Positions 1 to 64,000 of a stretch of DNA of 64,000 nucleotides are shown piece by piece. Every line of letters starts with the position of its first letter. Positions within the stretch are counted from its first letter, which is position 1. The stretch lies in assembly GCF_030499575.1 (NCBI RefSeq), contig NZ_JASTLC010000001.1:2318001-2382000 (forward strand). The letters run 5' to 3'. The notes beneath the pieces are model-generated. The model searched no databases, had not been told where the DNA came from, and was given only the letters and a program-made list of their open reading frames with translations. The stretch comes from Streptomyces sp. DG2A-72. Lineage in GTDB: Bacteria > Actinomycetota > Actinomycetes > Streptomycetales > Streptomycetaceae. The position numbers and the translations under genes are program-made.

Positions 1-1
1 C

Positions 2-664
2 CACTGTGTGTGGCTGTACTTCCGCTTCCCGCTGTCGTTCCGCGAGGTCGAGGAGCTGATGCTCGAGCGCGGCGTGACCGTCTCCTACGAGACGATCCGC
101 CGCTGGTGCGGCACGTTCGGGCAGGCCTACGCCAACGCGCTGCGCCGCCGACAGCCCCGGTCCGGTGACAAGTGGCATCTGGACGAGGTCTTCATCAAGA
201 TCAACGGCGAGCAGAAGTATTTGTGGCGGGCCGTCGACCAGGACGGCAACGTGCTGGACATCCTGGTGCAGAAGCGCCGGGACAAGGCCGCGGCCAGGCG
301 CTTCTTCCGCCGTCTGATGAAGGAGACCCGCACGGTGCCGAGGGTGGTCGTCACGGACAAGCTCCGCTCCTACGGCGCCGCCCACCGCGAGGTCATGCCC
401 TCGGTGGAACATCGCTCGCACAAGGGCCTGGACAACCGGGCGGAGAACAGCCACCAGCCCACCAGACAGCGCGAACGCGCGATGAAAGGCTTCCGCTCCG
501 CGGGCGGAGCGCAGCGGTTTCTGTCCGCGTTCAGCGGTAGCTCGCCCCACTTCCGCCCCCGCCGCCATCTGATGCTCGCCCACGACTACCGCGCCGAGAT
601 GACCGTCCGCTTCGCCATCTGGGAGCAGATCACCGGCGTCGCCAGCCTCGCCACCGCGGCCTGA
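2..664 (+). mobile_element. IS6-family transposase, 5' end outside window
   Basis: DDE transposase of the IS6 family. The reading frame is open from base 2 (residues H-C-V-W-L-Y-F), so the first roughly 20 residues lie before the window. Visible family features are the helix-turn-helix-like VTVSYETIRRW segment, the first catalytic Asp in KWHLDEVFIKI, the second in VVTDKLRSYG, and the HKGLDNRAENSHQPTR segment carrying the catalytic Glu. The protein ends in the usual place for the family. No matching terminal inverted repeat could be paired because the left end is missing. It probably transposes by a replicative cointegrate route, as known for IS6. Identity is firm; activity cannot be judged. 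Confidence 0.9.
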
Positions 665-1161
665 GCACAGCCCGGAACCAGGCTCCACCACACCACGACG
701 CGCCGTCAGGCAGTCACACAGCCAACAACGTGACAACGCCCTGCTGGCAGCGGAGGGTGCCGCCGGTCATCGCGAAGGCCACTCCCGGTCCGGAGCAGCT
801 CCCGGTGCCGGTGTCGGCGTCGCGGGTCGCGGTGGCGCTGGTCCCGGCGCCGGAGGCGGAGGCGTACGCGGTGAAGCCCTGGCCGGTCACGGTGGCGCCA
901 AGGCTCGCGAATGCCCGGACCACGGCGGCGAGCCGGGCGATGGCGTTGGCCGTGCTGTCGGCGTCCTCGGCCCGCGCGAGGCGAAGCTGTGGCCGCCGGT
1001 GGCTGTGAGGAGGCGAAGGCGCGCTTGCTTCATCGCGGCGGTCAGCGGAGTGGCCCTGCACCCGCTGGTGGAGAGCCTCGACGACGACATCCTGCGGGCT
1101 GCCGATCGCGCAGCGCTTTCTCAAGGAGAACTGAGGAGGGCCGAGGAGGACCGAGGCCCCG
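665..1161. other. No supported gene between IS6 and the catabolic operon
   Basis: Open frames exist on both strands, including a leftward one covering 714-1124 that is rich in Ala, Gly and Thr. None resembles a known family and none has a convincing ribosome binding site. The stretch may hold the right end of the IS6 element and decayed flanking DNA. Confidence 0.4.
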
Positions 1162-1608
1162 TCAGCTCCCTGGTACGCGATCCAGGTCCATGTCGGTGGC
1201 GGTGAGCCAGTCGGGTTCGGCCACGAGCAGGCTCAGCTGCTGGTCCTGGAGATCGACGTCGACGGCGTACCGGAAGCCGACGGCCTCCGCGGCCTGGACG
1301 GACGTCCGGTCGCCCTCCGGCACGGCGTGGACCACACGGCGGCAGTCGGGGTCCGCCGCGCGGACAGCGTGCAGGAGGGACCGGAGAACCTCCGGCGTGC
1401 CGGAGTCGACGAGAAGTTCCACGTCGCGGGCACCGACCGGGTAGGCCTCACGGAGCCTGCCGACCGCGCAGCGTTCCAGGCCGACGACGGCCTCGGTGCC
1501 GTCCGATCCGCGCAGACGCAGACGGCCCGCGAAACGTGTCCACGACTCCACCGTGGTCCGCCAGGGGCCTGGGACATCGAGCGGGGGCAGGGCCGGCACC
1601 GTGAGCAT
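1162..1608 (-). CDS. Small GNAT-like protein at operon end
   Basis: A 148-residue protein starting at ATG 1608, two bases after the stop codon of the CoA ligase, so it is likely translationally coupled and the last gene of the leftward catabolic operon. The C-terminal half (SVQAAEAVGFRYAVDVDL followed by a short strand) has the look of the last helix and strand of a GNAT acyltransferase, but the acetyl-CoA pyrophosphate-binding R/Q-x-x-G-x-G/A loop is not obvious. Its substrate is unknown. In this position it could acylate a pathway intermediate or regulate the adjacent CoA ligase by lysine acylation; both are inference. The family call rests on the C-terminal pattern only. Confidence 0.6.
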   Translation of the reverse strand: MLTVPALPPLDVPGPWRTTVESWTRFAGRLRLRGSDGTEAVVGLERCAVGRLREAYPVGARDVELLVDSGTPEVLRSLLHAVRAADPDCRRVVHAVPEGDRTSVQAAEAVGFRYAVDVDLQDQQLSLLVAEPDWLTATDMDLDRVPGS

Positions 1609-1610
1609 CG

Positions 1611-3221
1611 TCAGTTCCCCTCGTCGGCCAGGCGTCGGATGCTGACCTTGTCCAGCTTTCCGGAGGCGTTCCTCGGGACGGTGGGCACGAGCTTCAGGCT
1701 CCGGGGCAGCTTGTAGCGGGCCAGCTTCCCCGCCGCGTACGCGTGTACGGCCTCCAGTGTGATCTCCGTCGTGCCGTCGAGGCTGATGACGGCCGCCACG
1801 GTCTCGCCCCACTGCTCGTCGGGCACACCGACGACCGCGACGTCGACCACACCGGGCATGGAGGCCAGCGCGCGCTCGACCTCCGCCGGATACACGTTCT
1901 CCCCGCCGCTGATGATCATGTCCTTGAGTCGGTCGACGATGTACAGGCAGCCGTCCTCGTCGAGGTAGCCGATGTCGCCCGAGTGGAACCAGCCCTCCTC
2001 GTCGAACGCGGCGCTGTTCGCCTCCGGGTTGTTCCAGTACCCGGCGGTGACGTTGGGGCCTCGGACGACGATCTCTCCCGGTTCACCGGGCTTCAGAGGG
2101 GCGTTGCTGGCCGCGTCGACAACCCGGACCTCGGTGAACGGCATGGGGATGCCTGCGGAGCCGATCTTGTCCAGGGTGCGCTCGACGGGCAGGTGCGTGG
2201 CAAACGGCGCCGTCTCGGTCAGGCCCCACGCCTGCTGGAGCAGTACGCCGTGCTCGGCGTAGAGCTCGATGAGCGAGGGCGGCACCGGTGCGCCGGCGAC
2301 CACGATCGACCGCAGGTGGCTCAAGTCCTGTTCGAACAGGCCTGGTTGGCGTGCGAGGGCGGCGAACATCTGGGCCACGCCGAACATGGAGTTGACCTTG
2401 TGGGTGACCAGGTCGTCGAGACACGCCTTCGGGTCGAACCCACGTCTGATCACCACCGTGCCGCCGCGCACCAGTGTGCGGAGCACGAAGCTGTTCAGGG
2501 CGCCGATGTGGAAGAGGGGTGCGGCGGCATACGTGACGTCGCCGGGGCGGGTGTCGAGGCGGAGTTCGACGTTCACCGCGTTCCAGAAGACGTTGCCGTG
2601 GGTCAGGACGACGCCCTTGGGCGTGCCCGTGGTGCCGGAGGTGAACATCAGGATCGCCGGGTCGTCGGCGGACTTGGCGGCGATGGAGGACGAGGGGGCG
2701 GCGGCTGTGAGGAGGGCTGCCCAGGGTTCCCAGCCCGCGGTGCCCGTGTCGGCCGGCGCCTCGGGGTCGTCGTCCACCAGGAGGAAGCGGGCGAGCGCGG
2801 TCCTTGCGCGCACCTTGTCGACGGCTTCGCGGTGCCCTTCCTCGCAGACGAGAGCGGTGGCGCCGCTGCGGACGAGGACGGCCTCCAACTCGGCTTCGGC
2901 CAACCGGAAGTTGACCGGGACGAAGACGACTCCCAGCCGGTGGGCGGCCAGCAGCGTGACGAGGAAGGAGCTGCTGTTGAGGCCGAGGTAGGCGACTCGG
3001 TCGCCGTCACCGATGCCGCCGTCGGCCAGGACCGTGGCCAGACGGGCGGCCCTGTCGTCGAGTTCGGCGTAGGTGAGGTCTCCGCCCGGGTAGCTGATGA
3101 CGACACTGTCGCCCTGGTAGCGGGCGTTGCGCGCGACGGCGGCGGCCAGGTTGAGGTCGACCCGCAGGCCTGAGTTGCGTGGGTGTGGGGTCGTGGCTCT
3201 GGCGGCGGAAGGCGGGGTCAC
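1611..3221 (-). CDS. Acyl-CoA ligase (ANL superfamily), aryl- or acyl-acid activating
   Basis: A 536-residue AMP-forming CoA ligase. The phosphate-binding motif FTSGTTGTPKG lies near residues 193-203, followed by the LTETAPF region, the YLDEDGCLYIVDRLKDMI hinge motif and the C-terminal PRNASGKLDK catalytic lysine. GTG 3221 is chosen because GAGGAG lies 6 bases upstream and homology begins just after it. An open frame extends further upstream but only antisense to the neighbouring gene. The family activates carboxylic acids to acyl-AMP and then acyl-CoA. Placed after the dihydrodiol dehydrogenase in the operon, it may activate phenylpropionate, cinnamate or a related acid, or a side product. 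The ring-cleavage route downstream does not itself require a CoA ester, so the true substrate is open. Confidence 0.88.
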   Translation of the reverse strand: MTPPSAARATTPHPRNSGLRVDLNLAAAVARNARYQGDSVVISYPGGDLTYAELDDRAARLATVLADGGIGDGDRVAYLGLNSSSFLVTLLAAHRLGVVFVPVNFRLAEAELEAVLVRSGATALVCEEGHREAVDKVRARTALARFLLVDDDPEAPADTGTAGWEPWAALLTAAAPSSSIAAKSADDPAILMFTSGTTGTPKGVVLTHGNVFWNAVNVELRLDTRPGDVTYAAAPLFHIGALNSFVLRTLVRGGTVVIRRGFDPKACLDDLVTHKVNSMFGVAQMFAALARQPGLFEQDLSHLRSIVVAGAPVPPSLIELYAEHGVLLQQAWGLTETAPFATHLPVERTLDKIGSAGIPMPFTEVRVVDAASNAPLKPGEPGEIVVRGPNVTAGYWNNPEANSAAFDEEGWFHSGDIGYLDEDGCLYIVDRLKDMIISGGENVYPAEVERALASMPGVVDVAVVGVPDEQWGETVAAVISLDGTTEITLEAVHAYAAGKLARYKLPRSLKLVPTVPRNASGKLDKVSIRRLADEGN

Positions 3222-3274
3222 GAGCGGCTCCTCGTTGAGCGTCGAATGGTGGGAGTCGGAAGGTGAAAGGGGCG

Positions 3275-4111
3275 TCAGAGGTGGTCGCCGCCGGCGGCAG
3301 TGGCGAACCCGCGTACGCCTATGCCTCCGTCGACATTGATCGCGTGTCCGGTGATCGGACCGCTCTGGGCACGGGAGGCGAGCAGCACGTAGGAGCCGGT
3401 GAAGTCGCGTGGATCCGTGCTGGAGTCGTGCAGCGGGATGGGGGGCGGCGGGGTGTCCGGACCCTTCTTCGCGAAGGACGCCGAGATCGACCGGTCGGCC
3501 AGGCCCAGTCCCTCGGGCCCGCGCAGGTCGGTGTTCATGCCGCCGCAGGCCACGCCGTTGACGCGGACCTTCGGGGCGAGTTCGTAGGCGAGTTCGCGCA
3601 TCAGGCCCAGGCAGGCGTGTTTGCTCGCGGTGTAGAGGGGGCCGCCGCCGTTGACGTAGAAGGAGGCGTTGGAGAGCGTCATGACGATGCTTCCGCGCGT
3701 CTTGACCAGCTCGCGCCAGGCCGCCTCCGCCGCGAGGACGTAGCCCTTGACGTTGATCGAGAAGATCTCGTCGAAGGCCGTGCCCAGTTCCGCGCCGCTG
3801 AGCCGGGTGAGCTGGCGCTGGTAGTCCCACACGCCGGCGTTCGCGACGAGGGTGTCGAGCTTGCCGAAGCGGTCGACGGTCTCGGCGACGGCGGCGTGCA
3901 GGCTCTCGGAGTCGCGCACGTCCCCGGCGACGGTGTGGACGCGGGACGGGTGGGAGGCGACGGCCGCGACCTCGTCCAGCTGCTCCTTGCGGCGCCCCAT
4001 GATGGTGACCGAGGCGCCCTCGGCGAGGAAGCGTTCGGCGACCGCCCGGCCGATGCCGGTACCGCCGCCGGTGATCAGGGCGGCGTTTCCGTCCAGCCAG
4101 CCGTCGCTCAT
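3275..4111 (-). CDS. hcaB: cis-Dihydrodiol dehydrogenase (SDR, BphB/HcaB type)
   Basis: Short-chain dehydrogenase of 278 residues, the length of BphB/HcaB enzymes. The nucleotide-binding GGGTGIG is near residues 15-21, NAG at 91-93 and the catalytic YxxxK (YTASK) at 160-164. The VRVNGVACGGMNTDLRGP segment is typical of dihydrodiol dehydrogenases that rearomatise the product of a Rieske dioxygenase to a catechol with NAD+. ATG 4111 overlaps the stop of the upstream hydrolase gene (ATGA), so the two are translationally coupled. Neighbouring MhpB-type dioxygenase points to 3-(2,3-dihydroxyphenyl)propionate as the product. The exact ring substituent is inferred from context. Confidence 0.85.
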   Translation of the reverse strand: MSDGWLDGNAALITGGGTGIGRAVAERFLAEGASVTIMGRRKEQLDEVAAVASHPSRVHTVAGDVRDSESLHAAVAETVDRFGKLDTLVANAGVWDYQRQLTRLSGAELGTAFDEIFSINVKGYVLAAEAAWRELVKTRGSIVMTLSNASFYVNGGGPLYTASKHACLGLMRELAYELAPKVRVNGVACGGMNTDLRGPEGLGLADRSISASFAKKGPDTPPPPIPLHDSSTDPRDFTGSYVLLASRAQSGPITGHAINVDGGIGVRGFATAAGGDHL

Positions 4112-4962
4112 GCCCGCTCCCCGAGGAAACCGGTGACCAGCGTGTCGAACTCCCGCTGGCGCTCCAGCTGGACCCAGTGGCCGCACTTGCCGAACACGTG
4201 CAGCTGCACGTCGCGGATCTGCTTGAGCATCAGCTGGGCGCCTTCGAGAGTGATCGTCCGGTCATCGCGGCCCCAGAGCAGCAGGGTCGGCGCCTTGATC
4301 TTGTGCAGGTCGCGCCAGAGGGGGTCCATGCCGCCGCGCTTGGCGAAGGCCGCGTTGTAGAGGTGGTAGAAGGCGATGTGGCTCTCGTCGAGGGAGGACT
4401 TGTAGCGTGCGCGGACGACGTCCTCGCCGAACTGCTTGTGGTCGTAGACCATGGTGCGGATGAAGGCGGCCATCTTCTTCTCGCTGGGTCCGCCGCCGTT
4501 GTAGTAGCGGAACATCTCCTTCTGGCCCTCGGTGGGCGTGGGGCCGAAGGGCAGCCAGCCGCCGCCGGGGGCCATCAGCACGAGCCGGGTGACGCGCTCC
4601 GGGCGCTGCTGGGCCATGGCGATGGCGGCGGCGCCGCCGAGGCTGTTGCCCAGCAGGTGGAAGGTGTCGATGCCGAGCGCGTCGAGGGCTTGGTAGAGGG
4701 CGTCCACGGTGATCTCGGTGATGGAGCGCTCGCCCAGATCCTCGGCCGTGGGTCGGTAACTACCCCCGAAACCCGGCTGGTCGGGCAGGATCACACGGAA
4801 GTGCTCGGCCAGCGCGGGGAGGTTCTGGCGGTAGTTGCTGACGCCGGAGGCGCCGGGGCCGCCGCCGTGCAGCATCACCAGCACGGGGCCTTCTCCGACC
4901 TCGGCCACGGCGATCTCGCCGAGTGACGTGTTCACTTGATGGTTTTTCAGGTCAACGGTCAC
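4108..4962 (-). CDS. mhpC: meta-Cleavage product (C-C bond) hydrolase, MhpC/BphD type
   Basis: Alpha/beta-hydrolase of 284 residues, the usual length of MhpC/BphD. The nucleophile serine is S107 in GNSLGG, the acid lies in LLLWGRDDRT near residue 235 and the histidine in GKCGHWVQLE near 263. The HGGGPGASGVSNY oxyanion-loop motif is diagnostic for meta-cleavage product hydrolases. It should hydrolyse the ring-opened dienone acid to 2-hydroxypenta-2,4-dienoate plus succinate. It starts at GTG 4962, 12 bases after the dioxygenase beta gene, and overlaps the next gene by 4 bases. The partner ring-cleavage enzyme is encoded in the divergent operon at 9644. Confidence 0.88.
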   Translation of the reverse strand: MTVDLKNHQVNTSLGEIAVAEVGEGPVLVMLHGGGPGASGVSNYRQNLPALAEHFRVILPDQPGFGGSYRPTAEDLGERSITEITVDALYQALDALGIDTFHLLGNSLGGAAAIAMAQQRPERVTRLVLMAPGGGWLPFGPTPTEGQKEMFRYYNGGGPSEKKMAAFIRTMVYDHKQFGEDVVRARYKSSLDESHIAFYHLYNAAFAKRGGMDPLWRDLHKIKAPTLLLWGRDDRTITLEGAQLMLKQIRDVQLHVFGKCGHWVQLERQREFDTLVTGFLGERA

Positions 4963-4974
4963 AGCGCGTTCCCC

Positions 4975-5550
4975 TCAGAAAAAGGTCGAGATGTTCTTCG
5001 CCAGGAGGATGTTCTGGTCCAGGAGGATCGTCCGGCGGGCCACCCGAAGCTCGCCGTCCTCAAGGCGCCGCAGGACGTCCGTGCGGCCGCCGGCGAAGAC
5101 GTTCTCCTCCCGCTCCAACCGGTTGCGGTAGACGAGAAACGCCGACCGCACCCACAGGTCGTCCGCGGTGAACCCCTCGTGCTCGGCGGGGTCGACGTGG
5201 CTGACCATCACGTTGCTGATCAGATGCCGGGTCCGCGAGGGCGGGTCCTCGGCCCAGGCCATCCCGGAGTCGAACCGGCGGATGCGCCAGGCCAGGCTCT
5301 CCTTGCTCTCGTCGTAGAAGGCGGCCTCGCCGCGCACGGCCACGGACAGCGCCTGCTGCCGGCGCAGCCGGTTGGTGCGGGTGGGCATCCAGTAGTCGAG
5401 GTCGTCGGCGAGCAGGTCGAGCCAGTCGGCGTAGCGGCCGTCGTCGAGGAGGGCGGCCTCCTCGTAGTAGAACTGCTCGACCTCGAAGTGGATGTCACGG
5501 TCGGCGCGGACCCCCGCGCGTGACCGGATCTGCTCGGTCGCTGTGCTCAC
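4975..5550 (-). CDS. hcaF: Ring-hydroxylating dioxygenase beta subunit (HcaF type)
   Basis: A 191-residue small subunit with the NTF2-like fold of aromatic dioxygenases: VEQFYYEEAALLDDGRY near the N-terminus, LADDLDYWMPTR, then RTRHLISNVMV and the C-terminal RRTILLDQNILLAKNISTFF pattern. The subunit is structural and pairs with the alpha subunit encoded at 7180. GTG 5550 has AAGGGA upstream. It is separated by about 100 bases from the reductase gene upstream, unlike the overlapping genes around it, so a minor internal promoter there is possible but not visible. Confidence 0.9.
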   Translation of the reverse strand: MSTATEQIRSRAGVRADRDIHFEVEQFYYEEAALLDDGRYADWLDLLADDLDYWMPTRTNRLRRQQALSVAVRGEAAFYDESKESLAWRIRRFDSGMAWAEDPPSRTRHLISNVMVSHVDPAEHEGFTADDLWVRSAFLVYRNRLEREENVFAGGRTDVLRRLEDGELRVARRTILLDQNILLAKNISTFF

Positions 5551-5654
5551 GGTGTCATTCGATCCCTTCTCGGACCCGGGTGAAACGGACTGTGCCGCCA
5601 GGCGGAACAGCGGCCGCACGCCAGGGGTGCACTTCAGTCGCACGCCCGGCCGGT

Positions 5655-6851
5655 TCAGCCGCGCAGCAGGCCGCGCAGGTTCACCGCCGGGTCTGCCAGG
5701 CGGTCCGCCACGACGGGGATGCGGCGGTCGATCAGCCGACGGGCGGCCCTGACGGCGGACGGGTCGTCGACCGAGGCGGCCGCGACGACCAGGCCGTCCT
5801 GCAGACCGAAGACGGAGAACGTCGGGTCGTCGAAGGAGCCCCTGATGACGGTGTGCGCGGCCGCTTCCATGTGCCCGACGGCCTCGATGTGGCGACCATG
5901 TCGGTCGGTCCAGAACCAGGGCGCGGTGGGAACCGGTGCCGGGGTGCCGAGGATGGTGGCCGCCGCTCTCGCGCCGTCCTGCTGGGCCGCCTCCCAGTGC
6001 TCGGTGCGCGGCACTCCGCGCAGACGGGCGGGGTCGCCGACGGCGAGCACGGCCGGGTTCGAGGTGACCTGCCGTTCGTCGACGAGGATCCCGCGGTCCA
6101 CCTCGAGGCCTGCGGCCTCGGCCAGTTCGGTGGAGGGCACCATGCCGACGCCGAGCACCACCGCGTCGTGGACCCCCGCGACGCCGTCGACGACGGCCTC
6201 GATGCCCTCGGGCCGGTTGGTGAAGGACTCCACGGTGGCCCGCACGGTGGTGACCCGGTGCCGGTCGTGCAACGCGTGGAGCCAGGCGGCCAGTTCGAGG
6301 CCGAGCGCGGCGGCCAGCGGCACGCCGACCGGGTCGACGAGAACGACCTCGCAGCCCAGGCGTACGGCGGTCGAGGCGACCTCGGCCCCGATGAGACCGG
6401 CGCCAACGACCAGCACGCGGGCGCCAGGTGTCAAGGACAGCCGCAGCCGGTCCGCGTCGTCCGCCGTGCGCAGCACATGTACGCGCGGGTCTGCGAGGCC
6501 CGGGATCGGCGGGCGGGCGGCGCCACCCCCCGTCGCGAGCACGACACGGTCGGCGGGGAGGAGTTGTCCGCCCGTGAGCTCGACGGCGCCGTCCCGGGGC
6601 CTCAGTGCGGTCACTGTGGTCCGGTTGATCAGGCGTACGTGTTGGTCGTCGTACCACTGGGCCGGCTGGAGAGCGATCTGCTTGATGTCCTTGCTGCCGG
6701 TCAGGAAGTCCTTCGACAGGGGCGGCCTGTCGTACGGGAACTCCCCGGCGTCGACGAGGATGACTTCGCCGCCGAAGCCCTGGGCACGCAGCGAGGCAGC
6801 CGTGCTGACTCCGGCGATGCCGCCGCCCACGATCACCACACGCTCGGTCAC
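5655..6851 (-). CDS. hcaD: Ferredoxin-NAD+ reductase of the dioxygenase system (HcaD type)
   Basis: FAD-dependent oxidoreductase of 398 residues. An N-terminal FAD Rossmann motif VVIVGGGIAGVSTA is at residues 4-17, YDRPPLSK is a family hallmark, the NAD-binding VLVVGAGLIGAE is mid-protein, and VLAVGDPARL is the second FAD contact. It passes electrons from NADH to the Rieske ferredoxin encoded just upstream. GTG 6851 overlaps the ferredoxin stop (GTGA). A C-terminal reductase domain follows (PWFWTDRHGRHIEAVG). The gene order alpha, ferredoxin, reductase, beta is unusual beside the classic alpha-beta-ferredoxin order. Confidence 0.9.
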   Translation of the reverse strand: MTERVVIVGGGIAGVSTAASLRAQGFGGEVILVDAGEFPYDRPPLSKDFLTGSKDIKQIALQPAQWYDDQHVRLINRTTVTALRPRDGAVELTGGQLLPADRVVLATGGGAARPPIPGLADPRVHVLRTADDADRLRLSLTPGARVLVVGAGLIGAEVASTAVRLGCEVVLVDPVGVPLAAALGLELAAWLHALHDRHRVTTVRATVESFTNRPEGIEAVVDGVAGVHDAVVLGVGMVPSTELAEAAGLEVDRGILVDERQVTSNPAVLAVGDPARLRGVPRTEHWEAAQQDGARAAATILGTPAPVPTAPWFWTDRHGRHIEAVGHMEAAAHTVIRGSFDDPTFSVFGLQDGLVVAAASVDDPSAVRAARRLIDRRIPVVADRLADPAVNLRGLLRG

Positions 6852-7183
6852 GGGCTCTCCCCGGGGAACAGGTAGACCTCGCCGTCGCGCACCTCGACCC
6901 GGTGCGGGCAGGCGTTCTTCGTGGCGGGCAGGCCCTGGACCTCGCCGCTCTTCAGGCAGAACCTGCTGGAGTGCAGCGGGCATTCGACGTACCCGTCCTC
7001 GACCCAGCCCTCGGCCAGCGAGGCGGTCTCGTGGGTGCAGGTGTCGTCGAGCGCGTAGACAGTGTCGTCGGTGTCGCGCAGCAGGGCGATGTCGTCGGCG
7101 GTGCCGGTGACCGCCTTGTCGACGGCGATGCCCTCGCCCTGGGGGATGTCGTCCAGGGCGGCGACACGGATCCCGTTGCTCAT
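6848..7183 (-). CDS. hcaC: Rieske ferredoxin of the dioxygenase system (HcaC type)
   Basis: A 111-residue Rieske ferredoxin. The [2Fe-2S] ligands are Cys49 and His51 in DTCTHETASL and Cys68 and His71 in ECPLHSSRF. This is the usual size for a soluble electron carrier between reductase and oxygenase. Its ATG overlaps the alpha-subunit stop by the ATGA arrangement and its stop overlaps the reductase start, so the three genes are tightly coupled. Confidence 0.93.
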   Translation of the reverse strand: MSNGIRVAALDDIPQGEGIAVDKAVTGTADDIALLRDTDDTVYALDDTCTHETASLAEGWVEDGYVECPLHSSRFCLKSGEVQGLPATKNACPHRVEVRDGEVYLFPGESP

Positions 7184-8556
7184 GGGTGCTTCTCCTCGTG
7201 CCGAGCCTCGTGCCAGGCGGGGGTGTTCATCAGTTCGCGCCAGCGTGCGTAGAAGGCCCGGCCGGCGGCGTCGCTGTAGAGCTCGCTGGTCCTGCCGGGG
7301 TAGCGGCCGTCCTCGCGTTCGCTGCCCATGCCCATCTGGTAGTTGAGAGCGACGCCGCCTGTGATGAAGCCGTGCGAGATGGCCTGCACCTCGCTCCAGT
7401 TCTCGCCGTCGTCCTGCTCGAAGATGCCGCTGGGCCCGAACGTCCGCAGGTTGTACAGGCGTTGGGCCTCACGGACCTCTTCGGGCATGGACTTGTCGAC
7501 GATGGTCCAGGCCCACACCTCCATGCGGTCGGGGCCCTTGGGGTGCCAGATCCGGATGGATCCGTTGACCGGCAGGTAGGAGAAGTTGGGGAAGACGGTG
7601 GCGTGTCCGTTGGTCAGCGGTCCCTCGACGCGGGCCTCGCCGAGCCGCTCCCGCAGCGCGTCGTAGTCCGTCCACTCGTGCACGGTCTGGGCGTCGAAGC
7701 GGTTCTTGGGATGGACCGGGAAGCCGGCGCCGTGCCCGTTCGGGTCCACGTACTGGCGGCCGGTGCGGTGCACGACCTCGTCCTTGGGCTTCCTGCCGGA
7801 CGGCGAGAGGACCATGAGCGCCGAGGCGTGGCTCATGTTGACGTGGTACCAGTCGGTGGCGAACTGCTCGGCGGCCAGCTTCCAGTTGCCTTCCAGGACC
7901 CACTTGTGGACTCCGCCGACGACGACCGTCCCCTGGTCGTCGTGGTCGAGCATCGCGTCCATGTACCAGGCCATGTCGCCGAGCGACTCCCGCAACGGGA
8001 CGGGGTGCGGATCCCAGGTGCCGAAGACCAGCCCGTGGTATGTCTGCACGTGCGGCACCTCGACGAGACCCCACTGTCCCGTCTCGAAGGACTCCGGGTA
8101 GCCGTCCTTGTTGGGCACGCTGACCAGCGAGCCGTCCAGGTTGTACGACCAGCCGTGGTAGGTGCAGGTGAAGTTGCGGGTGGTGCCGAAGTCGGCGCGG
8201 CAGACGCGGGCACCCCGGTGCCGGCAGGAGTTGAGGTAGGCGCGGATACGCCGGTCACGGTCCAGCGTCACGATGACCGGGTCCTCGCCCATGTACGTCG
8301 TGAAGAAGTCGCCGGGCTTGTGGAACTGGTCGGTGTGCGCGAGGAACAGCCAGCTCGGCGCGAAGACGCGACGCAGCTCCTGGCGGTACAGCTCCTCGTC
8401 GGTGAAGATCACCCGGTCCAGCAGTCCGCCCTCGGTGTCCACGAGCCCGGAGACGTCGATGTTCCGCGCCAGGTCCGCCGGGCGCCGCAGCGCCCCGCGC
8501 GGGGCCGGGGTGGCCGCTGGCGCGGCCGGGCCCTGGGGTTCGATCGTCGAGGTCAT
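7180..8556 (-). CDS. hcaE: Ring-hydroxylating dioxygenase alpha subunit (HcaE type)
   Basis: Catalytic large subunit, 458 residues from ATG 8556 (a TTG four codons upstream is possible). The Rieske cluster ligands are Cys111-x-His113 (NSCRHRGARV) and Cys131-x2-His134 (TCTYHGW). The mononuclear iron ligands are His238 and His243 in DWYHVNMSH, preceded by the bridging Asp235. It should cis-dihydroxylate an aromatic ring with O2 and electrons from the ferredoxin. Substrate assignment to 3-phenylpropionate or cinnamate is from the MhpB-E genes next door; biphenyl- or alkylbenzene-type substrates cannot be excluded from sequence alone. It is the first gene of the leftward operon. Confidence 0.9.
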   Translation of the reverse strand: MTSTIEPQGPAAPAATPAPRGALRRPADLARNIDVSGLVDTEGGLLDRVIFTDEELYRQELRRVFAPSWLFLAHTDQFHKPGDFFTTYMGEDPVIVTLDRDRRIRAYLNSCRHRGARVCRADFGTTRNFTCTYHGWSYNLDGSLVSVPNKDGYPESFETGQWGLVEVPHVQTYHGLVFGTWDPHPVPLRESLGDMAWYMDAMLDHDDQGTVVVGGVHKWVLEGNWKLAAEQFATDWYHVNMSHASALMVLSPSGRKPKDEVVHRTGRQYVDPNGHGAGFPVHPKNRFDAQTVHEWTDYDALRERLGEARVEGPLTNGHATVFPNFSYLPVNGSIRIWHPKGPDRMEVWAWTIVDKSMPEEVREAQRLYNLRTFGPSGIFEQDDGENWSEVQAISHGFITGGVALNYQMGMGSEREDGRYPGRTSELYSDAAGRAFYARWRELMNTPAWHEARHEEKHP

Positions 8557-8657
8557 GGGCTCAGGCAACAGCAGCGGCGCGACCGGGTGCCATCCGTCGT
8601 TCCGTACGGCGGCACGCGCGCTGTCGGCAGGCGGCGGGCGCGGGGGAGCGTGACCGC
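8557..8657. promoter_or_regulatory. Divergent promoter region of the two catabolic operons
   Basis: This 101-base spacer separates the start of the leftward dioxygenase operon from the start of the rightward mhp-type operon, so both promoters and any operator should lie here. A perfect 8-base palindrome CCGTACGG sits at 8602-8609. A GGGGGAG ribosome binding site precedes the rightward ATG at 8658. No clear -35/-10 pair is visible. The likely regulators are the IclR protein at 13415 and the XRE-cupin protein at 14329, by position only. Confidence 0.5.
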
Positions 8658-9647
8658 ATGCTTGCTGCCATCGCCATCTCCCAGAGCGCGACCGAGCCGC
8701 TGTCGGGGCTCGTCCTCAGGGACATCCTCGAACCCGAGCCGCGCCCGGGCTGGTCGACCGTCCGTGTGGTCTCGTCGTCGCTCAACATGCACGACCTGTG
8801 GACCCTGCGCGGTGTCGGTCATCCGCCCGAGCGGCTGCCCATCGTCCTTGGCTGCGACGCGGCCGGCTACGACGAGCACGGCAACGAGGTGCTCGTCCAC
8901 CCGGTCATCGCCGACCCGGACGCCGGTCTCGGCGACGAGACGCTGGACCCGGGGCGTGCGCTGCTGTCGGAGCAGCACCACGGGGCGTTCGCCGAGTACC
9001 TGTCCGTGCCCACGCGCAACCTGATCCCCAAGCCGTCCTGGCTCAGCTTCGACGAGGCCGCCTGTCTGCCCGTCGCCTGGGGCACGGCGTACCGCATGCT
9101 CTTCACCCAGGCGGGAATCCGCGCGGGCAACCGGGTCCTGGTCCAGGGCGCGGGAGGCGGCGTCGCCTCGGCCGCGATCAAGCTGGCCGTGGCCGCGGGC
9201 GCCGTCGTGTACGCCACCAGCCGCAGCGAGGACAAGCGGCGGCAGGCCGAGTCGTGGGGAGCGCGCAAGGCCGTACCGACCGGCGAGCGGCTGCCCGAGC
9301 GCGTGGACGTGGTGGTGGAGACGGTCGGCGAGGCCACCTGGTCGCACTCCATGAAGGCACTGCGTCCGGGCGGCACGATCGTCATTGCCGGAGCCACCAG
9401 CGGCACCAACCCGCCCGCCGACCTCGGCCGGATCTTCTACCTCCAGCAGCGCGTCCTCGGCTCGACCGGCTGCACCCGCTCCGAACTGGTCTCGCTGCTG
9501 AAGCTCATGGACGCCACCGGCCTGCGCCCGGTGATCGACCGCACGCTGCCGCTGGACGAGATCCACAAGGGCTTCCAGCTCATGATCGACGGGCGGCTCA
9601 CCGGCAAGCTCGTCATCCACCCACCGTCTCAGGGAGATCCGTCGTGA
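8658..9647 (+). CDS. MDR-family zinc-independent alcohol dehydrogenase/quinone reductase
   Basis: Medium-chain dehydrogenase/reductase of 329 residues. The N-terminal GroES-like domain is followed by an NAD(P)-binding fold with VLVQGAGGGVASAAIKLA near residues 156-173. No structural-zinc cysteine cluster is seen, so it resembles quinone-oxidoreductase-type members. ATG 8658 has a GGGGGAG site upstream. It leads the rightward operon and its stop overlaps the MhpB start (GTGA). It could reduce an aldehyde, enone or acyl side chain of the substrate before or during ring attack. No such enzyme belongs to the E. coli hca/mhp pathway, so its role here is unknown. Confidence 0.8.
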   Translation: MLAAIAISQSATEPLSGLVLRDILEPEPRPGWSTVRVVSSSLNMHDLWTLRGVGHPPERLPIVLGCDAAGYDEHGNEVLVHPVIADPDAGLGDETLDPGRALLSEQHHGAFAEYLSVPTRNLIPKPSWLSFDEAACLPVAWGTAYRMLFTQAGIRAGNRVLVQGAGGGVASAAIKLAVAAGAVVYATSRSEDKRRQAESWGARKAVPTGERLPERVDVVVETVGEATWSHSMKALRPGGTIVIAGATSGTNPPADLGRIFYLQQRVLGSTGCTRSELVSLLKLMDATGLRPVIDRTLPLDEIHKGFQLMIDGRLTGKLVIHPPSQGDPS

Positions 9648-10591
9648 ACACCGCCGCCGTAGGGCTGTCCCACTCGCCCTTGATCGGCAAGAACGATCCT
9701 GCGCCCGAGGTCCTCGCCGCCGCAGAGGAAGCCGTCGAGGGCGCGCGTTCCTTCGTCCGTGCCTTCGACCCGGAACTGGTCGTCCTGTACGCGCCCGACC
9801 ACTACAACGGCTTCTTCTACAAGGAGATGCCGCCCTTCTGCCTGGCCACCGAGGCGAACGCCGTCGGCGATTTCGGTTCCACGGCGGGCCCGCTGTCCGT
9901 CGACACCGACGCCGCCCGCGCTCTCGCGCGCGGGGTCCTGGACCGCGGCGTGGACCTGACCGTCTCGGCCCGGATGACCGTCGACCACGGCTTCGTCCAA
10001 CCGCTGGAGGTCCTCTTCGGCGGCATCGACAAGGTGCCGGTCGTGCCGGTGTTCGTGAACGGCGTGGCCACCCCACTCGGCCCGGTCGGCCGAATCCGGG
10101 CACTCGGGACCGCGATCGGCGAGGCGGCCTCCGCGCTGGACCGCCGGGTGCTTTTCCTCGGCTCCGGCGGGCTCTCCCACGACCCGCCCGTCCCGGTCCT
10201 CGACGGCGCCCCGCCCCGGGTCGCCGACGCCCTCATCGAGGGCCACCCGCCCACACCCGAACAGCGCGCCCGGGGTGAGGAGCGCGTGGTCCAGGCGGGC
10301 CGCGACTACGCCGCCGGCTCGACCCGCATGATCCCCATCAACCCCGACTGGGACAACCTCGTCCTGGACACCCTGGAGAGCGGCCGCCTCGCGGACGTCG
10401 ACAGCTGGAGCGTGGAGTGGATGGGTTCCGAAGGCGGCGGCTCGGCCCACGAGGTCCGCACCTGGATCGCGGCCTTCGCATCCCTCGCGGCCACCGGCCC
10501 GTACCGCATGACCTCCCGCTTCTACGAGCCGATCCCCGAATGGATCGCCGGCTTCGCCGTGGCGACCGCGGAACAGGAGACGAACCGATGA
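9644..10591 (+). CDS. mhpB: 3-(2,3-Dihydroxyphenyl)propionate 1,2-dioxygenase, MhpB type
   Basis: Class III (LigB-type) extradiol dioxygenase of 315 residues, against 314 for E. coli MhpB. The AAVGLSHSPLIG N-terminus carries the first iron-binding His, VLYAPDHYNGFFY is the second conserved block, and MTVDHGFVQPLEVLFGG contains the catalytic/iron-ligand region. It cleaves the catechol ring meta to the hydroxyls using Fe(II). GTG 9644 overlaps the preceding stop and the gene overlaps mhpD by ATGA. Its presence is the best evidence that the pathway intermediate is 2,3-dihydroxyphenylpropionate or its cinnamate analogue. Confidence 0.92.
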   Translation: MNTAAVGLSHSPLIGKNDPAPEVLAAAEEAVEGARSFVRAFDPELVVLYAPDHYNGFFYKEMPPFCLATEANAVGDFGSTAGPLSVDTDAARALARGVLDRGVDLTVSARMTVDHGFVQPLEVLFGGIDKVPVVPVFVNGVATPLGPVGRIRALGTAIGEAASALDRRVLFLGSGGLSHDPPVPVLDGAPPRVADALIEGHPPTPEQRARGEERVVQAGRDYAAGSTRMIPINPDWDNLVLDTLESGRLADVDSWSVEWMGSEGGGSAHEVRTWIAAFASLAATGPYRMTSRFYEPIPEWIAGFAVATAEQETNR

Positions 10592-11385
10592 CCACCGAGC
10601 GCGAACAGGCGATCGCCGAAGCGGCGGACAGACTGACGACGGCCGCCGTCAAGCGCGAACCGTGCTCCCCGGTCCGTGACCTGCTGGGCACCACCGACAT
10701 CCGCAGCGCGTACGAGGTCCAGCGCCGCCTCAACGCCCGGCGGACGGACGTCGTCACGGGCCGCAAGATCGGTCTCACCTCACCCGCCGTGCAGAAGCAA
10801 CTCGGCGTGGACCAGCCCGACTTCGGCGTCCTGTTCTCCGACATGGACGTCTCCGCCCTCGACGAAGTGCCCACTACACGGCTGCTGCAGCCGAAGGTCG
10901 AAGCGGAGATCGCCTTCCTCCTCGCCACCGACCTGGACGGCGACGATCTCGACCTGGCCGCCGTCCGCGCCGCGGTCGCCTACGCGGTGCCCGCCCTGGA
11001 GATCGTGGACAGCCGCGTCGCCGACTGGGACATCACCATCACCGACACCGTCGCCGACAACGCCTCCAGCGGACTGTACGTCCTCGGCGAGTCCCGTCTT
11101 CCCCTCAAGGCGTTCGAGCCGCGCGAGGCGACCATGCGGATGTACGTCGACGATGTCCCCGTCTCCGAGGGCACCGGCGCCGCGTGCCTCGGCGACCCCC
11201 TCAACGCCCTGCTGTGGCTGGCCCGTACGGCACGCGAGTACGGCGATCCGCTGCGCGCCGGCCAGGTCGTCCTCTCCGGCGCGCTCGGCCCCATGGTCAG
11301 CGTCGCCCCAGGCGTCACCGTCCTCGCGGAGATCTCCACGCTGGGTACGGTCACCGCCACGTTCACCGACAAGGAGCCGTCATGA
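10588..11385 (+). CDS. mhpD: 2-Hydroxypenta-2,4-dienoate hydratase, MhpD type
   Basis: Hydratase of the FAH-related MhpD family, 265 residues. It adds water to 2-hydroxypenta-2,4-dienoate to give 4-hydroxy-2-oxovalerate. The [23 protein letters not shown] block, the metal-binding KVEAEIAF and [13 protein letters not shown] segments, and [10 protein letters not shown] near the C-terminus match the family. It is coupled at both ends by 4-base overlaps to mhpB and mhpF. Confidence 0.92.
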
Positions 11386-12335
11386 CCCCCGTGCAGAAGA
11401 CGAAAGTGGCCGTGATCGGCTCCGGCAACATCGGCACCGACCTGATGATCAAGGTGCTCCGTCTCTCCGAGACCCTGGAGATGGCAGCGATGGCCGGCAT
11501 CGACCCGGACTCCGACGGGCTCGCCCGGGCCCGCCGCCTGAAGGTGCCCACGACCCATGAGGGCGTCGACGGCCTGATCCGCATGGACGGTTTCGACGAG
11601 ATCGACATCGTCTTCGACGCCACCTCTGCCAAGGCCCACGTCGCCAACGCCGAGAAGCTCGCCCCTTTCGGCAAGCGGCTCGTCGACCTCACCCCCGCGG
11701 CGATCGGTCCGTTCGTCGTGCCGCCGGTCAACCTCGACGACAACCTGCACGCCGCCGACGTCAACATGGTCACCTGCGGCGGCCAGGCCACCATCCCGAT
11801 CGTCCACGCCGTCGCCCGTGCGACGCCCGTCCCGTACGCGGAGATCGTCGCGTCCATCGCGTCGAAGTCGGCCGGGCCCGGTACCCGCGCCAACATCGAC
11901 GAGTTCACCGAGACCACCGCCGCGGCGATCCGGACCGTCGGCGGCGCGACGCGCGGCAAGGCGATCATCGTCCTCAACCCCGCCGAGCCCCCGCTGATCA
12001 TGCGGGACACGGTGTTCTGCCTGATCGGTGACGCCGACCACGAAGCGATCCGTGCCTCCGTCGCGGACATGGTGGCCGAGGTCGCCCAGTACGTCCCCGG
12101 CTACCGGCTCAAGCAGGACGTCCAGTTCACCTCCGTACCGGCCGACGAACCGGTCCACACCCTGCTGCCCGCCGACGCACCGAAGGTGACGACGCACGTG
12201 TCGGTGTTCCTGGAGGTGGAGGGCGCCGCCCACTACCTCCCCGCCTACGCGGGCAACCTCGACATCATGACCTCGGCCGCGCTGCGCACCGCGGAGCGCA
12301 TCGCCCGGCACGCACGACAGGGGGCATCCGCATGA
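11382..12335 (+). CDS. mhpF: Acetaldehyde dehydrogenase (acylating), MhpF type
   Basis: CoA-acylating acetaldehyde dehydrogenase of 317 residues. NAD-binding motif [11 protein letters not shown] is at residues 11-21 and the catalytic cysteine is Cys132 in [11 protein letters not shown]. It converts acetaldehyde, NAD+ and CoA to acetyl-CoA and works in a channelled complex with the aldolase encoded immediately downstream, with which it overlaps by 4 bases. Length and motifs are normal for the family. Confidence 0.93.
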
Positions 12336-13348
12336 CCACCAGCCTCTACATCCAGGACGTCACCCTGCGGGACGGCATGCACGCCGTACGGCACCGCATC
12401 GCCCCCGCCGACGTCCAGCGCATCGTCGCCGCCCTGGACGCGGCCGGCGTGGACGCCATCGAGGTCGCCCACGGCGACGGCCTGGCCGGCGGCTCCCTCA
12501 ACTACGGCGCCGGCAGCCACACGGACTGGGAATGGATCGAAGCAGCCGCCTCGGTCCTCGAACGGGCCACGCTCACCACGCTCCTGCTCCCCGGCATCGG
12601 CACCATCGCCGAACTGAAGCAGGCCTACGCGCTCGGTGTCCGCTCGGTCCGCATCGCCACCCACTGCACCGAGGCCGACGTGGCCGCCCAGCACATCGCC
12701 ACGGCCCGCGATCTCGGCATGGACGTCTCCGGTTTCCTCATGCTCAGCCACATGGCCCCGGCCTCGGAACTGGCCGAGCAGGCACGGCTGATGGAGTCCT
12801 ACGGCGCCCACTGCGTCTACGTCACCGACTCGGGCGGCCGCCTGACGATGGACAGTGTGCGGGAGCGGGTCCGTGCCTACCGCGACGTCCTGCTGCCGGA
12901 GACCCAGATCGGCATCCACGCCCACCAGAACCTCTCCCTGGCAGTGGCCAACTCGGTCGTCGCCGTCGAGGAGGGGGTCACCAGGGTGGACGCGTCCCTC
13001 GCCGGGCACGGCGCGGGGGCGGGCAACTGCCCGATCGAACCGTTCGTCGCCGTCGCCACCCTCAACGAGTGGAAGCACGGCTGCGACCTGTTCGCCCTGC
13101 AGGACGCGGCGGACGATCTCGTACGACCGCTGCAGGACCGTCCGGTCCAGGTCGACCGCGAGACGCTCACCCTCGGCTACGCCGGCGTCTACTCCAGCTT
13201 CCTCCGGCACGCCGAGGCAGCCTCCCGGCAGTACGGCATCGACGTACGCAGCATCCTGCTGGAGGTGGGCAGGCGGGGGCTGGTCGGCGGGCAGGAGGAC
13301 ATGATCGTCGACATCGCGCTGGATCTGTTGGGTCCGGCCCGGGGCTGA
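12332..13348 (+). CDS. mhpE: 4-Hydroxy-2-oxovalerate aldolase, MhpE type
   Basis: Class II (metal-dependent) aldolase of 338 residues. The N-terminal [13 protein letters not shown] motif, the metal-binding [12 protein letters not shown] segment and the C-terminal channel-forming domain match MhpE/DmpG. It splits 4-hydroxy-2-oxovalerate into pyruvate and acetaldehyde; the latter passes to MhpF. It ends the rightward operon and converges on the IclR gene. Confidence 0.93.
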
Positions 13349-13370
13349 CGCGGTACGGGTCCGGCCCCGG
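13339..13370. terminator. Possible hairpin between convergent mhpE and iclR genes
   Basis: CCGGGGC at 13339-13345 pairs perfectly with GCCCCGG at 13364-13370 across an 18-base loop, overlapping the mhpE stop codon. There is no U-run, as is common in actinobacteria. In DNA this GC-rich such a 7-base stem can arise by chance. Confidence 0.3.
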
Positions 13371-13414
13371 CATGAAGTCCTACAGGGCTGGGCCCGGGGC
13401 AGAGTTGGTACGGG

Positions 13415-14221
13415 TTACGGGCGCGGCAGTCGGCCGGCCTGCTGCTGCGCCGCCCGTGCGGCCCATGCCTGCGAGGCCGCGGCGGCGACTCGCCGTGCCT
13501 GCGCACTCAGCCGGCGCGTGTCGATCTGGCCGAGCCGGCCGGCGATCGACAGGGCCGCGACCGCCCGGCCTGCGCGGTTCAGCACCGGTGCCGCTACACA
13601 GGCCAGCCCCGGCTGGTATTCCTCGTTGTCGAGGGAGACACCGGTGCGGCGGATGCCGTCCAGTTCGGCGGACAGGGCGTCGGGGTCGGTGAGTGTGCTC
13701 GGAGTGAAGGGCCGCAGCGGCTCTGACAGCGCCCGTTCCGCGGCCTGGGAGTCGTAGGCGAGCAGGACCTTGCCGACCGCCGTCGCGTAGGCCGGGAGCC
13801 GACCGCCGATCCTGGACGGCACGGGCGCGGGCCGGTGGCCGTAGAGCTTGGCCAGGTAGACGACGTGCGGGCCGTCGAGGACCGCCAGGTGCACCGTCTC
13901 CCGGGTCGCCTCGTACAGGTCGGCCAGGTAGGGCAGCAGGACGTCACGGACGCTCTCGGAGCCTGGCGCATAGACGGCCTTCCCCAGATGGTGCAGGCGC
14001 TCGCCGAGCCGGTAGTCCGTTCCGACGCGCTCCACCACGCCGTTGCGCTCCAGCATGCCGAGCACGCGGTACGCGGTCGACTTGCTCATCTGCGCCCGCC
14101 GCGCGAGTTCGCTGACGCCGGTTTCCCCACCGAACCTGTCGCCCAGGGCGACGAGGAGGCTGATGGCCTTGTCGACGGCGGCTCGGTCATCCCTCGCGGG
14201 GCCGGCAAGAGTTGCGGTCAT
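13415..14221 (-). CDS. IclR-family transcriptional regulator
   Basis: Regulator of 268 residues. An N-terminal winged helix-turn-helix (GVSELARRAQMSKSTAYRVLGML, near residues 35-57) is followed by the IclR effector-binding domain (ETVHLAVLDGPHVVYL, VGKVLLAYDS, NEEYQPGLACVAAPVLNRAG). IclR proteins often sense aromatic acids and control catabolic operons. It lies convergent to the mhp-type operon and divergent from the XRE-cupin gene, so it is the leading candidate regulator of the phenylpropionate-type genes. Effector and targets are not shown by the sequence. Confidence 0.9.
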   Translation of the reverse strand: MTATLAGPARDDRAAVDKAISLLVALGDRFGGETGVSELARRAQMSKSTAYRVLGMLERNGVVERVGTDYRLGERLHHLGKAVYAPGSESVRDVLLPYLADLYEATRETVHLAVLDGPHVVYLAKLYGHRPAPVPSRIGGRLPAYATAVGKVLLAYDSQAAERALSEPLRPFTPSTLTDPDALSAELDGIRRTGVSLDNEEYQPGLACVAAPVLNRAGRAVAALSIAGRLGQIDTRRLSAQARRVAAAASQAWAARAAQQQAGRLPRP

Positions 14222-14247
14222 GGTTGTTCACCTCGACTCCGAGAGAT

Positions 14248-14349
14248 GGTGTCACTTTCAATAGACCACCCGTTAAGCTTTATGTGACAAGAATGCGAGC
14301 CCATCGGGTGTTCGTCAATAATGACGGGATGCACATTAAAAGTGACACC
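14248..14349. promoter_or_regulatory. Paired inverted 11-mers in the iclR/XRE divergent region
   Basis: GGTGTCACTTT at 14248-14258 and its exact reverse complement AAAGTGACACC at 14339-14349 flank the divergent promoters. Agreement extends further to 14 of 15 positions. A partial copy (TGTGACAA) is at 14283-14290. The right copy lies inside the first codons of the XRE gene as called. This looks like a pair of operator sites permitting looping or autoregulation; which protein binds is not known. Confidence 0.55.
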
Positions 14350-14961
14350 CTGGCCCGGGAGAACGAGCTCGTCGCCCGCAACGTGCGCCGCTTCCGGCTG
14401 GAGCGGGCGATGTCTCTCGGCGAGCTGGCCCGCCGGTCCGGCCTCTCGAAGCAGACGCTCTCCAAGATCGAGCAGGGCGTGGGCAACCCCACCGTGGAGA
14501 CCCTGTCCCTGCTGGGGACCGCGCTCGACGTGCCTGCACGCCGCCTGCTGACGGAGTGGGGCACTCCGGTCTACGTCCAGCGGCAGGGCGAGGGCGAGTG
14601 GTCCGAGGCGGCGAACTGGACCGAGCGCCTCCTGGACGAGACGTACGGCTCCGGCTACGTCCGCACCCTCGTCCTGCGCCTGGAACGGGGTCACCGGGAC
14701 CCCGAGCCGATCCCCGCGCACAGCGCCGGCACCCTGCATCACATCTACGTGATCACCGGAAAGCTCCGTACCGGCCCGCTCACCGAACCGGTGGACCTTG
14801 CGGCCGGTGACTTCGTCCGTTTCCCGGGAGACGTACCCCATCGCCACATCTGCCTCAGTGAACGCGTCGTGGCCCATGCGGTCACCACGCTGCCGCAGGT
14901 CCGCCAGTTCGGCCCGACCATCACGAAAGGCGGGGTGGGCCGTGGCGCTGACGCGCGGTGA
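14329..14961 (+). CDS. XRE-cupin transcriptional regulator
   Basis: A 210-residue regulator with an N-terminal lambda-repressor-like helix-turn-helix (LGELARRSGLSKQTLSKIEQG near residues 24-44) and a C-terminal cupin sensor domain (IPAHSAGTLHHIYVITGKL, then GDFVRFPGDVPHRHIC). Proteins of this plan bind small ligands or metal in the cupin. ATG 14329 is chosen because the domain begins soon after; an upstream ATG at 14293 is possible. It is divergent from iclR. With two regulators side by side, one may sense substrate and the other a pathway intermediate. Confidence 0.85.
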   Translation: MHIKSDTLARENELVARNVRRFRLERAMSLGELARRSGLSKQTLSKIEQGVGNPTVETLSLLGTALDVPARRLLTEWGTPVYVQRQGEGEWSEAANWTERLLDETYGSGYVRTLVLRLERGHRDPEPIPAHSAGTLHHIYVITGKLRTGPLTEPVDLAAGDFVRFPGDVPHRHICLSERVVAHAVTTLPQVRQFGPTITKGGVGRGADAR

Positions 14962-15006
14962 CACCACATCGGCCCGGGCCGTGGTCGGCTCTACGGGACT
15001 GCCTCC

Positions 15007-15300
15007 TCAAGGCCGCTGTGGCGCGAGGGCGAGCTGCAGGGTGTCCCAGTAACTGGGGAGCCCCTTGACGTGGACTTCGCCGTCGACGCAGATCGTCTCG
15101 CCAGTGATCCAGGCGGCGTCTTCGCCGGCGAGGAACCGGACGACCTTGGCGACGTCGCCGGGCTCTCCGATGCGGCCGAGCGGGGTGCGTTCGAGGACGG
15201 CGTCGCCGAACAGGCCGGTGGTCATGTGGTGGGACTCGGTCAGTGTCGTGCGCGTGAGGCCGGGGGCGACGGCGTTGACCCGGATGCCGTGTCTGCCCGG
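15007..15300 (-). pseudogene. C-terminal remnant of an SDR dehydrogenase
   Basis: The frame encodes only the last third of a short-chain dehydrogenase: GRHGIRVNAVAPGLTRTTL, then PLGRIGEPGDVAKVVRFLAG and ITGETICVDGE. The nucleotide-binding N-terminus and the YxxxK site are absent and the upstream sequence is unrelated. It is a truncated, presumably inactive gene. Confidence 0.8.
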
Positions 15301-15451
15301 CGCGGCCAACGGAATCGGCGCTCCCGAAGCGGGGATGTGTTCGGCGCCCCTGACGGCGGAGGCCGGCGAACGCCCCACACTGTGCGCCGCCGCCTGCCAG
15401 AACGCCGCGCCATTCGCCTTTGGGCCGCCCCAGCGGCCGTGCCCCCGCGTC

Positions 15452-16600
15452 TCAGCGGAGCAGCGACTTGCCGATGATCTCCTTCATGATCTCGGTCGTG
15501 CCGGCGAACAGTGTGCTGGCCCGGGTGTCGACGAAGTCCCTGGCGATCGGATACTCCGTCATGTAGCCGTATCCGCCGTGCAGTTGCAGACAGCGGGAGA
15601 CGAGGTGCTGCTGGCGTTCGGTCACCCACCACTTGGCCATCGCCGCCTCGGTGTCCGTCAGACGGCCGGAGGCCAGTTCGGCGACGCAGCGGTCCGTGAA
15701 GGTCTGCGCGATCTCCGTCTCGGTCGCCAGTTCGGCCAGGGTGAACCGGGTCGCCTGTAGCTCGGACAGCGGGCGCCCAAACACGATCCGGTCCCGGGTG
15801 TAGGCGATGGTCTCCTCCAGGACCCGCCGCATGGTGGCGGCGGCGGTCACGGTGACGCTGAGACGCTCCTGCGACAGGTTCCGCTTCAGGTACTCCATGC
15901 CCCGCCCTTCCTCGCCGAGCAGATTCGCGGCCGGTACGAGCACGTCGGTGAAGGACAGTTCGGCGGTGTCCTGGGCGGACAGGCCGAGCTTGTCGAGCTT
16001 GCGGCCCCGTTCAAACCCGGGCATGCCCCGCTCCACCACCAGCAGGTTGAGCCCCTCCTGCCCGTCGTCGGCCGTCGTGCGGGCCACGACGATCACGAGG
16101 TCGGCGAGGATGCCGTTGCTGATGAAGATCTTGGTGCCGTTCAGCAGGTAACCGTCCCGGCGCCGTTCGGCACGCGTCCGTATCCCCCGCAGATCACTGC
16201 CGGCGCCGGGCTCGGTCATGGCGATGGCGGCGACCAGGCTTCCGTCGGCAAGCCCAGGCAGCCAGCGCGCCTTCTGTTCCGGGGTGGCAAGTGCGCGGAA
16301 GTAGGGGGCGACCAGGTCGGTGAAACCGTTGAGGTTCATGACGACCGAGGTGGCGCCCGCACGGCACAGCTCCTCGTTGAGAACCGCGTTGTAACGGAAG
16401 TCGTCCACGCCGCTGCCGCCGTACTCCTCCTCCACACCCAGCCCGAGCAGTCCCACGGCGCCCGCGGCCCGATACAGCACACGGTCGACCTGGCCGGCCG
16501 CCTCCCAGGAGGCAAGGTGGGGGGTGACCTCCTTGGCGACGAACGCCCGGACCATGGCCCGGAAGTCCTGTTGGTCGGTGTCGTAGATCTCTCTCTTCAC
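15452..16600 (-). CDS. Acyl-CoA dehydrogenase
   Basis: FAD-dependent acyl-CoA dehydrogenase of 382 residues. The FAD-contact motif AMTEPGAGSDL, the ISNG segment and the C-terminal LQLHGGYGYMTEYPIARDFVDTR block carrying the catalytic base match the family. GTG 16600 has GGAGG ten bases upstream; an ATG at 16630 is an alternative. It would introduce an alpha,beta double bond in an acyl-CoA. Together with the CoA ligase at 1611 it could shorten or desaturate an arylalkanoic side chain, but the two are not in one operon. Confidence 0.9.
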   Translation of the reverse strand: MKREIYDTDQQDFRAMVRAFVAKEVTPHLASWEAAGQVDRVLYRAAGAVGLLGLGVEEEYGGSGVDDFRYNAVLNEELCRAGATSVVMNLNGFTDLVAPYFRALATPEQKARWLPGLADGSLVAAIAMTEPGAGSDLRGIRTRAERRRDGYLLNGTKIFISNGILADLVIVVARTTADDGQEGLNLLVVERGMPGFERGRKLDKLGLSAQDTAELSFTDVLVPAANLLGEEGRGMEYLKRNLSQERLSVTVTAAATMRRVLEETIAYTRDRIVFGRPLSELQATRFTLAELATETEIAQTFTDRCVAELASGRLTDTEAAMAKWWVTERQQHLVSRCLQLHGGYGYMTEYPIARDFVDTRASTLFAGTTEIMKEIIGKSLLR

Positions 16601-16753
16601 AGGGGTCGCGCCTCCTCTGTCGTCCTGCATCCGGTGCTGTGCGAGGTCAGCACCCCATTGCCGTACAGCCGGCGCGCGAGCCGCGGACCGCTGCAGCCGT
16701 TGCTCCTGATGGGCGGCCGGGCCCGGCCGCCCATCAGGAGTGGGTTGAGGGCC

Positions 16754-17470
16754 TCAGGGAAGAGGGATGGCCACCACCTTGAATTCGGCGGCCGGGTTGC
16801 CGACGTTGGAGAAGTTTTCGCCGAAGTTGGCGTCGACTACGTAGAGGCGGCAGCCGAACGTCTTGGCCGCGGTCGGCCATGCGGCGCCCGGCACCTCGGT
16901 CGTGCCGAGGACCCACCCGTCGGTCAGCGACCGCGAAAGCTCGATCTTGGCCATGCCCTTGGGGTTGACCGCATACAGGATCCGCCCGATCAGCACAACA
17001 CCGTCAGCCCCGTCCCGGGTGCCGGTGATCCGCCGGGCGTCGGCCGTCCCGGCGGTGTCGGTCGGCACGAGGTAAAGGGCCCAACCCCCCTCGGCGGTCT
17101 GGGACTGGGCCACGATCAGGTGCCTGCCGTCGGGCGTGACCTCGATGCCGTTGGCGTTGATACCGGCACTGGTCTGAGCCCAGTCGCCGCCCAGCGCGGC
17201 CTTCTCGGGCGCGCCGATACTGCCGTCGGGCCCGATCGGCACCCGGATGAGGGCCGGGACGCGGCTGACGGTGAACCAGGCCGCGTCGCGGGTCACGGTC
17301 ACGTCGTTGAGGAACGCGGCATCCGGGACGGTGACGTCGGCCGGCAACGCGCCGGACTCCGTGTCATACACCCGGAAACCGGTGAGGACGCTGTCACCGC
17401 CGGCAACCCAGAGCCGGCCGAAGCGGTCGATGTCCATGCCGGCCGCCTTTCCGATATTGACGCTCCACCG
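16754..17470 (-). pseudogene. SMP-30/gluconolactonase-like beta-propeller, N-terminus lost
   Basis: About 235 residues resembling the C-terminal part of actinobacterial SMP-30/gluconolactonase/LRE proteins: DIDRFGRLWVAGG, FLNDVTVTRDAAWFT, NANGIEVTPDGRHLIVAQS, RDGADGVVLIGRILYAV. The signal peptide and first blades expected for the family are missing; sequence upstream of about 17470 is unrelated and runs into the neighbouring gene. An internal GTG could still give a short protein, but a functional propeller is unlikely. Confidence 0.65.
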
Positions 17471-17541
17471 ACTGGCGGTCCGGCACCGGCGAACCCGGCG
17501 CCCTGGACTGTTCAGAGACTGTTGGCCACTGGAGGGCTGTG

Positions 17542-18111
17542 TCAGCGGGTGCGCTGGAGCTTGTCGAGGATTTGGGTGGTGGTGGCGGTCTCGCCGAGGC
17601 GGGGGAAGATGTTGTGGATGCTGTTGTGGTGGGCGTCGGGGTTCATGTCGGTCATTGCGTCGGTGGCGAGGACGACGTGGTAGCCGTGTTCGTGTGCGGC
17701 CCGTGCGGAGGATTCCACGCCGATGCTGGTGGCGACGCCCGCCAGTACGACCTGGGTGACGCCGGCCTTTTGCAGGTCGTCGTGGACGGTGGTGCCGCCG
17801 AAGGCGCTCCACCGCTGCCTGATGACGCGGATGTCACCGAGCTGTGGGGCGAGTTCGTCGACGGGGTCGGCAAAGTCCGGCTGTGGGATGAAGTCCGCAG
17901 GCCCGTTCACCTCGGTGCGTCCGGGGGTATCGCCCAGGATGCTGACCAGCGCGACCGGCAGACCGCGGGAGCGGAAGGCGGCGGCCAGATCGGCGGCGTG
18001 CTGGATGACCTGCTTCAGGCCGTCAGTGTCCCCGCCCGGCATGGCGAGGATGCCCTTCTGCAGGTCGACCACGATCAGGGCGGGCTTCGCGTCAACCGTG
18101 GAGAGTGTCAC
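17542..18111 (-). CDS. Isochorismatase-fold hydrolase homologue without the catalytic Cys
   Basis: A 189-residue protein with the cysteine-hydrolase (isochorismatase) fold. The first active-site Asp is Asp16 in IVVDLQKG. The usual nucleophile position, normally a Cys in a G-x-x-T-x-x-C-V-x-x-T-A-R context, reads GVATSIGVESSAR, so glycine 131 stands where cysteine is expected. This subfamily pattern may be conserved rather than a mutation. Function is therefore uncertain: a non-cysteine hydrolase, a binding protein, or inactive. GTG start at 18111. It is divergently transcribed from a TetR gene, which probably controls it. Confidence 0.85.
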   Translation of the reverse strand: MTLSTVDAKPALIVVDLQKGILAMPGGDTDGLKQVIQHAADLAAAFRSRGLPVALVSILGDTPGRTEVNGPADFIPQPDFADPVDELAPQLGDIRVIRQRWSAFGGTTVHDDLQKAGVTQVVLAGVATSIGVESSARAAHEHGYHVVLATDAMTDMNPDAHHNSIHNIFPRLGETATTTQILDKLQRTR

Positions 18112-18187
18112 TTCGGATTCCGTTCTCGTGCGTGACGGGGCGCGCCCGCCTCTGGTACGCGAAGCCTCAAAGGCTGCACGGGAGTTT

Positions 18188-18231
18188 CGATACAGCGTAT
18201 CGATACCTTGTAACGTAACATTGTTGCGTTA
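18188..18231. promoter_or_regulatory. Overlapping palindromes between isochorismatase and TetR genes
   Basis: Arms TAACGTAACA (18211-18220) and TGTTGCGTTA (18222-18231) form a 21-base palindrome with one mismatch, abutting the TetR start codon. Next to it CGATAC (18188-18193) pairs with GTATCG (18197-18202), and GTATCGATAC at 18197-18206 is a perfect palindrome. The size and position fit a TetR operator that would repress both divergent genes. Confidence 0.65.
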
Positions 18232-18842
18232 TGCTGTCAAACATGGGACGCCCACGAGAGCACGACGAACACACCGCCCGAGCCCTCCTTAAGGCGGCGG
18301 AGCACGCCATCCAGCGGGATGGGCCGGAGGCCATCTCCATCCGCGGGGTGGCATCGGATGTCGGCACGACCACCCGCGCCGTCTACAGCCTGTTCGGCTC
18401 CAAGCAGGGCCTCGTCGCCGCGCTGGCCGCCCACGCCTTCGACCTGCTGCGCACGGGGATGGAGCAACTGCCCGAAACGTCGGCGCCCGACGACGACCTC
18501 ATCGAGGCCGGCCTGGTGATCCGCCGGTTCGCCCTCGAACACCCCTCCCTCTTCCGCATCGTCTTCCGGAACACGGCGGACCCCTTCATGCGGAGCCAGC
18601 TCATGGTCCGCTCCGCATCCGCCCGGGCCCTGGACGTTCTCAAGGCGAAGATGGCGCGGCTCGCAGCCGCGGGACTGCTGGGCACCACCGGCGCCGACGA
18701 GGCGACCGTGCACTTCCGCGCGCTCTGCGACGGCCTTGCCGGACTCGAACTCGGTGGCACGTCGGCCATCCCCGCCGACGACGGCGAACGACTGTGGCGC
18801 GCAGGACTCCGCGCCCTCGTACGCGGCCTCACCACGCCCTGA
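18231..18842 (+). CDS. TetR-family transcriptional regulator
   Basis: A 203-residue TetR protein. The N-terminal helix-turn-helix is ISIRGVASDVGTTTRAVYSLFGSKQGL near residues 37-61, followed by an all-helical ligand domain with the WHG-like HPSLFRIVFRN segment. Start may be ATG 18231 or ATG 18243. It is divergent from the isochorismatase-fold gene and the palindrome at 18211 overlaps its start, implying autorepression. Confidence 0.9.
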   Translation: MLSNMGRPREHDEHTARALLKAAEHAIQRDGPEAISIRGVASDVGTTTRAVYSLFGSKQGLVAALAAHAFDLLRTGMEQLPETSAPDDDLIEAGLVIRRFALEHPSLFRIVFRNTADPFMRSQLMVRSASARALDVLKAKMARLAAAGLLGTTGADEATVHFRALCDGLAGLELGGTSAIPADDGERLWRAGLRALVRGLTTP

Positions 18843-19242
18843 ACTGCCGACCGGGCGCGCTCTTGCCCACGCCCGGCACCATCCCGCTCAACGCCGGCGG
18901 CTGCCGCCCCAGCCTCGCCGAACTGCTCGGCTCCCTGCACCGACCAGGGTGGAGCCTGGCCGATCGTCTTGGCCCCAGCCTGCTCACCGCCCATCTCCAC
19001 CGTTGACGACGCCAGGCGCGTCGCCTGCACACAACGCTGCGACAGGCCGTCACCACCGTCCGGAAGTGAAGATCACGACCACGACAGGCCCCTACCGACC
19101 CACCCGAAGAAGGCAGAGAGAGGACATCCCCCATGCCGCTGCGGGCGGTCCGTATGGTGCCCACGCCGATCCAGGCCCCGATGCCGCCAGGTGGGGCGGC
19201 ATCGGGACAGCGCACGAAGTCGGCGGATCGGTGCGGCGGCGA
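18843..19242. other. No supported gene
   Basis: Between the TetR gene and the leftward membrane-protein gene I see only short open frames with no family resemblance or ribosome binding sites. Confidence 0.4.
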
Positions 19243-19695
19243 CTACTTACTGGCGACGTCCAGGGGCAGGATCTTGTGGAAGGTGAAGACCGCGGCAGCT
19301 GCCACCACGACGTGCATGACGAGCAGCGCTATCACGCCGACCGCGTCGGCGTGCGGTGTGTAGTCGCTGACGAGCATGGCGAGGTCGGGGATGAAGGAGA
19401 CAACGACCACGGCGGGGACGAGCTTGCGCAGCAGCGACTCAGGGTCCTTCGAACTTCGCCGGACGATGCTCCAGCCGATGGCGCCGATGACCAGGCCCAT
19501 CACGGTGAAGAAGATGAACGCGGATGCCTGGAGCGGCTGGAAGTCATCGGAGGCACCGGCGGCGCGAGCGAGGGCGGCGATGGCCGCTTCGACGATCGAG
19601 GATGCTGCTGCGGCGGCGAGCAGGCCGCCGATGACGACAGGAGTGCCGGGCCGGCGCAAGGCGGGTGAGGATGGGGCGGAGGTCAGGTTGGACAT
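19243..19695 (-). CDS. Small membrane protein, DUF6069-like
   Basis: A 150-residue protein with four hydrophobic segments (near residues 17-43, 56-76, 92-110 and 120-140), separated by short polar loops, in the manner of Streptomyces four-helix DUF6069-type proteins. ATG 19695 is preferred over an upstream in-frame start. No function is known. The neighbours give no clear hint; it stands alone. Confidence 0.75.
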   Translation of the reverse strand: MSNLTSAPSSPALRRPGTPVVIGGLLAAAAASSIVEAAIAALARAAGASDDFQPLQASAFIFFTVMGLVIGAIGWSIVRRSSKDPESLLRKLVPAVVVVSFIPDLAMLVSDYTPHADAVGVIALLVMHVVVAAAAVFTFHKILPLDVASK

Positions 19696-20102
19696 CAGTG
19701 CTCCAGATGGCAGAGTTCTGCGGTGAAGGAGGTAAATCATCAGTCGGGGCGGTGCGTCGGCGGCACGGCATCACGACGTGTGTGGCCGCGCGGTCTCTAC
19801 CACTGCCATCGCGGACACATTCGACTCCGGTGTCTCCTCCGGCCAGGCCGCAGCGGCGCCGGATCGCGATGCAGGTGAGCACGGATCGAGGCTCAGACGC
19901 TGGGGCGCAGGTCCAGGACGTCGTTCACCTGGTCGGCGCGGAGACTCGGTCCAGATACGGGCAAGGTCCGCTGTCCGGGTCACCGGCGCGCATGTCGGCG
20001 CCGTCTCCCGCACGATGGCGGTAGACCTGCACACCGCCCGGGGGGGAGATCTGCACGAGAGGGCCGCCTGGGGCCGCCTCGCCGACGGACTCGGTGACGC
20101 CA
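19696..20102. other. No supported gene
   Basis: This spacer upstream of the membrane-protein gene and downstream of the FAH gene has short open frames on both strands but none I can support. Confidence 0.4.
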
Positions 20103-21011
20103 TCAGGCGATCCGTGCGGTGATGGCGCCCAGGCGTTCCACGGTGACAGTGACGGTGTCGCCGGAGGCCAGCGGGGGGTGGGCATCACGGCCGTAGCGGC
20201 CCCAGAGTTCGGCGAGGCAGCCGCCGCCGCAGGTGCCGGAACCGAGGACGTCGCCGGGTTTGACCCAGGTGCCGCGGGAGGCGTACGCGGCCATCTCGGC
20301 GAAGGAGAAGGCCATGGAGGCGAGGCTGTCCTGCCCGATCAGGGTGCCGTTGACGGAGGCGGTCATGGCCAGGTCGAAGGACTTGCCACGGCGGACGGAG
20401 GCGAGTTCGTCCGGGGTGACCAGGGCGGGGCCGAGCGTCGTGGCGGTGTCCTTGCCCTTGACGGGGCCGAGGGGCACCTGCATCTCGGCGAACTGGATGT
20501 CGCGTGCGGACCAGTCGATCAGGATCGTGTATCCGGCGATGTGGGATTCGGCCTGCTCGGGCGTGAGGTCGGTGCCGGGGCGGCCGATGACGGCGGCCAC
20601 TTCCAGTTCGAGGTCGAAGGCCCTGCTGCCCGGGGCGATGGGGACCGGCTCGTCGGGGCCGATGATCGCGTAGGGGTTGGTGAAGTAGAAGGCGGGCGCC
20701 TCGTACCAGCGCGGAGGGATGGTGGCCTGCGGATCGGCGAGCTTGGCGACGCCCTCGACGTGCTGCTCGAAGACCATGAAGTCGCGGACGGTGGGCGGCT
20801 GCGGTAGGGGGGCCAGCAGGGTGGCCTCCTCTTTCTTGCGGACCTGGCGGGGGTCGGTCAGGGCGCGCCGGCCGGCGGCGTCGAGGCGTTCGCCGTCGTC
20901 GCCGAGCAGGTCGAGCAGGCGCAGGCCAGGTTCGAGGGCATGGATGACATCCCCGTCGAGGACGCCGACGCGTTCCCCGTCGTCGGGGTGGGTGTAGGTG
21001 ACGAAACGCAT
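20103..21011 (-). CDS. Fumarylacetoacetate hydrolase-family enzyme (first copy)
   Basis: A 302-residue FAH-family protein. The catalytic domain has VRDFMVFEQHVEG, the metal-binding pattern FDLELEVAAVIG, DWSARDIQ, GPVKGKDTATTLGP and GDVLGSGTCGGGCLAELWG. Members hydrolyse or decarboxylate acylpyruvates and related ring-opened products with Mg2+. It is the last gene of a leftward operon with a metallo-beta-lactamase-fold protein and an alpha/beta-hydrolase. It is clearly paralogous to the FAH gene at 61127, with the same N-terminal extension (RFVTY..GERVGV). Substrate unknown. Confidence 0.88.
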   Translation of the reverse strand: MRFVTYTHPDDGERVGVLDGDVIHALEPGLRLLDLLGDDGERLDAAGRRALTDPRQVRKKEEATLLAPLPQPPTVRDFMVFEQHVEGVAKLADPQATIPPRWYEAPAFYFTNPYAIIGPDEPVPIAPGSRAFDLELEVAAVIGRPGTDLTPEQAESHIAGYTILIDWSARDIQFAEMQVPLGPVKGKDTATTLGPALVTPDELASVRRGKSFDLAMTASVNGTLIGQDSLASMAFSFAEMAAYASRGTWVKPGDVLGSGTCGGGCLAELWGRYGRDAHPPLASGDTVTVTVERLGAITARIA

Positions 21012-21043
21012 GAGGGGCTCCCGTAGTGGTGGGGGCGCGGAGG

Positions 21044-22027
21044 TCAGAGTGCGCAGTGCAGGGGGCCGCCGTGGAACGTGACGGCGTCGGTGAACGCGGC
21101 AATGACATCGACCGTGTTGGCGTCCGCGTCGGCGTAGGCGCTGTGCAGGTTGAGCACGATGCGTTCCTGATCGGGCCAGTCGGCGAACTCGCCGAGGTCA
21201 CAGTCGCGGGCGGCCTGAAGGGGTGTCAGGCCGCGGGCGCGGCCGTCGCGGGCGATGCGCTGGACGGCGCGGTAGTAGCGGGCGTGGGCGTCCAGGACGG
21301 TGCCGGTCTCCTCCCGGGTGATGAGGGGCCCGTGGCCGGGGACGATGGTCTCGGCCCCGAATGCCGCGAGCCAGTCCAGCGAGCGCAGGGCGCCCTCCAG
21401 CGACCCGGTGAGCACCATCGGGGTGACGTGGTGGAAGAGCAGATCGCCGGCGAACAGCACACGCTCGTCGGGGAGCCAGGCGATCAGGTCGCCGGGAGTG
21501 TGGGCGGTGTGTCCGGGGTGGTGGACCTCGATCCACCGGCTACCGGTGTGCAGGGTCGTTTCACGGTCGACGGTCACGTTGGGCGGTCGGTGGCGGGCGA
21601 TGCCCCAGTCCGGTGCGGGCGCCCAGATCGGCGGCAGGGAGGTCAGCACGGTGTCCGCGAGGATCGACTCGCGGGTCTCCGAGTGGGCCAGGATGGGCAC
21701 GTGCGGGGGCAGCAGGGCGTTGCCGTGACTGTGGTCGCCGTGCGCGTGGGTGGTGACGGCGGCCATGAGCGGCGCGTCGGCCGAGGCCTCGGCGACGGCC
21801 GCGAGAAAGGCTCGGGTGCGCTGCGCGGTCGCGCAGGTGTCGATGAGCACGGCGCCGTCCTCGCCCAGGACGGCACCGGCGTTGTTCAGCCACCAGGTGC
21901 CGTCGGGCTGGAGCCAGGCGTGCACGCCGGGCACGACCTCCACCAGGCGCGCGTCCTGCTCGCCTGACCGGCTGCGGGGCTTTGGCACGGAGGCGGACAC
22001 CGCGAAGGGGTAGTGCTGTTCGGGCAT
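21044..22027 (-). CDS. Metallo-beta-lactamase-fold hydrolase
   Basis: A 327-residue MBL-fold enzyme. The zinc motif is complete: TTHAHGDHSHGN with His94, His96, Asp98 and His99; further ligands lie in HHPGHTAHTPGDLI, VLFAGDLLFH and IVPGHGPL. It would act as a hydrolase of an ester, lactone or thioester. It sits between the alpha/beta-hydrolase and FAH genes, suggesting consecutive hydrolytic steps on one substrate. ATG 22027. Confidence 0.88.
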   Translation of the reverse strand: MPEQHYPFAVSASVPKPRSRSGEQDARLVEVVPGVHAWLQPDGTWWLNNAGAVLGEDGAVLIDTCATAQRTRAFLAAVAEASADAPLMAAVTTHAHGDHSHGNALLPPHVPILAHSETRESILADTVLTSLPPIWAPAPDWGIARHRPPNVTVDRETTLHTGSRWIEVHHPGHTAHTPGDLIAWLPDERVLFAGDLLFHHVTPMVLTGSLEGALRSLDWLAAFGAETIVPGHGPLITREETGTVLDAHARYYRAVQRIARDGRARGLTPLQAARDCDLGEFADWPDQERIVLNLHSAYADADANTVDVIAAFTDAVTFHGGPLHCAL

Positions 22028-22069
22028 GGCTGGTCCTCGTGTCAGGGGGATTCCTGGTGGCGGCCGGGA

Positions 22070-23140
22070 TCAGGCCAGTTGGTCGCGGAGCCACTGCAGG
22101 CTCCAGGGGAGGATCTCCCGCGCCTTCTGCAGGGCGCAGTGCGTGGCGTTCGGCACCAGACGCACAATGGTGTTCGGACGGGTTTCCAGCGCCTCGGAGT
22201 CTTCGGCCGGGACGTGCTGGTCCTCGGCTCCGTTGACGTACAGCAGCGGCACCGGATCGCTGCCCCAGTCGTCCAGCAGCCCCTGGGCGCGCAGCGAGAA
22301 CTCGCTCATGGCGGCCTGGAGTTCGGCGGGGCTCGGCTCGGCGTCCAGCCGCAGGGAGTTGCCGAAGATGCCGGGCATGCCGAACCGGAGCCGGGCGACG
22401 GCCTCGGGGCTGAAGGCGGTGTCGATGAGCCCGCCGACGCTCACCGCGGCGTCGACCATCCCGAGCAGGGCCAGCTTGATCGTCCAGTGCCCGCCGAAGC
22501 TGAAGCCGGTGGCGCCAACCCGGCGTGCCTCGGGGAAGCGGCGCCGCATCCAGTCGATGATCCCGGCGATGTACCGCTCACCGTCGGGCCCATTGGGCAC
22601 CGGCGACTCGCCGGTGCCGGCCATGTCGAAGGTGACCACCCGCGCGCCGATCATCCGAGCCGTCGCGACAGCGGTGGGATGCACCTCGGTCTTCCAGGTG
22701 TCGACGCCGCTGAAGACCAGGACGACGGGGGCGTCCGACGGCAGGTTCCCGGGGAGGTAGAGATGGATGGGGACCTCGACCACCTGTCCGCGGAAGTGCA
22801 CGCCGATCACGTGTCGCTCAAAGGGCACCTCGAAGCCGGGCGAGGCCTGCAGGAAGGTGCGCAGTTGGTGGTCGTAGGCGCGGGCGTGGGCGGCGTTGCC
22901 GAGGACGGGGAACTTGGCGATCCCGTACAGACGGCTGGCCAGCAGGGGATCCCCGTCCTTCTCGGCCCGCTCCGCGAGGAGGGACCACTCGTGCGCCCAG
23001 CCCCCGGGACCGTCGGCCCACAGATCGCGGATGCGGCGGGACATCTCGTCAAGAACTGCGGGATCGGTGCCGAACAGGGTCCATTGCGGCGTGCGCTCCT
23101 CGATGAGCTCGGCGGGATCGACAGGGAAGGTGTACGGCAT
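22070..23140 (-). CDS. Alpha/beta-hydrolase, FrsA-like
   Basis: A 356-residue alpha/beta-hydrolase with a long N-terminal helical region before the core domain, as in the FrsA/2,6-dihydropseudooxynicotine hydrolase group. The nucleophile is in GATGFSFGGHWT, the acid probably in LLYVNGAEDQHVP, and the histidine in PNATHCALQKA. Members include C-C bond hydrolases acting on ring-opened or diketone compounds. It is the first gene of the operon with the MBL and FAH genes and is divergent from the TetR gene at 23301. Confidence 0.85.
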   Translation of the reverse strand: MPYTFPVDPAELIEERTPQWTLFGTDPAVLDEMSRRIRDLWADGPGGWAHEWSLLAERAEKDGDPLLASRLYGIAKFPVLGNAAHARAYDHQLRTFLQASPGFEVPFERHVIGVHFRGQVVEVPIHLYLPGNLPSDAPVVLVFSGVDTWKTEVHPTAVATARMIGARVVTFDMAGTGESPVPNGPDGERYIAGIIDWMRRRFPEARRVGATGFSFGGHWTIKLALLGMVDAAVSVGGLIDTAFSPEAVARLRFGMPGIFGNSLRLDAEPSPAELQAAMSEFSLRAQGLLDDWGSDPVPLLYVNGAEDQHVPAEDSEALETRPNTIVRLVPNATHCALQKAREILPWSLQWLRDQLA

Positions 23141-23200
23141 GCGGCCCTCCGGGTGCGTGAGAAGGCGGGACCACCGAGTACGGCCTCACCCCGGTAGTAT

Positions 23201-23236
23201 CATGCACCTTTATGCACGCATACATCAAGGTGCATG
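23201..23236. promoter_or_regulatory. Nested palindromic operator upstream of TetR gene
   Basis: CATGCACCTT at 23201-23210 and its exact reverse complement AAGGTGCATG at 23227-23236 enclose a second imperfect palindrome, TATGC-AC-GCATA, at 23211-23222. The 36-base structure lies in the divergent spacer between the hydrolase operon and the TetR gene. It is a strong operator candidate for the adjacent TetR protein, possibly binding as two dimers. Confidence 0.75.
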
Positions 23237-23300
23237 AATAGAATGGACTCAACCGCACCCGAGCACCCCCCGGCAGCCGCATCGAAGCGAGGAGACATCC

Positions 23301-23954
23301 GTGACCCGATCACCCGCGACCTCCGCGGCCGGCGCCAGCCCGGCCGGGCAACCGCTCGGCCGCAGGGAGCGGCAACGCCAGAGGATCCGCGCGGCGATCC
23401 TGGACGCGGCCCTCGAGCTCTTCGCCGAGCAGGGGTACGCCGCGACGACCATCGACGAGATCGCCGAACGGGCTGACCTGGCCCGGCGCACGGTCTTCAA
23501 CCACTTCCCCCGCAAGCGGTACATGCTCGACGGCTGGTCGGCCGAGCGCCGCGAACTCGTGGTCGCCCGGCTGGCACAGGAGGACGTGCGCCAGGCCCCC
23601 GCCCGCCGTCAGCTCGAACTCCAGATGGACGCCCTGACCGAGGCCAACGAGCAGGACCCCAGGATGGCCCGCGTCATCTCGCTGGGATGGCTGAGCGAAC
23701 TGGGGACCTTCGAGAGCCCATTCCCGGTCTTCGACACCTTCCGCGACAGCGTCCGTCTCGGCCAGGAGACCGGCGACTTCCGCCCCTCCCCCTCCCCCGA
23801 GACCGTCGCGGAAGCCCTCAGCGCCTGCTACACCGACACCCTCCACCGCTGGCTCCAGGCAGGCCAGCACACCGACAAGCCTTTCCCTCTCGCCCCGGCC
23901 CTGCGGGCGAAGCTGGACCTGATCCTGGACGGCCTGACGGCATCTCGGGCATGA
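23301..23954 (+). CDS. TetR-family regulator of the FAH/MBL/hydrolase operon
   Basis: A 217-residue TetR regulator starting at GTG 23301 with AGGAGA upstream. The helix-turn-helix is TTIDEIAERADLARRTVFNHFPRK near residues 49-72. The DNA-binding half closely resembles that of the TetR at 27259 (LGRRERxRQ, VFNHF), so the two regulators are relatives, and both sit next to MBL-fold genes. It should repress the divergent operon until an aromatic or acyl ligand is bound; the ligand is unknown. Confidence 0.9.
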   Translation: MTRSPATSAAGASPAGQPLGRRERQRQRIRAAILDAALELFAEQGYAATTIDEIAERADLARRTVFNHFPRKRYMLDGWSAERRELVVARLAQEDVRQAPARRQLELQMDALTEANEQDPRMARVISLGWLSELGTFESPFPVFDTFRDSVRLGQETGDFRPSPSPETVAEALSACYTDTLHRWLQAGQHTDKPFPLAPALRAKLDLILDGLTASRA

Positions 23955-24377
23955 GCACGAGGGGTGGCATCCGTCGCCATCTGCGCCTCCCGAGGTCCAT
24001 GCGAGCACTCCCAGGACACACTCAGTCCCGGCCGTGTGTGTCCGGGGCGATTCGGCGCTGCGGCCTGAGAGCGAGCCAACCGGCGCCAGATTGCGTACGT
24101 ACCATGAAGTGGCGGGACAGCCTCTGTCGGCCGACAGGCATGCAAGGCCCCGCATGTCACCGGCAGGTCTTCTGCCCTGCCACATGCGCCTGCTCCCTCC
24201 GTCCAACGACGACGACTGCCCCAGCCCTGACCCGCTGACCGCCCCGAGCCCACTACGAGGTTCGCCACCTGAACTCGCACCCACCATGACCGTGGCCGCG
24301 ACATACGGCTCTGATCCACTTCTTGTGGGGCGGTGACGCTGCGTCATAAGACGCTGGAAGGATGGCCGTCCGTGTGA
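23955..24377. other. No supported gene
   Basis: Between the TetR gene and the ISL3 remnant the sequence has no open frame with recognisable homology. Confidence 0.4.
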
Positions 24378-24639
24378 TTGCGGCGTGTTTTTGACGGTCT
24401 TCTCCCCTCTGGACCCGTGGTGGTCGAGCAGGTCACGGTGGACGACGATGTCGTGGCCCTCGCGGCTCGGACGGTGAGCCGGGAGGCGGCCGGCCCCGAC
24501 TGCGGCGCGGTGTCCGGCCGCGTCCACGGCGGCTACCGGCGGCGCCTGGCCGACTTCGCGGTTGCCGGGCGGAAGGTCGTGATCGACCTGGCGGTGCGGC
24601 GGTTCCTATGCCCGGTAGCAGAGTGCAGCCGTCGCACGT
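24378..24639 (+). mobile_element. ISL3-family transposase, N-terminal fragment
   Basis: The frame encodes the N-terminal region of an ISL3 transposase: a P-S-G-P-V-V-V-E-Q segment, a degenerate zinc-ribbon (GPDCGAVSGRVHGGYRRRLADF) and the RRFLCPVAECSRRTF cysteine pair. The sequence then becomes unrelated at about 24640-24660, where a transporter remnant on the other strand begins. It is a truncated, inactive copy. A similar fragment in the opposite orientation lies at 53700-54100. Confidence 0.7.
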
Positions 24640-24945
24640 TCGTCGAGCAGGTGGACGGCGATCGCGGTGAGGGCGAGTCCGTTGTTGTAACCGTCAGCGA
24701 GAGCTCGTTCGGTGAGTGGGGCAAGTTTGGCGCTGAGCGGCCCGAGTTCGGCGGTGTGCAGGGCCATGGGCCCGCCCGCGTCGAGGACGGCTGCGGCGGT
24801 GCCGTGTTCGGCGGGCGTGAGTCCCGCGCCGGCCAGGCCGTCCGTCAGTCGGCTGGTTGCCATGCCGAGGGCGACGGCACCGACCACGGCCGGGCCGAGA
24901 GTCTGGCCGACGGCGCCGGCCAACCGGCTCCGTGCCACCGAGCTA
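24640..24945 (-). pseudogene. C-terminal remnant of an MFS drug transporter
   Basis: About 100 residues that look like the last part of a 14-helix major-facilitator drug exporter: SRLAGAVGQTLGPAVVGAVALG, LTPAEHGTAAAVL and ALADGYNNGLALTAIAVHLL. No start or N-terminal helices are present, and the remnant abuts the ISL3 fragment. The family call comes from the loop pattern and is moderate. Confidence 0.5.
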
Positions 24946-25100
24946 CTCGATCGCCGGGGACAGCGGTTGGGTGATAGTGCTGCGGACTCCTCGCCCGGCA
25001 AGCACCGCGCCCTCCTCCGGCTGTACCGGAGCGCGGGCCTCCCGCAAGCGGCTGCGGGGGACCGCTCCGGGTTCGAGGTGGCTCGGCGGAAGCACCCCGG

Positions 25101-25916
25101 TCAACTCCCGGACACCTCATGCGTGGTGGTGTTCCTTGCCGCAGGCGTGGACGACCTGCGCTGATGCATCAGGACTCCTATGAAGCCCGCGAGGAATCCG
25201 CTGATCAGTCCCGTGACCGCGTGGTTGGTCGCGTTGGCGCCGACACCGCTGGGCATGCCGACCACAGCGTAGTTGGCGAGGGCGCTCATCACGGCGCCGA
25301 AAACTCCGCCGATGAGGCCGCTGACGGCCGCAGCACGGACGGCGGAGGGTTGGGCGATGGCAGGCCGTGACGCCTTGCCACCACCTGCCGGCCTGGGGTC
25401 GGCCGGGGCGCCGCCGCGCTCCAGGCCGATGACACGGTCGACCGCGAGCGGCCCCGGACCGGCGAGCACGACCACCAGCAGGGCCGCGATGACCATGAGA
25501 GCAAAATCCACTCCGGAGCCGTAGTCGGAGGCCGGAGCTGACACCGGGCTGAAGAAACCGACGTCCCCGCTCACCAGGGCGATGGCGACGGTGAGATGTA
25601 GGGTGAGCAGGGCTGCCATGAGCCGCGAGACCAGGCCGATCAGGAGGAAGGCTCCTCCCACGGTCTCCAGCAGCGCCACGACCCAGGCCATCAGCGCGGG
25701 AGCGGGTACACCGAGTTGGTGCTGCAGGAACGCGGCGAAGCCGGAGGATCCGTCGATGATCTTCTGCAGGCCGTGGAGGAGCAGAACGAGCCCGCTCAGC
25801 GTTCGGGCCACCAGTGGGGCGATGCCCTGGTGGCGGTGGATTCGGGCGAGCCCGAAAACCGCGCGGAGCGGCCGGTCGACGTGGGATGCGGCGACTTGTG
25901 GGTGCGATGCGGTCAT
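25101..25916 (-). CDS. DoxX-family membrane protein with extra C-terminal helices
   Basis: A 271-residue protein. Residues about 35-165 form a four-helix DoxX-like domain (LSGLVLLLHGLQKIIDG, LMAWVVALLETVGGAFLLIGLVSR, LHLTVAIALV, FALMVIAALLVVVLAG). After a polar linker two further hydrophobic segments follow (AVSGLIGGVFGAVMSALANYA and the VTGLISGFLAGFIGVL region). DoxX proteins act in quinone or thiol redox at the membrane in some bacteria. The C-terminal pair is not part of the standard domain and may be a fusion. ATG 25916. Confidence 0.75.
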   Translation of the reverse strand: MTASHPQVAASHVDRPLRAVFGLARIHRHQGIAPLVARTLSGLVLLLHGLQKIIDGSSGFAAFLQHQLGVPAPALMAWVVALLETVGGAFLLIGLVSRLMAALLTLHLTVAIALVSGDVGFFSPVSAPASDYGSGVDFALMVIAALLVVVLAGPGPLAVDRVIGLERGGAPADPRPAGGGKASRPAIAQPSAVRAAAVSGLIGGVFGAVMSALANYAVVGMPSGVGANATNHAVTGLISGFLAGFIGVLMHQRRSSTPAARNTTTHEVSGS

Positions 25917-26164
25917 GAGCAGGTGCCTTCCGAGGCGGGATGGGGTCGATGAGAGCGCGCGAAGAGCGCGGATGCGGTGCCCATTGCACAGTGGTCGTCT
26001 CTGGTCAGGACGCGATGCGTCCGTAATGCGGCGCGCCTGGCTGTTGCGAGTCCAAACGCTGTTCGGAGAGGGCGTTCTGCGCCCCCCGTACGGGCCGGGC
26101 CTTGGGATGGTCCGGGGGAACGACCGGCGCGAAGAGGCTGATCAGACCGAGCGAGGCTCGGCGA

Positions 26165-27112
26165 TCAGAAATCGAGGTGGGGGCAGGCGAGTTCGGCCAT
26201 GCGGCCGAACAGGCCGGGGCCGTCGAGCGGGGGCATGGAGGGGTCGAGTTCCCGGTAGACGGTGTGCACATTGACGGCGAGCCGTTCGCTCTCGTCCAGC
26301 TCGGCGAAGCGGCCGAGGCGGATGTCGCGTGCGGCGTCCAGGGCGGGCATTCCGGCGGTGAACCGGGTGGTTGCCTGCGTGTGGACGAATTCGAGGTAGT
26401 CGCGGATGTCCCGGACGGTCTTCTTGGTGGTGACCGGTCCGTGCCCGGGCACGATGGTGTCGGCGTCGAGACCGAGGAGCAGGTCGCAGGCGGCGAGCCA
26501 GTTGGTGAACGGGCCGTGCCACACGATGGGCGTGGCGCCGGCGAACACGATGTCGCCGGTGTAGACGACTCCGGCCCGTGGTACGTGGACGATCGTGTCG
26601 CCAGCGCTGTGCGCCGGTCCCACGTCGATCAGGCGGACCTCCGTACCGCCGACGTCCAGCACCAGCTCGCCCTCGAAGACGCGGCCCGGGAGGACGGGTT
26701 CGATGCCGGTGTAGTCGAAGGCGCCGAAGATCCGGCGGGCGAACCGCCCGGTGAGGTCCGGAGCGGCGGTCAGCTGTCGCATCTCGGCCGGACCCACCTG
26801 GCGCATGTCGGCCAGTGAGCCTCGGGCCGCGATGATCTCGGTATGGGCTACGAGCTGGTTGCCGAACCAGTGGTCGCCGTTGCCGTGGGTGTTGACCACG
26901 GTCGAGATGGGTGCGGTGGCGGTGACCGGAGTCAGGGCCTCGAGCATGGCCCGGGTAAGTCGCAGGTCGTAGAGGGTGTCGACGAGTAGGGACGCGTCCC
27001 GCCCGACGACCAGCCCGGCATTACTCATGCCCCAGCCGCCCCGGCCCGGCAGCCAGGCATGACAGCCGCCGCCGACGTCGACACGGCCCACGATGGGGAT
27101 TGCGGAAGCCAC
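26165..27112 (-). CDS. MBL-fold hydrolase with variant HGNGDH metal motif
   Basis: A 315-residue metallo-beta-lactamase-fold protein. The canonical HxHxDH reads NTHGNGDHWFGN, with His76, Asn78, Asp80 and His81, so the second histidine is asparagine. Later ligands are present in VGPAHSAGDTIVHVP, VVYTGDIVFAG and IVPGHGPV. GTG 27112 has AGGAGG just upstream. The change may alter metal occupancy at one site. The gene is divergent from a TetR gene at 27259, and fragments of close relatives occur at 29132 and 46806. Confidence 0.87.
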   Translation of the reverse strand: MASAIPIVGRVDVGGGCHAWLPGRGGWGMSNAGLVVGRDASLLVDTLYDLRLTRAMLEALTPVTATAPISTVVNTHGNGDHWFGNQLVAHTEIIAARGSLADMRQVGPAEMRQLTAAPDLTGRFARRIFGAFDYTGIEPVLPGRVFEGELVLDVGGTEVRLIDVGPAHSAGDTIVHVPRAGVVYTGDIVFAGATPIVWHGPFTNWLAACDLLLGLDADTIVPGHGPVTTKKTVRDIRDYLEFVHTQATTRFTAGMPALDAARDIRLGRFAELDESERLAVNVHTVYRELDPSMPPLDGPGLFGRMAELACPHLDF

Positions 27113-27153
27113 GTTGCCTCCTGTTCGCGTCCTGCGGGGTCGCGAGATAAAAA

Positions 27154-27184
27154 TCCATTGTTGGACTAACGCCCATTAATGGAG
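27154..27184. promoter_or_regulatory. Operator-like palindrome between MBL and TetR genes
   Basis: CCATTAATGG at 27173-27182 is a perfect 10-base palindrome, and TCCATT at 27154-27159 pairs with AATGGA at 27179-27184. AT-rich words stand out against the GC-rich surroundings. The position suits binding by the TetR protein encoded at 27259 and control of both divergent genes. Confidence 0.6.
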
Positions 27185-27258
27185 GAGAATCTAGAGTCAG
27201 CCTGTAAGGGGGTCAAGAGGCGTGCAGTGCCGTGCTGTGCTGTGCTGTACTGGAGGCC

Positions 27259-27891
27259 ATGAAGATCCCGGACGCAGGAGCCGCTCCCCAGCGCGACGCA
27301 CCCGTCCTCGGGCGCCGCGAGCGGAAGCGGCAGCAGGCGCGCGACCAGCTGTATGAGGCTGCGGTGGGGCTGTTCGTCGCCCAGGGGTACGAGGCGACGA
27401 CCATGGAGCAGATCGCCGAGTCCGCCGACGTCGCCCGGGCCACCGTCTTCAACCACTTCTCGCAGAAGGTCGGCTTTCTGAAGGAGTGGGGCGCCCGCCG
27501 CCGGGCCCGGGTCGCAGCGATCCTCGGCCAGGAGCACGCCGAGAACCTGCCGGTCGGCGACCAGCTGCGCCGCTACCTGCGGGAGATGGCAGACCTCAAC
27601 GTCGCCACCCGCGCGGAGACCACTGTCCTGATGGACGCCTCCGCACGCTTCGGCCGACTGATGCAGGACCCGTCGCTCGAAACCGAACTTGCGAAGATCG
27701 TCGAAGAAGGGCAACGACGCGGCGAGATCCGCCCCGAGGTCGACCCCGGCCAGGCCGGCGCCCTGCTCGCGGCCTGCTACTTCTCCTCCGTGCTGCGCTG
27801 GATCCGGGAGGAGCCGCCGCCCTTCGACCTGCCCGGCCGCCTCGTTGGGGCCCTCGACATCATCCTGCTGGGCGCCCTCACCGCTCCGTGA
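27259..27891 (+). CDS. TetR-family regulator next to the HGNGDH MBL gene
   Basis: A 210-residue TetR protein from ATG 27259, with GGAGG seven bases upstream. The helix-turn-helix is TTMEQIAESADVARATVFNHFSQK. It is similar in its DNA-binding domain to the TetR at 23301. The divergent arrangement with an MBL-fold hydrolase suggests a two-gene regulated detoxification or catabolic module. Ligand unknown. Confidence 0.9.
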   Translation: MKIPDAGAAPQRDAPVLGRRERKRQQARDQLYEAAVGLFVAQGYEATTMEQIAESADVARATVFNHFSQKVGFLKEWGARRRARVAAILGQEHAENLPVGDQLRRYLREMADLNVATRAETTVLMDASARFGRLMQDPSLETELAKIVEEGQRRGEIRPEVDPGQAGALLAACYFSSVLRWIREEPPPFDLPGRLVGALDIILLGALTAP

Positions 27892-28217
27892 TCGGCGCGG
27901 AGGGACGGGCGGGCGCAGGCGAAGCGTCGCGCCGCCGAACTCCGCGAGCGCCACGGAAACAGAGGATCTCAGGTCAACTGGGCCTCCGGAACGGCTCCGG
28001 ACGGTGTGCGGACACCCGGGATCGTGCCCCCCCCGCGCGCCGGGCGCCGGGCATATGGTGCCGGTGTAGACACCACTGACGAAAGGGCCGAATGGCCATC
28101 GCGCCCACGCGTGGGGCGCACCGGCTTCCTGAACTGCGTCCCCTTGTCGGCGGCGGCTGAACCGTGGTTCTGGATCACCTTCAGTGCCGGAGCTACGAAG
28201 GGTCACCAAAACCGCGA
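27892..28217. other. No supported gene
   Basis: Downstream of the TetR gene there are short overlapping open frames but none with family features. The stretch leads into a fragment of an RraA-like gene. Confidence 0.4.
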
Positions 28218-28480
28218 TCATGAACCGCCGTGGGTGACGTCTTCCCCGGCGACGGCCCCGCTGTCCCGCAGTCCTCCGTCGGTCACGACCCCGGCCGCGC
28301 AGCGCTGGTGGGCGCGCAGGGCGAGGATGTCGCCGAGGGTGCCGGCGGAGGTGTCCCGGCGGGCGTCCATCACCGTGACGTGTCCGGGCCTGAGTTCCGC
28401 GATCGCCCGTTTCTGGGCGTTCATGCCGGTGCTGTACCGCTTGAACAGGTCCTCGCGCAGCGGCAGATAGCGCAGAGGCA
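28218..28480 (-). pseudogene. RraA-domain fragment, partial duplicate of the fusion gene at 40186
   Basis: About 80 residues encode the central part of an RraA-like domain, nearly identical to the RraA half of the FAH-RraA gene: LRYLPLREDLFKRY, TGMNAQKRAI, ELRPGHVTVMDARRD, AGTLGDILALRA and AAGVVTDGGLRDS. Both ends stop abruptly and no start codon or partner domain is present. It is a piece copied from, or shared with, the locus at about 40520-40740. Confidence 0.8.
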
Positions 28481-28483
28481 GAC

Positions 28484-28585
28484 CTGACCGCACCACTGGC
28501 CCAGCGCGTCAGCCACTGGACCGTGCACTACACCGCACGCCACCGCAGGACGAACCTCCTGCGCTCCCTGGCCGAGCAATGGTGA
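28484..28585 (+). other. Short coding remnant of unknown origin
   Basis: A 33-codon open frame ending in TGA reads like the tail of a protein (SHWTVHYTARHRRTNLLRSL then AEQW). It has no start and lies between the RraA fragment and an IS3 end. I do not recognise the family; a transposase tail is possible. Confidence 0.25.
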
Positions 28586-28957
28586 ACCGCCCCGGTTCGA
28601 ATGGAGACTCGATTCCGCGTAAGGGCCAGAGTCATGGCACGTCCCTCCTCCTACCCGCCTGAGCTGCGCAAGCGTGCGGTGCGCATGGTTGCCGAGGTCC
28701 GCGGTGACTACCCGACCGAGTCCGCCGCGATCAACGCGATCATGGTGAAGCTGGGCATCGGCTCGCGCGAGACGCTGCGCAAGTGGGTCTGCCAGGAGCA
28801 GATCGACTCCGGGCAGCGTCCGGGGACGACGACGGAGGAGTCCGAGCAGATCAAGGCGATGAAGAAGGAGATCGCCGAACTGAGGCGGGCCAACGAGATC
28901 CTGGCCCGGGCCGACGGGGCGGCACATCGCTGGAGCGTGCCGCGCGAGCCCCATTGA
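28583..28957 (+). mobile_element. IS3-family left end with truncated orfA
   Basis: The OrfA frame starts at ATG 28634 (MARPSSYPPELRKRAVRMVA) and contains the helix-turn-helix region and the leucine-zipper-like ESEQIKAMKKEIAELRRANEIL segment. After NEIL the sequence departs from the family, so the 3' part of orfA and all of orfB (the DDE catalytic part) are missing. TGAACCGCCCCGG at 28583 resembles the terminal repeat of actinobacterial IS3 elements. The copy cannot transpose by itself. Confidence 0.75.
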
Positions 28958-29058
28958 GGCGTGCCCCCGCGGTGGAGGTGTCGATCAGCTCTCCACCGGG
29001 CTGCGGAGGTACCCCTGCACGTTGCATGGGCCCAGTGCAGCACAGACGTACACAGGTA

Positions 29059-29121
29059 TTGACCCTCACCGAGTGCATCTTTAGATTGCACCTCATTAGC
29101 GGACTCTAGTCTATCAATAGA
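29059..29121 (+). promoter_or_regulatory. Promoter and operator-like site ahead of the MBL remnant and adenylation gene
   Basis: TTGACC at 29059-29064 and TAGATT at 29082-29087, 17 bases apart, fit a vegetative actinobacterial promoter well. Downstream, TCTAT-CA-ATAGA at 29110-29121 is an AT-rich palindrome extending to AGTCTAT/ATAGATT with one mismatch. Such sites precede the TetR-controlled genes nearby, so this may be the promoter of a lost MBL gene that now reads into the adenylation-domain gene. Confidence 0.55.
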
Positions 29122-29131
29122 TTCCCATCTC

Positions 29132-29241
29132 GACTTTGGTGACCTGCGCCTGACCTGGGCCATGCTCGACGGGCCAGCGCCGGTGACCGGCGCCGCGCAC
29201 GTCTCGACCGTGGCCAATACCCACGGCACCGGCGACCACCA
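29132..29241 (+). pseudogene. MBL-fold fragment fused to the upstream edge of the adenylation gene
   Basis: About 36 codons read DLRLTWAMLDGPAPVTG then HVSTVANTHGTGDH, matching DLRLTRAMLEALTPVTA and ISTVVNTHGNGDH of the MBL gene at 26165. No start codon and no remainder of the domain are present. It ends just before the ribosome binding site of the adenylation-domain gene, marking a recombination joint. Confidence 0.7.
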
Positions 29242-29256
29242 GGAGGCCCCGCGACC

Positions 29257-30795
29257 ATGTCCTTGCGTCAATTGAGCCACCTCACCCCCCGCGACCAGCG
29301 TCTCTTCTGGGAGTACGGCCGCGGCCCCACCGTCCCCGTCCCCGACCCGCTCGTCCACCGAGCCGTCGAACGGCAGGCCGCGACCGCCCCGCACACCGTG
29401 GCCGCCGAGCACCTGGGCGACCGGACCGACCGGATCACCTACGGCGAGCTCGACCGGCACGCCGACGCCCTCGCCGCCCGGCTGGCCCGCGAGGGCGTAC
29501 GCCCCGGTGACCACGTCGGCCTCTTCGTGCGCCGCTCGATCCCGATGCTCGTCGGCCTGCTCGGCATCCTCAAGGCGGGCGCCGCCTACGTCCCGCAGGA
29601 CATCGGCCTGGCGCCCCCGGCCCACCTCGCCCACGTCGTCCGCACCGCCCGCACCCGCGTCGTCCTCACGGTTGCCGAGCACGCCCACCGCGTGCCGCTG
29701 CCCGACGGCCACCGGATGATCACGCTGGACGCGCCACAGCCGTACGCCCCGAAACCGCGCACGCCGGTCCGCCCCGACGACGGCTGCTACGTCCTGTTCA
29801 CCTCCGGCACCACCGGCCGGCCCAACGGTGTGAAGGTCACCCACCGCAACGTCGCCAATATCCTGCTCACCGAACCCGGCGGCCTCGGCATCCGCCCCGG
29901 CGACCGGGTCGCCCAGCTCCTCAACGTCGCCTTCGACATGGCCGCCTGGGAGATCCTGGGCTGTCTCACCCACGGCGGCACCCTCGTCATCCGCGGCAAG
30001 GACATCGCGGCGGCCGCCCGCACCGCCGACGTCCTCATCGCGACCCCGACCGTGCTGTCCGGCATCGATCCGACGGCCTGCCCGAACGTCCGTACGGTCG
30101 CCGTGGCCGGGGAGCCCTGCCCGCGTCCGCTCGCCGACCGGTGGGCCCGCACCGCCGCCTTCCACAACTGCTGCGGCCCGACCGAGACGACCATCGTCAA
30201 CACCATGCACCGCCATCGCCCGTCCGACCCGCTGCTCAGCATCGGCCGCCCCACCCCCAACAACACGGTCTACGTCCTCGACGCCGACCGCCGCCCGCTG
30301 CCCATCGGCGAGGTGGGGGAGATGTGGGCGGGCGGCGACTGCGTGTCGGCCGGCTATCTGGGCAACGACGCCCTCAACGCCGAGCGCTACGCCCCGGACC
30401 CGTTCCTGGGCGCCGGCCACCGGATGTTCCGCACCCGCGACCTCGGCCGCTGGACCGCCGACGGCGCACTCGAACACCTCGGCCGCACCGACGACCAGGT
30501 CAAGGTGCGCGGCTTCCGGGTCGAGCTCGACTGCGTCTCCTCTGTGCTGGAGCGGGTCGAGGGCTGCCTGCGCGCGGTGACCCTGAAGCGGGACGCCCGC
30601 ACCCTCGTCTCCTTCGTCTGCCCGGCGGACGTCGACCCCGACACGGCCCGGCGCGCGGTGGCGGACGCGCTGCCGTACTACTGCGTCCCCGAATATGTCA
30701 TGCCGCTGCCATTCTTACCCGAGACCGACCGCGGCAAGATCGACAAACAGGCACTGCTGCGGATGGTCGAGGAGCGCATGGCGGTGGCCCGATGA
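29257..30795 (+). CDS. Stand-alone NRPS-type adenylation protein
   Basis: A 512-residue adenylate-forming enzyme from ATG 29257, with AGGAGG ten bases upstream. Core motifs are ordered as in peptide-synthetase A domains: LKAGAAYVPQD near 105-115, A3 FTSGTTGRPNG at 181-191 (Asn where the usual Lys stands), A4 FDMAAWE at 226-232 with the Asp that binds an amino-acid amino group, A5 CCGPTETT, A7-A8 TRDLGRW and RTDDQVKVRGFRVEL, and the A10 lysine in DRGKIDKQAL. No carrier, condensation or thioesterase domain follows. Its stop overlaps the start of a membrane reductase-like gene (ATGA). The amino-acid preference is inferred from A4; the acceptor of the adenylate is unknown. Confidence 0.85.
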   Translation: MSLRQLSHLTPRDQRLFWEYGRGPTVPVPDPLVHRAVERQAATAPHTVAAEHLGDRTDRITYGELDRHADALAARLAREGVRPGDHVGLFVRRSIPMLVGLLGILKAGAAYVPQDIGLAPPAHLAHVVRTARTRVVLTVAEHAHRVPLPDGHRMITLDAPQPYAPKPRTPVRPDDGCYVLFTSGTTGRPNGVKVTHRNVANILLTEPGGLGIRPGDRVAQLLNVAFDMAAWEILGCLTHGGTLVIRGKDIAAAARTADVLIATPTVLSGIDPTACPNVRTVAVAGEPCPRPLADRWARTAAFHNCCGPTETTIVNTMHRHRPSDPLLSIGRPTPNNTVYVLDADRRPLPIGEVGEMWAGGDCVSAGYLGNDALNAERYAPDPFLGAGHRMFRTRDLGRWTADGALEHLGRTDDQVKVRGFRVELDCVSSVLERVEGCLRAVTLKRDARTLVSFVCPADVDPDTARRAVADALPYYCVPEYVMPLPFLPETDRGKIDKQALLRMVEERMAVAR

Positions 30796-32039
30796 CCACG
30801 TCGCTCCGCCGCGAGGCCGTCGAACTGCCCCCGCTCACCTCGCTCCCGCGCCGCCTGCTCAAGCACCCACGCCTGATGCACCACAACCGCCTGGCGGCGC
30901 TCGTCCTGACGGCCAACCTGGCCTTCCTGTGGGCGAGTTGGTCCCCCACCCCGCGGACCATGGGCCACGCGGCCCTCGCCAACCTGGCCCTCGCCGTCCT
31001 CGTCCGTCAGCAGTACGTCATCAACCTCTTCTTCCGGCTGGCCACCTGGGCGCCGCCCACCTGGCCGCTGAAGATCCGCTGGACGCTGGGCAAGGTGTAC
31101 CACTTCGGCGGGCTGCACATCGGCGGGGCGCTCGCGGGCGCCGCCTGGTTCCTGGCGCTGCCCCTCACCGGGGCCGACGGAGCACTGGCGGTGGTGAGCT
31201 GGACCCTGGTCGCCCTGCTCGCCGTGATCGTCGCCACCGCCCTCCCGCCGTTCCGCTCCCGCCACCACGACCACTTCGAGAAGATCCACCGCTTCGGCGG
31301 CTGGAGCGCCCTCGCCCTCTTCTGGATCCACACGCTGCTGTCCACGCCGGGCCCGGTGGAGGTGGGTGTCCTGGCGGTCGTCACCTTCAGCGTCGCGCTG
31401 CCCTGGCTACGGCTGCGCAAGGTCGACGTCCGCCTCGAACGGCCCTCCCCGCACGTCGTCCTGGCCCGCATCGACCACGGCGAGACCCCCTTCGCGGGCT
31501 CCTCGACGGCGATCAGCCGCAGCCCGCTGAAGGAGTGGCACTCCTTCGCCAACGTCCCGGCCCCCGGCGAGTCCGGCTTCCGGCTCACCATCTCGCGCGC
31601 CGGGGACTGGACGGGCGCCTTCATCGACGACCTGCCCTCCCGGGTATGGGTCAAGGGCATCACCACGGCGGGCGTCGCCAACATCGAGACCCTGTTCAAG
31701 AAGGTGGTCTACGTCGCCACCGGCAGCGGCATCGGCCCCTGTCTGCCCCATCTGCTGGCCGCCGAGGTCCCCTCCCGCCTGGTCTGGGCGACCCGGGACC
31801 CCCGCACGACCTACGGCGACGCCCTCGTCGACGAGATCCTCGCCGTCCAGCCCGACGCCCTCATCTGGGACACCTCCCGGCACGGCAAGCCCGACATGGT
31901 GCGCCTCGCGTACGCCGCGTACCGCGACTTCGGTGCCGAGGCGGTGATCTGCATCTCCAACAAGAAGCTCACCTGGCAGGTCGTACACGGACTGGAGCGG
32001 CGCGGGATACCGGCGTACGGCGCGATCTGGGACTCGTAA
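30792..32039 (+). CDS. Ferric-reductase-like membrane oxidoreductase coupled to the adenylation gene
   Basis: A 415-residue protein with about six hydrophobic helices in residues 30-205, then a soluble domain. Histidines 104 and 109 (KVYHFGGLHIGG) and 166 and 180 (HRFGGWSALALFWIH) lie in or near helices and could bind haem, as in ferric reductases. The soluble part carries WVKGI and YVATGSGIGPCLPHLL at about 307-322, like the nucleotide-binding loop of ferredoxin-NADP reductases. Start ATG 30792 overlaps the adenylation gene stop, so the pair is made together. I infer that it donates electrons at the membrane to a product of the adenylating enzyme; the reaction is not known to me. Confidence 0.7.
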   Translation: MTTSLRREAVELPPLTSLPRRLLKHPRLMHHNRLAALVLTANLAFLWASWSPTPRTMGHAALANLALAVLVRQQYVINLFFRLATWAPPTWPLKIRWTLGKVYHFGGLHIGGALAGAAWFLALPLTGADGALAVVSWTLVALLAVIVATALPPFRSRHHDHFEKIHRFGGWSALALFWIHTLLSTPGPVEVGVLAVVTFSVALPWLRLRKVDVRLERPSPHVVLARIDHGETPFAGSSTAISRSPLKEWHSFANVPAPGESGFRLTISRAGDWTGAFIDDLPSRVWVKGITTAGVANIETLFKKVVYVATGSGIGPCLPHLLAAEVPSRLVWATRDPRTTYGDALVDEILAVQPDALIWDTSRHGKPDMVRLAYAAYRDFGAEAVICISNKKLTWQVVHGLERRGIPAYGAIWDS

Positions 32040-32067
32040 CTCTGCACTCCGCGCATAGGAGCGGAAG

Positions 32068-32836
32068 ATGAACAACCTCAAGATCGAACGCGACGGCGCC
32101 GTGGTGACCGTACGCCTGCACCGCCCGCAGGTGCTCAACGCCCTCAGCGGTGGCCTGCTGGCCGAACTCCTGGACACCCTGCGCCCGTTGGACGCCGACC
32201 CCGAGGTGGGCTGCTTCGTCGTCACCGGCTCGGAGAAGGCGTTCGCGGCGGGCGCCGACATCAAGGAGATGGCGGGAAAGACGGCCGCGGAGATGGCGGC
32301 CGAGGACTGACTTCGGGAACTGGGAGGACTTCACGGCCCTCCGCACCCCGAAGATCGCCGCCGTCAACGGCTATGCCCTCGGCGGCGGTTGCGAGCTGGC
32401 GATGATGTGCGATCTGGCCATCGCGGGCGAGTCGGCGGTCTTCGGCCAGCCGGAGATCAAGCTCGGCGTGATCCCCGGCATCGGCGGCACCCAGCGCCTG
32501 ACCCGTCTCGTCGGCCGGGCGAAGGCGATGGACCTGATCCTCACCGGCCGCACGATGGACGCGCGGGAGGCTGCAAGCTGCGGTCTCGTCTCCCGAGTCG
32601 TCCCGGACGACCAGGTCCTGCCCGCGGCCCGGCAAGCAGCCGCAACGATCGCCTCGTACGGCCGCGCAGCCGTCACGGCGGCCCGCGAGTGCGTCGACCG
32701 AGCCCTCGAAACCGGCCTGCGCGACGGCCTTCTCTTCGAACGCCGCGTCTTTCACGCCCTGTTCGCGACCGATGACCAGAAGGAGGGCATGACCGCGTTC
32801 CTGGAGAAACGGCCGCCCGTCTTCAAGGGGCGCTGA
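32068..32836 (+). pseudogene. Enoyl-CoA hydratase/isomerase with a one-base frameshift
   Basis: Crotonase-family gene of about 256 codons. The first frame starts at ATG 32068 (GGAAG-type site upstream) and has the oxyanion-hole block [12 protein letters not shown]. It stops at 32308. The sequence continues in the next frame with [32 protein letters not shown] and [14 protein letters not shown] to 32836. The break is explained by one extra T in GAGGACTGACTTC near 32307. All family residues are otherwise present, so this is a recent mutation or a sequence error. It follows the membrane gene by 28 bases and could be part of that operon. Confidence 0.85.
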
Positions 32837-33414
32837 GGGTCCCGCCGTGCGGTGTGGCCGGCGATGCGCCCGATCCGCCGACCACACCTGCGGCCGTCGC
32901 CCACGTTCGTTCCGTTCACAATTGTTGACGTCCAAGCGACGCATGACCAGCAGTCCCCCCAGCTTCGCCGACACCGACACCGACACCTGGCACCGCGCCC
33001 TGGCCGAGGTACCTGGCCCGGACCGCGCCGAGGCGGTGGCCGAAGAGCTCGCCGGGCTGCTGGACTTCCTCACCGAGCGGGGGCTGGCCGACTGTCGTCA
33101 ACTGCTCCCTGGTACCGGGCGACGGCACCACCGCCCACTACGCCCGGCTGCGCGGCCCTCGGCCGAGAAGACCGCACACCACCGCGCGCGGGATCAGCAC
33201 CGGCGCACATGACCGGTTGAACCAGCGACCGGCTCATCGCCGACCGCGCGGGTCACGGGATTCCGCACCATGCCGCAGCCCGAGTCCAAGATCTGCGTCC
33301 GCCCTCGGACGGCACGACCCGCGGCACGCCCAGGCGGCGCCCTCCCACAAATGGCACCGACAACGGCTGAACGACAACGTCGACCCGAACTGATGCCCGA
33401 TTAGGTGGGGTGAA
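32837..33414. other. No supported gene
   Basis: A short open frame from about 32943 (TSSPPSFADTDTDTWHRALAE) has some coding character but soon loses sense, and I find no family. The rest shows nothing I can support. Confidence 0.35.
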
Positions 33415-34077
33415 ATGCCAAGAACTCGACTTGCTCGCATCGCTCGCAGTCTGTTCCTCATAGCCGCCGGCGCGATGCCGGTCCTGTCCATCCCGCTGGC
33501 CGTCAGCGGTTTCCTGCCCATGCACGCCGAGGCGCTGTTCCTGGTGGCCCCCATGTCGTTGCTGGCCGGGGCCCTCATGATGCGGCACTCACCAGAAGCG
33601 GCATGGGCTCTGAAGGGCTTGATCGCCGGGCTGGTCGCGGTGACCGCCTATGACGCGATCCGGATCCCCATGCTGCTCGCCGGAGTCTGGCCGGACTTCA
33701 TCCCCCGCCTTGGTGGATGGGTCCTCGGCAACGACGGAACGCACCTGCTCACCGGATACCTGTGGCGTTACCTGGGTGACGGCGGAGGAATCGGCCTGGC
33801 CTTCTTCGTCTTCTGCGGAATGGTGGCATCAGTCCGCCCCGCCCTGATCTCCGCTCACCCGATCCTGCTGTCCATCGGCTACGGAATCTTCATATGGAGC
33901 GGGCTCCTTGTCACGGTCGCCGTCATTCCCCATGGCGCAGCCATGCTTTTCCCCCTGAACCCGGTGAGCTTTTCCCTGAGTCTTCTGGGGCATCTCATCT
34001 ACGGTGGCGTGCTTGGCCTGTTCCTGTCGCGGACGGTGGATCGAACCGCCATGGGAGCGGCTTCGCAACCTCGGTGA
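33415..34077 (+). CDS. Multi-spanning membrane protein of unknown function
   Basis: A 220-residue hydrophobic protein with about six predicted membrane segments (near residues 11-30, 38-56, 67-82, 124-140, 150-172, 184-204). A conserved-looking polar motif [23 protein letters not shown] lies between segments three and four. I do not recognise the family. ATG 33415. It converges on the CoA-transferase remnants, whose beta gene is truncated where this gene ends. Confidence 0.65.
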
Positions 34078-34633
34078 CACGGCCTCCGCAAGCCGCGGTG
34101 ACCGTGCGTCGGCCCGTGATGATCCGGTGGACACACGCCTCGCCCGTGAGCGGGAGGGCGCACTCCATGAGGATCTTCGGACTGCAGTCCTTGGCGGTGT
34201 GTTCCATGAGGACGATGACACGGCGGGCGCCGTGGACCAGATCCATCGCCCCACCCATGCCCTTGACCATCTTGCCGGGGATCATCCAGTTGGCCAGGTC
34301 ACCGTGCTGCGACACCTGCATGGCGCCGAGTACGGCGGTGTCGATGTGCCCGCCGCGGATCATGCCGAAGGACAGGGCCGAGTCAAAGAAGGAGGCCCCC
34401 GGCAGGACGGTGACGGTCTCCTTGCCGGCGTTGATCAGGTCCGGGTCGACCTGGTCGGCGGTCGGGTAGGGGCCGGTGCCGAGGATGCCGTTCTCGGAGT
34501 GCAGGACGACGTGCACGCTGGACGGGAGGTGGCCGGGGATCAGGGTGGGCAGGCCGATGCCGAGGTTGGCGTAGGAGCCGTCGGTGAGTTCGGCGGCGGC
34601 GCGGGCGGCCATCTGGTCGCGGGTCCAGCTCAT
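33995..34633 (-). pseudogene. 3-Oxoacid CoA-transferase subunit B, C-terminus lost
   Basis: The N-terminal two thirds are typical: [16 protein letters not shown], the active-site glutamate region [32 protein letters not shown] and the [14 protein letters not shown] block. After EACVHRIIT at about 34120 the family sequence (usually about 40 more residues ending in a V-E-E-I/V-x-x-T-x-A-x-F pattern) is replaced by unrelated residues overlapping the membrane-protein gene. Start ATG 34633 overlaps the subunit A stop. Probably inactive. Confidence 0.75.
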
Positions 34634-35398
34634 GCGCGTATGGTCCCTCGTGTCGAAGACGCGGAAATGGAAAGGTGTTCGATCTCTTTGTCACCGGCCT
34701 GAGCGGCCGTCAGCTTCACCACTCGCTGCACGAAGACGCCCGGAAGGTGCACCTCGTCGGCGCTCAACTCGCCCGGTTCCACGAGTTCTTCGACCTCGGC
34801 GACGGTGATGCGGCCGGCCATCGCCGCGAGGGGTTGAAGTTGGCCGACGCCTTGCGGAAGACCAGGTTGCCGTGCCGGTCGCCGCGCCAGGCCCGTACGA
34901 GGGCGAAGTCCGTGGTGATGCCGTGCTCCAGGACGTACGGGCGGCCGTGGAGGTCGCGGGTCTCCTTGGGCGGGCAGGCGACGGCGACCGTGCCGTCGGA
35001 GGCATACCGCCAGGGCAGACCGCCGCGCGCCACCTGCGTGCCCACGCCCGCCGGTGTGTAGAAGGCGGGGATGCCCGCGCCGCCCGCCCGCAGCCGCTCG
35101 GCGAGCGTGCCCTGCGGGACGAGCTCGACCTCCAACTCGCCGGACAGGTACTGGCGGGCGAACTCCTTGTTCTCCCCGTCACACGCGCGATGCGGCCGGA
35201 GGCGAGCAGCACGCCCAGGCCGCGCCCGTCGACACCGCAGTTGTTCGAGACGACGGACAGACCCGTGGCGCCCCGCTCGTGCAGGGCTCGGATCAGGGCC
35301 TCGGGTACACCGCTGAGGCCGAAGCCACCGACGGCCAGCGACGCGCCGTCGGAAATGACGGCGACCGCTTCGGCGGCGCCGGAACTCACTTTGTCCAT
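34630..35398 (-). pseudogene. 3-Oxoacid CoA-transferase subunit A with two frameshifts
   Basis: Three successive frames together give a subunit A: from ATG 35398 [25 protein letters not shown] and [18 protein letters not shown]; then from about 35180 [28 protein letters not shown] sequence, [15 protein letters not shown] and [21 protein letters not shown]; then from about 34825 [22 protein letters not shown] to the stop at 34630. Breaks lie near 35190 and 34830. The enzyme would move CoA from succinyl-CoA to a 3-oxoacid such as 3-oxoadipate or acetoacetate. Confidence 0.8.
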
Positions 35399-35411
35399 AG
35401 GGAATCGTCTT

Positions 35412-35510
35412 TCAGTGCGCGGCGCCCGGGAGCACCGTGGACCAGCCGCCGTCGACGACGAGGTTGGCGCCGGTGATGTACGAGGCCTCGTAGGAGACGA
35501 GGAAGAGGTC
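35412..35510 (-). pseudogene. C-terminal tail of an SDR dehydrogenase
   Basis: About 30 codons upstream of the CoA-transferase read LVSYEASYITGANLVVDGGW then STVLPGAAH, the usual end of a short-chain dehydrogenase. All earlier parts are missing, replaced by an FAH fragment on the other strand beginning at 35511. Confidence 0.65.
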
Positions 35511-36048
35511 TTCCAGTCCGGCGTCAACTACCGGCAGCACGTGATCGACCTGGAGGTGGCCCACCGTGCGCCCGACGATCCGCGCACGCTCGAGGATGCG
35601 CGGGCGGAGATCGCCGCGGTCATGGACCGGCGGGCGGCCGAGGACCTGCCGTACGTGTTCATCGGCCTGCCGAGCGCGATCACCGGTCCCTACGACGACG
35701 TCGTCCTGCTGGCGTGGGCCGAACAGCCGGGCTGGGAGCTGGAGTTGGCGGCTGTGACCGCCAAGTCGGCCTATCGGGTATCCGTGGCGGAGGTACTGGA
35801 GTATGTCGCCAGGTACACGATCGCCAACGACCTCACCGACCGCGCCACCGTCTTCCGCCGGGACATGAAGGCCATCGGTACCGACTGGCTGCGCTGCAAG
35901 AACGCGCCCGGTTTCACCCCGCTGGGCCCGTGGATCGTGCCGGCCGGGTCGATCGCCGATCCCGGTGATCTGCGGGTCACACTGAAGCTCAACGGCGAGA
36001 CCATGCAGGACGAGTCGACCAAGGACATGCTCTTCGGCATGGGCACGG
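35511..36048 (+). pseudogene. Internal fragment of an FAH-family isomerase/hydrolase
   Basis: About 178 codons of open frame match the middle of an FAH-domain enzyme: FQSGVNYRQHVIDLEVAHRA, DLPYVFIGLPSAITGPYDDV, WELELAAVTAKSAYRVS, YTIANDLTDRATVFRRDMKAIGTDWL split across the domain, and NAPGFTPLGPW. Both ends are missing; the frame has no start at its left edge and switches to unrelated sequence after KDMLFGM. Inactive remnant. Confidence 0.75.
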
Positions 36049-36052
36049 CACC

Positions 36053-36550
36053 GCAGCGGCGCCCGAGACGGCCGCCTGGCCCACCCCCGAACTGGCCGCC
36101 ATGCTGCGCTCCGACGCGCCCGCCTTAGCCGACTACCAGCCGGGCGGACCCTGGCTGCCGGCCGCCACCGGGATCCCGCGCGAACTGTTCTACGCGCACG
36201 ACTGGGTGGACCCCGGCCGCTGGGACCTGTGGCTCTGCGAGAACTATCCGGCACACCGGCAGACCATGCGGGAGACGCTGGCCGAGTGGGTCGACTCCGT
36301 GGCCGAGTTCGCCTGCCGGCGCGGTGCTCCCGCCGTCTTCGGTGAGGGCGTCGTAGGGTACACCCCGCTCCTGACACGCTTCGAGGAGGACGCCGTCGGC
36401 AAGGACATCGCGGAGTTCGTCGTCGACCGCTGCCTCGCCGCCGGGTTCCACGGCGTCGTCCTGACCTCCAACGCGGCCCACCACCACCCCATGTGGCACA
36501 CCGACCAGGACTGGATGCGGCGGGTCAACTCCCGGATCACCACAGGCTGA
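36053..36550 (+). pseudogene. C-terminal fragment of a cellulase-like protein
   Basis: About 165 codons ending at 36550 read ELFYAHDWVDPGRWDLWLCE, ETLAEWVDSVAEFACRRG, PAVFGEGVVGYTPLLTRFEE and AGFHGVVLTSNAAHHHPMW, resembling the end of actinobacterial cellulase-like (glycoside hydrolase) proteins. The N-terminus is replaced by the FAH fragment. Family call is moderate. Confidence 0.45.
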
Positions 36551-36781
36551 ACGCGACCCGAAGGCAGCCCGCAGCCGAGGCGACAACGCGGTCGGTCAGA
36601 GCGTACACGCGGTCGGGGCGGGCACCGGGGCGTACGGGCACCAGCTCCCGAGAGCGGCCCGAGTGATGCCTCGCCCCGGCTTCTCCCGGAGCTCGCGGCA
36701 CACCAAGGCCCCCCCTCGCGGCAGCAGTTGCTGCTCGCGTCGCTGCTGCATCGCCCCGCAACGCCCCCGTACGTCGGCGGG

Positions 36782-37792
36782 TCAGCCGAGGCCGTCGGCT
36801 CCCACGGTCACGGCGGATTCGTCGAGCAGGGCGTCGGAGACGGGCTGTGGGCTCCCTTCGAGGTCGAGGACGGGGGTGGCTTCCTTGTACCAGGACTCGA
36901 TGACCGCGTTGCCCCAGAAGTCGCGGCGGCGGTCGTCGTGGACGTTCCAGCGGTAGGTCTCGTGGTCGGGGTCGCCGGTGTAGTAGTCGGAGGTGTAGAT
37001 CTCCAGGCGGTGGCCGTCGGGGTCGCGCAGGTAGAGGTAGAAGGCGTTGGAGACGCCGTGCCGTCCCGGGCCGCGTTCGATGTGGTGCTCCTTGTGCAGC
37101 GCGCCGAAGATGTCGGCGGTGCGCAGCACCTGGTGGGACTCGTGGGTGGCGACGCCGAGGTGGTGCAGGCGGGGTCCGGCGCCGCCGGTGAAGGCGACGT
37201 CGTGGACGGTCTGCTTGCGGTACATCCAGGCGGCGTACAGCTCGTGCTCGTCGCCCTCGATGGTCTCCGAGCAGCCGAAGCCGAGCGACTCGTAGTGGGC
37301 GTAGGCGGCGGGGATGTCGGGGGTGCAGATGTTGAAGTGGTCGAGGCGGGCGGCCTCGGCGCCGTGGCGCGGGTCGTAGCGCTGGATGAGGCGCTCGGCG
37401 TGCTCGATGTCGTAGAAGAACTCGACGGGGAAGCCGAGCGGGTCGATGACGCGGACGGCGTCGCCGACACCGGGTGTGCCTTCGCCCTTCCGGATACGCC
37501 GCACCGGTCGGCCGAGGCCGGTGAAGAACTTCTCCGCCTTGTCGACGTCCTCGGGGGTGCGGACACGGTAGGCGATGTGGTCGAGGGCGGCCACGCCTCC
37601 TCGGCGCAGCACGAGGGAGTGATGGGTGAGTTCGTCCGTGCCGCGCAGGCAGAGGGTCCCCGAGTCCTCGTACTGGACGTGGAAACCGAGCATGTCGACC
37701 CAGAACCAGCGGGATGCGGCGAGGTCGGTGACGGCGAGCTGGGCGTAGGCGGAACGGATGACGTCGGGGGCGTCCGGGTGTGCGTTGGTCAT
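36782..37792 (-). CDS. hpaD: Class I extradiol dioxygenase, homoprotocatechuate 2,3-dioxygenase type
   Basis: Two-domain vicinal-oxygen-chelate dioxygenase of 336 residues. The 2-His-1-Glu iron site is visible in LDHFNICTPDI, LHHLGVATHESHQ and HRLEIYTSDYY. The N-terminal domain (LAVTDLAASRWFWVDMLGF) is the catalytically empty repeat. It should open the ring of 3,4-dihydroxyphenylacetate. Its ATG overlaps the hpaE-type stop (ATGA), and it is the last gene of the leftward cluster. This chemistry is separate from the MhpB route at 9644. Confidence 0.87.
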   Translation of the reverse strand: MTNAHPDAPDVIRSAYAQLAVTDLAASRWFWVDMLGFHVQYEDSGTLCLRGTDELTHHSLVLRRGGVAALDHIAYRVRTPEDVDKAEKFFTGLGRPVRRIRKGEGTPGVGDAVRVIDPLGFPVEFFYDIEHAERLIQRYDPRHGAEAARLDHFNICTPDIPAAYAHYESLGFGCSETIEGDEHELYAAWMYRKQTVHDVAFTGGAGPRLHHLGVATHESHQVLRTADIFGALHKEHHIERGPGRHGVSNAFYLYLRDPDGHRLEIYTSDYYTGDPDHETYRWNVHDDRRRDFWGNAVIESWYKEATPVLDLEGSPQPVSDALLDESAVTVGADGLG

Positions 37793-39276
37793 CGGGCGGC
37801 TCCGAAGCGGGGGGTGTGGACGTCGCCGAGGGCGACGTGGACGATCTTCGACTCGGTGTAGAAGTCGATGCTGTGCGCGCCGCCTTCACGGCCGACGCCG
37901 GAGGCCTTGACGCCGCCGAAGGGGGTGCGCAGGTCGCGGACGTTGTGGGAGTTGATCCAGACCATGCCGGAATCGACGGCGTGGGCGATGCGGTGGCCGC
38001 GCTTGAGGTTCGAGGTCCAGATGTAGGCGGCCAGGCCGAACTGCGTGGCGTTGGCCAGCTCGACCGCCTCGGATTCGTCGTCGAAGGGACCGACGGCGAC
38101 GACGGGGCCGAAGATTTCCTCCTGAAAGATACGGGCGTCGCGTTCGACATCGGCGAAGACGGTCGGTTGGAGGTAGTTGCCGTCGGGGAGGTGGTCGGGG
38201 CGGGTGCCGCCGGCGACGAGGCGGGCCTCCTTCTTGCCGATCTCGACGTAGTCCAGGACGCGTTCGTAGTGTTCGGGGTGCACCAGCGCGCCGACCTCGG
38301 TGGCCGGGTCGGAGGGGAGTCCGACGCGTACGTGCGCCGCCCGCTCGGCCAGGCGGCGGGTGAACTCCTCGTACACCGGGCGTTCCACCAGGAACCGTGA
38401 ACCGGCCGTCCAGCGTTCGCCGTTGAGGGAGAACACGCCGAAGACGACGGAGTCCAGGGCGGCTTCGAGGTCGGCGTCGGCGAAGACGATGGCCGGGGAC
38501 TTGCCGCCCAGCTCCATCGAGGTGGTCTTCAGGTGCTGGGCACTGGAGCGGATGATGTGGCGGCCCGTGTCGGTGGAGCCGGTGAAGGAGATCAGCGGTA
38601 CGTCCGGGTGGTCGACCAGCGCCTGACCGGCCTCCTCCCCCAAGCCGTGGACGATGTTGGCCACCCCGGCGGGCACTCCTGCCTCGGCGAAGATCTCCGG
38701 CCACAGCGAGGCCGACAGCGGGGTCCACTCGGCGGGCTTGAGGACCAGCGTGCAGCCGGAGGCCAGAGCCGGGGCCAGCTTCCAGCTCTCCAGCATGAAG
38801 GGGGTGTTCCAGGGCGTGATCAGCCCGGCCACCCCGACGGGCTTCCGTACGACGTAGCTGAACTGGTCGCCACCTTGCCGGAACGCCTCCTCGCCGAGGG
38901 CGACGATGACGTTGGCGAAGTAGCGGAAGTTCTCCGCCGCCCGGCGGGCCTGGCCCCTCGCCTGGGTGATGGGGAGTCCCGTGTCGTACGACTCGAAGGA
39001 CGCCAGCCGCTCGTGGCGGGCCTCGACGGCGTCCGCGATGCGGTTCAGAACGTTCGCGCGCTCCCGGTTGCCCAGGTACCACCAAGCGGGAAAGGCGGAG
39101 TCGGCGGCTGCCACCGCCCGTTCGACGTCGGCCGGGCCGCCGGCCGCGGCCTTGGCGTAGGGCGTGTTGGACACCGGATCCGCCACGGGGAACGTCCGTC
39201 CGTCGGCGCTGTCGACCAGTTCGCCGCCGATCCAGTGCTGGATGACGGGCGGCAAGTTCTCGATGCTCATGGTCAT
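37789..39276 (-). CDS. hpaE: 5-Carboxymethyl-2-hydroxymuconate semialdehyde dehydrogenase homologue, catalytic Cys replaced by Trp
   Basis: Aldehyde dehydrogenase of 495 residues closest in pattern to HpaE. NAD-binding and general-base motifs are intact: ITPWNTPFMLESWK, SFTGSTDTGRH, MELGGKSPAIV. The nucleophile block, usually NGERCTAGSR, reads SLNGERWTAGSR, so residue 289 is Trp (TGG, bases 38410-38412 on the reverse strand) instead of Cys (TGC). With no nucleophile, dehydrogenase activity should be lost. ATG 39276 (or 39270) overlaps the upstream gene end. The reading frame is otherwise complete, so this may be a recent mutation or a base-call error. Confidence 0.88.
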   Translation of the reverse strand: MTMSIENLPPVIQHWIGGELVDSADGRTFPVADPVSNTPYAKAAAGGPADVERAVAAADSAFPAWWYLGNRERANVLNRIADAVEARHERLASFESYDTGLPITQARGQARRAAENFRYFANVIVALGEEAFRQGGDQFSYVVRKPVGVAGLITPWNTPFMLESWKLAPALASGCTLVLKPAEWTPLSASLWPEIFAEAGVPAGVANIVHGLGEEAGQALVDHPDVPLISFTGSTDTGRHIIRSSAQHLKTTSMELGGKSPAIVFADADLEAALDSVVFGVFSLNGERWTAGSRFLVERPVYEEFTRRLAERAAHVRVGLPSDPATEVGALVHPEHYERVLDYVEIGKKEARLVAGGTRPDHLPDGNYLQPTVFADVERDARIFQEEIFGPVVAVGPFDDESEAVELANATQFGLAAYIWTSNLKRGHRIAHAVDSGMVWINSHNVRDLRTPFGGVKASGVGREGGAHSIDFYTESKIVHVALGDVHTPRFGAAR

Positions 39277-40189
39277 GCTCCGATCTGTGCGGTGAGGTCG
39301 CCGCCCACGGAGAGCAGTGCGCGGATCTTGGCGAGGCCCGTGTCGGTCGGGCCGGTCAACGGCGGCCGAACGAAGTCCGAGGCGATGCGGCCCTGCTGGG
39401 CGAGGACCCACTTGGCGGGCGCCGGGTTGGTCTCGACGAACAGCAGGTCGACCAACGGGTGCAGGCGGTAGTGCAGGTCACGGGCCGCGTCGAACTCGTC
39501 GGCCTCCCACAGCTCGTACATCCGTGCCACCGCGCCGGGAGCGAGGTTGGCGACCGCGCTCACGAAGCCCGCCCCGCCGAGTGCCAGCAGTGGCAGGCAG
39601 AGCAACTCGATGCCCGACCACACCAGCAGCGACCGCCCACAGGCGTGCAGCACGCGGGAGAAGTGCTCGAAGTCCTTCGTGGTCTCCTTCACCCCGACGA
39701 AGTTCTCGAAGTCGGTGAACAGCCGCTTCACCGTCTCCGGTGCGATGTCGACGACGGTACGCGAAGGCACGTTGTACGCGACGATCGGAAGGTCCGGGAA
39801 CTCCCGGGCCACCCTCGCGTACCACTGGTAGAGGGCCTCCTGCGTGGGGCGGGCGTAGTACGGTGTGATGACAGGGCCGCGTCAGCGCCCAATTCCTGTG
39901 CGGCGGCGGTGAGTTCAAGCGTCTCGTGGAGTTTGTGGGAGCCGGTACCGGGCAGGAACGGTACCCGGTCGCCGATCTCCTCGACCGCCGTGCGCATCGC
40001 GGCGACGCGCTCCGTGACGCTCGGCTCGCCCGTCGAGCCGCCGAGCGAGATGCCGTGCGAACCGGACTCCAGCTGGAAGCGGATCAGGCCGCGCAGGCTG
40101 TCGTGGTCGAGGGCACCGTCCGCGGTGAACGGCGTGACGACGGGGGCGATAGACCCGCTGATCGCCGACGGGTCGCTGCGGAACTTCAC
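39273..40189 (-). pseudogene. DapA-family aldolase/lyase with one-base frameshift
   Basis: Dihydrodipicolinate-synthase-family gene of about 305 codons. GTG 40189 overlaps the upstream stop (GTGA) with AAGGGAG before it. First frame: GSIAPVVTPFTADGALDHDS, HGISLGGSTGEPSVT; second frame: VAREFPDLPIVAYNVPSRTV and the Schiff-base lysine in FVGVKETTKDF. The join needs one added base near 39872 (CTG-TC-ATC should be CTG-GTC-ATC). In actinobacterial hpa clusters such a protein could act as the 2-oxoacid aldolase. As written it is broken. Confidence 0.82.
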
Positions 40190-41616
40190 TGTGTTTCTCC
40201 CTTGCACCAGTTCTCGTAGGCGTCCCGCCAGGCCGGACTCAGCGGATAGAGGCCGTCGACGCTCTCGCCCGCGGTGACCTGCTCGGTGATGAATTGCTCC
40301 TGCCGTTCCTGTTCGCGGCAGTCGGCGATCAGCTCATCGACGAGGTCAGGCGGTACGACGATCACGCCGTCGGCGTCGCCGACGATCAGGTCCCCGGGCT
40401 GCACCAGGGCCCCGCCGCAGGCGATAGGCACACCGGTGTCCCAGGGGACGTGCCGGCGGCCGAGGACTGAGGGGTGTCTGCCTGCCGCGTAGACCGGCAG
40501 GCCCAGCTCCACGATGGCGGCGCTGTCGCGGACGGCCCCGTCGGTGACGACTCCGGCCGCGCCCCGCCTTGCGGCCCGCAGCGCCAGGATGTCGCCGAGC
40601 GTGCCCGCGGTCGGGTCGCGGCGGGCGTCCATGACCAAGACGTGTCCGGGACGCAGTTCCTCGATCGCCCGCTTCTGGGCGTTCATGCCGGTGCCGTACC
40701 GCTTGAACAGGTCCTCGCGCAGCGGCAGATAGCGCAAGGTGTGGGCCACGCCCACCATCGCCGTGCCGCTGACCGGTTGCACGCCGTCGATCGACATGTG
40801 CGGCAGACCGCGCGAGCGCAGCTGGGCGCTCAGCGTCGCCACGGCCACCGAGCGCAGACCGTCGGCAAGGCCTTCGTCCAACAGCGGCTCGGGCACGTAC
40901 CCGGCCCCGTAGGCCGATTCCTCCTCGGCCCGGTCGGTCCTGGGCTGCGCGCCCCACGGCTCCAGGTCGTGATCGGCGGAGGTGATCGGGTTGCGCAGCA
41001 CACCGGTGCTCAACCGGCCGTCGCCGACCTCGACTTCGACCACGTCCCCGGGCACGACCACCGAGGCCCCGGCCGGTGTGCCGGTGAGGATCACGTCCCC
41101 GGGTTCCAGGGTGACCAGTCTGGACAGGTCCGCGATCAGCTCCCCGAAGGGGAACAGCAGGGTGTCGGTCCTGTCGTCCTGGACCACCTCGCCGTTCACC
41201 CACGTCCTCAACCGCAGTCCGGCGGGGTCGAGTTCGGTGGCGTCCAGCAGGCGCGGCCCGATCGGGGTGAACCCGTCCGCGCCTTTGGATCGCAGGTTGG
41301 AGCCGCGGTCGGCGTACCGCAGGTCGTACACGCCCGCGTCGTTGGCGGCGGACACCCAGCGCACGTGGCGCCAGCCGTCCTCCGGCCGCACCCGTCGGGC
41401 CCGCGTACCGATGACGAGGGCGATCTCGCCCTCGAAGCCCATGAGGTGGCAGCCACGCGGCCGGACGATCGCTTCCTGGGTGCCGGCCAGCGACGACGGC
41501 GGCTTGAGGAAGTAGGAGGGACGGTCGGGGGTCCGGCCGCGCTCCTTGGCGCGACTGCGGAAGTTGAGGTGGACAGCGATGATCTTCGATGGAGGTTTCC
41601 CCAAGGGGTGTGGCAC
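40186..41616 (-). CDS. FAH-RraA fusion protein (decarboxylase/isomerase plus pyruvate-aldolase-like domain)
   Basis: A 476-residue two-domain protein from GTG 41616, with AAGGAG upstream. Residues about 10-235 form an FAH domain (PSYFLKPPSSLAGT, GFEGEIALVIG, NDAGVYDLRYADRGSN, GDVILTGTPAGASVV), like HpaG. Residues about 255-476 form an RraA-like domain with the Arg-Asp pair in GAVRDSAAIVELG and GDLIVGDADGVIVVP. RraA relatives include divalent-metal 4-hydroxy-2-oxoacid aldolases. In this cluster the fusion may combine the decarboxylation/isomerisation and aldol steps of homoprotocatechuate breakdown; that is inference. A fragment of its second domain is duplicated at 28218. Confidence 0.82.
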   Translation of the reverse strand: MPHPLGKPPSKIIAVHLNFRSRAKERGRTPDRPSYFLKPPSSLAGTQEAIVRPRGCHLMGFEGEIALVIGTRARRVRPEDGWRHVRWVSAANDAGVYDLRYADRGSNLRSKGADGFTPIGPRLLDATELDPAGLRLRTWVNGEVVQDDRTDTLLFPFGELIADLSRLVTLEPGDVILTGTPAGASVVVPGDVVEVEVGDGRLSTGVLRNPITSADHDLEPWGAQPRTDRAEEESAYGAGYVPEPLLDEGLADGLRSVAVATLSAQLRSRGLPHMSIDGVQPVSGTAMVGVAHTLRYLPLREDLFKRYGTGMNAQKRAIEELRPGHVLVMDARRDPTAGTLGDILALRAARRGAAGVVTDGAVRDSAAIVELGLPVYAAGRHPSVLGRRHVPWDTGVPIACGGALVQPGDLIVGDADGVIVVPPDLVDELIADCREQERQEQFITEQVTAGESVDGLYPLSPAWRDAYENWCKGETQ

Positions 41617-41626
41617 CGGGGCTCCT

Positions 41627-42738
41627 TCACCTGGCGGACGACTCACCGTGGCCGCGGACCCGCTCGCGCAGGGCGAGCAGTCCGTGCACCATGTCGAGGG
41701 AGGGGGACGGCACACCGGTACGGCGCGCGAGTTCGCGTACGGCGCCGACGATCGCGTCGAGTTCGAGGGGCCGACCCCGGGCCGCGTCCTGCAGCAGGTG
41801 CGGAACGCGCCGAGCTTGCGGGCGATGGCGAGCCGGTCGTCGGCCGTCATGGCGCTCTCGATGCCCAGTGCTGTGCCGACGGCCGCTGTCTCGTCGAACA
41901 TGGCGGCGCAGACCTGCCGTACATCCGGGTCGTCGAGGATGTCGAGGACGGTGGCACCGGTGAGTGCGCTGACGGGGTTGAGGTTGACGTTGCCCAGCAG
42001 CTTTTCCCAGATTTCCCGGCGGATGTCCGCGCTGGGTTCCGGGCGGACGGGGCCTACGGAGAGGGCTGCGGCGCACCGGTGGACGCGGTCGGATATTCCG
42101 CCTGTCGGGTCGCCGATGATCAGCCTGTCACCGCTGAGGTGCGTCACCCGGCCCGGCCCCTCGACAGCGCTGCTGAAGTGCGCCACACCGGACATCACTC
42201 GCTCGGCGGGCAGGAGCCGCAGCAGTTCCCCGTCGGGGTCGACCGATCGCAGCACGGGGTCTTCCCCGGCGCGCTCGACGGTGGACAGCAGCCACCAGGC
42301 CACTCCGTTGGCCACGACCAGCACGTCCGTGCCGTGCTCGATCCAGGTCCGGATACCGCGGACGGCCGGAAGCAGGAACTGGCTCTTGACGCAGACGACA
42401 GCCAGGTCCGGGACGGTGAGCCGCGCGGCGTCGTATGCCGTGGGGAAGCGGTGACGGACCGCGCCTCCCGTGTCCCGGTTGACTCCCGTTTCCGGGCCGC
42501 GCAGCAGGAGCCCCTGTGCGGCGATCGCGTCGAGGCGCGGGCCGGGCCGTCCGAGCAGACAGACCTCGGCGCCCTGCGCGGCGAACGCCCCGGCGAGGGT
42601 GGCGCCGACGGCGCCCGGGCCCACGACGGTGATCCGAGGTGGTCGGCGTGCGGTGGGGATGCGGGCGGATGCGACAACGCCGTCGCACCTCCTTTTCGGG
42701 TGTGTCCGTGGGCCGGTGTGGCCGTTCACAGCGAGCAT
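41627..42738 (-). pseudogene. Ketopantoate reductase-like (ApbA/PanE) gene with a frameshift
   Basis: The N-terminal NAD(P) motif VVGPGAVGATLAG and the blocks VVCVKSQFLLPA, RVMSGVAHFSS, EIWEKLLGNVNLNPVSALTG are in one frame. Near 41810 the frame shifts; the C-terminus LQDAARGRPLELDAIVGAV then LARRTGVPSPSLDMVHGLL is in another and ends at 41627. Without the shift correction the frame runs on into the FAH-RraA gene, giving a misleading 850-residue open frame. Start ATG 42738 is uncertain. The family reduces 2-oxoacids; its role in an aromatic cluster is unknown. Confidence 0.78.
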
Positions 42739-42790
42739 GCGTCGCCTCGCGGCTCGCAACAATGTCGGTGCCTACACTCACGGAGCTTGA

Positions 42791-42812
42791 GTGATGTAGT
42801 TTTCGACATCAC
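42791..42812. promoter_or_regulatory. Inverted repeat in the divergent region of the hpa-type cluster
   Basis: GTGATGT at 42791-42797 is the exact reverse complement of ACATCAC at 42806-42812, with an AT-rich 8-base spacer. The site lies between the leftward catabolic genes and the rightward PucR gene and is a candidate operator for that PucR protein. Confidence 0.65.
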
Positions 42813-42856
42813 CTTGAGGCTTCACCTCGATGCTTCGCCTTGAACGGAGGGTCGGC

Positions 42857-44479
42857 ATGACCGCGATGCCCCTCGAGCAGCTCGTCGAGGCCCTGCGAGG
42901 CGGTGTCATCAGCCTGCTGTCCGATGGCGGTGCGGCTGAATGGCGCGTCGGCGGCGCTGAGTTGCTGGACTGCCCGGAGGCGCTCGGGACCACCGCACCG
43001 GGGCACCTGCTGCTCGGGGTCGGTCTGGACGTCGCCGACCGTGACGCGTTGGACACGGCCCTTCGAACTGCGGCGGACCATTCCTGCGCACTCGCCGTCA
43101 AGTGTCCCACTTCCCCGCCGCCGGAGGTGTCGGCGCAGGTCGCCAAGAGCGGCGTCCCCGTTCTGGCCGTCGATCCGCAGGTGCCGTGGACGCATGTGCA
43201 GCGCCTGGTCACGACCATCCTGGCCGCACGCGCGGCGGTTGCCGAACCGGGCGGTGGAGCGACGGGCGGCGACCTGTTCTCCCTGGCCAACGCGGTCGCC
43301 GGAATCGTCGGCGGCGCTGTCGCGATCATGGACACACAGCAGGTGGTGGTCGCCTACTCGAACCTGCCCGACCAGCCCATCGACGAGACCCGGCGGCGCG
43401 GGATCCTGGGCAGGCGGGTACCCGAGGACGCGCTCGGCAACCACCTGGACCGAGAGGTCTGGGTGAGCGACACGGTCGTACGCCGGCACCGGGCCGGGGA
43501 TCTGCCGCGCACGGCCATGGTCATCAGGGCGGGCGAGGACGTACTTGGTTCCCTGTGGGTCGCGTTTCCCGACGAGGCCGCGGCCTCCGACTGCGGGCCC
43601 ACCCTGCAGGAGGCGGCCCGGGTCGCGGCATTGCACATGCTGGCGCTGCGCCGCCAGGTTGACGCCGAGCAGGAGAGCCGCGACCGCGCCCTGCGTCACG
43701 CGCTGGAGGACCGGTCGGGGCAGGGCGACCGGCCCGGCGGTGTCCGCCTTCCCGCCGTGCTGATCGGGCTGGCCGAGGCCGTGGGCGTGCGCGGAGGCGA
43801 GGAGTCGTGGGAAGCCGGCACCGCGGCTCGACGCCGCGCCGCTCTGCTTCGGGCGCTGGACCTGGCCGTCCTCGACGGGCGCTCCCTCGGGTACGAACCA
43901 GCGGCGGCCCTGCTCGGGGAGCGCGTCTACGTGTTGCTGCCGACCGCCGGTTCCGGCTCCGTGTCCACCGGTGTCCTGCTGAACCACCTCCTGGACCGGG
44001 TCCGGCACAGCCTGCACCGGTCGTTCACGGCGGTCGACTCCCCCACGGTCGGGACGACTTCCGCCCTACTCGCGGCGCGCCGCGACATCGACGCCGCACT
44101 CGACCACCTCCGGGAGCGATGCGCCCGCCCTGGCGCATACCACAGCGAGGACCTGCGGCCGGAGCTGGTACTGCGGCGGCTCGTCGGCGCCGTACGCGAG
44201 AATGCCGAACTGCGCACCGGCATCGCGGAACTCCTGCGGGCCCACGACGCCGAACACGCCACCGACTACTGCGCCACGCTGCTCACCTATCTGCGGCATT
44301 TCGGTGATGTCGCCGCGGCCAGCGGCGAGTTGCACATTCACCAGAACACGTTGCGGCTGCGGCTGCGCCGGGCCGAGCAACTCTTCGACGTATCGCTCGC
44401 CGATCCGGCACGGCGCCTTCTGCTGACGTTGGAACTGGCGGCCCTGGCCGGCCCGTCAGAACCAGCACCCAGCGGTTGA
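42857..44479 (+). CDS. PucR-family transcriptional regulator
   Basis: A 540-residue regulator. An N-terminal PucR-like ligand region is followed by a GAF-like middle (LFSLANAVAGIVGGAVAIMD) and a C-terminal PucR helix-turn-helix (LLTYLRHFGDVAAASGELHI, HQNTLRLRLRRAEQLF). ATG 42857 is preferred for its GGAGGG site; ATG 42830 is an alternative. PucR proteins usually activate catabolic genes. It is divergent from the hpa-type genes and upstream of the aldolase and transporter, so it probably controls both directions. Confidence 0.88.
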   Translation: MTAMPLEQLVEALRGGVISLLSDGGAAEWRVGGAELLDCPEALGTTAPGHLLLGVGLDVADRDALDTALRTAADHSCALAVKCPTSPPPEVSAQVAKSGVPVLAVDPQVPWTHVQRLVTTILAARAAVAEPGGGATGGDLFSLANAVAGIVGGAVAIMDTQQVVVAYSNLPDQPIDETRRRGILGRRVPEDALGNHLDREVWVSDTVVRRHRAGDLPRTAMVIRAGEDVLGSLWVAFPDEAAASDCGPTLQEAARVAALHMLALRRQVDAEQESRDRALRHALEDRSGQGDRPGGVRLPAVLIGLAEAVGVRGGEESWEAGTAARRRAALLRALDLAVLDGRSLGYEPAAALLGERVYVLLPTAGSGSVSTGVLLNHLLDRVRHSLHRSFTAVDSPTVGTTSALLAARRDIDAALDHLRERCARPGAYHSEDLRPELVLRRLVGAVRENAELRTGIAELLRAHDAEHATDYCATLLTYLRHFGDVAAASGELHIHQNTLRLRLRRAEQLFDVSLADPARRLLLTLELAALAGPSEPAPSG

Positions 44480-44618
44480 TGTCGCATCGGACACCACCTG
44501 GCCAGACTCACTGTCGATCCCGACATTGGCTCCTGAGCAGTCGCGCCCCCATGCTCCTGCATACCGAGGCCCTCACCCGGTACCGGCGATGCCCACGCAG
44601 CAATCAAGGAGCACGGCC

Positions 44619-45398
44619 ATGACCGTTCTGGACACCCCGACGAGCACGGCGAAACCGGCGCACACGAGTGATGCGGAGTGGCAAGCACGGCTCGAACTCG
44701 CCGCCTGCTACCGCGTCTTCCACCACCTCGGGTGGGTGGAGATGGTCTTCAACCACATCACCGTCCGGGTGCCCGGAGAGGAGGGACACCTGCTGATCAA
44801 CCCGTTCGGCCTGATGTACGACGAGGTGACCGCCTCGAACCTCGTGAAGATCGACCTCGACGGCAACGTCCTGTCGGATTCGGACTGGCCCATCAACGAG
44901 GCGGGGTTGCTGATCCACTCGATGATCCACGCCAACCGGCCCAGCGCGCACTGCATCATGCACACCCACACCACCGCCGGCACCGGAGTCGCCTGTCTGC
45001 GCGGCGGACTGGACCCGGACAACTTCTACGCCGCCCAACTGCACGACATGGTCGCCTACCACGACTTCGAGGGCATCACCGTCGACCCGGAGGAGAAGCC
45101 ACGGCTGGTGGCCGACCTCGGGGACCGCGACCTGATGATCCTGCGCAACCACGGCCTGCTGGCGGTGGGACCGACCGTCCCCGCCGCCTTCGCCGCCCTG
45201 TGGACTCTCCAACGGGCCTGCGAGATCCAGCTCGCCGCCCAGCAGTCCGGGCAGCCGCTGACCCCGGTGAGCCGGGAGGCGGCGATACGCTCGACCAAGG
45301 AGTCCTTCCAGATGGGCGACCGTACGGAGGCGGGCCGGACCCTGTTCGACGCACTGCGCCGCAGGATCGACCGCATCGCCCCCGACTACACCGTCTGA
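44619..45398 (+). CDS. Class II aldolase/adducin-family protein
   Basis: A 259-residue protein from ATG 44619 with AAGGAG upstream. Zinc ligands are in CIMHTHTTAGTGVACLRGG and LRNHGLLAVG; the substrate-loop NHITVRVPGEEGHLLINPFG is typical. Members are aldolases or decarboxylases of hydroxy-acids or sugar phosphates. Lying beside a PucR gene and a transporter in an aromatic cluster, it may process a hydroxylated oxo-acid; this is a guess. Confidence 0.85.
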   Translation: MTVLDTPTSTAKPAHTSDAEWQARLELAACYRVFHHLGWVEMVFNHITVRVPGEEGHLLINPFGLMYDEVTASNLVKIDLDGNVLSDSDWPINEAGLLIHSMIHANRPSAHCIMHTHTTAGTGVACLRGGLDPDNFYAAQLHDMVAYHDFEGITVDPEEKPRLVADLGDRDLMILRNHGLLAVGPTVPAAFAALWTLQRACEIQLAAQQSGQPLTPVSREAAIRSTKESFQMGDRTEAGRTLFDALRRRIDRIAPDYTV

Positions 45399-45491
45399 CA
45401 CCCCCACCGGTGACACCCCTACCGGACCACGCCGTCTGACACCCTCCCGGTCCCCCGGGCCAACGACGACCCGACGACGATCGGACTCCCC

Positions 45492-46716
45492 GTGTCCCCA
45501 TCCGCTCAGACATCCGGCACCCGGAGTCAGCACCGCACCGTCGGCTTCGCCGCCATGGCGGGGCACCACCATCGAGTGGTACGACTTCTTCATCTACGCC
45601 TTGTGCACAGGACTGGTGTTCAGCAGCCAGTTCTTCGACGGGCTCGGCGAGGACTCGCTGGTCATCTCCTTCGCCGCCATCGGCATGAGCTGCTTCTTCC
45701 GGCCGGTCGGAGCCGCACTCGCCGGCCACCTCGGTGACCGGCTCGGCCGCCGCGCGATGCTGATCGCCACCCTGCTGCTCATGGGCGTCTCCACCACCCT
45801 GATAGGCCTCGTGCCGTCGTCCGCCTCCATCGGCATGAGCGCCCCGGTCATCCTCGTCCTCCTGCGGATCCTCCAGGGGCTGTCCGCCGGCGGCGAGTGG
45901 GGCGGCGCCGCGCTGATCTCGGTGGAGCACGCACCCGCGGCGCAGGGCGGAAGGTTCGGCTCCTACCCCCAGCTCGGCGCACCGCTCGGCCTGCTGCTGG
46001 CCAACGGTGCCCCGGCGGCCGTCACCGCCTCACCGCGGACGACCAGTTCTTCACTGGGGCTGGCGCATCCCCTTTCTGCTCAGTGTCGTCCTCGTCGCCG
46101 CCGGTTTCGTCATCCGTCGCAAGGTCGAGGAAAGCCCCGTCTATCAGGAGCTGAAGCACCAGGAGCCGATCGCGCGCCGGGATCGCCGTGCTGTTCAAGA
46201 ACCACTGGCCGCTCGTCGTGGCCGGTGCCCTGCTCTTCGCCGCCAACAACACAGTCGGCTACATGACCACCGGCGGCTACGTCCAGAGCTACTCCGTGAA
46301 CCATCTGGGCTTGGACCCGACGCTGATCCTGATCTGTGTGATGGTCGCAGCGCTCGGCTGGCTGGCCAGCACCTTGGCGGGTGGCCGACGCTCTCCGACC
46401 GGTTCGGCCGCCTGCACGTCTACCGGACCGGCTTTGTCATCCAACTCGCCTGAATGTTCCTGTTCTTTGCGCTGCTCAACACGGCGAACACCGCCCTCGT
46501 CGTGGTGGCGCTCGTCCTCTACAGCATCGGCCTGGGACTCACCTACGGGCCCCAGGCCGCCCTGTTCGCACCGCTGTACCCGACGGCCGTCCGGTACAGC
46601 GGTGCGGCACTGTCGTCGCCATCGGAGCCGTTCTCGGCGGCGCCTTCGCCCCCGTGAGCCCGCTGGGTGACGCCGAAGTCGGCGAGAAGGACGAGCAGGC
46701 GGTCGTGACCGCCTGA
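45492..46716 (+). pseudogene. MHS-type MFS transporter with multiple frameshifts
   Basis: A metabolite:H+ symporter-like gene is recognisable across several frames: start GTG 45492 (TVGFAAMAG), then TIEWYDFFIYALCTGLVFSS, GAALAGHLGDRLGRRAMLIA with VSTTLIG, LQGLSAGGEWGGAALISVEH, then WRIPFLLSVVLVAAG, KNHWPLVVAGALLFAANNT, SDRFGRLHVYRTGF and SIGLGLTYGPQAALFAPLYP. At least four shifts (near 45555, 46030, 46180, 46380) break it. It would have imported an aromatic or organic acid for the neighbouring pathway. Confidence 0.85.
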
Positions 46717-46805
46717 GGAACCTCGGACCGGCGACGCAGCCCATGCCGGTGGCGGGCGGTCGGTCACGCCACCCCTCACCCCCATGCACATCAAGGAGCT
46801 CTCCC

Positions 46806-47410
46806 GTGAACGAGCCGCAAACCGACTACACCCGCCCGGCATCGCCCGAAGGCCGCCCGCACGGAGCCCTGACGCGCCGCCGCTTCTGGCAGCACGGCGC
46901 CACCGCAGCGGTCACCGTCGGCGCTGCGTCGCCGCTTCCCGAGCGCGCCTCCGCCGAGGCCCCCCGCTCCCGCGCCACTGCGGATCTTCCACAACGTTGC
47001 CGTGCTCAGCGTCGGTTTTGTGTCTGCCACAGCGATCCTCACCCCACGCGGCATCATCCTCATCGACGCCCTCAACACACCGGACGTGGCAGAGCAGTAC
47101 ATCGTCTCCAGATTGCACAGCCTGGGGGCCGACCCGTCGACGATCAGGTAACGTTGTGGTCACGCACGGCAACGGTGACCACTTCGGCGGCGCCCAGTAC
47201 CTGGCCGACCAGTACGGCGCCCGGGTCGTGATGGCCCGGCCGACTGGGACCTCCTCGTCTCCACCGCCCGCGCCAACGCACCCAGCCGCGACCTGGACAT
47301 CGCCGACGGCCGGAAGCTGACGCTGGGCGGCACCACCGTGACGCTCCACCACACTCCGGGCCACACACCTAGCACCGTCTCGCCGATCTTCCCGGCCCGC
47401 TGGCAGCCAC
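46806..47410 (+). pseudogene. Exported MBL-fold protein, broken
   Basis: GTG 46806 with AAGGAG upstream begins a protein with a twin-arginine-type signal (ALTRRRFWQHGATAAVTVGA). The mature part is split over frames: FHNVAVLSVGFVSATAIL, GIILIDALNTPDVAEQYIV, VVTHGNGDHFGGAQYLADQ, DLDIADGRKLTLGGTTVTL and HHTPGHTPSTVSPIFP. The metal motif is again HGNGDH. Shifts near 46975, 47150 and 47245 and loss of the C-terminus make it a pseudogene. Confidence 0.75.
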
Positions 47411-47722
47411 CACGACTGCGACGACGATGGCTGCCACAAGCACGCATACGGCAGGCTGCTGCTGAGCTCCGCGACAACAGGACGGTCACCGACTGCCGAC
47501 GCAGCGGTGCCCGTCGGCCGCGGACGGGGGAATGATCTGGTCATCTCCTGCCTGAGGATGTCTCCGCTCTTGAGGTCGGCGGCAGAGTTGCAGGGGGAGG
47601 CGGACGTAGTGGCCGAGGTTCTTGGAGTCGACCACCAGGCGGGCCTTCGAGATCAGCCGACGCATCGTCCCGGTCCGGGTTCTGGGGCACCGGCCCCCCT
47701 CCGAGCACTGACGCCACCGCGC
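47411..47722. other. No supported gene
   Basis: Sequence following the MBL pseudogene has scattered coding-like words but no frame I can assign. It ends at the flavin reductase stop. Confidence 0.35.
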
Positions 47723-48211
47723 TCAGGAGAACGTGCCGAACTTGCCCTTGAAGAAAACAAGCGGACTCCCCTGGGGCGAAGCCTCGATATCCGTGACTCC
47801 GGCGATCACTACGGTGTGATCGCCAGCCTCGTGCTCGGCCAATATCTCACATTGAAGCCAGCCGATGGCGTCGTCCAGCGCAGGCCCCGCCGCGCCCGGG
47901 TGCCAGTCGACGCCGGCGAACCGTTCCGTGCCTCTTTGTGCGAATCTGGCGCAGAGCTCCGCGTGATGGCTGGCGAGGAAGTTCACGCAGAACCGACCAG
48001 CGTCCCGGATCGAGAGCCATGTGGTGGAGCTCTTGGCCGGACAGACCAGGATCATTGGGGGCTTCAGCGAAACGGAGGTCACTGAGTTCGCGGCCATTCC
48101 TGTGGGCGTGCCGTCCGGAAGGAATGCGGTCAAGACCGTGACGCCGGTCGGGAGATGCCCCAGAACGCGGCGGTACTCCGCGTCGCTGATCAGGTTGCGC
48201 ACGGTGCTCAC
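47723..48211 (-). CDS. Flavin reductase-like domain protein
   Basis: A 162-residue flavin reductase of the FMN-binding split-barrel type. Diagnostic blocks are YRRVLGHLPTGVTVLTA, GMAANSVTSVSLKPPMILVC and FCVNFLASHHAELCARFA, with GDHTVVIAGV near the C-terminus. Such proteins supply reduced FMN/FAD to two-component monooxygenases. No partner oxygenase lies beside it; the LLM flavoprotein at 54388 is a conceivable partner. GTG 48211 is chosen as the start. Confidence 0.87.
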   Translation of the reverse strand: MSTVRNLISDAEYRRVLGHLPTGVTVLTAFLPDGTPTGMAANSVTSVSLKPPMILVCPAKSSTTWLSIRDAGRFCVNFLASHHAELCARFAQRGTERFAGVDWHPGAAGPALDDAIGWLQCEILAEHEAGDHTVVIAGVTDIEASPQGSPLVFFKGKFGTFS

Positions 48212-48887
48212 CTCACACCGCCGCAGGGGGACATGCGTGCGCGCCGTTCGGGCCAAGGCCGATCTGCGCCCCGATCGCGTCCCATCCGCTCCACCTTCGT
48301 GCGCGAGGAGCTCTCGTGTACGCGTCCGGCGCTCGTGAGCACGACCGGTTCGGTGGCCTGACCTCCGTGGCCCTCGAGCCTGTGGATCTTCTTAGGATTG
48401 TTGGTCAACAACCACTGCGAGGTTAGTCCCCGATCGGCCGGTATCAGGGTACCTGTGCCATTGTCATGTGGCTGCAAGTTCTCATCGACGGTGTCCAAAC
48501 CTTCCTCCTCCTGCGGTTTCTGTGCGCTGAGCCTCGCCTCCGGCTGCGCCCGTGGTGACGGCGCAGCGAGTGAAGGGCATCGGCGGTTGGTCACTCGAAG
48601 TTGGGCCCTTACCGGCGTGTCCCATCCGGCCCTGGAAATCAACGAATGCGCCAGGAATCGAAGAGAGCACTGTCGGACTGATCTCCGGAAGGGGTCGGGC
48701 ACCCACTGCCTGTCTCGGTGGGCCAATGGTCAACAGCTCGACTCATGGTGGCTGCGCGCAATGGCCGACAGCCTCGCTCACGTTCCCAAGAACCCAGAGT
48801 CCGGACTCTGTTCTCTAGTGAGAGTACCCGTGTTCCCAGCCCGTTTCAACCGTCGGTGCCCGGAGCGGTCAGCGCTGTGCATCGGTG
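48212..48887. other. No supported gene; contains a perfect 14-base palindrome
   Basis: No frame is convincing here. AGAGTCCGGACTCT at 48796-48809 is a perfect palindrome, and the identical word occurs again at 54232-54245 upstream of the LLM gene, so this may be a displaced operator or promoter region. Confidence 0.45.
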
Positions 48888-49776
48888 TCATATGGGGAGT
48901 CGAACAGCGAGGCGGGCGGCAGGGCGTGACCGTCCCGCCAGGGCAGCAATCCGTCCACGTCCCAGTAGTAGTGGTGGACCCAGACCTGGCGCAGGGTCTC
49001 CACCCGAGGAAGAAGCCGCAGGCCGGGTGGGGGCGCAGGCGGCGGTAGGGACGTTCTGGCCGCCCCGGGCGAACTCCTCGGCCCGGGCGGTCACGGCTGC
49101 CTTCCCGCCCGGCAGCTTGCCGATCTCCACCCGGCGTCCGTACTGCTTGGCCCACTCGGGCTCGATCAGCGGCGCCAGCCGGCCGGGGGCCGCCTCGGCC
49201 AACTCCTCCAGCGCCGCCCGCGGCGTCTCCCCGACCAGTTCCAGGCGGCTGAGGGTGCGAACCGGGCCAGCACATGAGTGGCGTCGGTTCGCTGCCGGCC
49301 TCCCGGCCTTGAGCAGGCCGACCTCCATCAGGCGCTCAGCATCACCTGCAGCAACTGGTCGGCGGCGCCGTCCTGTTCGGCCAACCGGGCCCTGAACTCG
49401 CACAGCACCGAGTGGTCGAAGCCCGGATCGTCCAGCTCAAAGCCGTGAGGGCATACTTCCAGTCGATCCTGGTGCGGACCGCATCAACCGCCGCCCGGTC
49501 GGACAGGTTCTCCGCGAACTGCAGCACCGACACCAGGGCCAGCCGGCCGGATGACAGCCCCGGCCTGCCGTCGGAGTGATACAGCCCGACGAACTCGTCG
49601 TCCTCGAACAGGACATCGAGCCGGTCCCGCATGAGCATCGCCGGAGTGCCCTTCGGGCAAGCCGCCCGCGCTGTCCGCACCGTCCTCACCGGAATCCGTT
49701 GGACACTCCTCGGCCGTAACGGCACTGCCCCACACCCCAAGATCCGAGGCCATCCCGCACTCCTCCAGCAAGCCAT
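48888..49776 (-). mobile_element. IS1182-family transposase remnant
   Basis: An N-terminal portion reads MLMRDRLDVLFEDDEFVGLY, GLSSGRLALVSVLQFAENLS and RTRIDWKYAL, and after frame changes continues with GETPRAALEELAEAAPGRLA, EWAKQYGRRVEIGKLPGG. These match IS1182-type transposases. At least three frameshifts and loss of the catalytic C-terminal part make it inactive. Confidence 0.7.
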
Positions 49777-49882
49777 CCGAGGTCGGCGCCGACGGCCTGG
49801 GCTGGCAGGTTCAACGGGACGGCTGGACCTGCAGGCGTCGTCAGTCGGGGGCCCGTCGTGGCGCGTAGGACAAGCTTCGCGG

Positions 49883-50805
49883 TCAGGCGGATGTCCCAGT
49901 CGCGAGGGGCTGGCGGGCGATGAGGGACATCAGGGCTCGGGTGCCCGCTCGGCCCATCTCGTACGGGTGCTGTTGCACGGTGGTCAGCGGCGGAGTGCTG
50001 TGGGCGGCCTGCGACAGGTCGTCGAAGCCGACGATCGACGGTCGTCCGGCACGGACAGTCCGAGCGCTCGGGCGGCGTCGAGGGCACCCAGGGCTATCAG
50101 GTCGGCGCCGGCGACGATGGCGGTGGGGTGCTGTGTGGTCAGCAGTTGCGTCGCCGCGTGTACGCCGCCGTGGTGGCGGGCCAGCCAGGCGCAGGGCGTC
50201 GGTGTAGCCGCGGTGGCGCAGGTCGGTGCTCTCGTGGTCGTCCTCGCTGCGGATGTAGGCGATACGCCGGTGGCCGAGCTCGATCACGTGCTGGGTGCCG
50301 GCCCGTACGCCGTCGTAATTGTCGATCGTCACCCTGGGCAGGTCCAGGTCGAGGCGGCGCGGATCGATGACCACGACCGGCAGATCGCCGGCCTCGATCG
50401 CTTGTTCCGTTGCCGGTGAGAGGACGGGGCGATGAGCAGCAGTCCGTCGACAAGGCCGCCGGCAAACAAGGAGATGCGTTCGCGTTCGCGGGCGGCGTCG
50501 AGGGAGGCGTTCAGGAGCAGTTCGCGTTGGTCGTCGGCGATTTCCTCGGCGATGCCGCGCACGATTTCGAGGCTGTACTGGCCGGTGAGGTCCAGGGTGA
50601 ATACGCCGATGAGGCCGGTGCGGCCGTGCCTGCCGTTGCGGGTGGGTGGGGTGTAGCCGAGTCGTCTCGCGACGTCCAGGATGCGCTGCCGAGTCGGCTC
50701 CGCCGCTCCGGGGCGGTCGTTGATGACATTGGAGACGGTCATGGCAGACACGCCGGCCTCTGCGGCGACCTGGGCGATTGTGGCTCTCGGGGTGGGCATG
50801 ACCAT
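49883..50805 (-). pseudogene. LacI-family regulator with several frameshifts
   Basis: The first frame from ATG 50805 has the LacI helix-turn-helix ([20 protein letters not shown]) and hinge, then [20 protein letters not shown] and [14 protein letters not shown]. Subsequent frames give [39 protein letters not shown] and [20 protein letters not shown] with [19 protein letters not shown]. Breaks lie near 50420, 50190, 50050 and 49905. It stands directly beside a GH51 gene remnant and probably once regulated arabinoside use. Confidence 0.8.
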
Positions 50806-50809
50806 CGTT

Positions 50810-50928
50810 CGGTTGGGGCCTGTTCATGGCGAAGACGTGGTAGTTGGGGGTCAGGACGAGTGCCTCGCCATCGGTGCGCAGCATGGTCTGCACGACGTTG
50901 ACGGTCTGGGCGATGTTGGCCATGACTA
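50810..50928 (-). pseudogene. GH51 alpha-L-arabinofuranosidase, 3' piece
   Basis: The frame reads [34 protein letters not shown] and then enters the LacI start region. This is the domain typical near the end of the GH51 catalytic module. It continues exactly, in frame, from the 5' piece at 52072-52358 if the intervening IS630 copy and one TA are removed. The true C-terminal domain is missing. Confidence 0.8.
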
Positions 50929-52073
50929 GTGTCCTGAGTCGGGAATTCGCTGCGTAAGTCTCTGTGGCTTCGGCATGATGGGCCGGGTGGCGAGGACGGG
51001 ACGGCCGAAGGCCGAGCTCGTGCTGACCGATGACGAGCGTTAGACGCTGACGCGTTGGGCGAGACGCCGGACGTCGTCGCAGGCGCTGGCTCTGCGGTGC
51101 CGGATCGTGCTGGAGTGCGCAACCGGCGCCTCGAACAGGGATGTTGCGGACCGGCTGGGTGTGGAGGCGCACACGGTGGGCCGGTGACGGGCCCGTTTCG
51201 TGCGGGACCGGCTGGAGGGCCTGACCGACGAACCGCGCCCGGGCGGGCCTCGGAAGATCACTGACGGCCAGGTCGAGGAAGTGGTCGTCAGGACGCTGGA
51301 GAGCACGCCGAAGGACGCCACGCACTGGTCGACGCGGTCGATGGCCAAGGAGGGGGCCTGTCTCAGTCGGCCATCGCGCGGATCTGGCGGACCTTCGGCC
51401 TCAAGCCACACCTGGTGGACACCTTCAAGCTCTCCAAGGATCCGCAGTTCATCGAAAAGGTTCGTGACGTGGTCGGGCTGTATCTCGCTCCGCCCGAGCA
51501 TGCGCTGGTGCTCTGTGTCGACGAGAAGACGCATATCCAGGCTCTGGACCGGTCGGCGCCGGTGCTGCCGATGATGCCGGGCATGCCAGCGCCGTACCCA
51601 TGACTACGTGCGCGGCGGCGTCACCACCCTGTTCGCCACGCTGAACACCGCCACCGGCGAGGTGATCGGCCGGATCCACCGCCGGCACCGCGCCGTGGAG
51701 TTCAAGAAGTTCCTCATCCGGATCGACAAGGAGGTGCCCGACGGGCTGGACGTGCACCTGGTCTGCGACAAAGCATCCACGCACAACACCCCCGCCATCC
51801 AGCGGTGGCTGGCCGCGCATCCCCACTTCCACGTGCACTTCACCCCCACCCGCTCCTCCTGGCTCAACCAGGTCGAGCGGTGGTTCGCGCTGCTGACGAC
51901 GAAGCAGATACGGCGAGGCGTCCACAAGAACGTCCAGGCACTGAGAAGGACATCCGCACCTGGATCAAGTCCTGGAACGAAGACCCGAAACCCTTCGTCT
52001 GGACGAAGACCGCAGACGAGATCCTTGAACGCCTCGCAGGATATCTGAACAGAATTCCTGACTTATGACACTA
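50927..52073 (+). mobile_element. IS630-family element with decayed transposase
   Basis: The ends are imperfect inverted repeats of about 22 bases beginning TAGTGTC and ending GACACTA, with a TA at each border (50927-50928 and 52072-52073), the known IS630 target. The transposase frame from ATG 50975 has [14 protein letters not shown], the helix-turn-helix [56 protein letters not shown] and HFTPTRSSWLNQVERWFALL. In-frame stops near 51041 and 51187 and frameshifts near 51360, 51595 and 51945 inactivate it. Confidence 0.85.
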
Positions 52074-52358
52074 GGCTGTCGGCGTGCCGGTAGAAGGCGG
52101 CGAAGTGCAGGCTCGCCACGAGCGCCTTGCGCAGGGTGTTCTGCTGGAACAGGAAGCCGGGGTGAGTGGCCGACTCGACACCGTATCCGGTGCCCCACTC
52201 GTCCAGGACCAGCCCGACGGTCCGCTCCGGGTCGTAGGCGTCCATGATCCGAGTGTGCCCGGCGAGGATCTCCTCGACGCGGGCCGCCTTGGCCATCGTC
52301 CAGTAGTACTCCTCGACGTCGAACCCGGTGGCGCTGCCCTTGTGCTCCCTCGTCGACG
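52072..52358 (-). pseudogene. GH51 alpha-L-arabinofuranosidase, 5' piece
   Basis: The frame encodes HKGSATGFDVEEYYWTMAKA, ARVEEILAGHTRIMDAYDPE, TVGLVLDEWGTGYGVE (with the nucleophile glutamate of GH51) and GFLFQQNTLRKALVASLHFA up to HADSL, where the IS630 copy begins. Upstream coding sequence is missing, so the gene was already truncated or was cut later. A short rightward open stretch at 52372-52500 (VCVNACLTLRNAYDQLGVRA) looks like part of an unrelated gene. Confidence 0.82.
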
Positions 52359-52600
52359 GCCGTGTCCCGGAGAACGTGTGCGTGAACGCGTGCCTGACGC
52401 TGCGGAACGCCTACGACCAGCTCGGGGTGCGGGCCGAACTGCTGCCGGTCGACCTGGCGATCGCAACAGGGACGGAGGCGGGACGCGCTACGGCGACTCT
52501 CCCTCGGCGACGCATCGGGTACGTGAACCCGGCCTGGTGTTCCCCACGACAGTGGTGATGACGATCATCGTGGACGCGATCGGACGCCGTGAGCCTCGCG

Positions 52601-53317
52601 TCATGTCGCACGGGCGCGCCGCGCGGAGGGCCGTCGGCCGCCTGACTTCTCTCGCAGGTCGCCAAGGAGGTCGGCGCGGATCAGATGGGAGAGCCGAGTC
52701 ACGAGCTCATCCCAGGAGGGATGCGGTGGTAGGTACTGCTCAGGCCAGGTCATTCGAGTGATCAAAGTGTTGAAGACCACGGAGTACGCGAAGGCTACGG
52801 CGGCCTCCGAATCCGCGTGTCCGACGGCGCGCAAGCGGGGCGCGAGCAGCGCCTGAAGCGACGCCGCGTGGTGACGCGACACGACTGCTGCCCGGGCGGC
52901 CGTCTCCCGATCGCTGCCGCTTCTGAGGACGAAGGCCCGCAGCAGGCAGCGCTCACGGTCGACAGAGTCGGCGGTGTGTCGGACCACTGCTTCGATGAGC
53001 TCGTCGAGTTCCATCTGCGCGATGTCCTCGCGAGCATAGAAGGCGTCGATGCCTGCGGTGACACGCGTCAAGAACTGCTCGTGAATAGCCGTGAACAGCG
53101 TCTCCTTGCTGTCCACTCGCCAGTACATCCCGCCGTTCGACACGCCCGCTCGGCGGCCCACCTCCGGCAGCGTGAACCCTTCGTACCCGCGCTCGGCGAG
53201 CAGCTCGGCGCCAGCCTTCAACAAGCGCTCCCACGTCTCCTGAGACCGCTGACGCCGCGGCACTCGGACACCAGTCGGCACTGCGGGCTGCGCGGCTTCA
53301 CGACGATTGGTAGGCAC
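52601..53317 (-). CDS. TetR-family transcriptional regulator
   Basis: A 238-residue TetR protein from GTG 53317. The helix-turn-helix is FTLPEVGRRAGVSNGGMYWRVDSKETL near residues 49-75, followed by a helical ligand domain (MELDELIEAVVRHTADSVDR, LLRAFVLRSGSDRETAARAA). Unlike its surroundings this gene is intact. Two palindromes lie within 90 bases upstream. Neighbours are IS debris, so its targets may be itself or the LLM/quinone oxidoreductase pair at 54388. Confidence 0.88.
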   Translation of the reverse strand: MPTNRREAAQPAVPTGVRVPRRQRSQETWERLLKAGAELLAERGYEGFTLPEVGRRAGVSNGGMYWRVDSKETLFTAIHEQFLTRVTAGIDAFYAREDIAQMELDELIEAVVRHTADSVDRERCLLRAFVLRSGSDRETAARAAVVSRHHAASLQALLAPRLRAVGHADSEAAVAFAYSVVFNTLITRMTWPEQYLPPHPSWDELVTRLSHLIRADLLGDLREKSGGRRPSARRARAT

Positions 53318-53353
53318 CAGGCCGATGATAGCGGTTCGCGTAGTCGTAGACAA

Positions 53354-53403
53354 GACTCCGGAGTTCGGAGTCGGCGAGTGAGAAGATTCGACACGTCGAA
53401 TCT
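53354..53403. promoter_or_regulatory. Two palindromes upstream of the TetR gene
   Basis: AGATTCGAC (53384-53392) and GTCGAATCT (53395-53403) form a perfect 20-base palindrome with an AC centre. GACTCCG (53354-53360) and CGGAGTC (53366-53372) form another with a 5-base spacer, containing the 10-base palindrome ACTCCGGAGT. Both are in the expected position for autoregulation by the TetR protein. Confidence 0.65.
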
Positions 53404-53512
53404 GGGGTCTGACGCGTAAATAGGTCCAGGTCAGAGTTAGCGTGGGCAGCACTGGATACCCGAACCGCCGTGGGGTAGCCGGCTGTCTGTGGCTGGTGGT
53501 CAGTCGGCGGTT

Positions 53513-54100
53513 TCGACGGGGTTGAGGGTGACGGTGTAGCCGAGCTGGTTGATCGCCCGGCGGGTGGCGCGTTCGGGGTCGGGCGAAGTAGGTCCCGCCG
53601 AGTTCCTCGTAGGGCACGCGGTCGGTGAGCATCGGGGATCTTGTTGCGGAGCTTGCGCTGGGCAAGCTCCGCGAGCCAACGGGCGGGAGCGGCATCCGCA
53701 TCAGCTGCGACAGGGCACTGCACCGCGACAGCATGACGTTCAGGACCCGCAGCATCCGGGCCCCGCTCCGGCCCGCCAGCAACACCCCCGCCACTTCGAC
53801 CACACGTTGCAGCAGCGGTGTACGCCGCTGATCACGCACGGCCAAACCCCCTCCCTGCTCAGCGAACGTCACCTTCCCGCAAGCGGCGTTCTCGCAGTAC
53901 AGACGGCGCACGCTCAGCTCGATCAGCACGGGGCGGCCGCCCAGCGACGCATCGCCGAGCCGTCCGACGTAACGGCTGTGAGACCACCCGCTCGGTGTCC
54001 CGCATCCCGTACACGGTGCGGGAGCAAGCGACCGCCTACGCGCACGGACAACCACCACAGGCCCGGAGCCGTCGACCGACGAAACCAATGCGCCCGCCAA
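53513..54100 (-). mobile_element. Mosaic of transposase fragments including an ISL3 N-terminus
   Basis: From about 54100 leftward the frame shows an ISL3-type zinc-ribbon N-terminus (APCTGCGTPSGWSHSRYVGR, SVRRLYCENAACGKVTFAEQ) and VEVAGVLLAGRSGARMLRVL. Near 53650 it changes to another transposase tail (MLTDRVPYEELGGTYF, then after a shift ATRRAINQLGYTVTLNPVE) ending near 53513. Neither piece is complete. The family of the second piece is not certain. Confidence 0.65.
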
Positions 54101-54231
54101 GTGCGGTAACAGGTAAGGCAGTTCAAAAGAGCACGCTCAAAGACTCAGCTCTTTCAGCGTTGCGGCACGACAGCCAGCTCAAGGCATCAGGGTCGCTTGA
54201 CGGGTACCGAAAGAGATGTAACCTCTAATCG

Positions 54232-54245
54232 AGAGTCCGGACTCT
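54232..54245. promoter_or_regulatory. Perfect 14-base palindrome upstream of the LLM gene
   Basis: AGAGTCCGGACTCT lies about 140 bases before the LLM flavoprotein start. Downstream GTCTG and CAGAC words (54249-54270) add a weaker inverted repeat. The same 14-mer occurs at 48796. It is a candidate operator or transcription-factor site for the 54388 operon. Confidence 0.55.
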
Positions 54246-54387
54246 GGAGTCTGTCATGGAGAGTCCAGACGGAGCGAACAGATCTCGCGCAGTCGCATGT
54301 CCGCGCGCAACTGTTCCCCAAGACGCTAGAGCGACGAGCACCAGGCGGTGTTGACGGATGGGCGATGACAAATGGAATGGAGCGCGC

Positions 54388-55542
54388 GTGACAGCGGACG
54401 CGGAGACTGAACGCCGGGTGGCGAGTGCCCACGCGCCATTGCTGAGCAGCGACAACCCGTTCAAGCTGGCAATGTTCATGTTCAACTCAGCGCGGGGCTC
54501 GACGATGTCGTCGGCCACGGAACGGTTGGTCAAGGTGACCTGGCCCGAGCAGGTGCGCCTGACGAAGGCGGCAGAGGCGGCGGGGTTCGAGGCGGTTATC
54601 CCGATCGCCAAGTGGTGCAACACACCGCATATCACACCGGAACTGGCGCGCGTATTCGACAACTTCACCTGGGCCGCCGGCCTGGCTGCGGTGACTGACC
54701 GAATCCAGATCCTCGCGACATTTCACGTGCCACTGTACCCGCCGGTGATGGCGGCGAAGATGGCCGCGACCGTGGATCACATCAGCGGCGGCAGATTCGG
54801 CATCAACGTCGTGGCCGGGTTCTCCCCCCGGGAGTTCGAGATGTTCGGCATGAAGCTGGACCCCGACGCCGACCGTTACGGCGCCACCGCGGAGTGGCTG
54901 GGGTTGCTCAAGCGCATGTGGACCGAGCCCGAGCCGTTCGACCACGAGGGGGAGCACTTTCAAGGGGCCGGGATCGTCTCCGAACCCAAGCCGCTGCAGC
55001 AGCCTTGGCCCACGATCATGTGCGCAGGCAACAGCGACGAGGGCGCGGCATTCTCCGCCCGTCACGCAGACATCAACTTCCGGGCCTTCCCCAGCTACGA
55101 GCTGATCCCGAAGATGGTCGACCAGAACCGCGCCCTGGCCGCGGAGGCCGGCCGCGAGGTCAAGGTGTTCGGCCACGGCTACGTGATCTGCGCCGACACC
55201 GAGAAGGAAGCCCGGCAGCAGCTTGACTATTACACGCGCGAGCACGTGGACGCCGCCACCGCGGAGACCTTCGTCACCGCAGCGCTTGGTAACTCCGGCA
55301 ACACGCACACGGTGGACTTCACTGAGGAGCTCAAGCGCGAGATGCTCTCGCGCGCGGCGGGCGGCGCGTTCGCGCTCCCCCTTGTGGGCACACCCGAGCA
55401 GATCGTGGACGGCATCCAACGAATGGCCGACGGCGGACTCGACGGGATGGCCATCTCGTTCCCCGACTACGACGAAGGAATCCAGGTCTACCAGGAGCGG
55501 CTGCGACCACTCCTCCTAGAGGCTGGACTGCGGCGCTCATGA
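54388..55542 (+). CDS. LLM-class flavin-dependent monooxygenase, RutA/SfnG-like
   Basis: A 384-residue bacterial-luciferase-like protein. The pattern FEAVIPIAKWCN, FTWAAGLAAVTDRIQILATF, ATVDHISGGRFGINVVAGF, EMFGM and TIMCAGNSDEGAAFSARHAD matches the RutA/SfnG group of FMNH2-dependent monooxygenases. GTG 54388 is chosen for its TGGAG site; ATG 54358 in the same frame is possible. These enzymes need reduced FMN from a separate reductase (compare 47723). It is followed after 25 bases by a quinone oxidoreductase-like gene and is probably in one operon with it. Confidence 0.87.
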   Translation: MTADAETERRVASAHAPLLSSDNPFKLAMFMFNSARGSTMSSATERLVKVTWPEQVRLTKAAEAAGFEAVIPIAKWCNTPHITPELARVFDNFTWAAGLAAVTDRIQILATFHVPLYPPVMAAKMAATVDHISGGRFGINVVAGFSPREFEMFGMKLDPDADRYGATAEWLGLLKRMWTEPEPFDHEGEHFQGAGIVSEPKPLQQPWPTIMCAGNSDEGAAFSARHADINFRAFPSYELIPKMVDQNRALAAEAGREVKVFGHGYVICADTEKEARQQLDYYTREHVDAATAETFVTAALGNSGNTHTVDFTEELKREMLSRAAGGAFALPLVGTPEQIVDGIQRMADGGLDGMAISFPDYDEGIQVYQERLRPLLLEAGLRRS

Positions 55543-55567
55543 CCGACGGCACACGATGAGGGACGAA

Positions 55568-56557
55568 ATGCGCAAATCGATGCGAGCAGTACGGATCCAT
55601 GAGTTCGGGGAACCCGAGGTGATGGTGGTGGAGGAGGTTCCGGTTCCCGAGCCCGCGCCGTCCGAGGTTCTGATCAAGGTCATGGCCGCAGGGGTCAACT
55701 GGGCCGACGCGCACCGGCGCCAAGGCCAGTACTATCCCGAACCCACCGACTTCCCCTTCACGGTCGGAGGCGAGTTCGCCGGCGAGATCGTCAGCACCGG
55801 ACGCGACGTCACGCGCCACCGGGCAGGCGACGTCGTCTTCGCGCTGCACAACGGCGGCGCGTACGCGCAGTACGCCATCGCGGATCAGGACGCGGTCTTT
55901 CGGGTGCCCGACGGGCTGGACCCGATCGCGGGGGTAGCGCTGATCGTGCAAGGGTTGACGGCGGCAGCGATTCTCAAGGACGCCACGCCGGTGCAGCCCG
56001 GGGAAGCCGTCCTCGTGCAGGGCGCCTCGGGCGGCGTCGGCATGATCGCGCTTCAACTGGCGCGCATCTACGGAGCATCGAAGGTGTTCGGCCTCGCCAG
56101 CTCGCCGCATAAGCGGGATTTCATCCGGACTCACGGCGGCCACGCGCTGGACCCGGCCGACGCAACCTGGCCCGACCAGCTCAGGGCCGCAACCGACCAA
56201 CAGGGTGCCGACGTGGTCATGGAGATGGCGGGCGGCGAGATGTTCCGCCGATCGCTCGACGTCATGGCCCAGGGGGGCAGGATGACTGTCTACGGCGCCG
56301 TAGGTGAGGGGGACCGCACGGTAGACCTCTTGCAGCTCATCCCTCGCAACCTCACGCTGCGATCGTTCTATCTCGGCCCCTACCTCGCGCGTCCTGACTT
56401 CGTCGACAGCACCATTGCGGAGCTCGCTGAGTACGTCAAGGACGGCCGGTTGAAGCTCACGTTGGGCGGACGCTATCAGCTCGATCAGGCACCCGAAATG
56501 CACCGGCTGATGGAGGCCCGGCAGACAACCGGCAAGCTCGTCGTCCTACCGACCTGA
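55568..56557 (+). CDS. Zinc-independent MDR NADPH:quinone oxidoreductase
   Basis: A 329-residue MDR protein (ATG 55568 chosen for the GAGGGA just upstream; ATG 55556 is possible). The GroES-like part has VMAAGVNWADAHRRQG and FTVGGEFAGEIVSTG, the nucleotide part VLVQGASGGVGMIALQLARI. No zinc-ligand cysteines are seen. It may reduce an enone or quinone made by the LLM monooxygenase upstream. Confidence 0.87.
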   Translation: MRKSMRAVRIHEFGEPEVMVVEEVPVPEPAPSEVLIKVMAAGVNWADAHRRQGQYYPEPTDFPFTVGGEFAGEIVSTGRDVTRHRAGDVVFALHNGGAYAQYAIADQDAVFRVPDGLDPIAGVALIVQGLTAAAILKDATPVQPGEAVLVQGASGGVGMIALQLARIYGASKVFGLASSPHKRDFIRTHGGHALDPADATWPDQLRAATDQQGADVVMEMAGGEMFRRSLDVMAQGGRMTVYGAVGEGDRTVDLLQLIPRNLTLRSFYLGPYLARPDFVDSTIAELAEYVKDGRLKLTLGGRYQLDQAPEMHRLMEARQTTGKLVVLPT

Positions 56558-56574
56558 GGCGAGAACGGCGGCGC

Positions 56575-56905
56575 GAGTCGCACAGGGGGTTCGACGCGCT
56601 CGACGAACAGACCGTCGTCGTTCCCGGCAACGGCACCCTCGACGTCGTGGTCCCCTCTCTCGCCGCCGTCCACAGACAACGCCGGGCCCTGGAAGCCCAG
56701 ATCAACGAACTGCTGGAGGCACACCCTTTCCAAGGTCCTTACCTCGATGCCGGGGTCGCGGTGGGACCGCCGCCTTGGTGCTGGTCACCGTCGGCAACGG
56801 CACCAGCTTCCCCACCCACCTCGCCTCCTGCGCCGGACTCGTCCCCGCCCACACATCGTCCGGCACCTTGATCCACGGCGAACACGCACCAAGAGGCGGA
56901 AACTG
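56575..56905 (+). mobile_element. IS110-family transposase C-terminal remnant
   Basis: Frames read DALDEQTVVVPGNGTLDVVV, RALEAQINELLEAHPFQ, then after shifts VTVGNGTSFPTHLASCAGLV and HTSSGTLIHGEHAPRGGN, matching the Transposase_20 domain end of IS110 elements. The DEDD N-terminus is missing and at least two frameshifts are present. Confidence 0.7.
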
Positions 56906-57228
56906 TCACCGACGTGCGCTGAGACTATGCGCTCGAGTTGCGCAGGCCGAGGTCAACCCTTGTCGTGCGGCCCAACTGGTGTCCGCGTCATCCACCGGAA
57001 ACCACGCCTACGGGGACGCACGTCGGCCGAAGTGCGACTTACCAACAAGGAGACGATCTCACCGATCGGGAGCACGGCACGTGGAAGGTGGGCGGCGATC
57101 CGGGTGCCGTCCTGCTGCCACCACTCCTTCACGGAGCGCGCCGCTCTCGCCACAGCGGTCCCCTCATCGCGGATGCCCTCACAACCGTCCAGTCAAATCG
57201 GCACTGTCAATCGAAAGGATGGCTAGCA

Positions 57229-57942
57229 ATGAAAGAAGTCACATTCTCCAAATCGGGCACCGAGGTGCCTGCCGACGACATCCTCAAGATGGAGGTACGC
57301 CGGGCCAGGCAAATGATGGCTCTTCTAGCCCGAAAGCTGGGGCCAGAGAAGATGGCCGACCTCTTTGCAGAGGAGATCCGGGAGAACGAGGAGCGGGAGC
57401 AGGTCTGGCGCGACCGCTCCGGCGACGGCTTCAGGGAGTCCGTGGCATTCGCCCACGTGTCGGAAGGCAGCAGCGCCGAGTTCATCGAATGGTTCCTGGC
57501 GGGATACACCGGCGGGAACGCCCCAGGGATGCAGCGGGCCCACCCTGAGCACCTCGGGGCGATGCCGCTTCCGGATGGCAGGATCGGGATACTGGAAACG
57601 CCAGGACATTCCGAGACGCCGGCGCTGGGGCATCTGACACCGCTGCAGGACTGGAGCGGCATTCCGATCCCCCTCGACCCCGAAATGCCGCATCGCATCA
57701 TGGGCCGTGGCGAGTCGACCGACGGCGAGGCGACACTCTACCTGTTGCACCAGTTCCGTGACACCTCGCCTGGATTCGACGCGCGCCTTGCCATCTATTG
57801 GCGAGACGGCACGCCCGAGTCGATGGTCCGAGGACACATAGATCACCTGATCGTGGAATTCCACAACTGGTTCGGCATGTACCTGCAGACCCGTCGGCAA
57901 CCGACGGATCTCATGCCTGTTGCTCTGAGCATCCACACCTGA
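57229..57942 (+). CDS. Protein of unknown function
   Basis: A 237-residue soluble protein from ATG 57229, with AAAGGA upstream. The N-terminal region is helical and charged (KMEVRRARQMMALLARKLGP, EEIRENEEREQVWRDRSG). The middle has PLPDGRIGILETPGHSE and PHRIMGRGESTDGEATLYLL, the end YWRDGTPESMVRGHIDHLIV. No signal peptide or membrane segment is seen. I do not recognise the family. Its intact frame among debris and a clear ribosome binding site suggest a real gene; the preceding 300 bases hold no other gene. Confidence 0.65.
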   Translation: MKEVTFSKSGTEVPADDILKMEVRRARQMMALLARKLGPEKMADLFAEEIRENEEREQVWRDRSGDGFRESVAFAHVSEGSSAEFIEWFLAGYTGGNAPGMQRAHPEHLGAMPLPDGRIGILETPGHSETPALGHLTPLQDWSGIPIPLDPEMPHRIMGRGESTDGEATLYLLHQFRDTSPGFDARLAIYWRDGTPESMVRGHIDHLIVEFHNWFGMYLQTRRQPTDLMPVALSIHT

Positions 57943-57957
57943 CGCTAGGCCGATGGC

Positions 57958-58014
57958 GCCGCTGTCCAGCAGTGGAACTGCACCGGCGGCACCAACCAGC
58001 GGTTCAAGCTGAGG
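57958..58014 (+). pseudogene. Ricin B-type lectin remnant
   Basis: Nineteen codons read AAVQQWNCTGGTNQRFKL, the QxW repeat of a ricin-type carbohydrate-binding module as seen at the ends of secreted Streptomyces glycosidases. No other part is present. Confidence 0.55.
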
Positions 58015-58033
58015 GCGGTGACCGTACTTCTAC

Positions 58034-58160
58034 ATGAGCAAGCCGATCAGCGAGGCGCCGGCCGAGGTTGAAAAGTGTGCCTGGACGGCCCGGTTCTACG
58101 CCGAGCATGCCCAGCAGTTCCTCGCAGGCAGGCCGGTCGAGACGACCGGGGGCTGTACGC
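58034..58160 (+). pseudogene. Succinate-semialdehyde dehydrogenase fragment cut by IS5 element
   Basis: The frame KPISEAPAEVEKCAWTARFY then AEHAQQFLAGRPVET matches the region after the N-terminal helices of NAD(P)-dependent succinate-semialdehyde dehydrogenases. It degrades just before the left end of the IS5-type element at 58194. Start, catalytic Cys and the rest are absent. Confidence 0.6.
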
Positions 58161-58193
58161 CGATCCGGTGGAACTGGATGCGGGGAAGCTCAC

Positions 58194-59080
58194 TGAGCCT
58201 TTTCCAACCTACTTCAGGAGTATGGCAGTTGGGCTGACAGCATGGCGAAGCCCCTGGTAGATGGGTTTTCGACCAAGAGAACCGTCTCCACCAGAGGCTT
58301 CACGTGCTTGTCTACCCCTCGGGCGTCTACGTGTCCAGCTCCGCCCTCCGCTTCCTTACGCAGCAGTTGCTGCGCCACCGCCGCACGATCGGCTCCCGGT
58401 GGCGGCGCCTGAGCGCCGGCCGCCAGGCCCTGCTCACCCTCGCCCATCTGCGAGTGGGACACACCTATGCCCAGCTCGCGGCCGGGTTCGGCATCGGCAC
58501 CACGACGGCCTACCGCTATGTCACCGAAGCGGTCGAGCTCCTGGCCACTCTCGCCCCCAGCCTCGCCGACGCGGTGCGGACCGCATCGGTGAAGGCGTAC
58601 CTGATCCTGGACGGCACGCTCCTGCCGATCGACCGCATCGCCGCGGACCGGCCGTTCTACTCCGGCAAACACAAGAGGCACGGAACGTGCAGGTCATCGC
58701 CGACCCCTGCGGCCGACTGCTGTGGGCGTCACCGGCCCTGCCCGGCGCTGTCCACGACATCCGCGCGGCCCGCGAGCACGGTATCGTTGACGCCCTCGCA
58801 CAGATCGGCATCCCGTGCTGGGCCGACAAGGGATACCGAGGTGCCGGCGGCACAGTCCGTATCCCGTGCCGGGGACGTTGGGACACCCTCTCCACAGGCC
58901 AAAAGGCGATGAATCAGTCCCACGCAAAGATCCGGGCCCTCGCCGAGCAGGCCGTCGCCACCCTCAAGTCCTGGCGACTCCTCCGCAAACTTCGGTGCTC
59001 GACCACCCGGATCACCAGTCTCGTCCAGGCCGTCCTCACCCTTCATCTGACCAGCTCAGAGTGAGGGTGGAAAAGGCTCA
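58194..59080 (+). mobile_element. IS5-family element with frameshifted transposase
   Basis: TGAGCCTTTTCC at 58194-58205 and its reverse complement GGAAAAGGCTCA at 59069-59080 are the terminal inverted repeats. The transposase begins at about 58304 (SSALRFLTQQLLRHRRTIGS, HLRVGHTYAQLAAGFGIGTT, YLILDGTLLPIDRIAADRPF) and, after a break near 58695 (HKRHG then NVQVIADP), continues with GAVHDIRAAREHGIVDALA, ADKGYRGAGG and AEQAVATLKSWRLLRKLRCS to 59064. The catalytic D, D and E positions are all visible, split over two frames. Confidence 0.85.
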
Positions 59081-59197
59081 CTGTGACCCAAGGTAGGTGG
59101 CGGGACCGACGGGATCCACCACCCCGCGCGGACCGGCCCTCTCGTGGGCAGCACGCCGGCGGCTTGGCCTGCAGGGCCTGTCGAAAGGCGACCGAGT

Positions 59198-59746
59198 TCA
59201 GCGCTCGGCGGTCGTGTGGTCCCATTCCGGATGGAATTCGATGCCGAACTCCTCACCCCCCACCCGGTAGTCCTCCATGACAGGAGCGATCGGCTCCTTG
59301 GGAAGCTCAGGCGAATCGGTCGGCATACCCAAGGCATGCACGTAGCGTTCGAACCCGCCGGTGTTGATTCCGGCCATCCGCGCCGTACTGGACCGGATCT
59401 GGAAGGTGTGCATGGTTCCGGCCGGAATGAAGAGAAAGTCGTTCCGCTCCAGCGTCTTCGCCATCTTGAGACCTCGCAGGTCATCTGCCCACACCCGAAC
59501 GGCGCCGTCCAGGACCCAGATGGTGTGGTGGACCCCCGGGTGCAGATGGGCCGGGATCACATCACCGCGAGGACCTTCGATGAGCTGGAGCCCGAACTGG
59601 CCGCCGGTCTCATCGCCGCTGACCAGCACCGTGGCCACCTGGTCCACGAGGACCGAGTGCTCTCCTTCGCCGGATCGGAGCACATACGGCTGAGGACGGC
59701 CCGGCAGACCCTTCCATCCCTTGTGCGTACGGTTGTCCTTGGTCAT
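59198..59746 (-). CDS. Cupin-domain protein, quercetin-dioxygenase-like
   Basis: A 182-residue single-domain cupin. Metal-binding motif 1 reads PAHLHPGVHHTIWVLDGAVR and motif 2 FLFIPAGTMHTFQIRSS, with the His residues in both. Such proteins are dioxygenases, isomerases or sensors. It is the most downstream of a leftward group with a second cupin, an FAH enzyme and an alpha-hydroxy-acid oxidase, suggesting joint metabolism of an oxygenated ring or keto-acid. Confidence 0.85.
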   Translation of the reverse strand: MTKDNRTHKGWKGLPGRPQPYVLRSGEGEHSVLVDQVATVLVSGDETGGQFGLQLIEGPRGDVIPAHLHPGVHHTIWVLDGAVRVWADDLRGLKMAKTLERNDFLFIPAGTMHTFQIRSSTARMAGINTGGFERYVHALGMPTDSPELPKEPIAPVMEDYRVGGEEFGIEFHPEWDHTTAER

Positions 59747-59827
59747 CGCATACTCCTTTGCGTTTCACTGCTCATCCCATGTCGTCCACACGTGCGGGCG
59801 CACGAGGTACGGCTACGGCGCGGTCAG

Positions 59828-60403
59828 TCAGCGGCCTGACGGCGACTTGCGGGCCGCGCAGGTACTGCGGGCGCTGTTGGGAATGGTGTGGACGTTGCGG
59901 TCGAGGCGACCGCAATAGCAAGGCAGGTAGCCGCCGCCGTGGGAGATGACGATCTTCAGCGTCGGCAAGTGGTCGAGTAGGCCCTCGAAGATGATCGACG
60001 CCAGGGCGCGTGCCTCCTCGACTGTCTGTCCGACGGAGTTCCACAGCGCGCAGTCGAGGTATCCAGGGTCCGTGACGCCGTGCGGATGTAGGAAGACAAC
60101 CAGGCCGCGCTCGGTGATGGCCTCCCACACCAGCCACAGCGACGGGTGGCCGACATAGGTGCCCCGGACGTTGGCGGGCATGTCGACCACGCGCAGCCCA
60201 AGCTCGTCGGTGGCCCGCAGGAGCTCACGCAGGGCGAGGTCGGACGCCTGCAGCGGCAGGGTGATGCTGCCGAGCACTCGGCCGGAGTGGGCCTGCCGCG
60301 TCTGGGCGTTGGCGTCGTCGAGACGCTGGTCGAGGGCCAGGTCGGTGCGCGGGTCGGCCCACTCACAGCCGACGTACACCGCACTGCTGAGACGCCTCCA
60401 CAT
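59828..60403 (-). pseudogene. Amidohydrolase (ACMSD-like) fragment
   Basis: About 170 residues of an amidohydrolase-2 domain: GRVLGSITLPLQASDLALRE, LGLRVVDMPANVRGTYVGHP, VVFLHPHG, IFEGLLDHLPTLKIVISHGG and GYLPCYCGRLDRNVHT. The N-terminal HxH strand and the C-terminal Asp strand are missing, and frameshifts at both ends (near 60400 and 59890) mark it as broken. The family decarboxylates or hydrolyses aromatic or muconate-type acids. Confidence 0.75.
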
Positions 60404-60524
60404 CGATGCCTCGCCTTGTCCACGTCGGCGACGTGCGCGGCCGGGCCAAGCATCTTGGGTTCGGCGTCGGCGATCTGCGGGCGGGGCGCCGTGTCCGTAC
60501 TTCGCTGACCTGGCCGCACTCGGG

Positions 60525-61094
60525 TCACGGGGAGAAGTGGGCGGCCAGAGCCGGATCGTACTGACCGTCCATCAGGACGAAGAGCATGCGGGCGGGTGCA
60601 CCGCTGCGGTTCGCCCACGCGTGGTTCGTTCCGCGCTGGATGACCACGTCTCCCGTCTTGAGGTCTGTCTCGCTGTCGTCGAGGGTCAACGTGATCTCCC
60701 CTGAGATCACGACGGCGTAGTCGACCGTCTCCGTCCGGTGCATCCCGGGGTGGCGTGCTTCAGAAGCCTTCGGGGTGACGTCCGTTTCCCCCATCTCCCG
60801 GAAAGTCTCACGCATCTCTTCGGCCGACCTCGCGAGGAACGTCTCCGAGTCGGGCGGGTAGTCGATCATGCGGATGACCGTGCCGTTCTGGGACGGTTTG
60901 ATCTGCAGCGGGGTGTCGGTCGGATCCGGGCCGTTGTCGATGACCACCGGAGTCGACGTGGTGTTCCAGAGCTCGTAGAACACGACGCCAGGAACAGTCT
61001 GTATCTCGAAGACGTTGGCCGGCGGGCCCATCGACGTCACGATGGCCGTCCCTCCGTCGTGTCCGGTGATGACCCGGGTGGGGGGTGTGGGCAT
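60525..61094 (-). CDS. Cupin-domain protein
   Basis: A 189-residue cupin from ATG 61094 with GAGGAG upstream. The conserved parts are GMHRTETVDYAVVISGEITL and DVVIQRGTNHAWANRSGAPA, giving the metal His/Glu set. The N-terminal region (VFYELWNTTSTPVV) fits proteins annotated near aromatic catabolic genes. It lies 32 bases downstream of the FAH gene and is probably in its operon. Confidence 0.85.
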   Translation of the reverse strand: MPTPPTRVITGHDGGTAIVTSMGPPANVFEIQTVPGVVFYELWNTTSTPVVIDNGPDPTDTPLQIKPSQNGTVIRMIDYPPDSETFLARSAEEMRETFREMGETDVTPKASEARHPGMHRTETVDYAVVISGEITLTLDDSETDLKTGDVVIQRGTNHAWANRSGAPARMLFVLMDGQYDPALAAHFSP

Positions 61095-61126
61095 GACTCT
61101 CGCTCCTCTTGATGGGTGGTGCCTCG

Positions 61127-62095
61127 TCACGTCTGCGGGTCCTCGTCCGAAACGTGCCGCTGGGCTCGCAGGGGTTGGAATGGATCGCCGTTGGTCACGC
61201 GGTTGCTCAGCTCGCCCAGGAGCTCGACGGAGAGTGTGACCTCGTCTCCGGCCTGAAGGGGCGGAATGCTGTCGATCCCGTTGCGCCCCCACAGTTCCGC
61301 CAGGCAGCCGCTGCCGCAGGTGCCCGAGCCGATGATGTCCCCGGGGAGGACCCTGGTTCCGCGGCTGGCGTACGCCACCAGTTCCTCGAAGGACCAGTAC
61401 ATGTGAGACAAGACGTCGGTGCCGACGACGTTTCCGTTCACCGCGGCGGACATCGTCAAGTCGAAGGAGGTGCCGCTGCGCCGGCTCTCCAGTTCGTCTG
61501 CCGTCACGAGTGCGGGTCCCAGGGTCGTCGCGGTGTCCTTCCCCTTCGCCGGTCCCAGATGGAGCTGCATCTCGCGCCACTGCAGGTCACGAGCGGACCA
61601 GTCGTTCATCACCAGGTAGCCCACGATGTGGTCTGCGGCAGCCTCTGGTGACAGATTCCGGCCCTCACGGCCGATGACGGCGGCCACTTCGAGTTCGAAG
61701 TCGAAGCGTTCGCATCCGGGTGGCAGCGGAACGTCGTCCTTCGCCCCGATGACTGAGTGCGGGTTCGAGAAGTAGAAGGTGGGGATCTCGTACCACAGCG
61801 CGGGAACGGTCGCGTTCTCGACGGCGATGGCGGCCGTACCCGACACGTGCTGTTCGAAGGTGACGAAGTCCCGCACAGCGGGGGGTTGCGGAATCGGTGG
61901 TGCGAGTGAGACGGCGTCCAGTTGCAGGATCTCGCGCGGGTCCCGCAGGGCGGATTCACCAGTCGCGTAAAGGCGCGTGCCGTCATCACCCAGCAGGTCG
62001 ATCAGCCGTACTCCCTCGTCGAGTCCGTGGACGACACCGTCCTTGACTACGCCGACTCGTTCGCCCTCACGGCTTCTGTACGTAACGAATTGCAT
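61127..62095 (-). CDS. Fumarylacetoacetate hydrolase-family enzyme (second copy)
   Basis: A 322-residue FAH-family enzyme from ATG 62095, paralogous to that at 20103. Shared blocks are RDFVTFEQHVSG, FDFELEVAAVIGREG, DWSARDLQWREMQ, GPAKGKDTATTLGPALVTAD and GDIIGSGTCGSGCLAELWG. The metal-binding glutamates in the ELEVA region are present. It should hydrolyse an acylpyruvate-type compound. It follows the alpha-hydroxy-acid oxidase by 27 bases. Confidence 0.88.
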   Translation of the reverse strand: MQFVTYRSREGERVGVVKDGVVHGLDEGVRLIDLLGDDGTRLYATGESALRDPREILQLDAVSLAPPIPQPPAVRDFVTFEQHVSGTAAIAVENATVPALWYEIPTFYFSNPHSVIGAKDDVPLPPGCERFDFELEVAAVIGREGRNLSPEAAADHIVGYLVMNDWSARDLQWREMQLHLGPAKGKDTATTLGPALVTADELESRRSGTSFDLTMSAAVNGNVVGTDVLSHMYWSFEELVAYASRGTRVLPGDIIGSGTCGSGCLAELWGRNGIDSIPPLQAGDEVTLSVELLGELSNRVTNGDPFQPLRAQRHVSDEDPQT

Positions 62096-62122
62096 GGTCA
62101 ACGGGATCCTCTCTGTGTACGG

Positions 62123-63349
62123 TCACCGGCGCAGCCTGACGATGCCCTCCGCGAGCTCGTCCAGGCGTCCCGCACCGGCGAGTGACATGGTTCTGGAAAG
62201 TTCGGTCCTGAAGATGTCGAGCGCGCGCCGCACTCCGGGCCTGCCGCCTGCCATCAGCCCGAAGAGGTAGGACCTGCCGATCAGGCAGGCGCGGGCCCCG
62301 AGGCCGACCGCCGCGGCGACATCGGCGCCGGATCGGACACCGCCGTCCATGTACACCTCCGCCTGGGACCCGACGGCCTGAACGACTTCGCCGAGGGCCT
62401 CCAACGGCGTGGCGGCACGGTCCAACTGCCGGCCGCCGTGGTTCGACACGATCACCGCGTCGGCTCCGGCCGACACCACGCGGCTCGCCTCCTGAGCGCT
62501 CAGCACTCCCTTGACGACCAGCGGGCCGTCCCAGATCCGGCGCAGCCACTGAAGGTCCTCAAGCCTGGCACCGGGGTTGAAGATCCGGTTCACCATGGCC
62601 GCCGGCTCACCTTCCGTGCTGGTCAGCGAGGCGAACGTGAGGGGCTCGGTCGTCAGGACGTTCCACCACCATGCCGGGTGGCGCGCCAGGTCGAGCAAGG
62701 TACGGGCCGTGAGCGCGGGCGGGATGCTGAAGCCGTTGCGGGCATCGCGGAGCCTGGCTCCGGCGACCGGGGTGTCGACGGTGAGGACGAGCGCCCGGAA
62801 TCCGCTCTCGGCCGCGCGGTCGACCAATGCGCGCGTCGTCGCACGGTCCTTCCAGAGGTACACCTGGAACCACCGGCCGGACGCCGGCACGGCGATGCGC
62901 TCCGGGGGCATGGTGCCCAGAGTCGAGAGCACGTAGGGGATGCCCGCTTCGGCAGCGGCGGCAGCCGCAGCGAGCTCGCCCTCGTGGTGCATCATGCGGG
63001 TGAACCCGGTGGGGGCCAGGATCACCGGCAGGGAGGAGGCCGAGCCGAGCAGGCTGGTCGACAGATCGGGGGTCTCCAGGCCACGCAGCACCCGAGGGAG
63101 GAACTCCACCCTGGCGAAGGACTCGAGCGCACGGGCGGCGCTCACCTCTGACTCGGCGGCGCCGTCGACGTAGTCGAACACCGCGCGCGGAATCCTCTTC
63201 CTGGCCAGTGTCCGGAGATCCTCGATGGTCGCGGCTCGCTCCAGCCGGCTCCGGCGGCTGACGCGGGGCATCTGCAACCTCAGCAGTGGCCGGATCTCAC
63301 GGAGCCTGGGGACGTGTCTGGAGACATCGGCCGACGTACGGACGACCAC
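62123..63349 (-). CDS. FMN-dependent alpha-hydroxy-acid oxidase/dehydrogenase
   Basis: A 408-residue enzyme of the lactate/mandelate/glycolate oxidase family. GTG 63349 has AGGAGG 5 bases upstream. Blocks present are ARKRIPRAVFDYVDGAAESE, VILAPTGFTRMMHHEGEL, LVLTVDTPVAGARLRD, PLVVKGVLSAQEASR, the catalytic histidine in VIVSNHGGRQLD, and DGGVRSGADVAAAV. It oxidises a 2-hydroxy-acid to the 2-oxo-acid with FMN. As first gene of the leftward group it may feed a keto-acid to the FAH and cupin enzymes. Mandelate- or lactate-like substrates are plausible. Confidence 0.9.
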   Translation of the reverse strand: MVVRTSADVSRHVPRLREIRPLLRLQMPRVSRRSRLERAATIEDLRTLARKRIPRAVFDYVDGAAESEVSAARALESFARVEFLPRVLRGLETPDLSTSLLGSASSLPVILAPTGFTRMMHHEGELAAAAAAAEAGIPYVLSTLGTMPPERIAVPASGRWFQVYLWKDRATTRALVDRAAESGFRALVLTVDTPVAGARLRDARNGFSIPPALTARTLLDLARHPAWWWNVLTTEPLTFASLTSTEGEPAAMVNRIFNPGARLEDLQWLRRIWDGPLVVKGVLSAQEASRVVSAGADAVIVSNHGGRQLDRAATPLEALGEVVQAVGSQAEVYMDGGVRSGADVAAAVGLGARACLIGRSYLFGLMAGGRPGVRRALDIFRTELSRTMSLAGAGRLDELAEGIVRLRR

Positions 63350-63394
63350 TCGAACCTCCTACTGTTGACATGCGACCGGCATGTCCATCAGGTC

Positions 63395-63548
63395 TGGGGC
63401 GCCTGTGCCCGGATGTGCCAAGGATGAGGAGCAGCCCCTCGATAGCCAGTGACAGGATCTGCTACGCCTCCAGTTGCCAGGTTGGTCCGTGATAGATGAT
63501 CAGCATGCTCAGGACGGGCCCGAAGAGGGTTCCCGCGCCGCCCACAGG
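63395..63548 (-). pseudogene. Possible remnant of a LivM-type ABC permease
   Basis: The frame VGGAGTLFGPVLSMLIIYH resembles the last cytoplasmic-loop motif of branched-chain amino-acid permeases (GGxGTLxGPVxG), then an in-frame TAG and ILSLAIEGLLLIL. No other part of the protein is seen. The call is tentative. Confidence 0.35.
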
Positions 63549-63859
63549 CCATGAGGACCGCGTCGAGACTCCAGCAGACGCCGGCCGCGCTGGACCGCGA
63601 CACGCTCACGAACCGGAGGTGATCGCAGCCCCGGCAGGGCCGATGAGCGCGGCGGAGGTGACCCCGCCGAATCGCCTACTCTCCCTGGACATGACGAGCC
63701 GCTCGGACGTGCGGCCGACCGCGGACGGCACAGCACCGGCAGACGACGACGTCTGCACGGTCAGTCGCTGCCGACCGCGGTGTGGAGTGCGACTCCTCAC
63801 TACGTTGGCCCAGAGGTGCGGGATGTGCGGCGGAACGGCCCCTCGCGGCAGGTGACTCG
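63549..63859. other. No supported gene
   Basis: Short open frames exist on both strands, with no recognisable family or ribosome binding site. Confidence 0.4.
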
Positions 63860-64000
63860 TCAGCTCGGGATCACCGGCACGAGCAGGTGCGAGGCGTGCT
63901 CGCCGCCGGAGTGGACGGTCGCACCGTCCGCGCTCTTCCGGTCGGCCGGGTCGTTGTGGGCGAGCCTCGGGTGGAGGTCGTCGTCGTTCGTGAGGAGCTG
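63860..64000 (-). CDS. 3' end of an unidentified gene leaving the window
   Basis: Forty-six codons are open from the window edge to a TGA at 63860. They read LLTNDDDLHPRLAHNDPADR and TVHSGGEHASHLLVPVIPS. The strong third-position GC and lack of stops suggest a real C-terminus. I do not recognise the family; the start lies beyond the window. Confidence 0.4.
   Translation of the reverse strand, partial: QLLTNDDDLHPRLAHNDPADRKSADGATVHSGGEHASHLLVPVIPS

What the first reader, a model, noticed from the sequence alone, without database searches (positions are those of the whole stretch)
29257..32039. Adenylation-domain enzyme translationally coupled to a ferric-reductase-like membrane protein
The first gene is a complete NRPS-type A domain with no carrier or condensation domain; the second is a multi-helix protein with paired histidines and an FNR-like nucleotide loop. 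Their ATGA overlap implies one functional unit. An amino-acid-activating enzyme tied to a membrane electron-transfer protein suggests membrane-linked reduction or modification of an amino acid adenylate. From memory, fused versions of this idea occur in fungi; I cannot verify that here.
Basis: partly seen in the sequence, partly recalled or inferred. Interest (0 to 1): 0.75.

Follow-up and report, generated by a model that had tools for sequence, protein, structure and literature searches.

The report
Conserved three-gene amino-acid/NOX-fold redox module
Two overlapping Streptomyces genes, one predicted to activate an amino acid and one a membrane protein shaped like an NADPH oxidase, are two thirds of a three-gene unit (the third is an enoyl-CoA hydratase) found together in five bacterial phyla and resembling an unexplained fungal development protein, so the unit probably makes a widespread but still unknown small molecule.

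Summary
In detail: a complete stand-alone NRPS-type adenylation (A) domain (29257-30795) overlaps by ATGA a six-helix membrane protein (30792-32039). The latter is predicted to fold as an NADPH oxidase/ferric reductase along its whole length, but only the cytoplasm-side haem-type histidines are conserved. In this copy it is frameshifted; a second copy of the unit in the same genome has it intact. Among the 80 best-scoring of 430 confirmed relatives (Actinomycetota, Bacteroidota, Pseudomonadota, Chloroflexota, one cyanobacterium), 78 have the A domain next to or fused with the membrane protein and 73 have A, membrane protein and ECH in a row. The A-domain pocket code is almost invariant (96 of 100 rows), and the ECHs form their own cross-phylum clade (84 of 85). 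Fused fungal versions (TmpB, TmpL, ChNPS12) are in print, with an ECH-type gene reported near tmpB. Five completed literature searches showed no account of the bacterial triad; five later ones failed. Most likely it is a carrier-free biosynthetic module: amino acid, activated ester (probably CoA), NAD(P)H-driven redox step at the membrane, hydration, export. The chemistry and product are inferred.

The parts
29257..30795 (+). Stand-alone NRPS-type adenylation domain (512 aa, P0001); PheA-position code D-M-W-T-A-A-C-I-V-K, catalytic K494 present
   Evidence: PF00501 E 4.4e-69; TIGR01733 345.8 bits, above cut-off; code
30792..30795 (+). ATGA stop/start overlap between the two genes
   Evidence: sequence; same kind of overlap in 52 of 74 unfused loci
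30792..32039 (+). Six-helix membrane flavoprotein with predicted NADPH oxidase/ferric reductase fold (415 aa, P0002; Pfam PF26733 precomputed for it and the 119 other hits listed)
32068..32836 (+). Enoyl-CoA hydratase gene of the same unit, broken by a frameshift: codons 1-80 in one frame (stop at 32308-32310), the rest in the frame of the open stretch 32150-32836
   Evidence: PF00378 E 1.3e-54 on the second stretch; unbroken in copy 2 of this genome (L002) and in L004-L014

Best explanation
The pair is part of a self-contained biosynthetic module of three genes: A domain, PF26733 membrane flavoprotein, enoyl-CoA hydratase. Shown: the three are kept together, in this order, in five bacterial phyla, and their distances go together. 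Inferred steps: (1) the A domain activates one particular alpha-amino acid, the same in all lineages, probably hydrophobic, as an adenylate; (2) with no carrier protein present, the aminoacyl group is probably passed to CoA (or used directly) at the cytoplasmic face of the membrane, where the A domain is held by fusion or by co-translation; (3) the NOX-fold protein passes electrons from NAD(P)H through FAD to one haem or metal site at the inner face and carries out a redox or oxygenation step on that activated amino acid, leaving an alpha,beta-unsaturated thioester; (4) the hydratase adds water to it; (5) the product is released and in many bacteria probably exported, under control of a two-component system where one is linked. 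The fungal TmpB/TmpL proteins would be fused versions of the same module. The module claim itself I hold at about 0.9; the confidence below is for the chemical route.
For: Linkage: of the 80 best-scoring of 430 confirmed loci, 78 have the A domain adjacent or fused (16 fused) and 73 also ECH downstream. Distance correlations A-membrane 0.83, A-ECH 0.81, membrane-ECH 0.76 over 73 loci; largest of 500 permutations per pair 0.13. ECH is specific to the unit: 84 of 85 triad ECHs form one clade holding 0 of 15 other ECHs from the same genomes (SH-aLRT 96; the exception is L030), and both catalytic Glu are present in 85 of 85. A domains: triad members in four genomes of other phyla are 53-63% identical to P0001, while every other match in those genomes and in G000 (E 1e-30 or better) is at most 44%, this genome's second copy (87%) aside. 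Full pocket code DMW[ST][AI]A[CSAG]I[VI]K in 96 of 100 rows; Asp235, Trp239 and Lys517 equivalents indicate an alpha-amino acid. No carrier: a strict carrier-motif scan finds none in the ORFs of L001-L094, while it finds 5 in an NRPS frame of this genome as a positive control. The fungal acyl-activating enzyme AfeA works in one pathway with a separate TmpA membrane protein from a contiguous gene (PMC4804170, abstract and outline), which suggests that this kind of membrane domain pairs with adenylate-forming enzymes more than once. Export and regulation: DUF6733 after ECH in 22 of 24 Bacteroidota loci, an HlyD-type gene in 7 of 8 Enterovibrio/Grimontia loci, histidine kinase plus response regulator in 21 loci (14 within 300 nt).
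Against: No substrate, cofactor or product has been tested. CoA use by the A domain is a guess from the ECH and the missing carrier; a carrier elsewhere in the genome is not excluded, and this genome has NRPSs with carriers. PF26733 proteins also occur without A or ECH: alone (L087; Pantoea and Calothrix plasmids) or fused to a cyclic-nucleotide-binding domain (17 of the 120 hits listed), so the membrane domain may have a more general redox role. The haem ligands are not proven: H104 and H159 are in 202 of 202 sequences, H109 in 199, H166 only in 182. The fused model does not fix how the two domains face each other (pTM 0.60). This window's own ECH gene is broken, and none of the linked export or regulatory genes was seen beside this genome's two copies.
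Confidence: 0.38

Rival explanations
1. The membrane protein is an NADPH oxidase-like source of superoxide or peroxide (or a quinone/iron reductase), and the A domain is a sensor or regulator that tunes it to an amino acid, as EF-hands do in NOX5 (recalled); ECH is only loosely tied to it.
For: NOX fold; a sister class carries a cyclic-nucleotide-binding domain in place of the A domain; a catalase-cluster gene directly downstream in 8 of 8 Pseudomonas loci (family checked on L086); TmpL loss disturbs redox balance in two fungi (PMC2766074, abstract).
Against: Histidines for an outer haem are missing, so electrons have no obvious way across the membrane; the A domain keeps its catalytic lysine and an almost invariant pocket; ECH is linked and co-inherited about as tightly as the other two; A. 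nidulans tmpB mutant conidia are reported as not sensitive to oxidative stress (PMC4804170, section 18).
Confidence: 0.2
2. The A domain loads a carrier protein or NRPS/PKS line encoded elsewhere, and the membrane protein and ECH tailor the carrier-bound amino acid.
For: Stand-alone A domains with separate carriers are well known (recalled); this genome encodes multi-domain NRPSs with carriers.
Against: No strict carrier motif in ORFs of L001-L094 (positive control); a loose motif gives one hit, about 7 kb from the triad in L088. No NRPS gene among the shared neighbourhood clusters annotated, the triad's own A domain apart, though three ORFs carry a condensation-like motif in L074, L075 and L085. 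ECHs act on CoA esters as a rule (recalled).
Confidence: 0.12
3. It is an iron-reduction system tied to a siderophore-like amino acid derivative.
For: Ferric-reductase relationship of the membrane domain; a TonB-dependent receptor follows in L081, one of the few single loci whose neighbours I annotated; a siderophore-interacting protein lies about 5 kb from a lone PF26733 gene on a Pantoea plasmid.
Against: No iron-uptake family among the shared neighbourhood clusters annotated; ECH has no role in it. Single-locus neighbours were not surveyed for iron genes.
Confidence: 0.05
4. Catabolic operon: the amino acid is activated and broken down through a beta-oxidation-like route, with ECH as in valine or isoleucine breakdown.
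For: The ECH is close to ordinary short-chain hydratases (best NCBIfam PRK05862, best PDB match EchA8).
Against: No thiolase or acyl-CoA dehydrogenase among the shared clusters annotated (clusters shared by two or three taxa were only partly annotated); linked export and regulatory genes and the reported fungal signalling phenotype point to a made product.
Confidence: 0.1

Closest known systems
TmpB (Aspergillus nidulans AN9129), TmpL (Alternaria brassicicola, A. fumigatus), ChNPS12 (Cochliobolus heterostrophus)
   Same: NRPS-type A domain followed by a ferric-reductase-like membrane domain (six helices and FAD/NAD(P) domain described for TmpL), no carrier or condensation domain found in TmpL; GSGIGP loop in TmpL; TmpB has D, W, C, G, I and K at the PheA-equivalent positions where P0001 has them; an enoyl-CoA hydratase/isomerase gene is reported next to tmpB.
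   Different: Here the two parts are separate overlapping genes (fused in 16 of 80 bacterial loci); fungal sequences were not in hand, so homology rests on the papers' descriptions; the role in sporulation signalling or redox balance is fungal only.
NADPH oxidases / ferric reductases (SpNOX, NOX2, NOX5)
   Same: Predicted whole-chain fold; WHxF and GDWT stretch in line with NOX2; GSGIGP nucleotide loop.
   Different: Only cytoplasm-side haem-type histidines are conserved; partnered with an A domain and ECH.
Bacterial stand-alone A domains in the ChNPS12 clade (Hahella, Salinispora; Bushley and Turgeon 2010, PMC2823734)
   Same: Probably the same A-domain group: single A domains from bacteria nested with ChNPS12.
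   Different: The passages I saw describe them only as stand-alone A domains; a membrane gene or ECH next door is not mentioned there.
TmpA-AfeA of A. nidulans
   Same: An acyl-activating enzyme and a homologous membrane flavoprotein in one pathway, from contiguous genes.
   Different: AfeA is 4-coumarate-ligase-like, not an NRPS A domain. That TmpA belongs to PF26733 is inferred from its 55% similarity to TmpB as reported.

Membership tests
TmpB/TmpL/ChNPS12 (A domain + ferric-reductase-like membrane domain) | NRPS-type A domain without carrier or condensation domain | tested here: met
TmpB/TmpL/ChNPS12 (A domain + ferric-reductase-like membrane domain) | Six membrane helices plus FAD/NAD(P) domain with GSGIGP | tested here: met
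   predicted model and loop charges; TmpL motif from PMC2766074 section 7
TmpB/TmpL/ChNPS12 (A domain + ferric-reductase-like membrane domain) | Single fused polypeptide | tested here: not met
   two overlapping genes here; fused in 16 of 80 relatives
TmpB/TmpL/ChNPS12 (A domain + ferric-reductase-like membrane domain) | Direct sequence relationship to the fungal proteins | not testable with these tools
   no fungal sequence was obtained; residue-level comparison from PMC4804170 only
NADPH oxidase/ferric reductase superfamily | Fold of membrane and dehydrogenase domains | tested here: met
NADPH oxidase/ferric reductase superfamily | Two stacked haems held by four helix histidines (recalled) | tested here: not met
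   besides H30, helix-region His conserved in at least half of 202 sequences only at 104, 109, 159 and 166, all at cytoplasmic ends; none at outer positions
NADPH oxidase/ferric reductase superfamily | Bound haem and FAD, superoxide or ferric reduction activity | not testable with these tools
   needs purified protein
Nonribosomal peptide synthetase | Carrier and condensation domains in the protein or next door | tested here: not met
   9-39 residues after GKIDK; no strict carrier motif in ORFs of L001-L094, 5 found in an NRPS of this genome as control; three ORFs in L074, L075 and L085 had a condensation-like motif
Enoyl-CoA hydratase (crotonase) | Both catalytic glutamates | tested here: met
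   85 of 85 triad ECHs, copy 2 of this genome among them; this window's frameshifted gene was not in that set

The most novel reading that the evidence does not exclude
A NOX-fold protein has been turned into a self-sufficient membrane oxygenase or desaturase: electrons from NAD(P)H reach a single inner-face haem or metal site (invariant H104, H159, E163 with H109/H166) that oxidises a carrier-free aminoacyl-CoA (or adenylate), and ECH hydrates the resulting double bond. The module would make one and the same amino-acid-derived signal or redox protectant in five bacterial phyla and in fungi, a shared small-molecule language that has not been identified.
Probability: 0.15. Interest if true: 0.88.

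Novelty: new variant of a known kind. Interest (0 to 1): 0.62.

Why it matters
The fungal half (TmpB/TmpL) has reported phenotypes in sporulation and redox balance, but the papers I read give no substrate or product. The bacterial triad supplies a missing partner (ECH), shows that the A-domain pocket is nearly fixed across phyla, and splits the long fungal protein into separate soluble and membrane pieces that can be expressed and assayed. Genome-mining programs may list such units as orphan NRPS-like clusters (inference), so one solved product could annotate many genomes.

Tried and rejected
No relative was found in viral contigs (18 pattern matches, none confirmed). No fungal sequence was obtained: protein searches list only the best 120 rows, and the rows that carry a name were bacterial. 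Weak N-terminal matches (30-43% identity, E 4e-5 to 1e-3) in Streptomyces genomes were dropped as chance; a 40-residue second match in G094 (E 1.5e-9) and the partial G026 match with a stop were also left out of the full-length count. The upstream flank 28000-29256 has no DNA match in the loci fetched and was not treated as part of the unit. The aromatic-catabolism-like genes to the right (CoA transferase, extradiol dioxygenase-like, aldehyde dehydrogenase) were considered and rejected as part of the unit: among the 45 clusters printed, the one seen to take in one of them links the window's aldehyde dehydrogenase with two Enterovibrio loci. A sequence-profile search of the membrane family against PDB gave no significant hit (best E 0.41, NOX2); the NOX relationship rests on the predicted fold and the motifs. 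A VIA-align row list can be filled by one domain, so absent families there prove nothing. Clusters 3-7 were judged shadow ORFs of the triad genes and not annotated. Clusters 12-16 and 18 (Flavobacteriaceae) are housekeeping or general genes such as polyphosphate kinase, Ppx/GppA, MiaE and DNA polymerase III; cluster 23 had no family.

Seven of the 80 lack part of the triad: L038, L051 and L091 end within 0.4 kb after the membrane gene, L082 is a short contig starting at it with no ECH behind it, L081 and L086 have no ECH next door, and L087 has neither partner. L030 has a different ECH (38%, outside the clade). The correlations leave out L030 and the Streptomyces loci before L014, and species relatedness was not removed. 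The ECH tree holds 15 of the 38 non-triad ECH matches, those for which a locus was kept. In one search the 100 rows include both copies of this genome twice; 4 rows depart (2 lack the last column, 1 has G at position 235, 1 is a fragment). Neighbour families were checked on examples only (DUF6733 on L019 and L022, kinase and regulator on L020, catalase on L086 and L046, HlyD on L032); the rest go by protein clusters.
Full report

Histidines. In 202 family members, the helix region keeps His at 104 (202 of 202), 109 (199), 159 (202) and 166 (182), besides a less conserved H30 (82%); E163 is invariant. The four sit at the cytoplasmic ends of helices 3 and 5. H166 lines up with NOX2 H209 in a very weak profile alignment; that H209 is a haem ligand is recalled. 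No conserved His stands where an outer haem would be held. So the protein looks like a NOX with one haem (or another metal site) at the inner face: electron delivery into the inner leaflet rather than across the membrane. This is inference from sequence.

The third gene. Twenty-eight bases after gene B an enoyl-CoA hydratase gene begins (32068). In this copy it runs for 80 codons, meets a stop, and continues in another frame (within 32150-32836), so it is frameshifted or the assembly has an error. A second copy of the whole unit, its A and membrane proteins 87-88% identical, lies at about 3.122 Mb of the same genome with an unbroken ECH, and L004 to L014, 11 further actinobacterial loci fetched (ten from the genus, one from another family), each show A, membrane protein, ECH.

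Spread and linkage. A scan of species genomes with a PF26733 alignment gave 430 confirmed loci; the best 80 were kept. By record title they come from Actinomycetota, Bacteroidota, Pseudomonadota, Chloroflexota and one cyanobacterium. Of these 80, 78 have the A domain beside or fused to the membrane gene (16 fused) and 73 also have ECH behind it on the same strand. Of the seven misses, three are contig ends. Among 74 unfused loci (62 of the 80 plus L002 and L004-L014), 52 have the 4-base NTGA overlap in the membrane frame. In the genus, 17 genomes (this one included) of the 150 drawn have a full-length membrane-gene match and one more a fragment; in a draw of 396 genomes of the phylum 3 had one, this one included. 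The unit is therefore patchy in Actinomycetota but stable inside.

One orthologous set. In 14 genomes the triad ECH was the best match to the Bacteroidota triad ECH (64-78% identity, the query itself apart); the next ECH lay at 61% or less where there was one, the window's broken copy aside. A tree puts 84 of 85 triad ECHs in one clade (SH-aLRT 96) with 0 of 15 other ECHs inside (15 of the 38 non-triad matches were in the tree); the exception is L030. Triad A domains stand apart in the same way: 53-63% in four other genomes, against at most 44% for every other match listed in those and in G000, its second copy aside. Pairwise distances of the three proteins correlate at 0.76-0.83 over 73 loci, against at most 0.13 in permutations. 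Part of this reflects species relatedness, which was not removed.

Pocket and catalytic residues. At the PheA specificity positions the A domains read DMW[ST][AI]A[CSAG]I[VI]K in 96 of 100 rows (positions mapped from motifs, PheA residues recalled). D, W and K are those that hold an alpha-amino acid; the code resembles the phenylalanine type (recalled) with a bulkier residue, M, at position 236. TmpB has D238, W242, C307, G309, I315 and K495 at equivalent places (PMC4804170, section 15); P0001 has the same letters there. The ECHs keep both catalytic Glu in 85 of 85. No carrier domain is attached, and no strict carrier motif occurs in ORFs of L001-L094; the same pattern finds five carriers in an NRPS frame of this genome, and a looser one finds a single hit about 7 kb from the triad in L088.

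Neighbours. Behind ECH: DUF6733 (signal peptide and outer-membrane character by eye) in 22 of 24 Bacteroidota loci, both misses on contigs cut within 0.2 kb of the last triad gene; a catalase-cluster gene in 8 of 8 Pseudomonas loci, followed by a cytochrome b561 gene in the one annotated (L086); an HlyD-type export gene in 7 of 8 Enterovibrio/Grimontia loci. A histidine kinase and response regulator pair is near the triad in 21 loci from Pseudomonadota, Actinomycetota and Bacteroidota, within 300 nt in 14, on the triad's strand in 8 of those 14 (families checked on L020 only). None of these neighbour clusters includes a gene beside this genome's two copies. The other widely shared clusters that I annotated are housekeeping or general genes. 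The neighbours suggest a regulated, exported product with some link to oxidants; this is inference.

Not every PF26733 protein has these partners: 17 of the 120 listed hits carry a cyclic-nucleotide-binding domain instead, and isolated copies exist (L087; plasmids of Pantoea and Calothrix).

What is known. I read the abstract and sections 15, 17 and 18 of PMC4804170, the abstract and sections 6 and 7 of PMC2766074, and passages of PMC2823734 and PMC3689640. They establish the fused fungal proteins, flavin binding by TmpL, plasma-membrane location of TmpB and a sporulation phenotype, and they report an enoyl-CoA hydratase/isomerase gene next to tmpB; AN9129-AN9130 is listed as a cluster of its own (that AN9130 is the ECH gene is not stated there). 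PMC2823734 notes bacterial stand-alone A domains nested in the ChNPS12 group. None of the text I saw mentions a bacterial membrane gene or ECH beside them. The listings showed no paper on the bacterial triad; searches failed, so absence from print is not established.

Verdict. The finding is real and larger than reported. Membership in the TmpB/TmpL/ChNPS12 kind is met for architecture and motifs, not met for fusion, and untested by direct sequence comparison. Mechanism: carrier-free activation of one amino acid, redox chemistry at the inner membrane face, hydration by ECH. Only the anatomy and the linkage are shown.

Noticed in passing
G000:C1:3121247-3124826 (L002, L003): Second copy of the whole unit in the same genome, 87-88% identical in A and membrane proteins, with an unbroken ECH; no other of the 150 genomes searched in the genus had two full-length membrane-gene matches.
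   Followed up: partly
window 28601-29256: A transposase-type HTH frame (PF01527) and, 17 bases before gene A's start, a 46-residue stretch 57% identical to the metallo-beta-lactamase-fold protein encoded at 26165-27112 (-): a rearranged junction upstream of the unit.
   Followed up: partly
L019, L022 and 20 other Bacteroidota loci, after ECH: DUF6733 (PF20507), a family of unknown function, is a near-constant fourth gene (22 of 24 loci); the triad gives it a functional context.
   Followed up: partly
P0208, P0216, P0222, P0227 and 13 other proteins: PF26733 membrane flavoproteins with a cyclic-nucleotide-binding domain (PF00027), a NOX-fold class possibly controlled by cAMP or cGMP.
   Followed up: no
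L036 2-757: The end of a second PF26733 gene (68% identical to P0002) lies upstream of a complete triad in a Chloroflexales contig.
   Followed up: no
L064, L065, L069, L080, L084, L086, L089, L094 after the triad: Catalase-cluster gene downstream of the unit in all 8 Pseudomonas loci; in L086, which lacks the ECH, a cytochrome b561 gene follows it.
   Followed up: partly
window 33995-39411: Oppositely oriented genes of an aromatic or acid breakdown type: CoA transferase, an extradiol dioxygenase-like protein, an aldehyde dehydrogenase.
   Followed up: no
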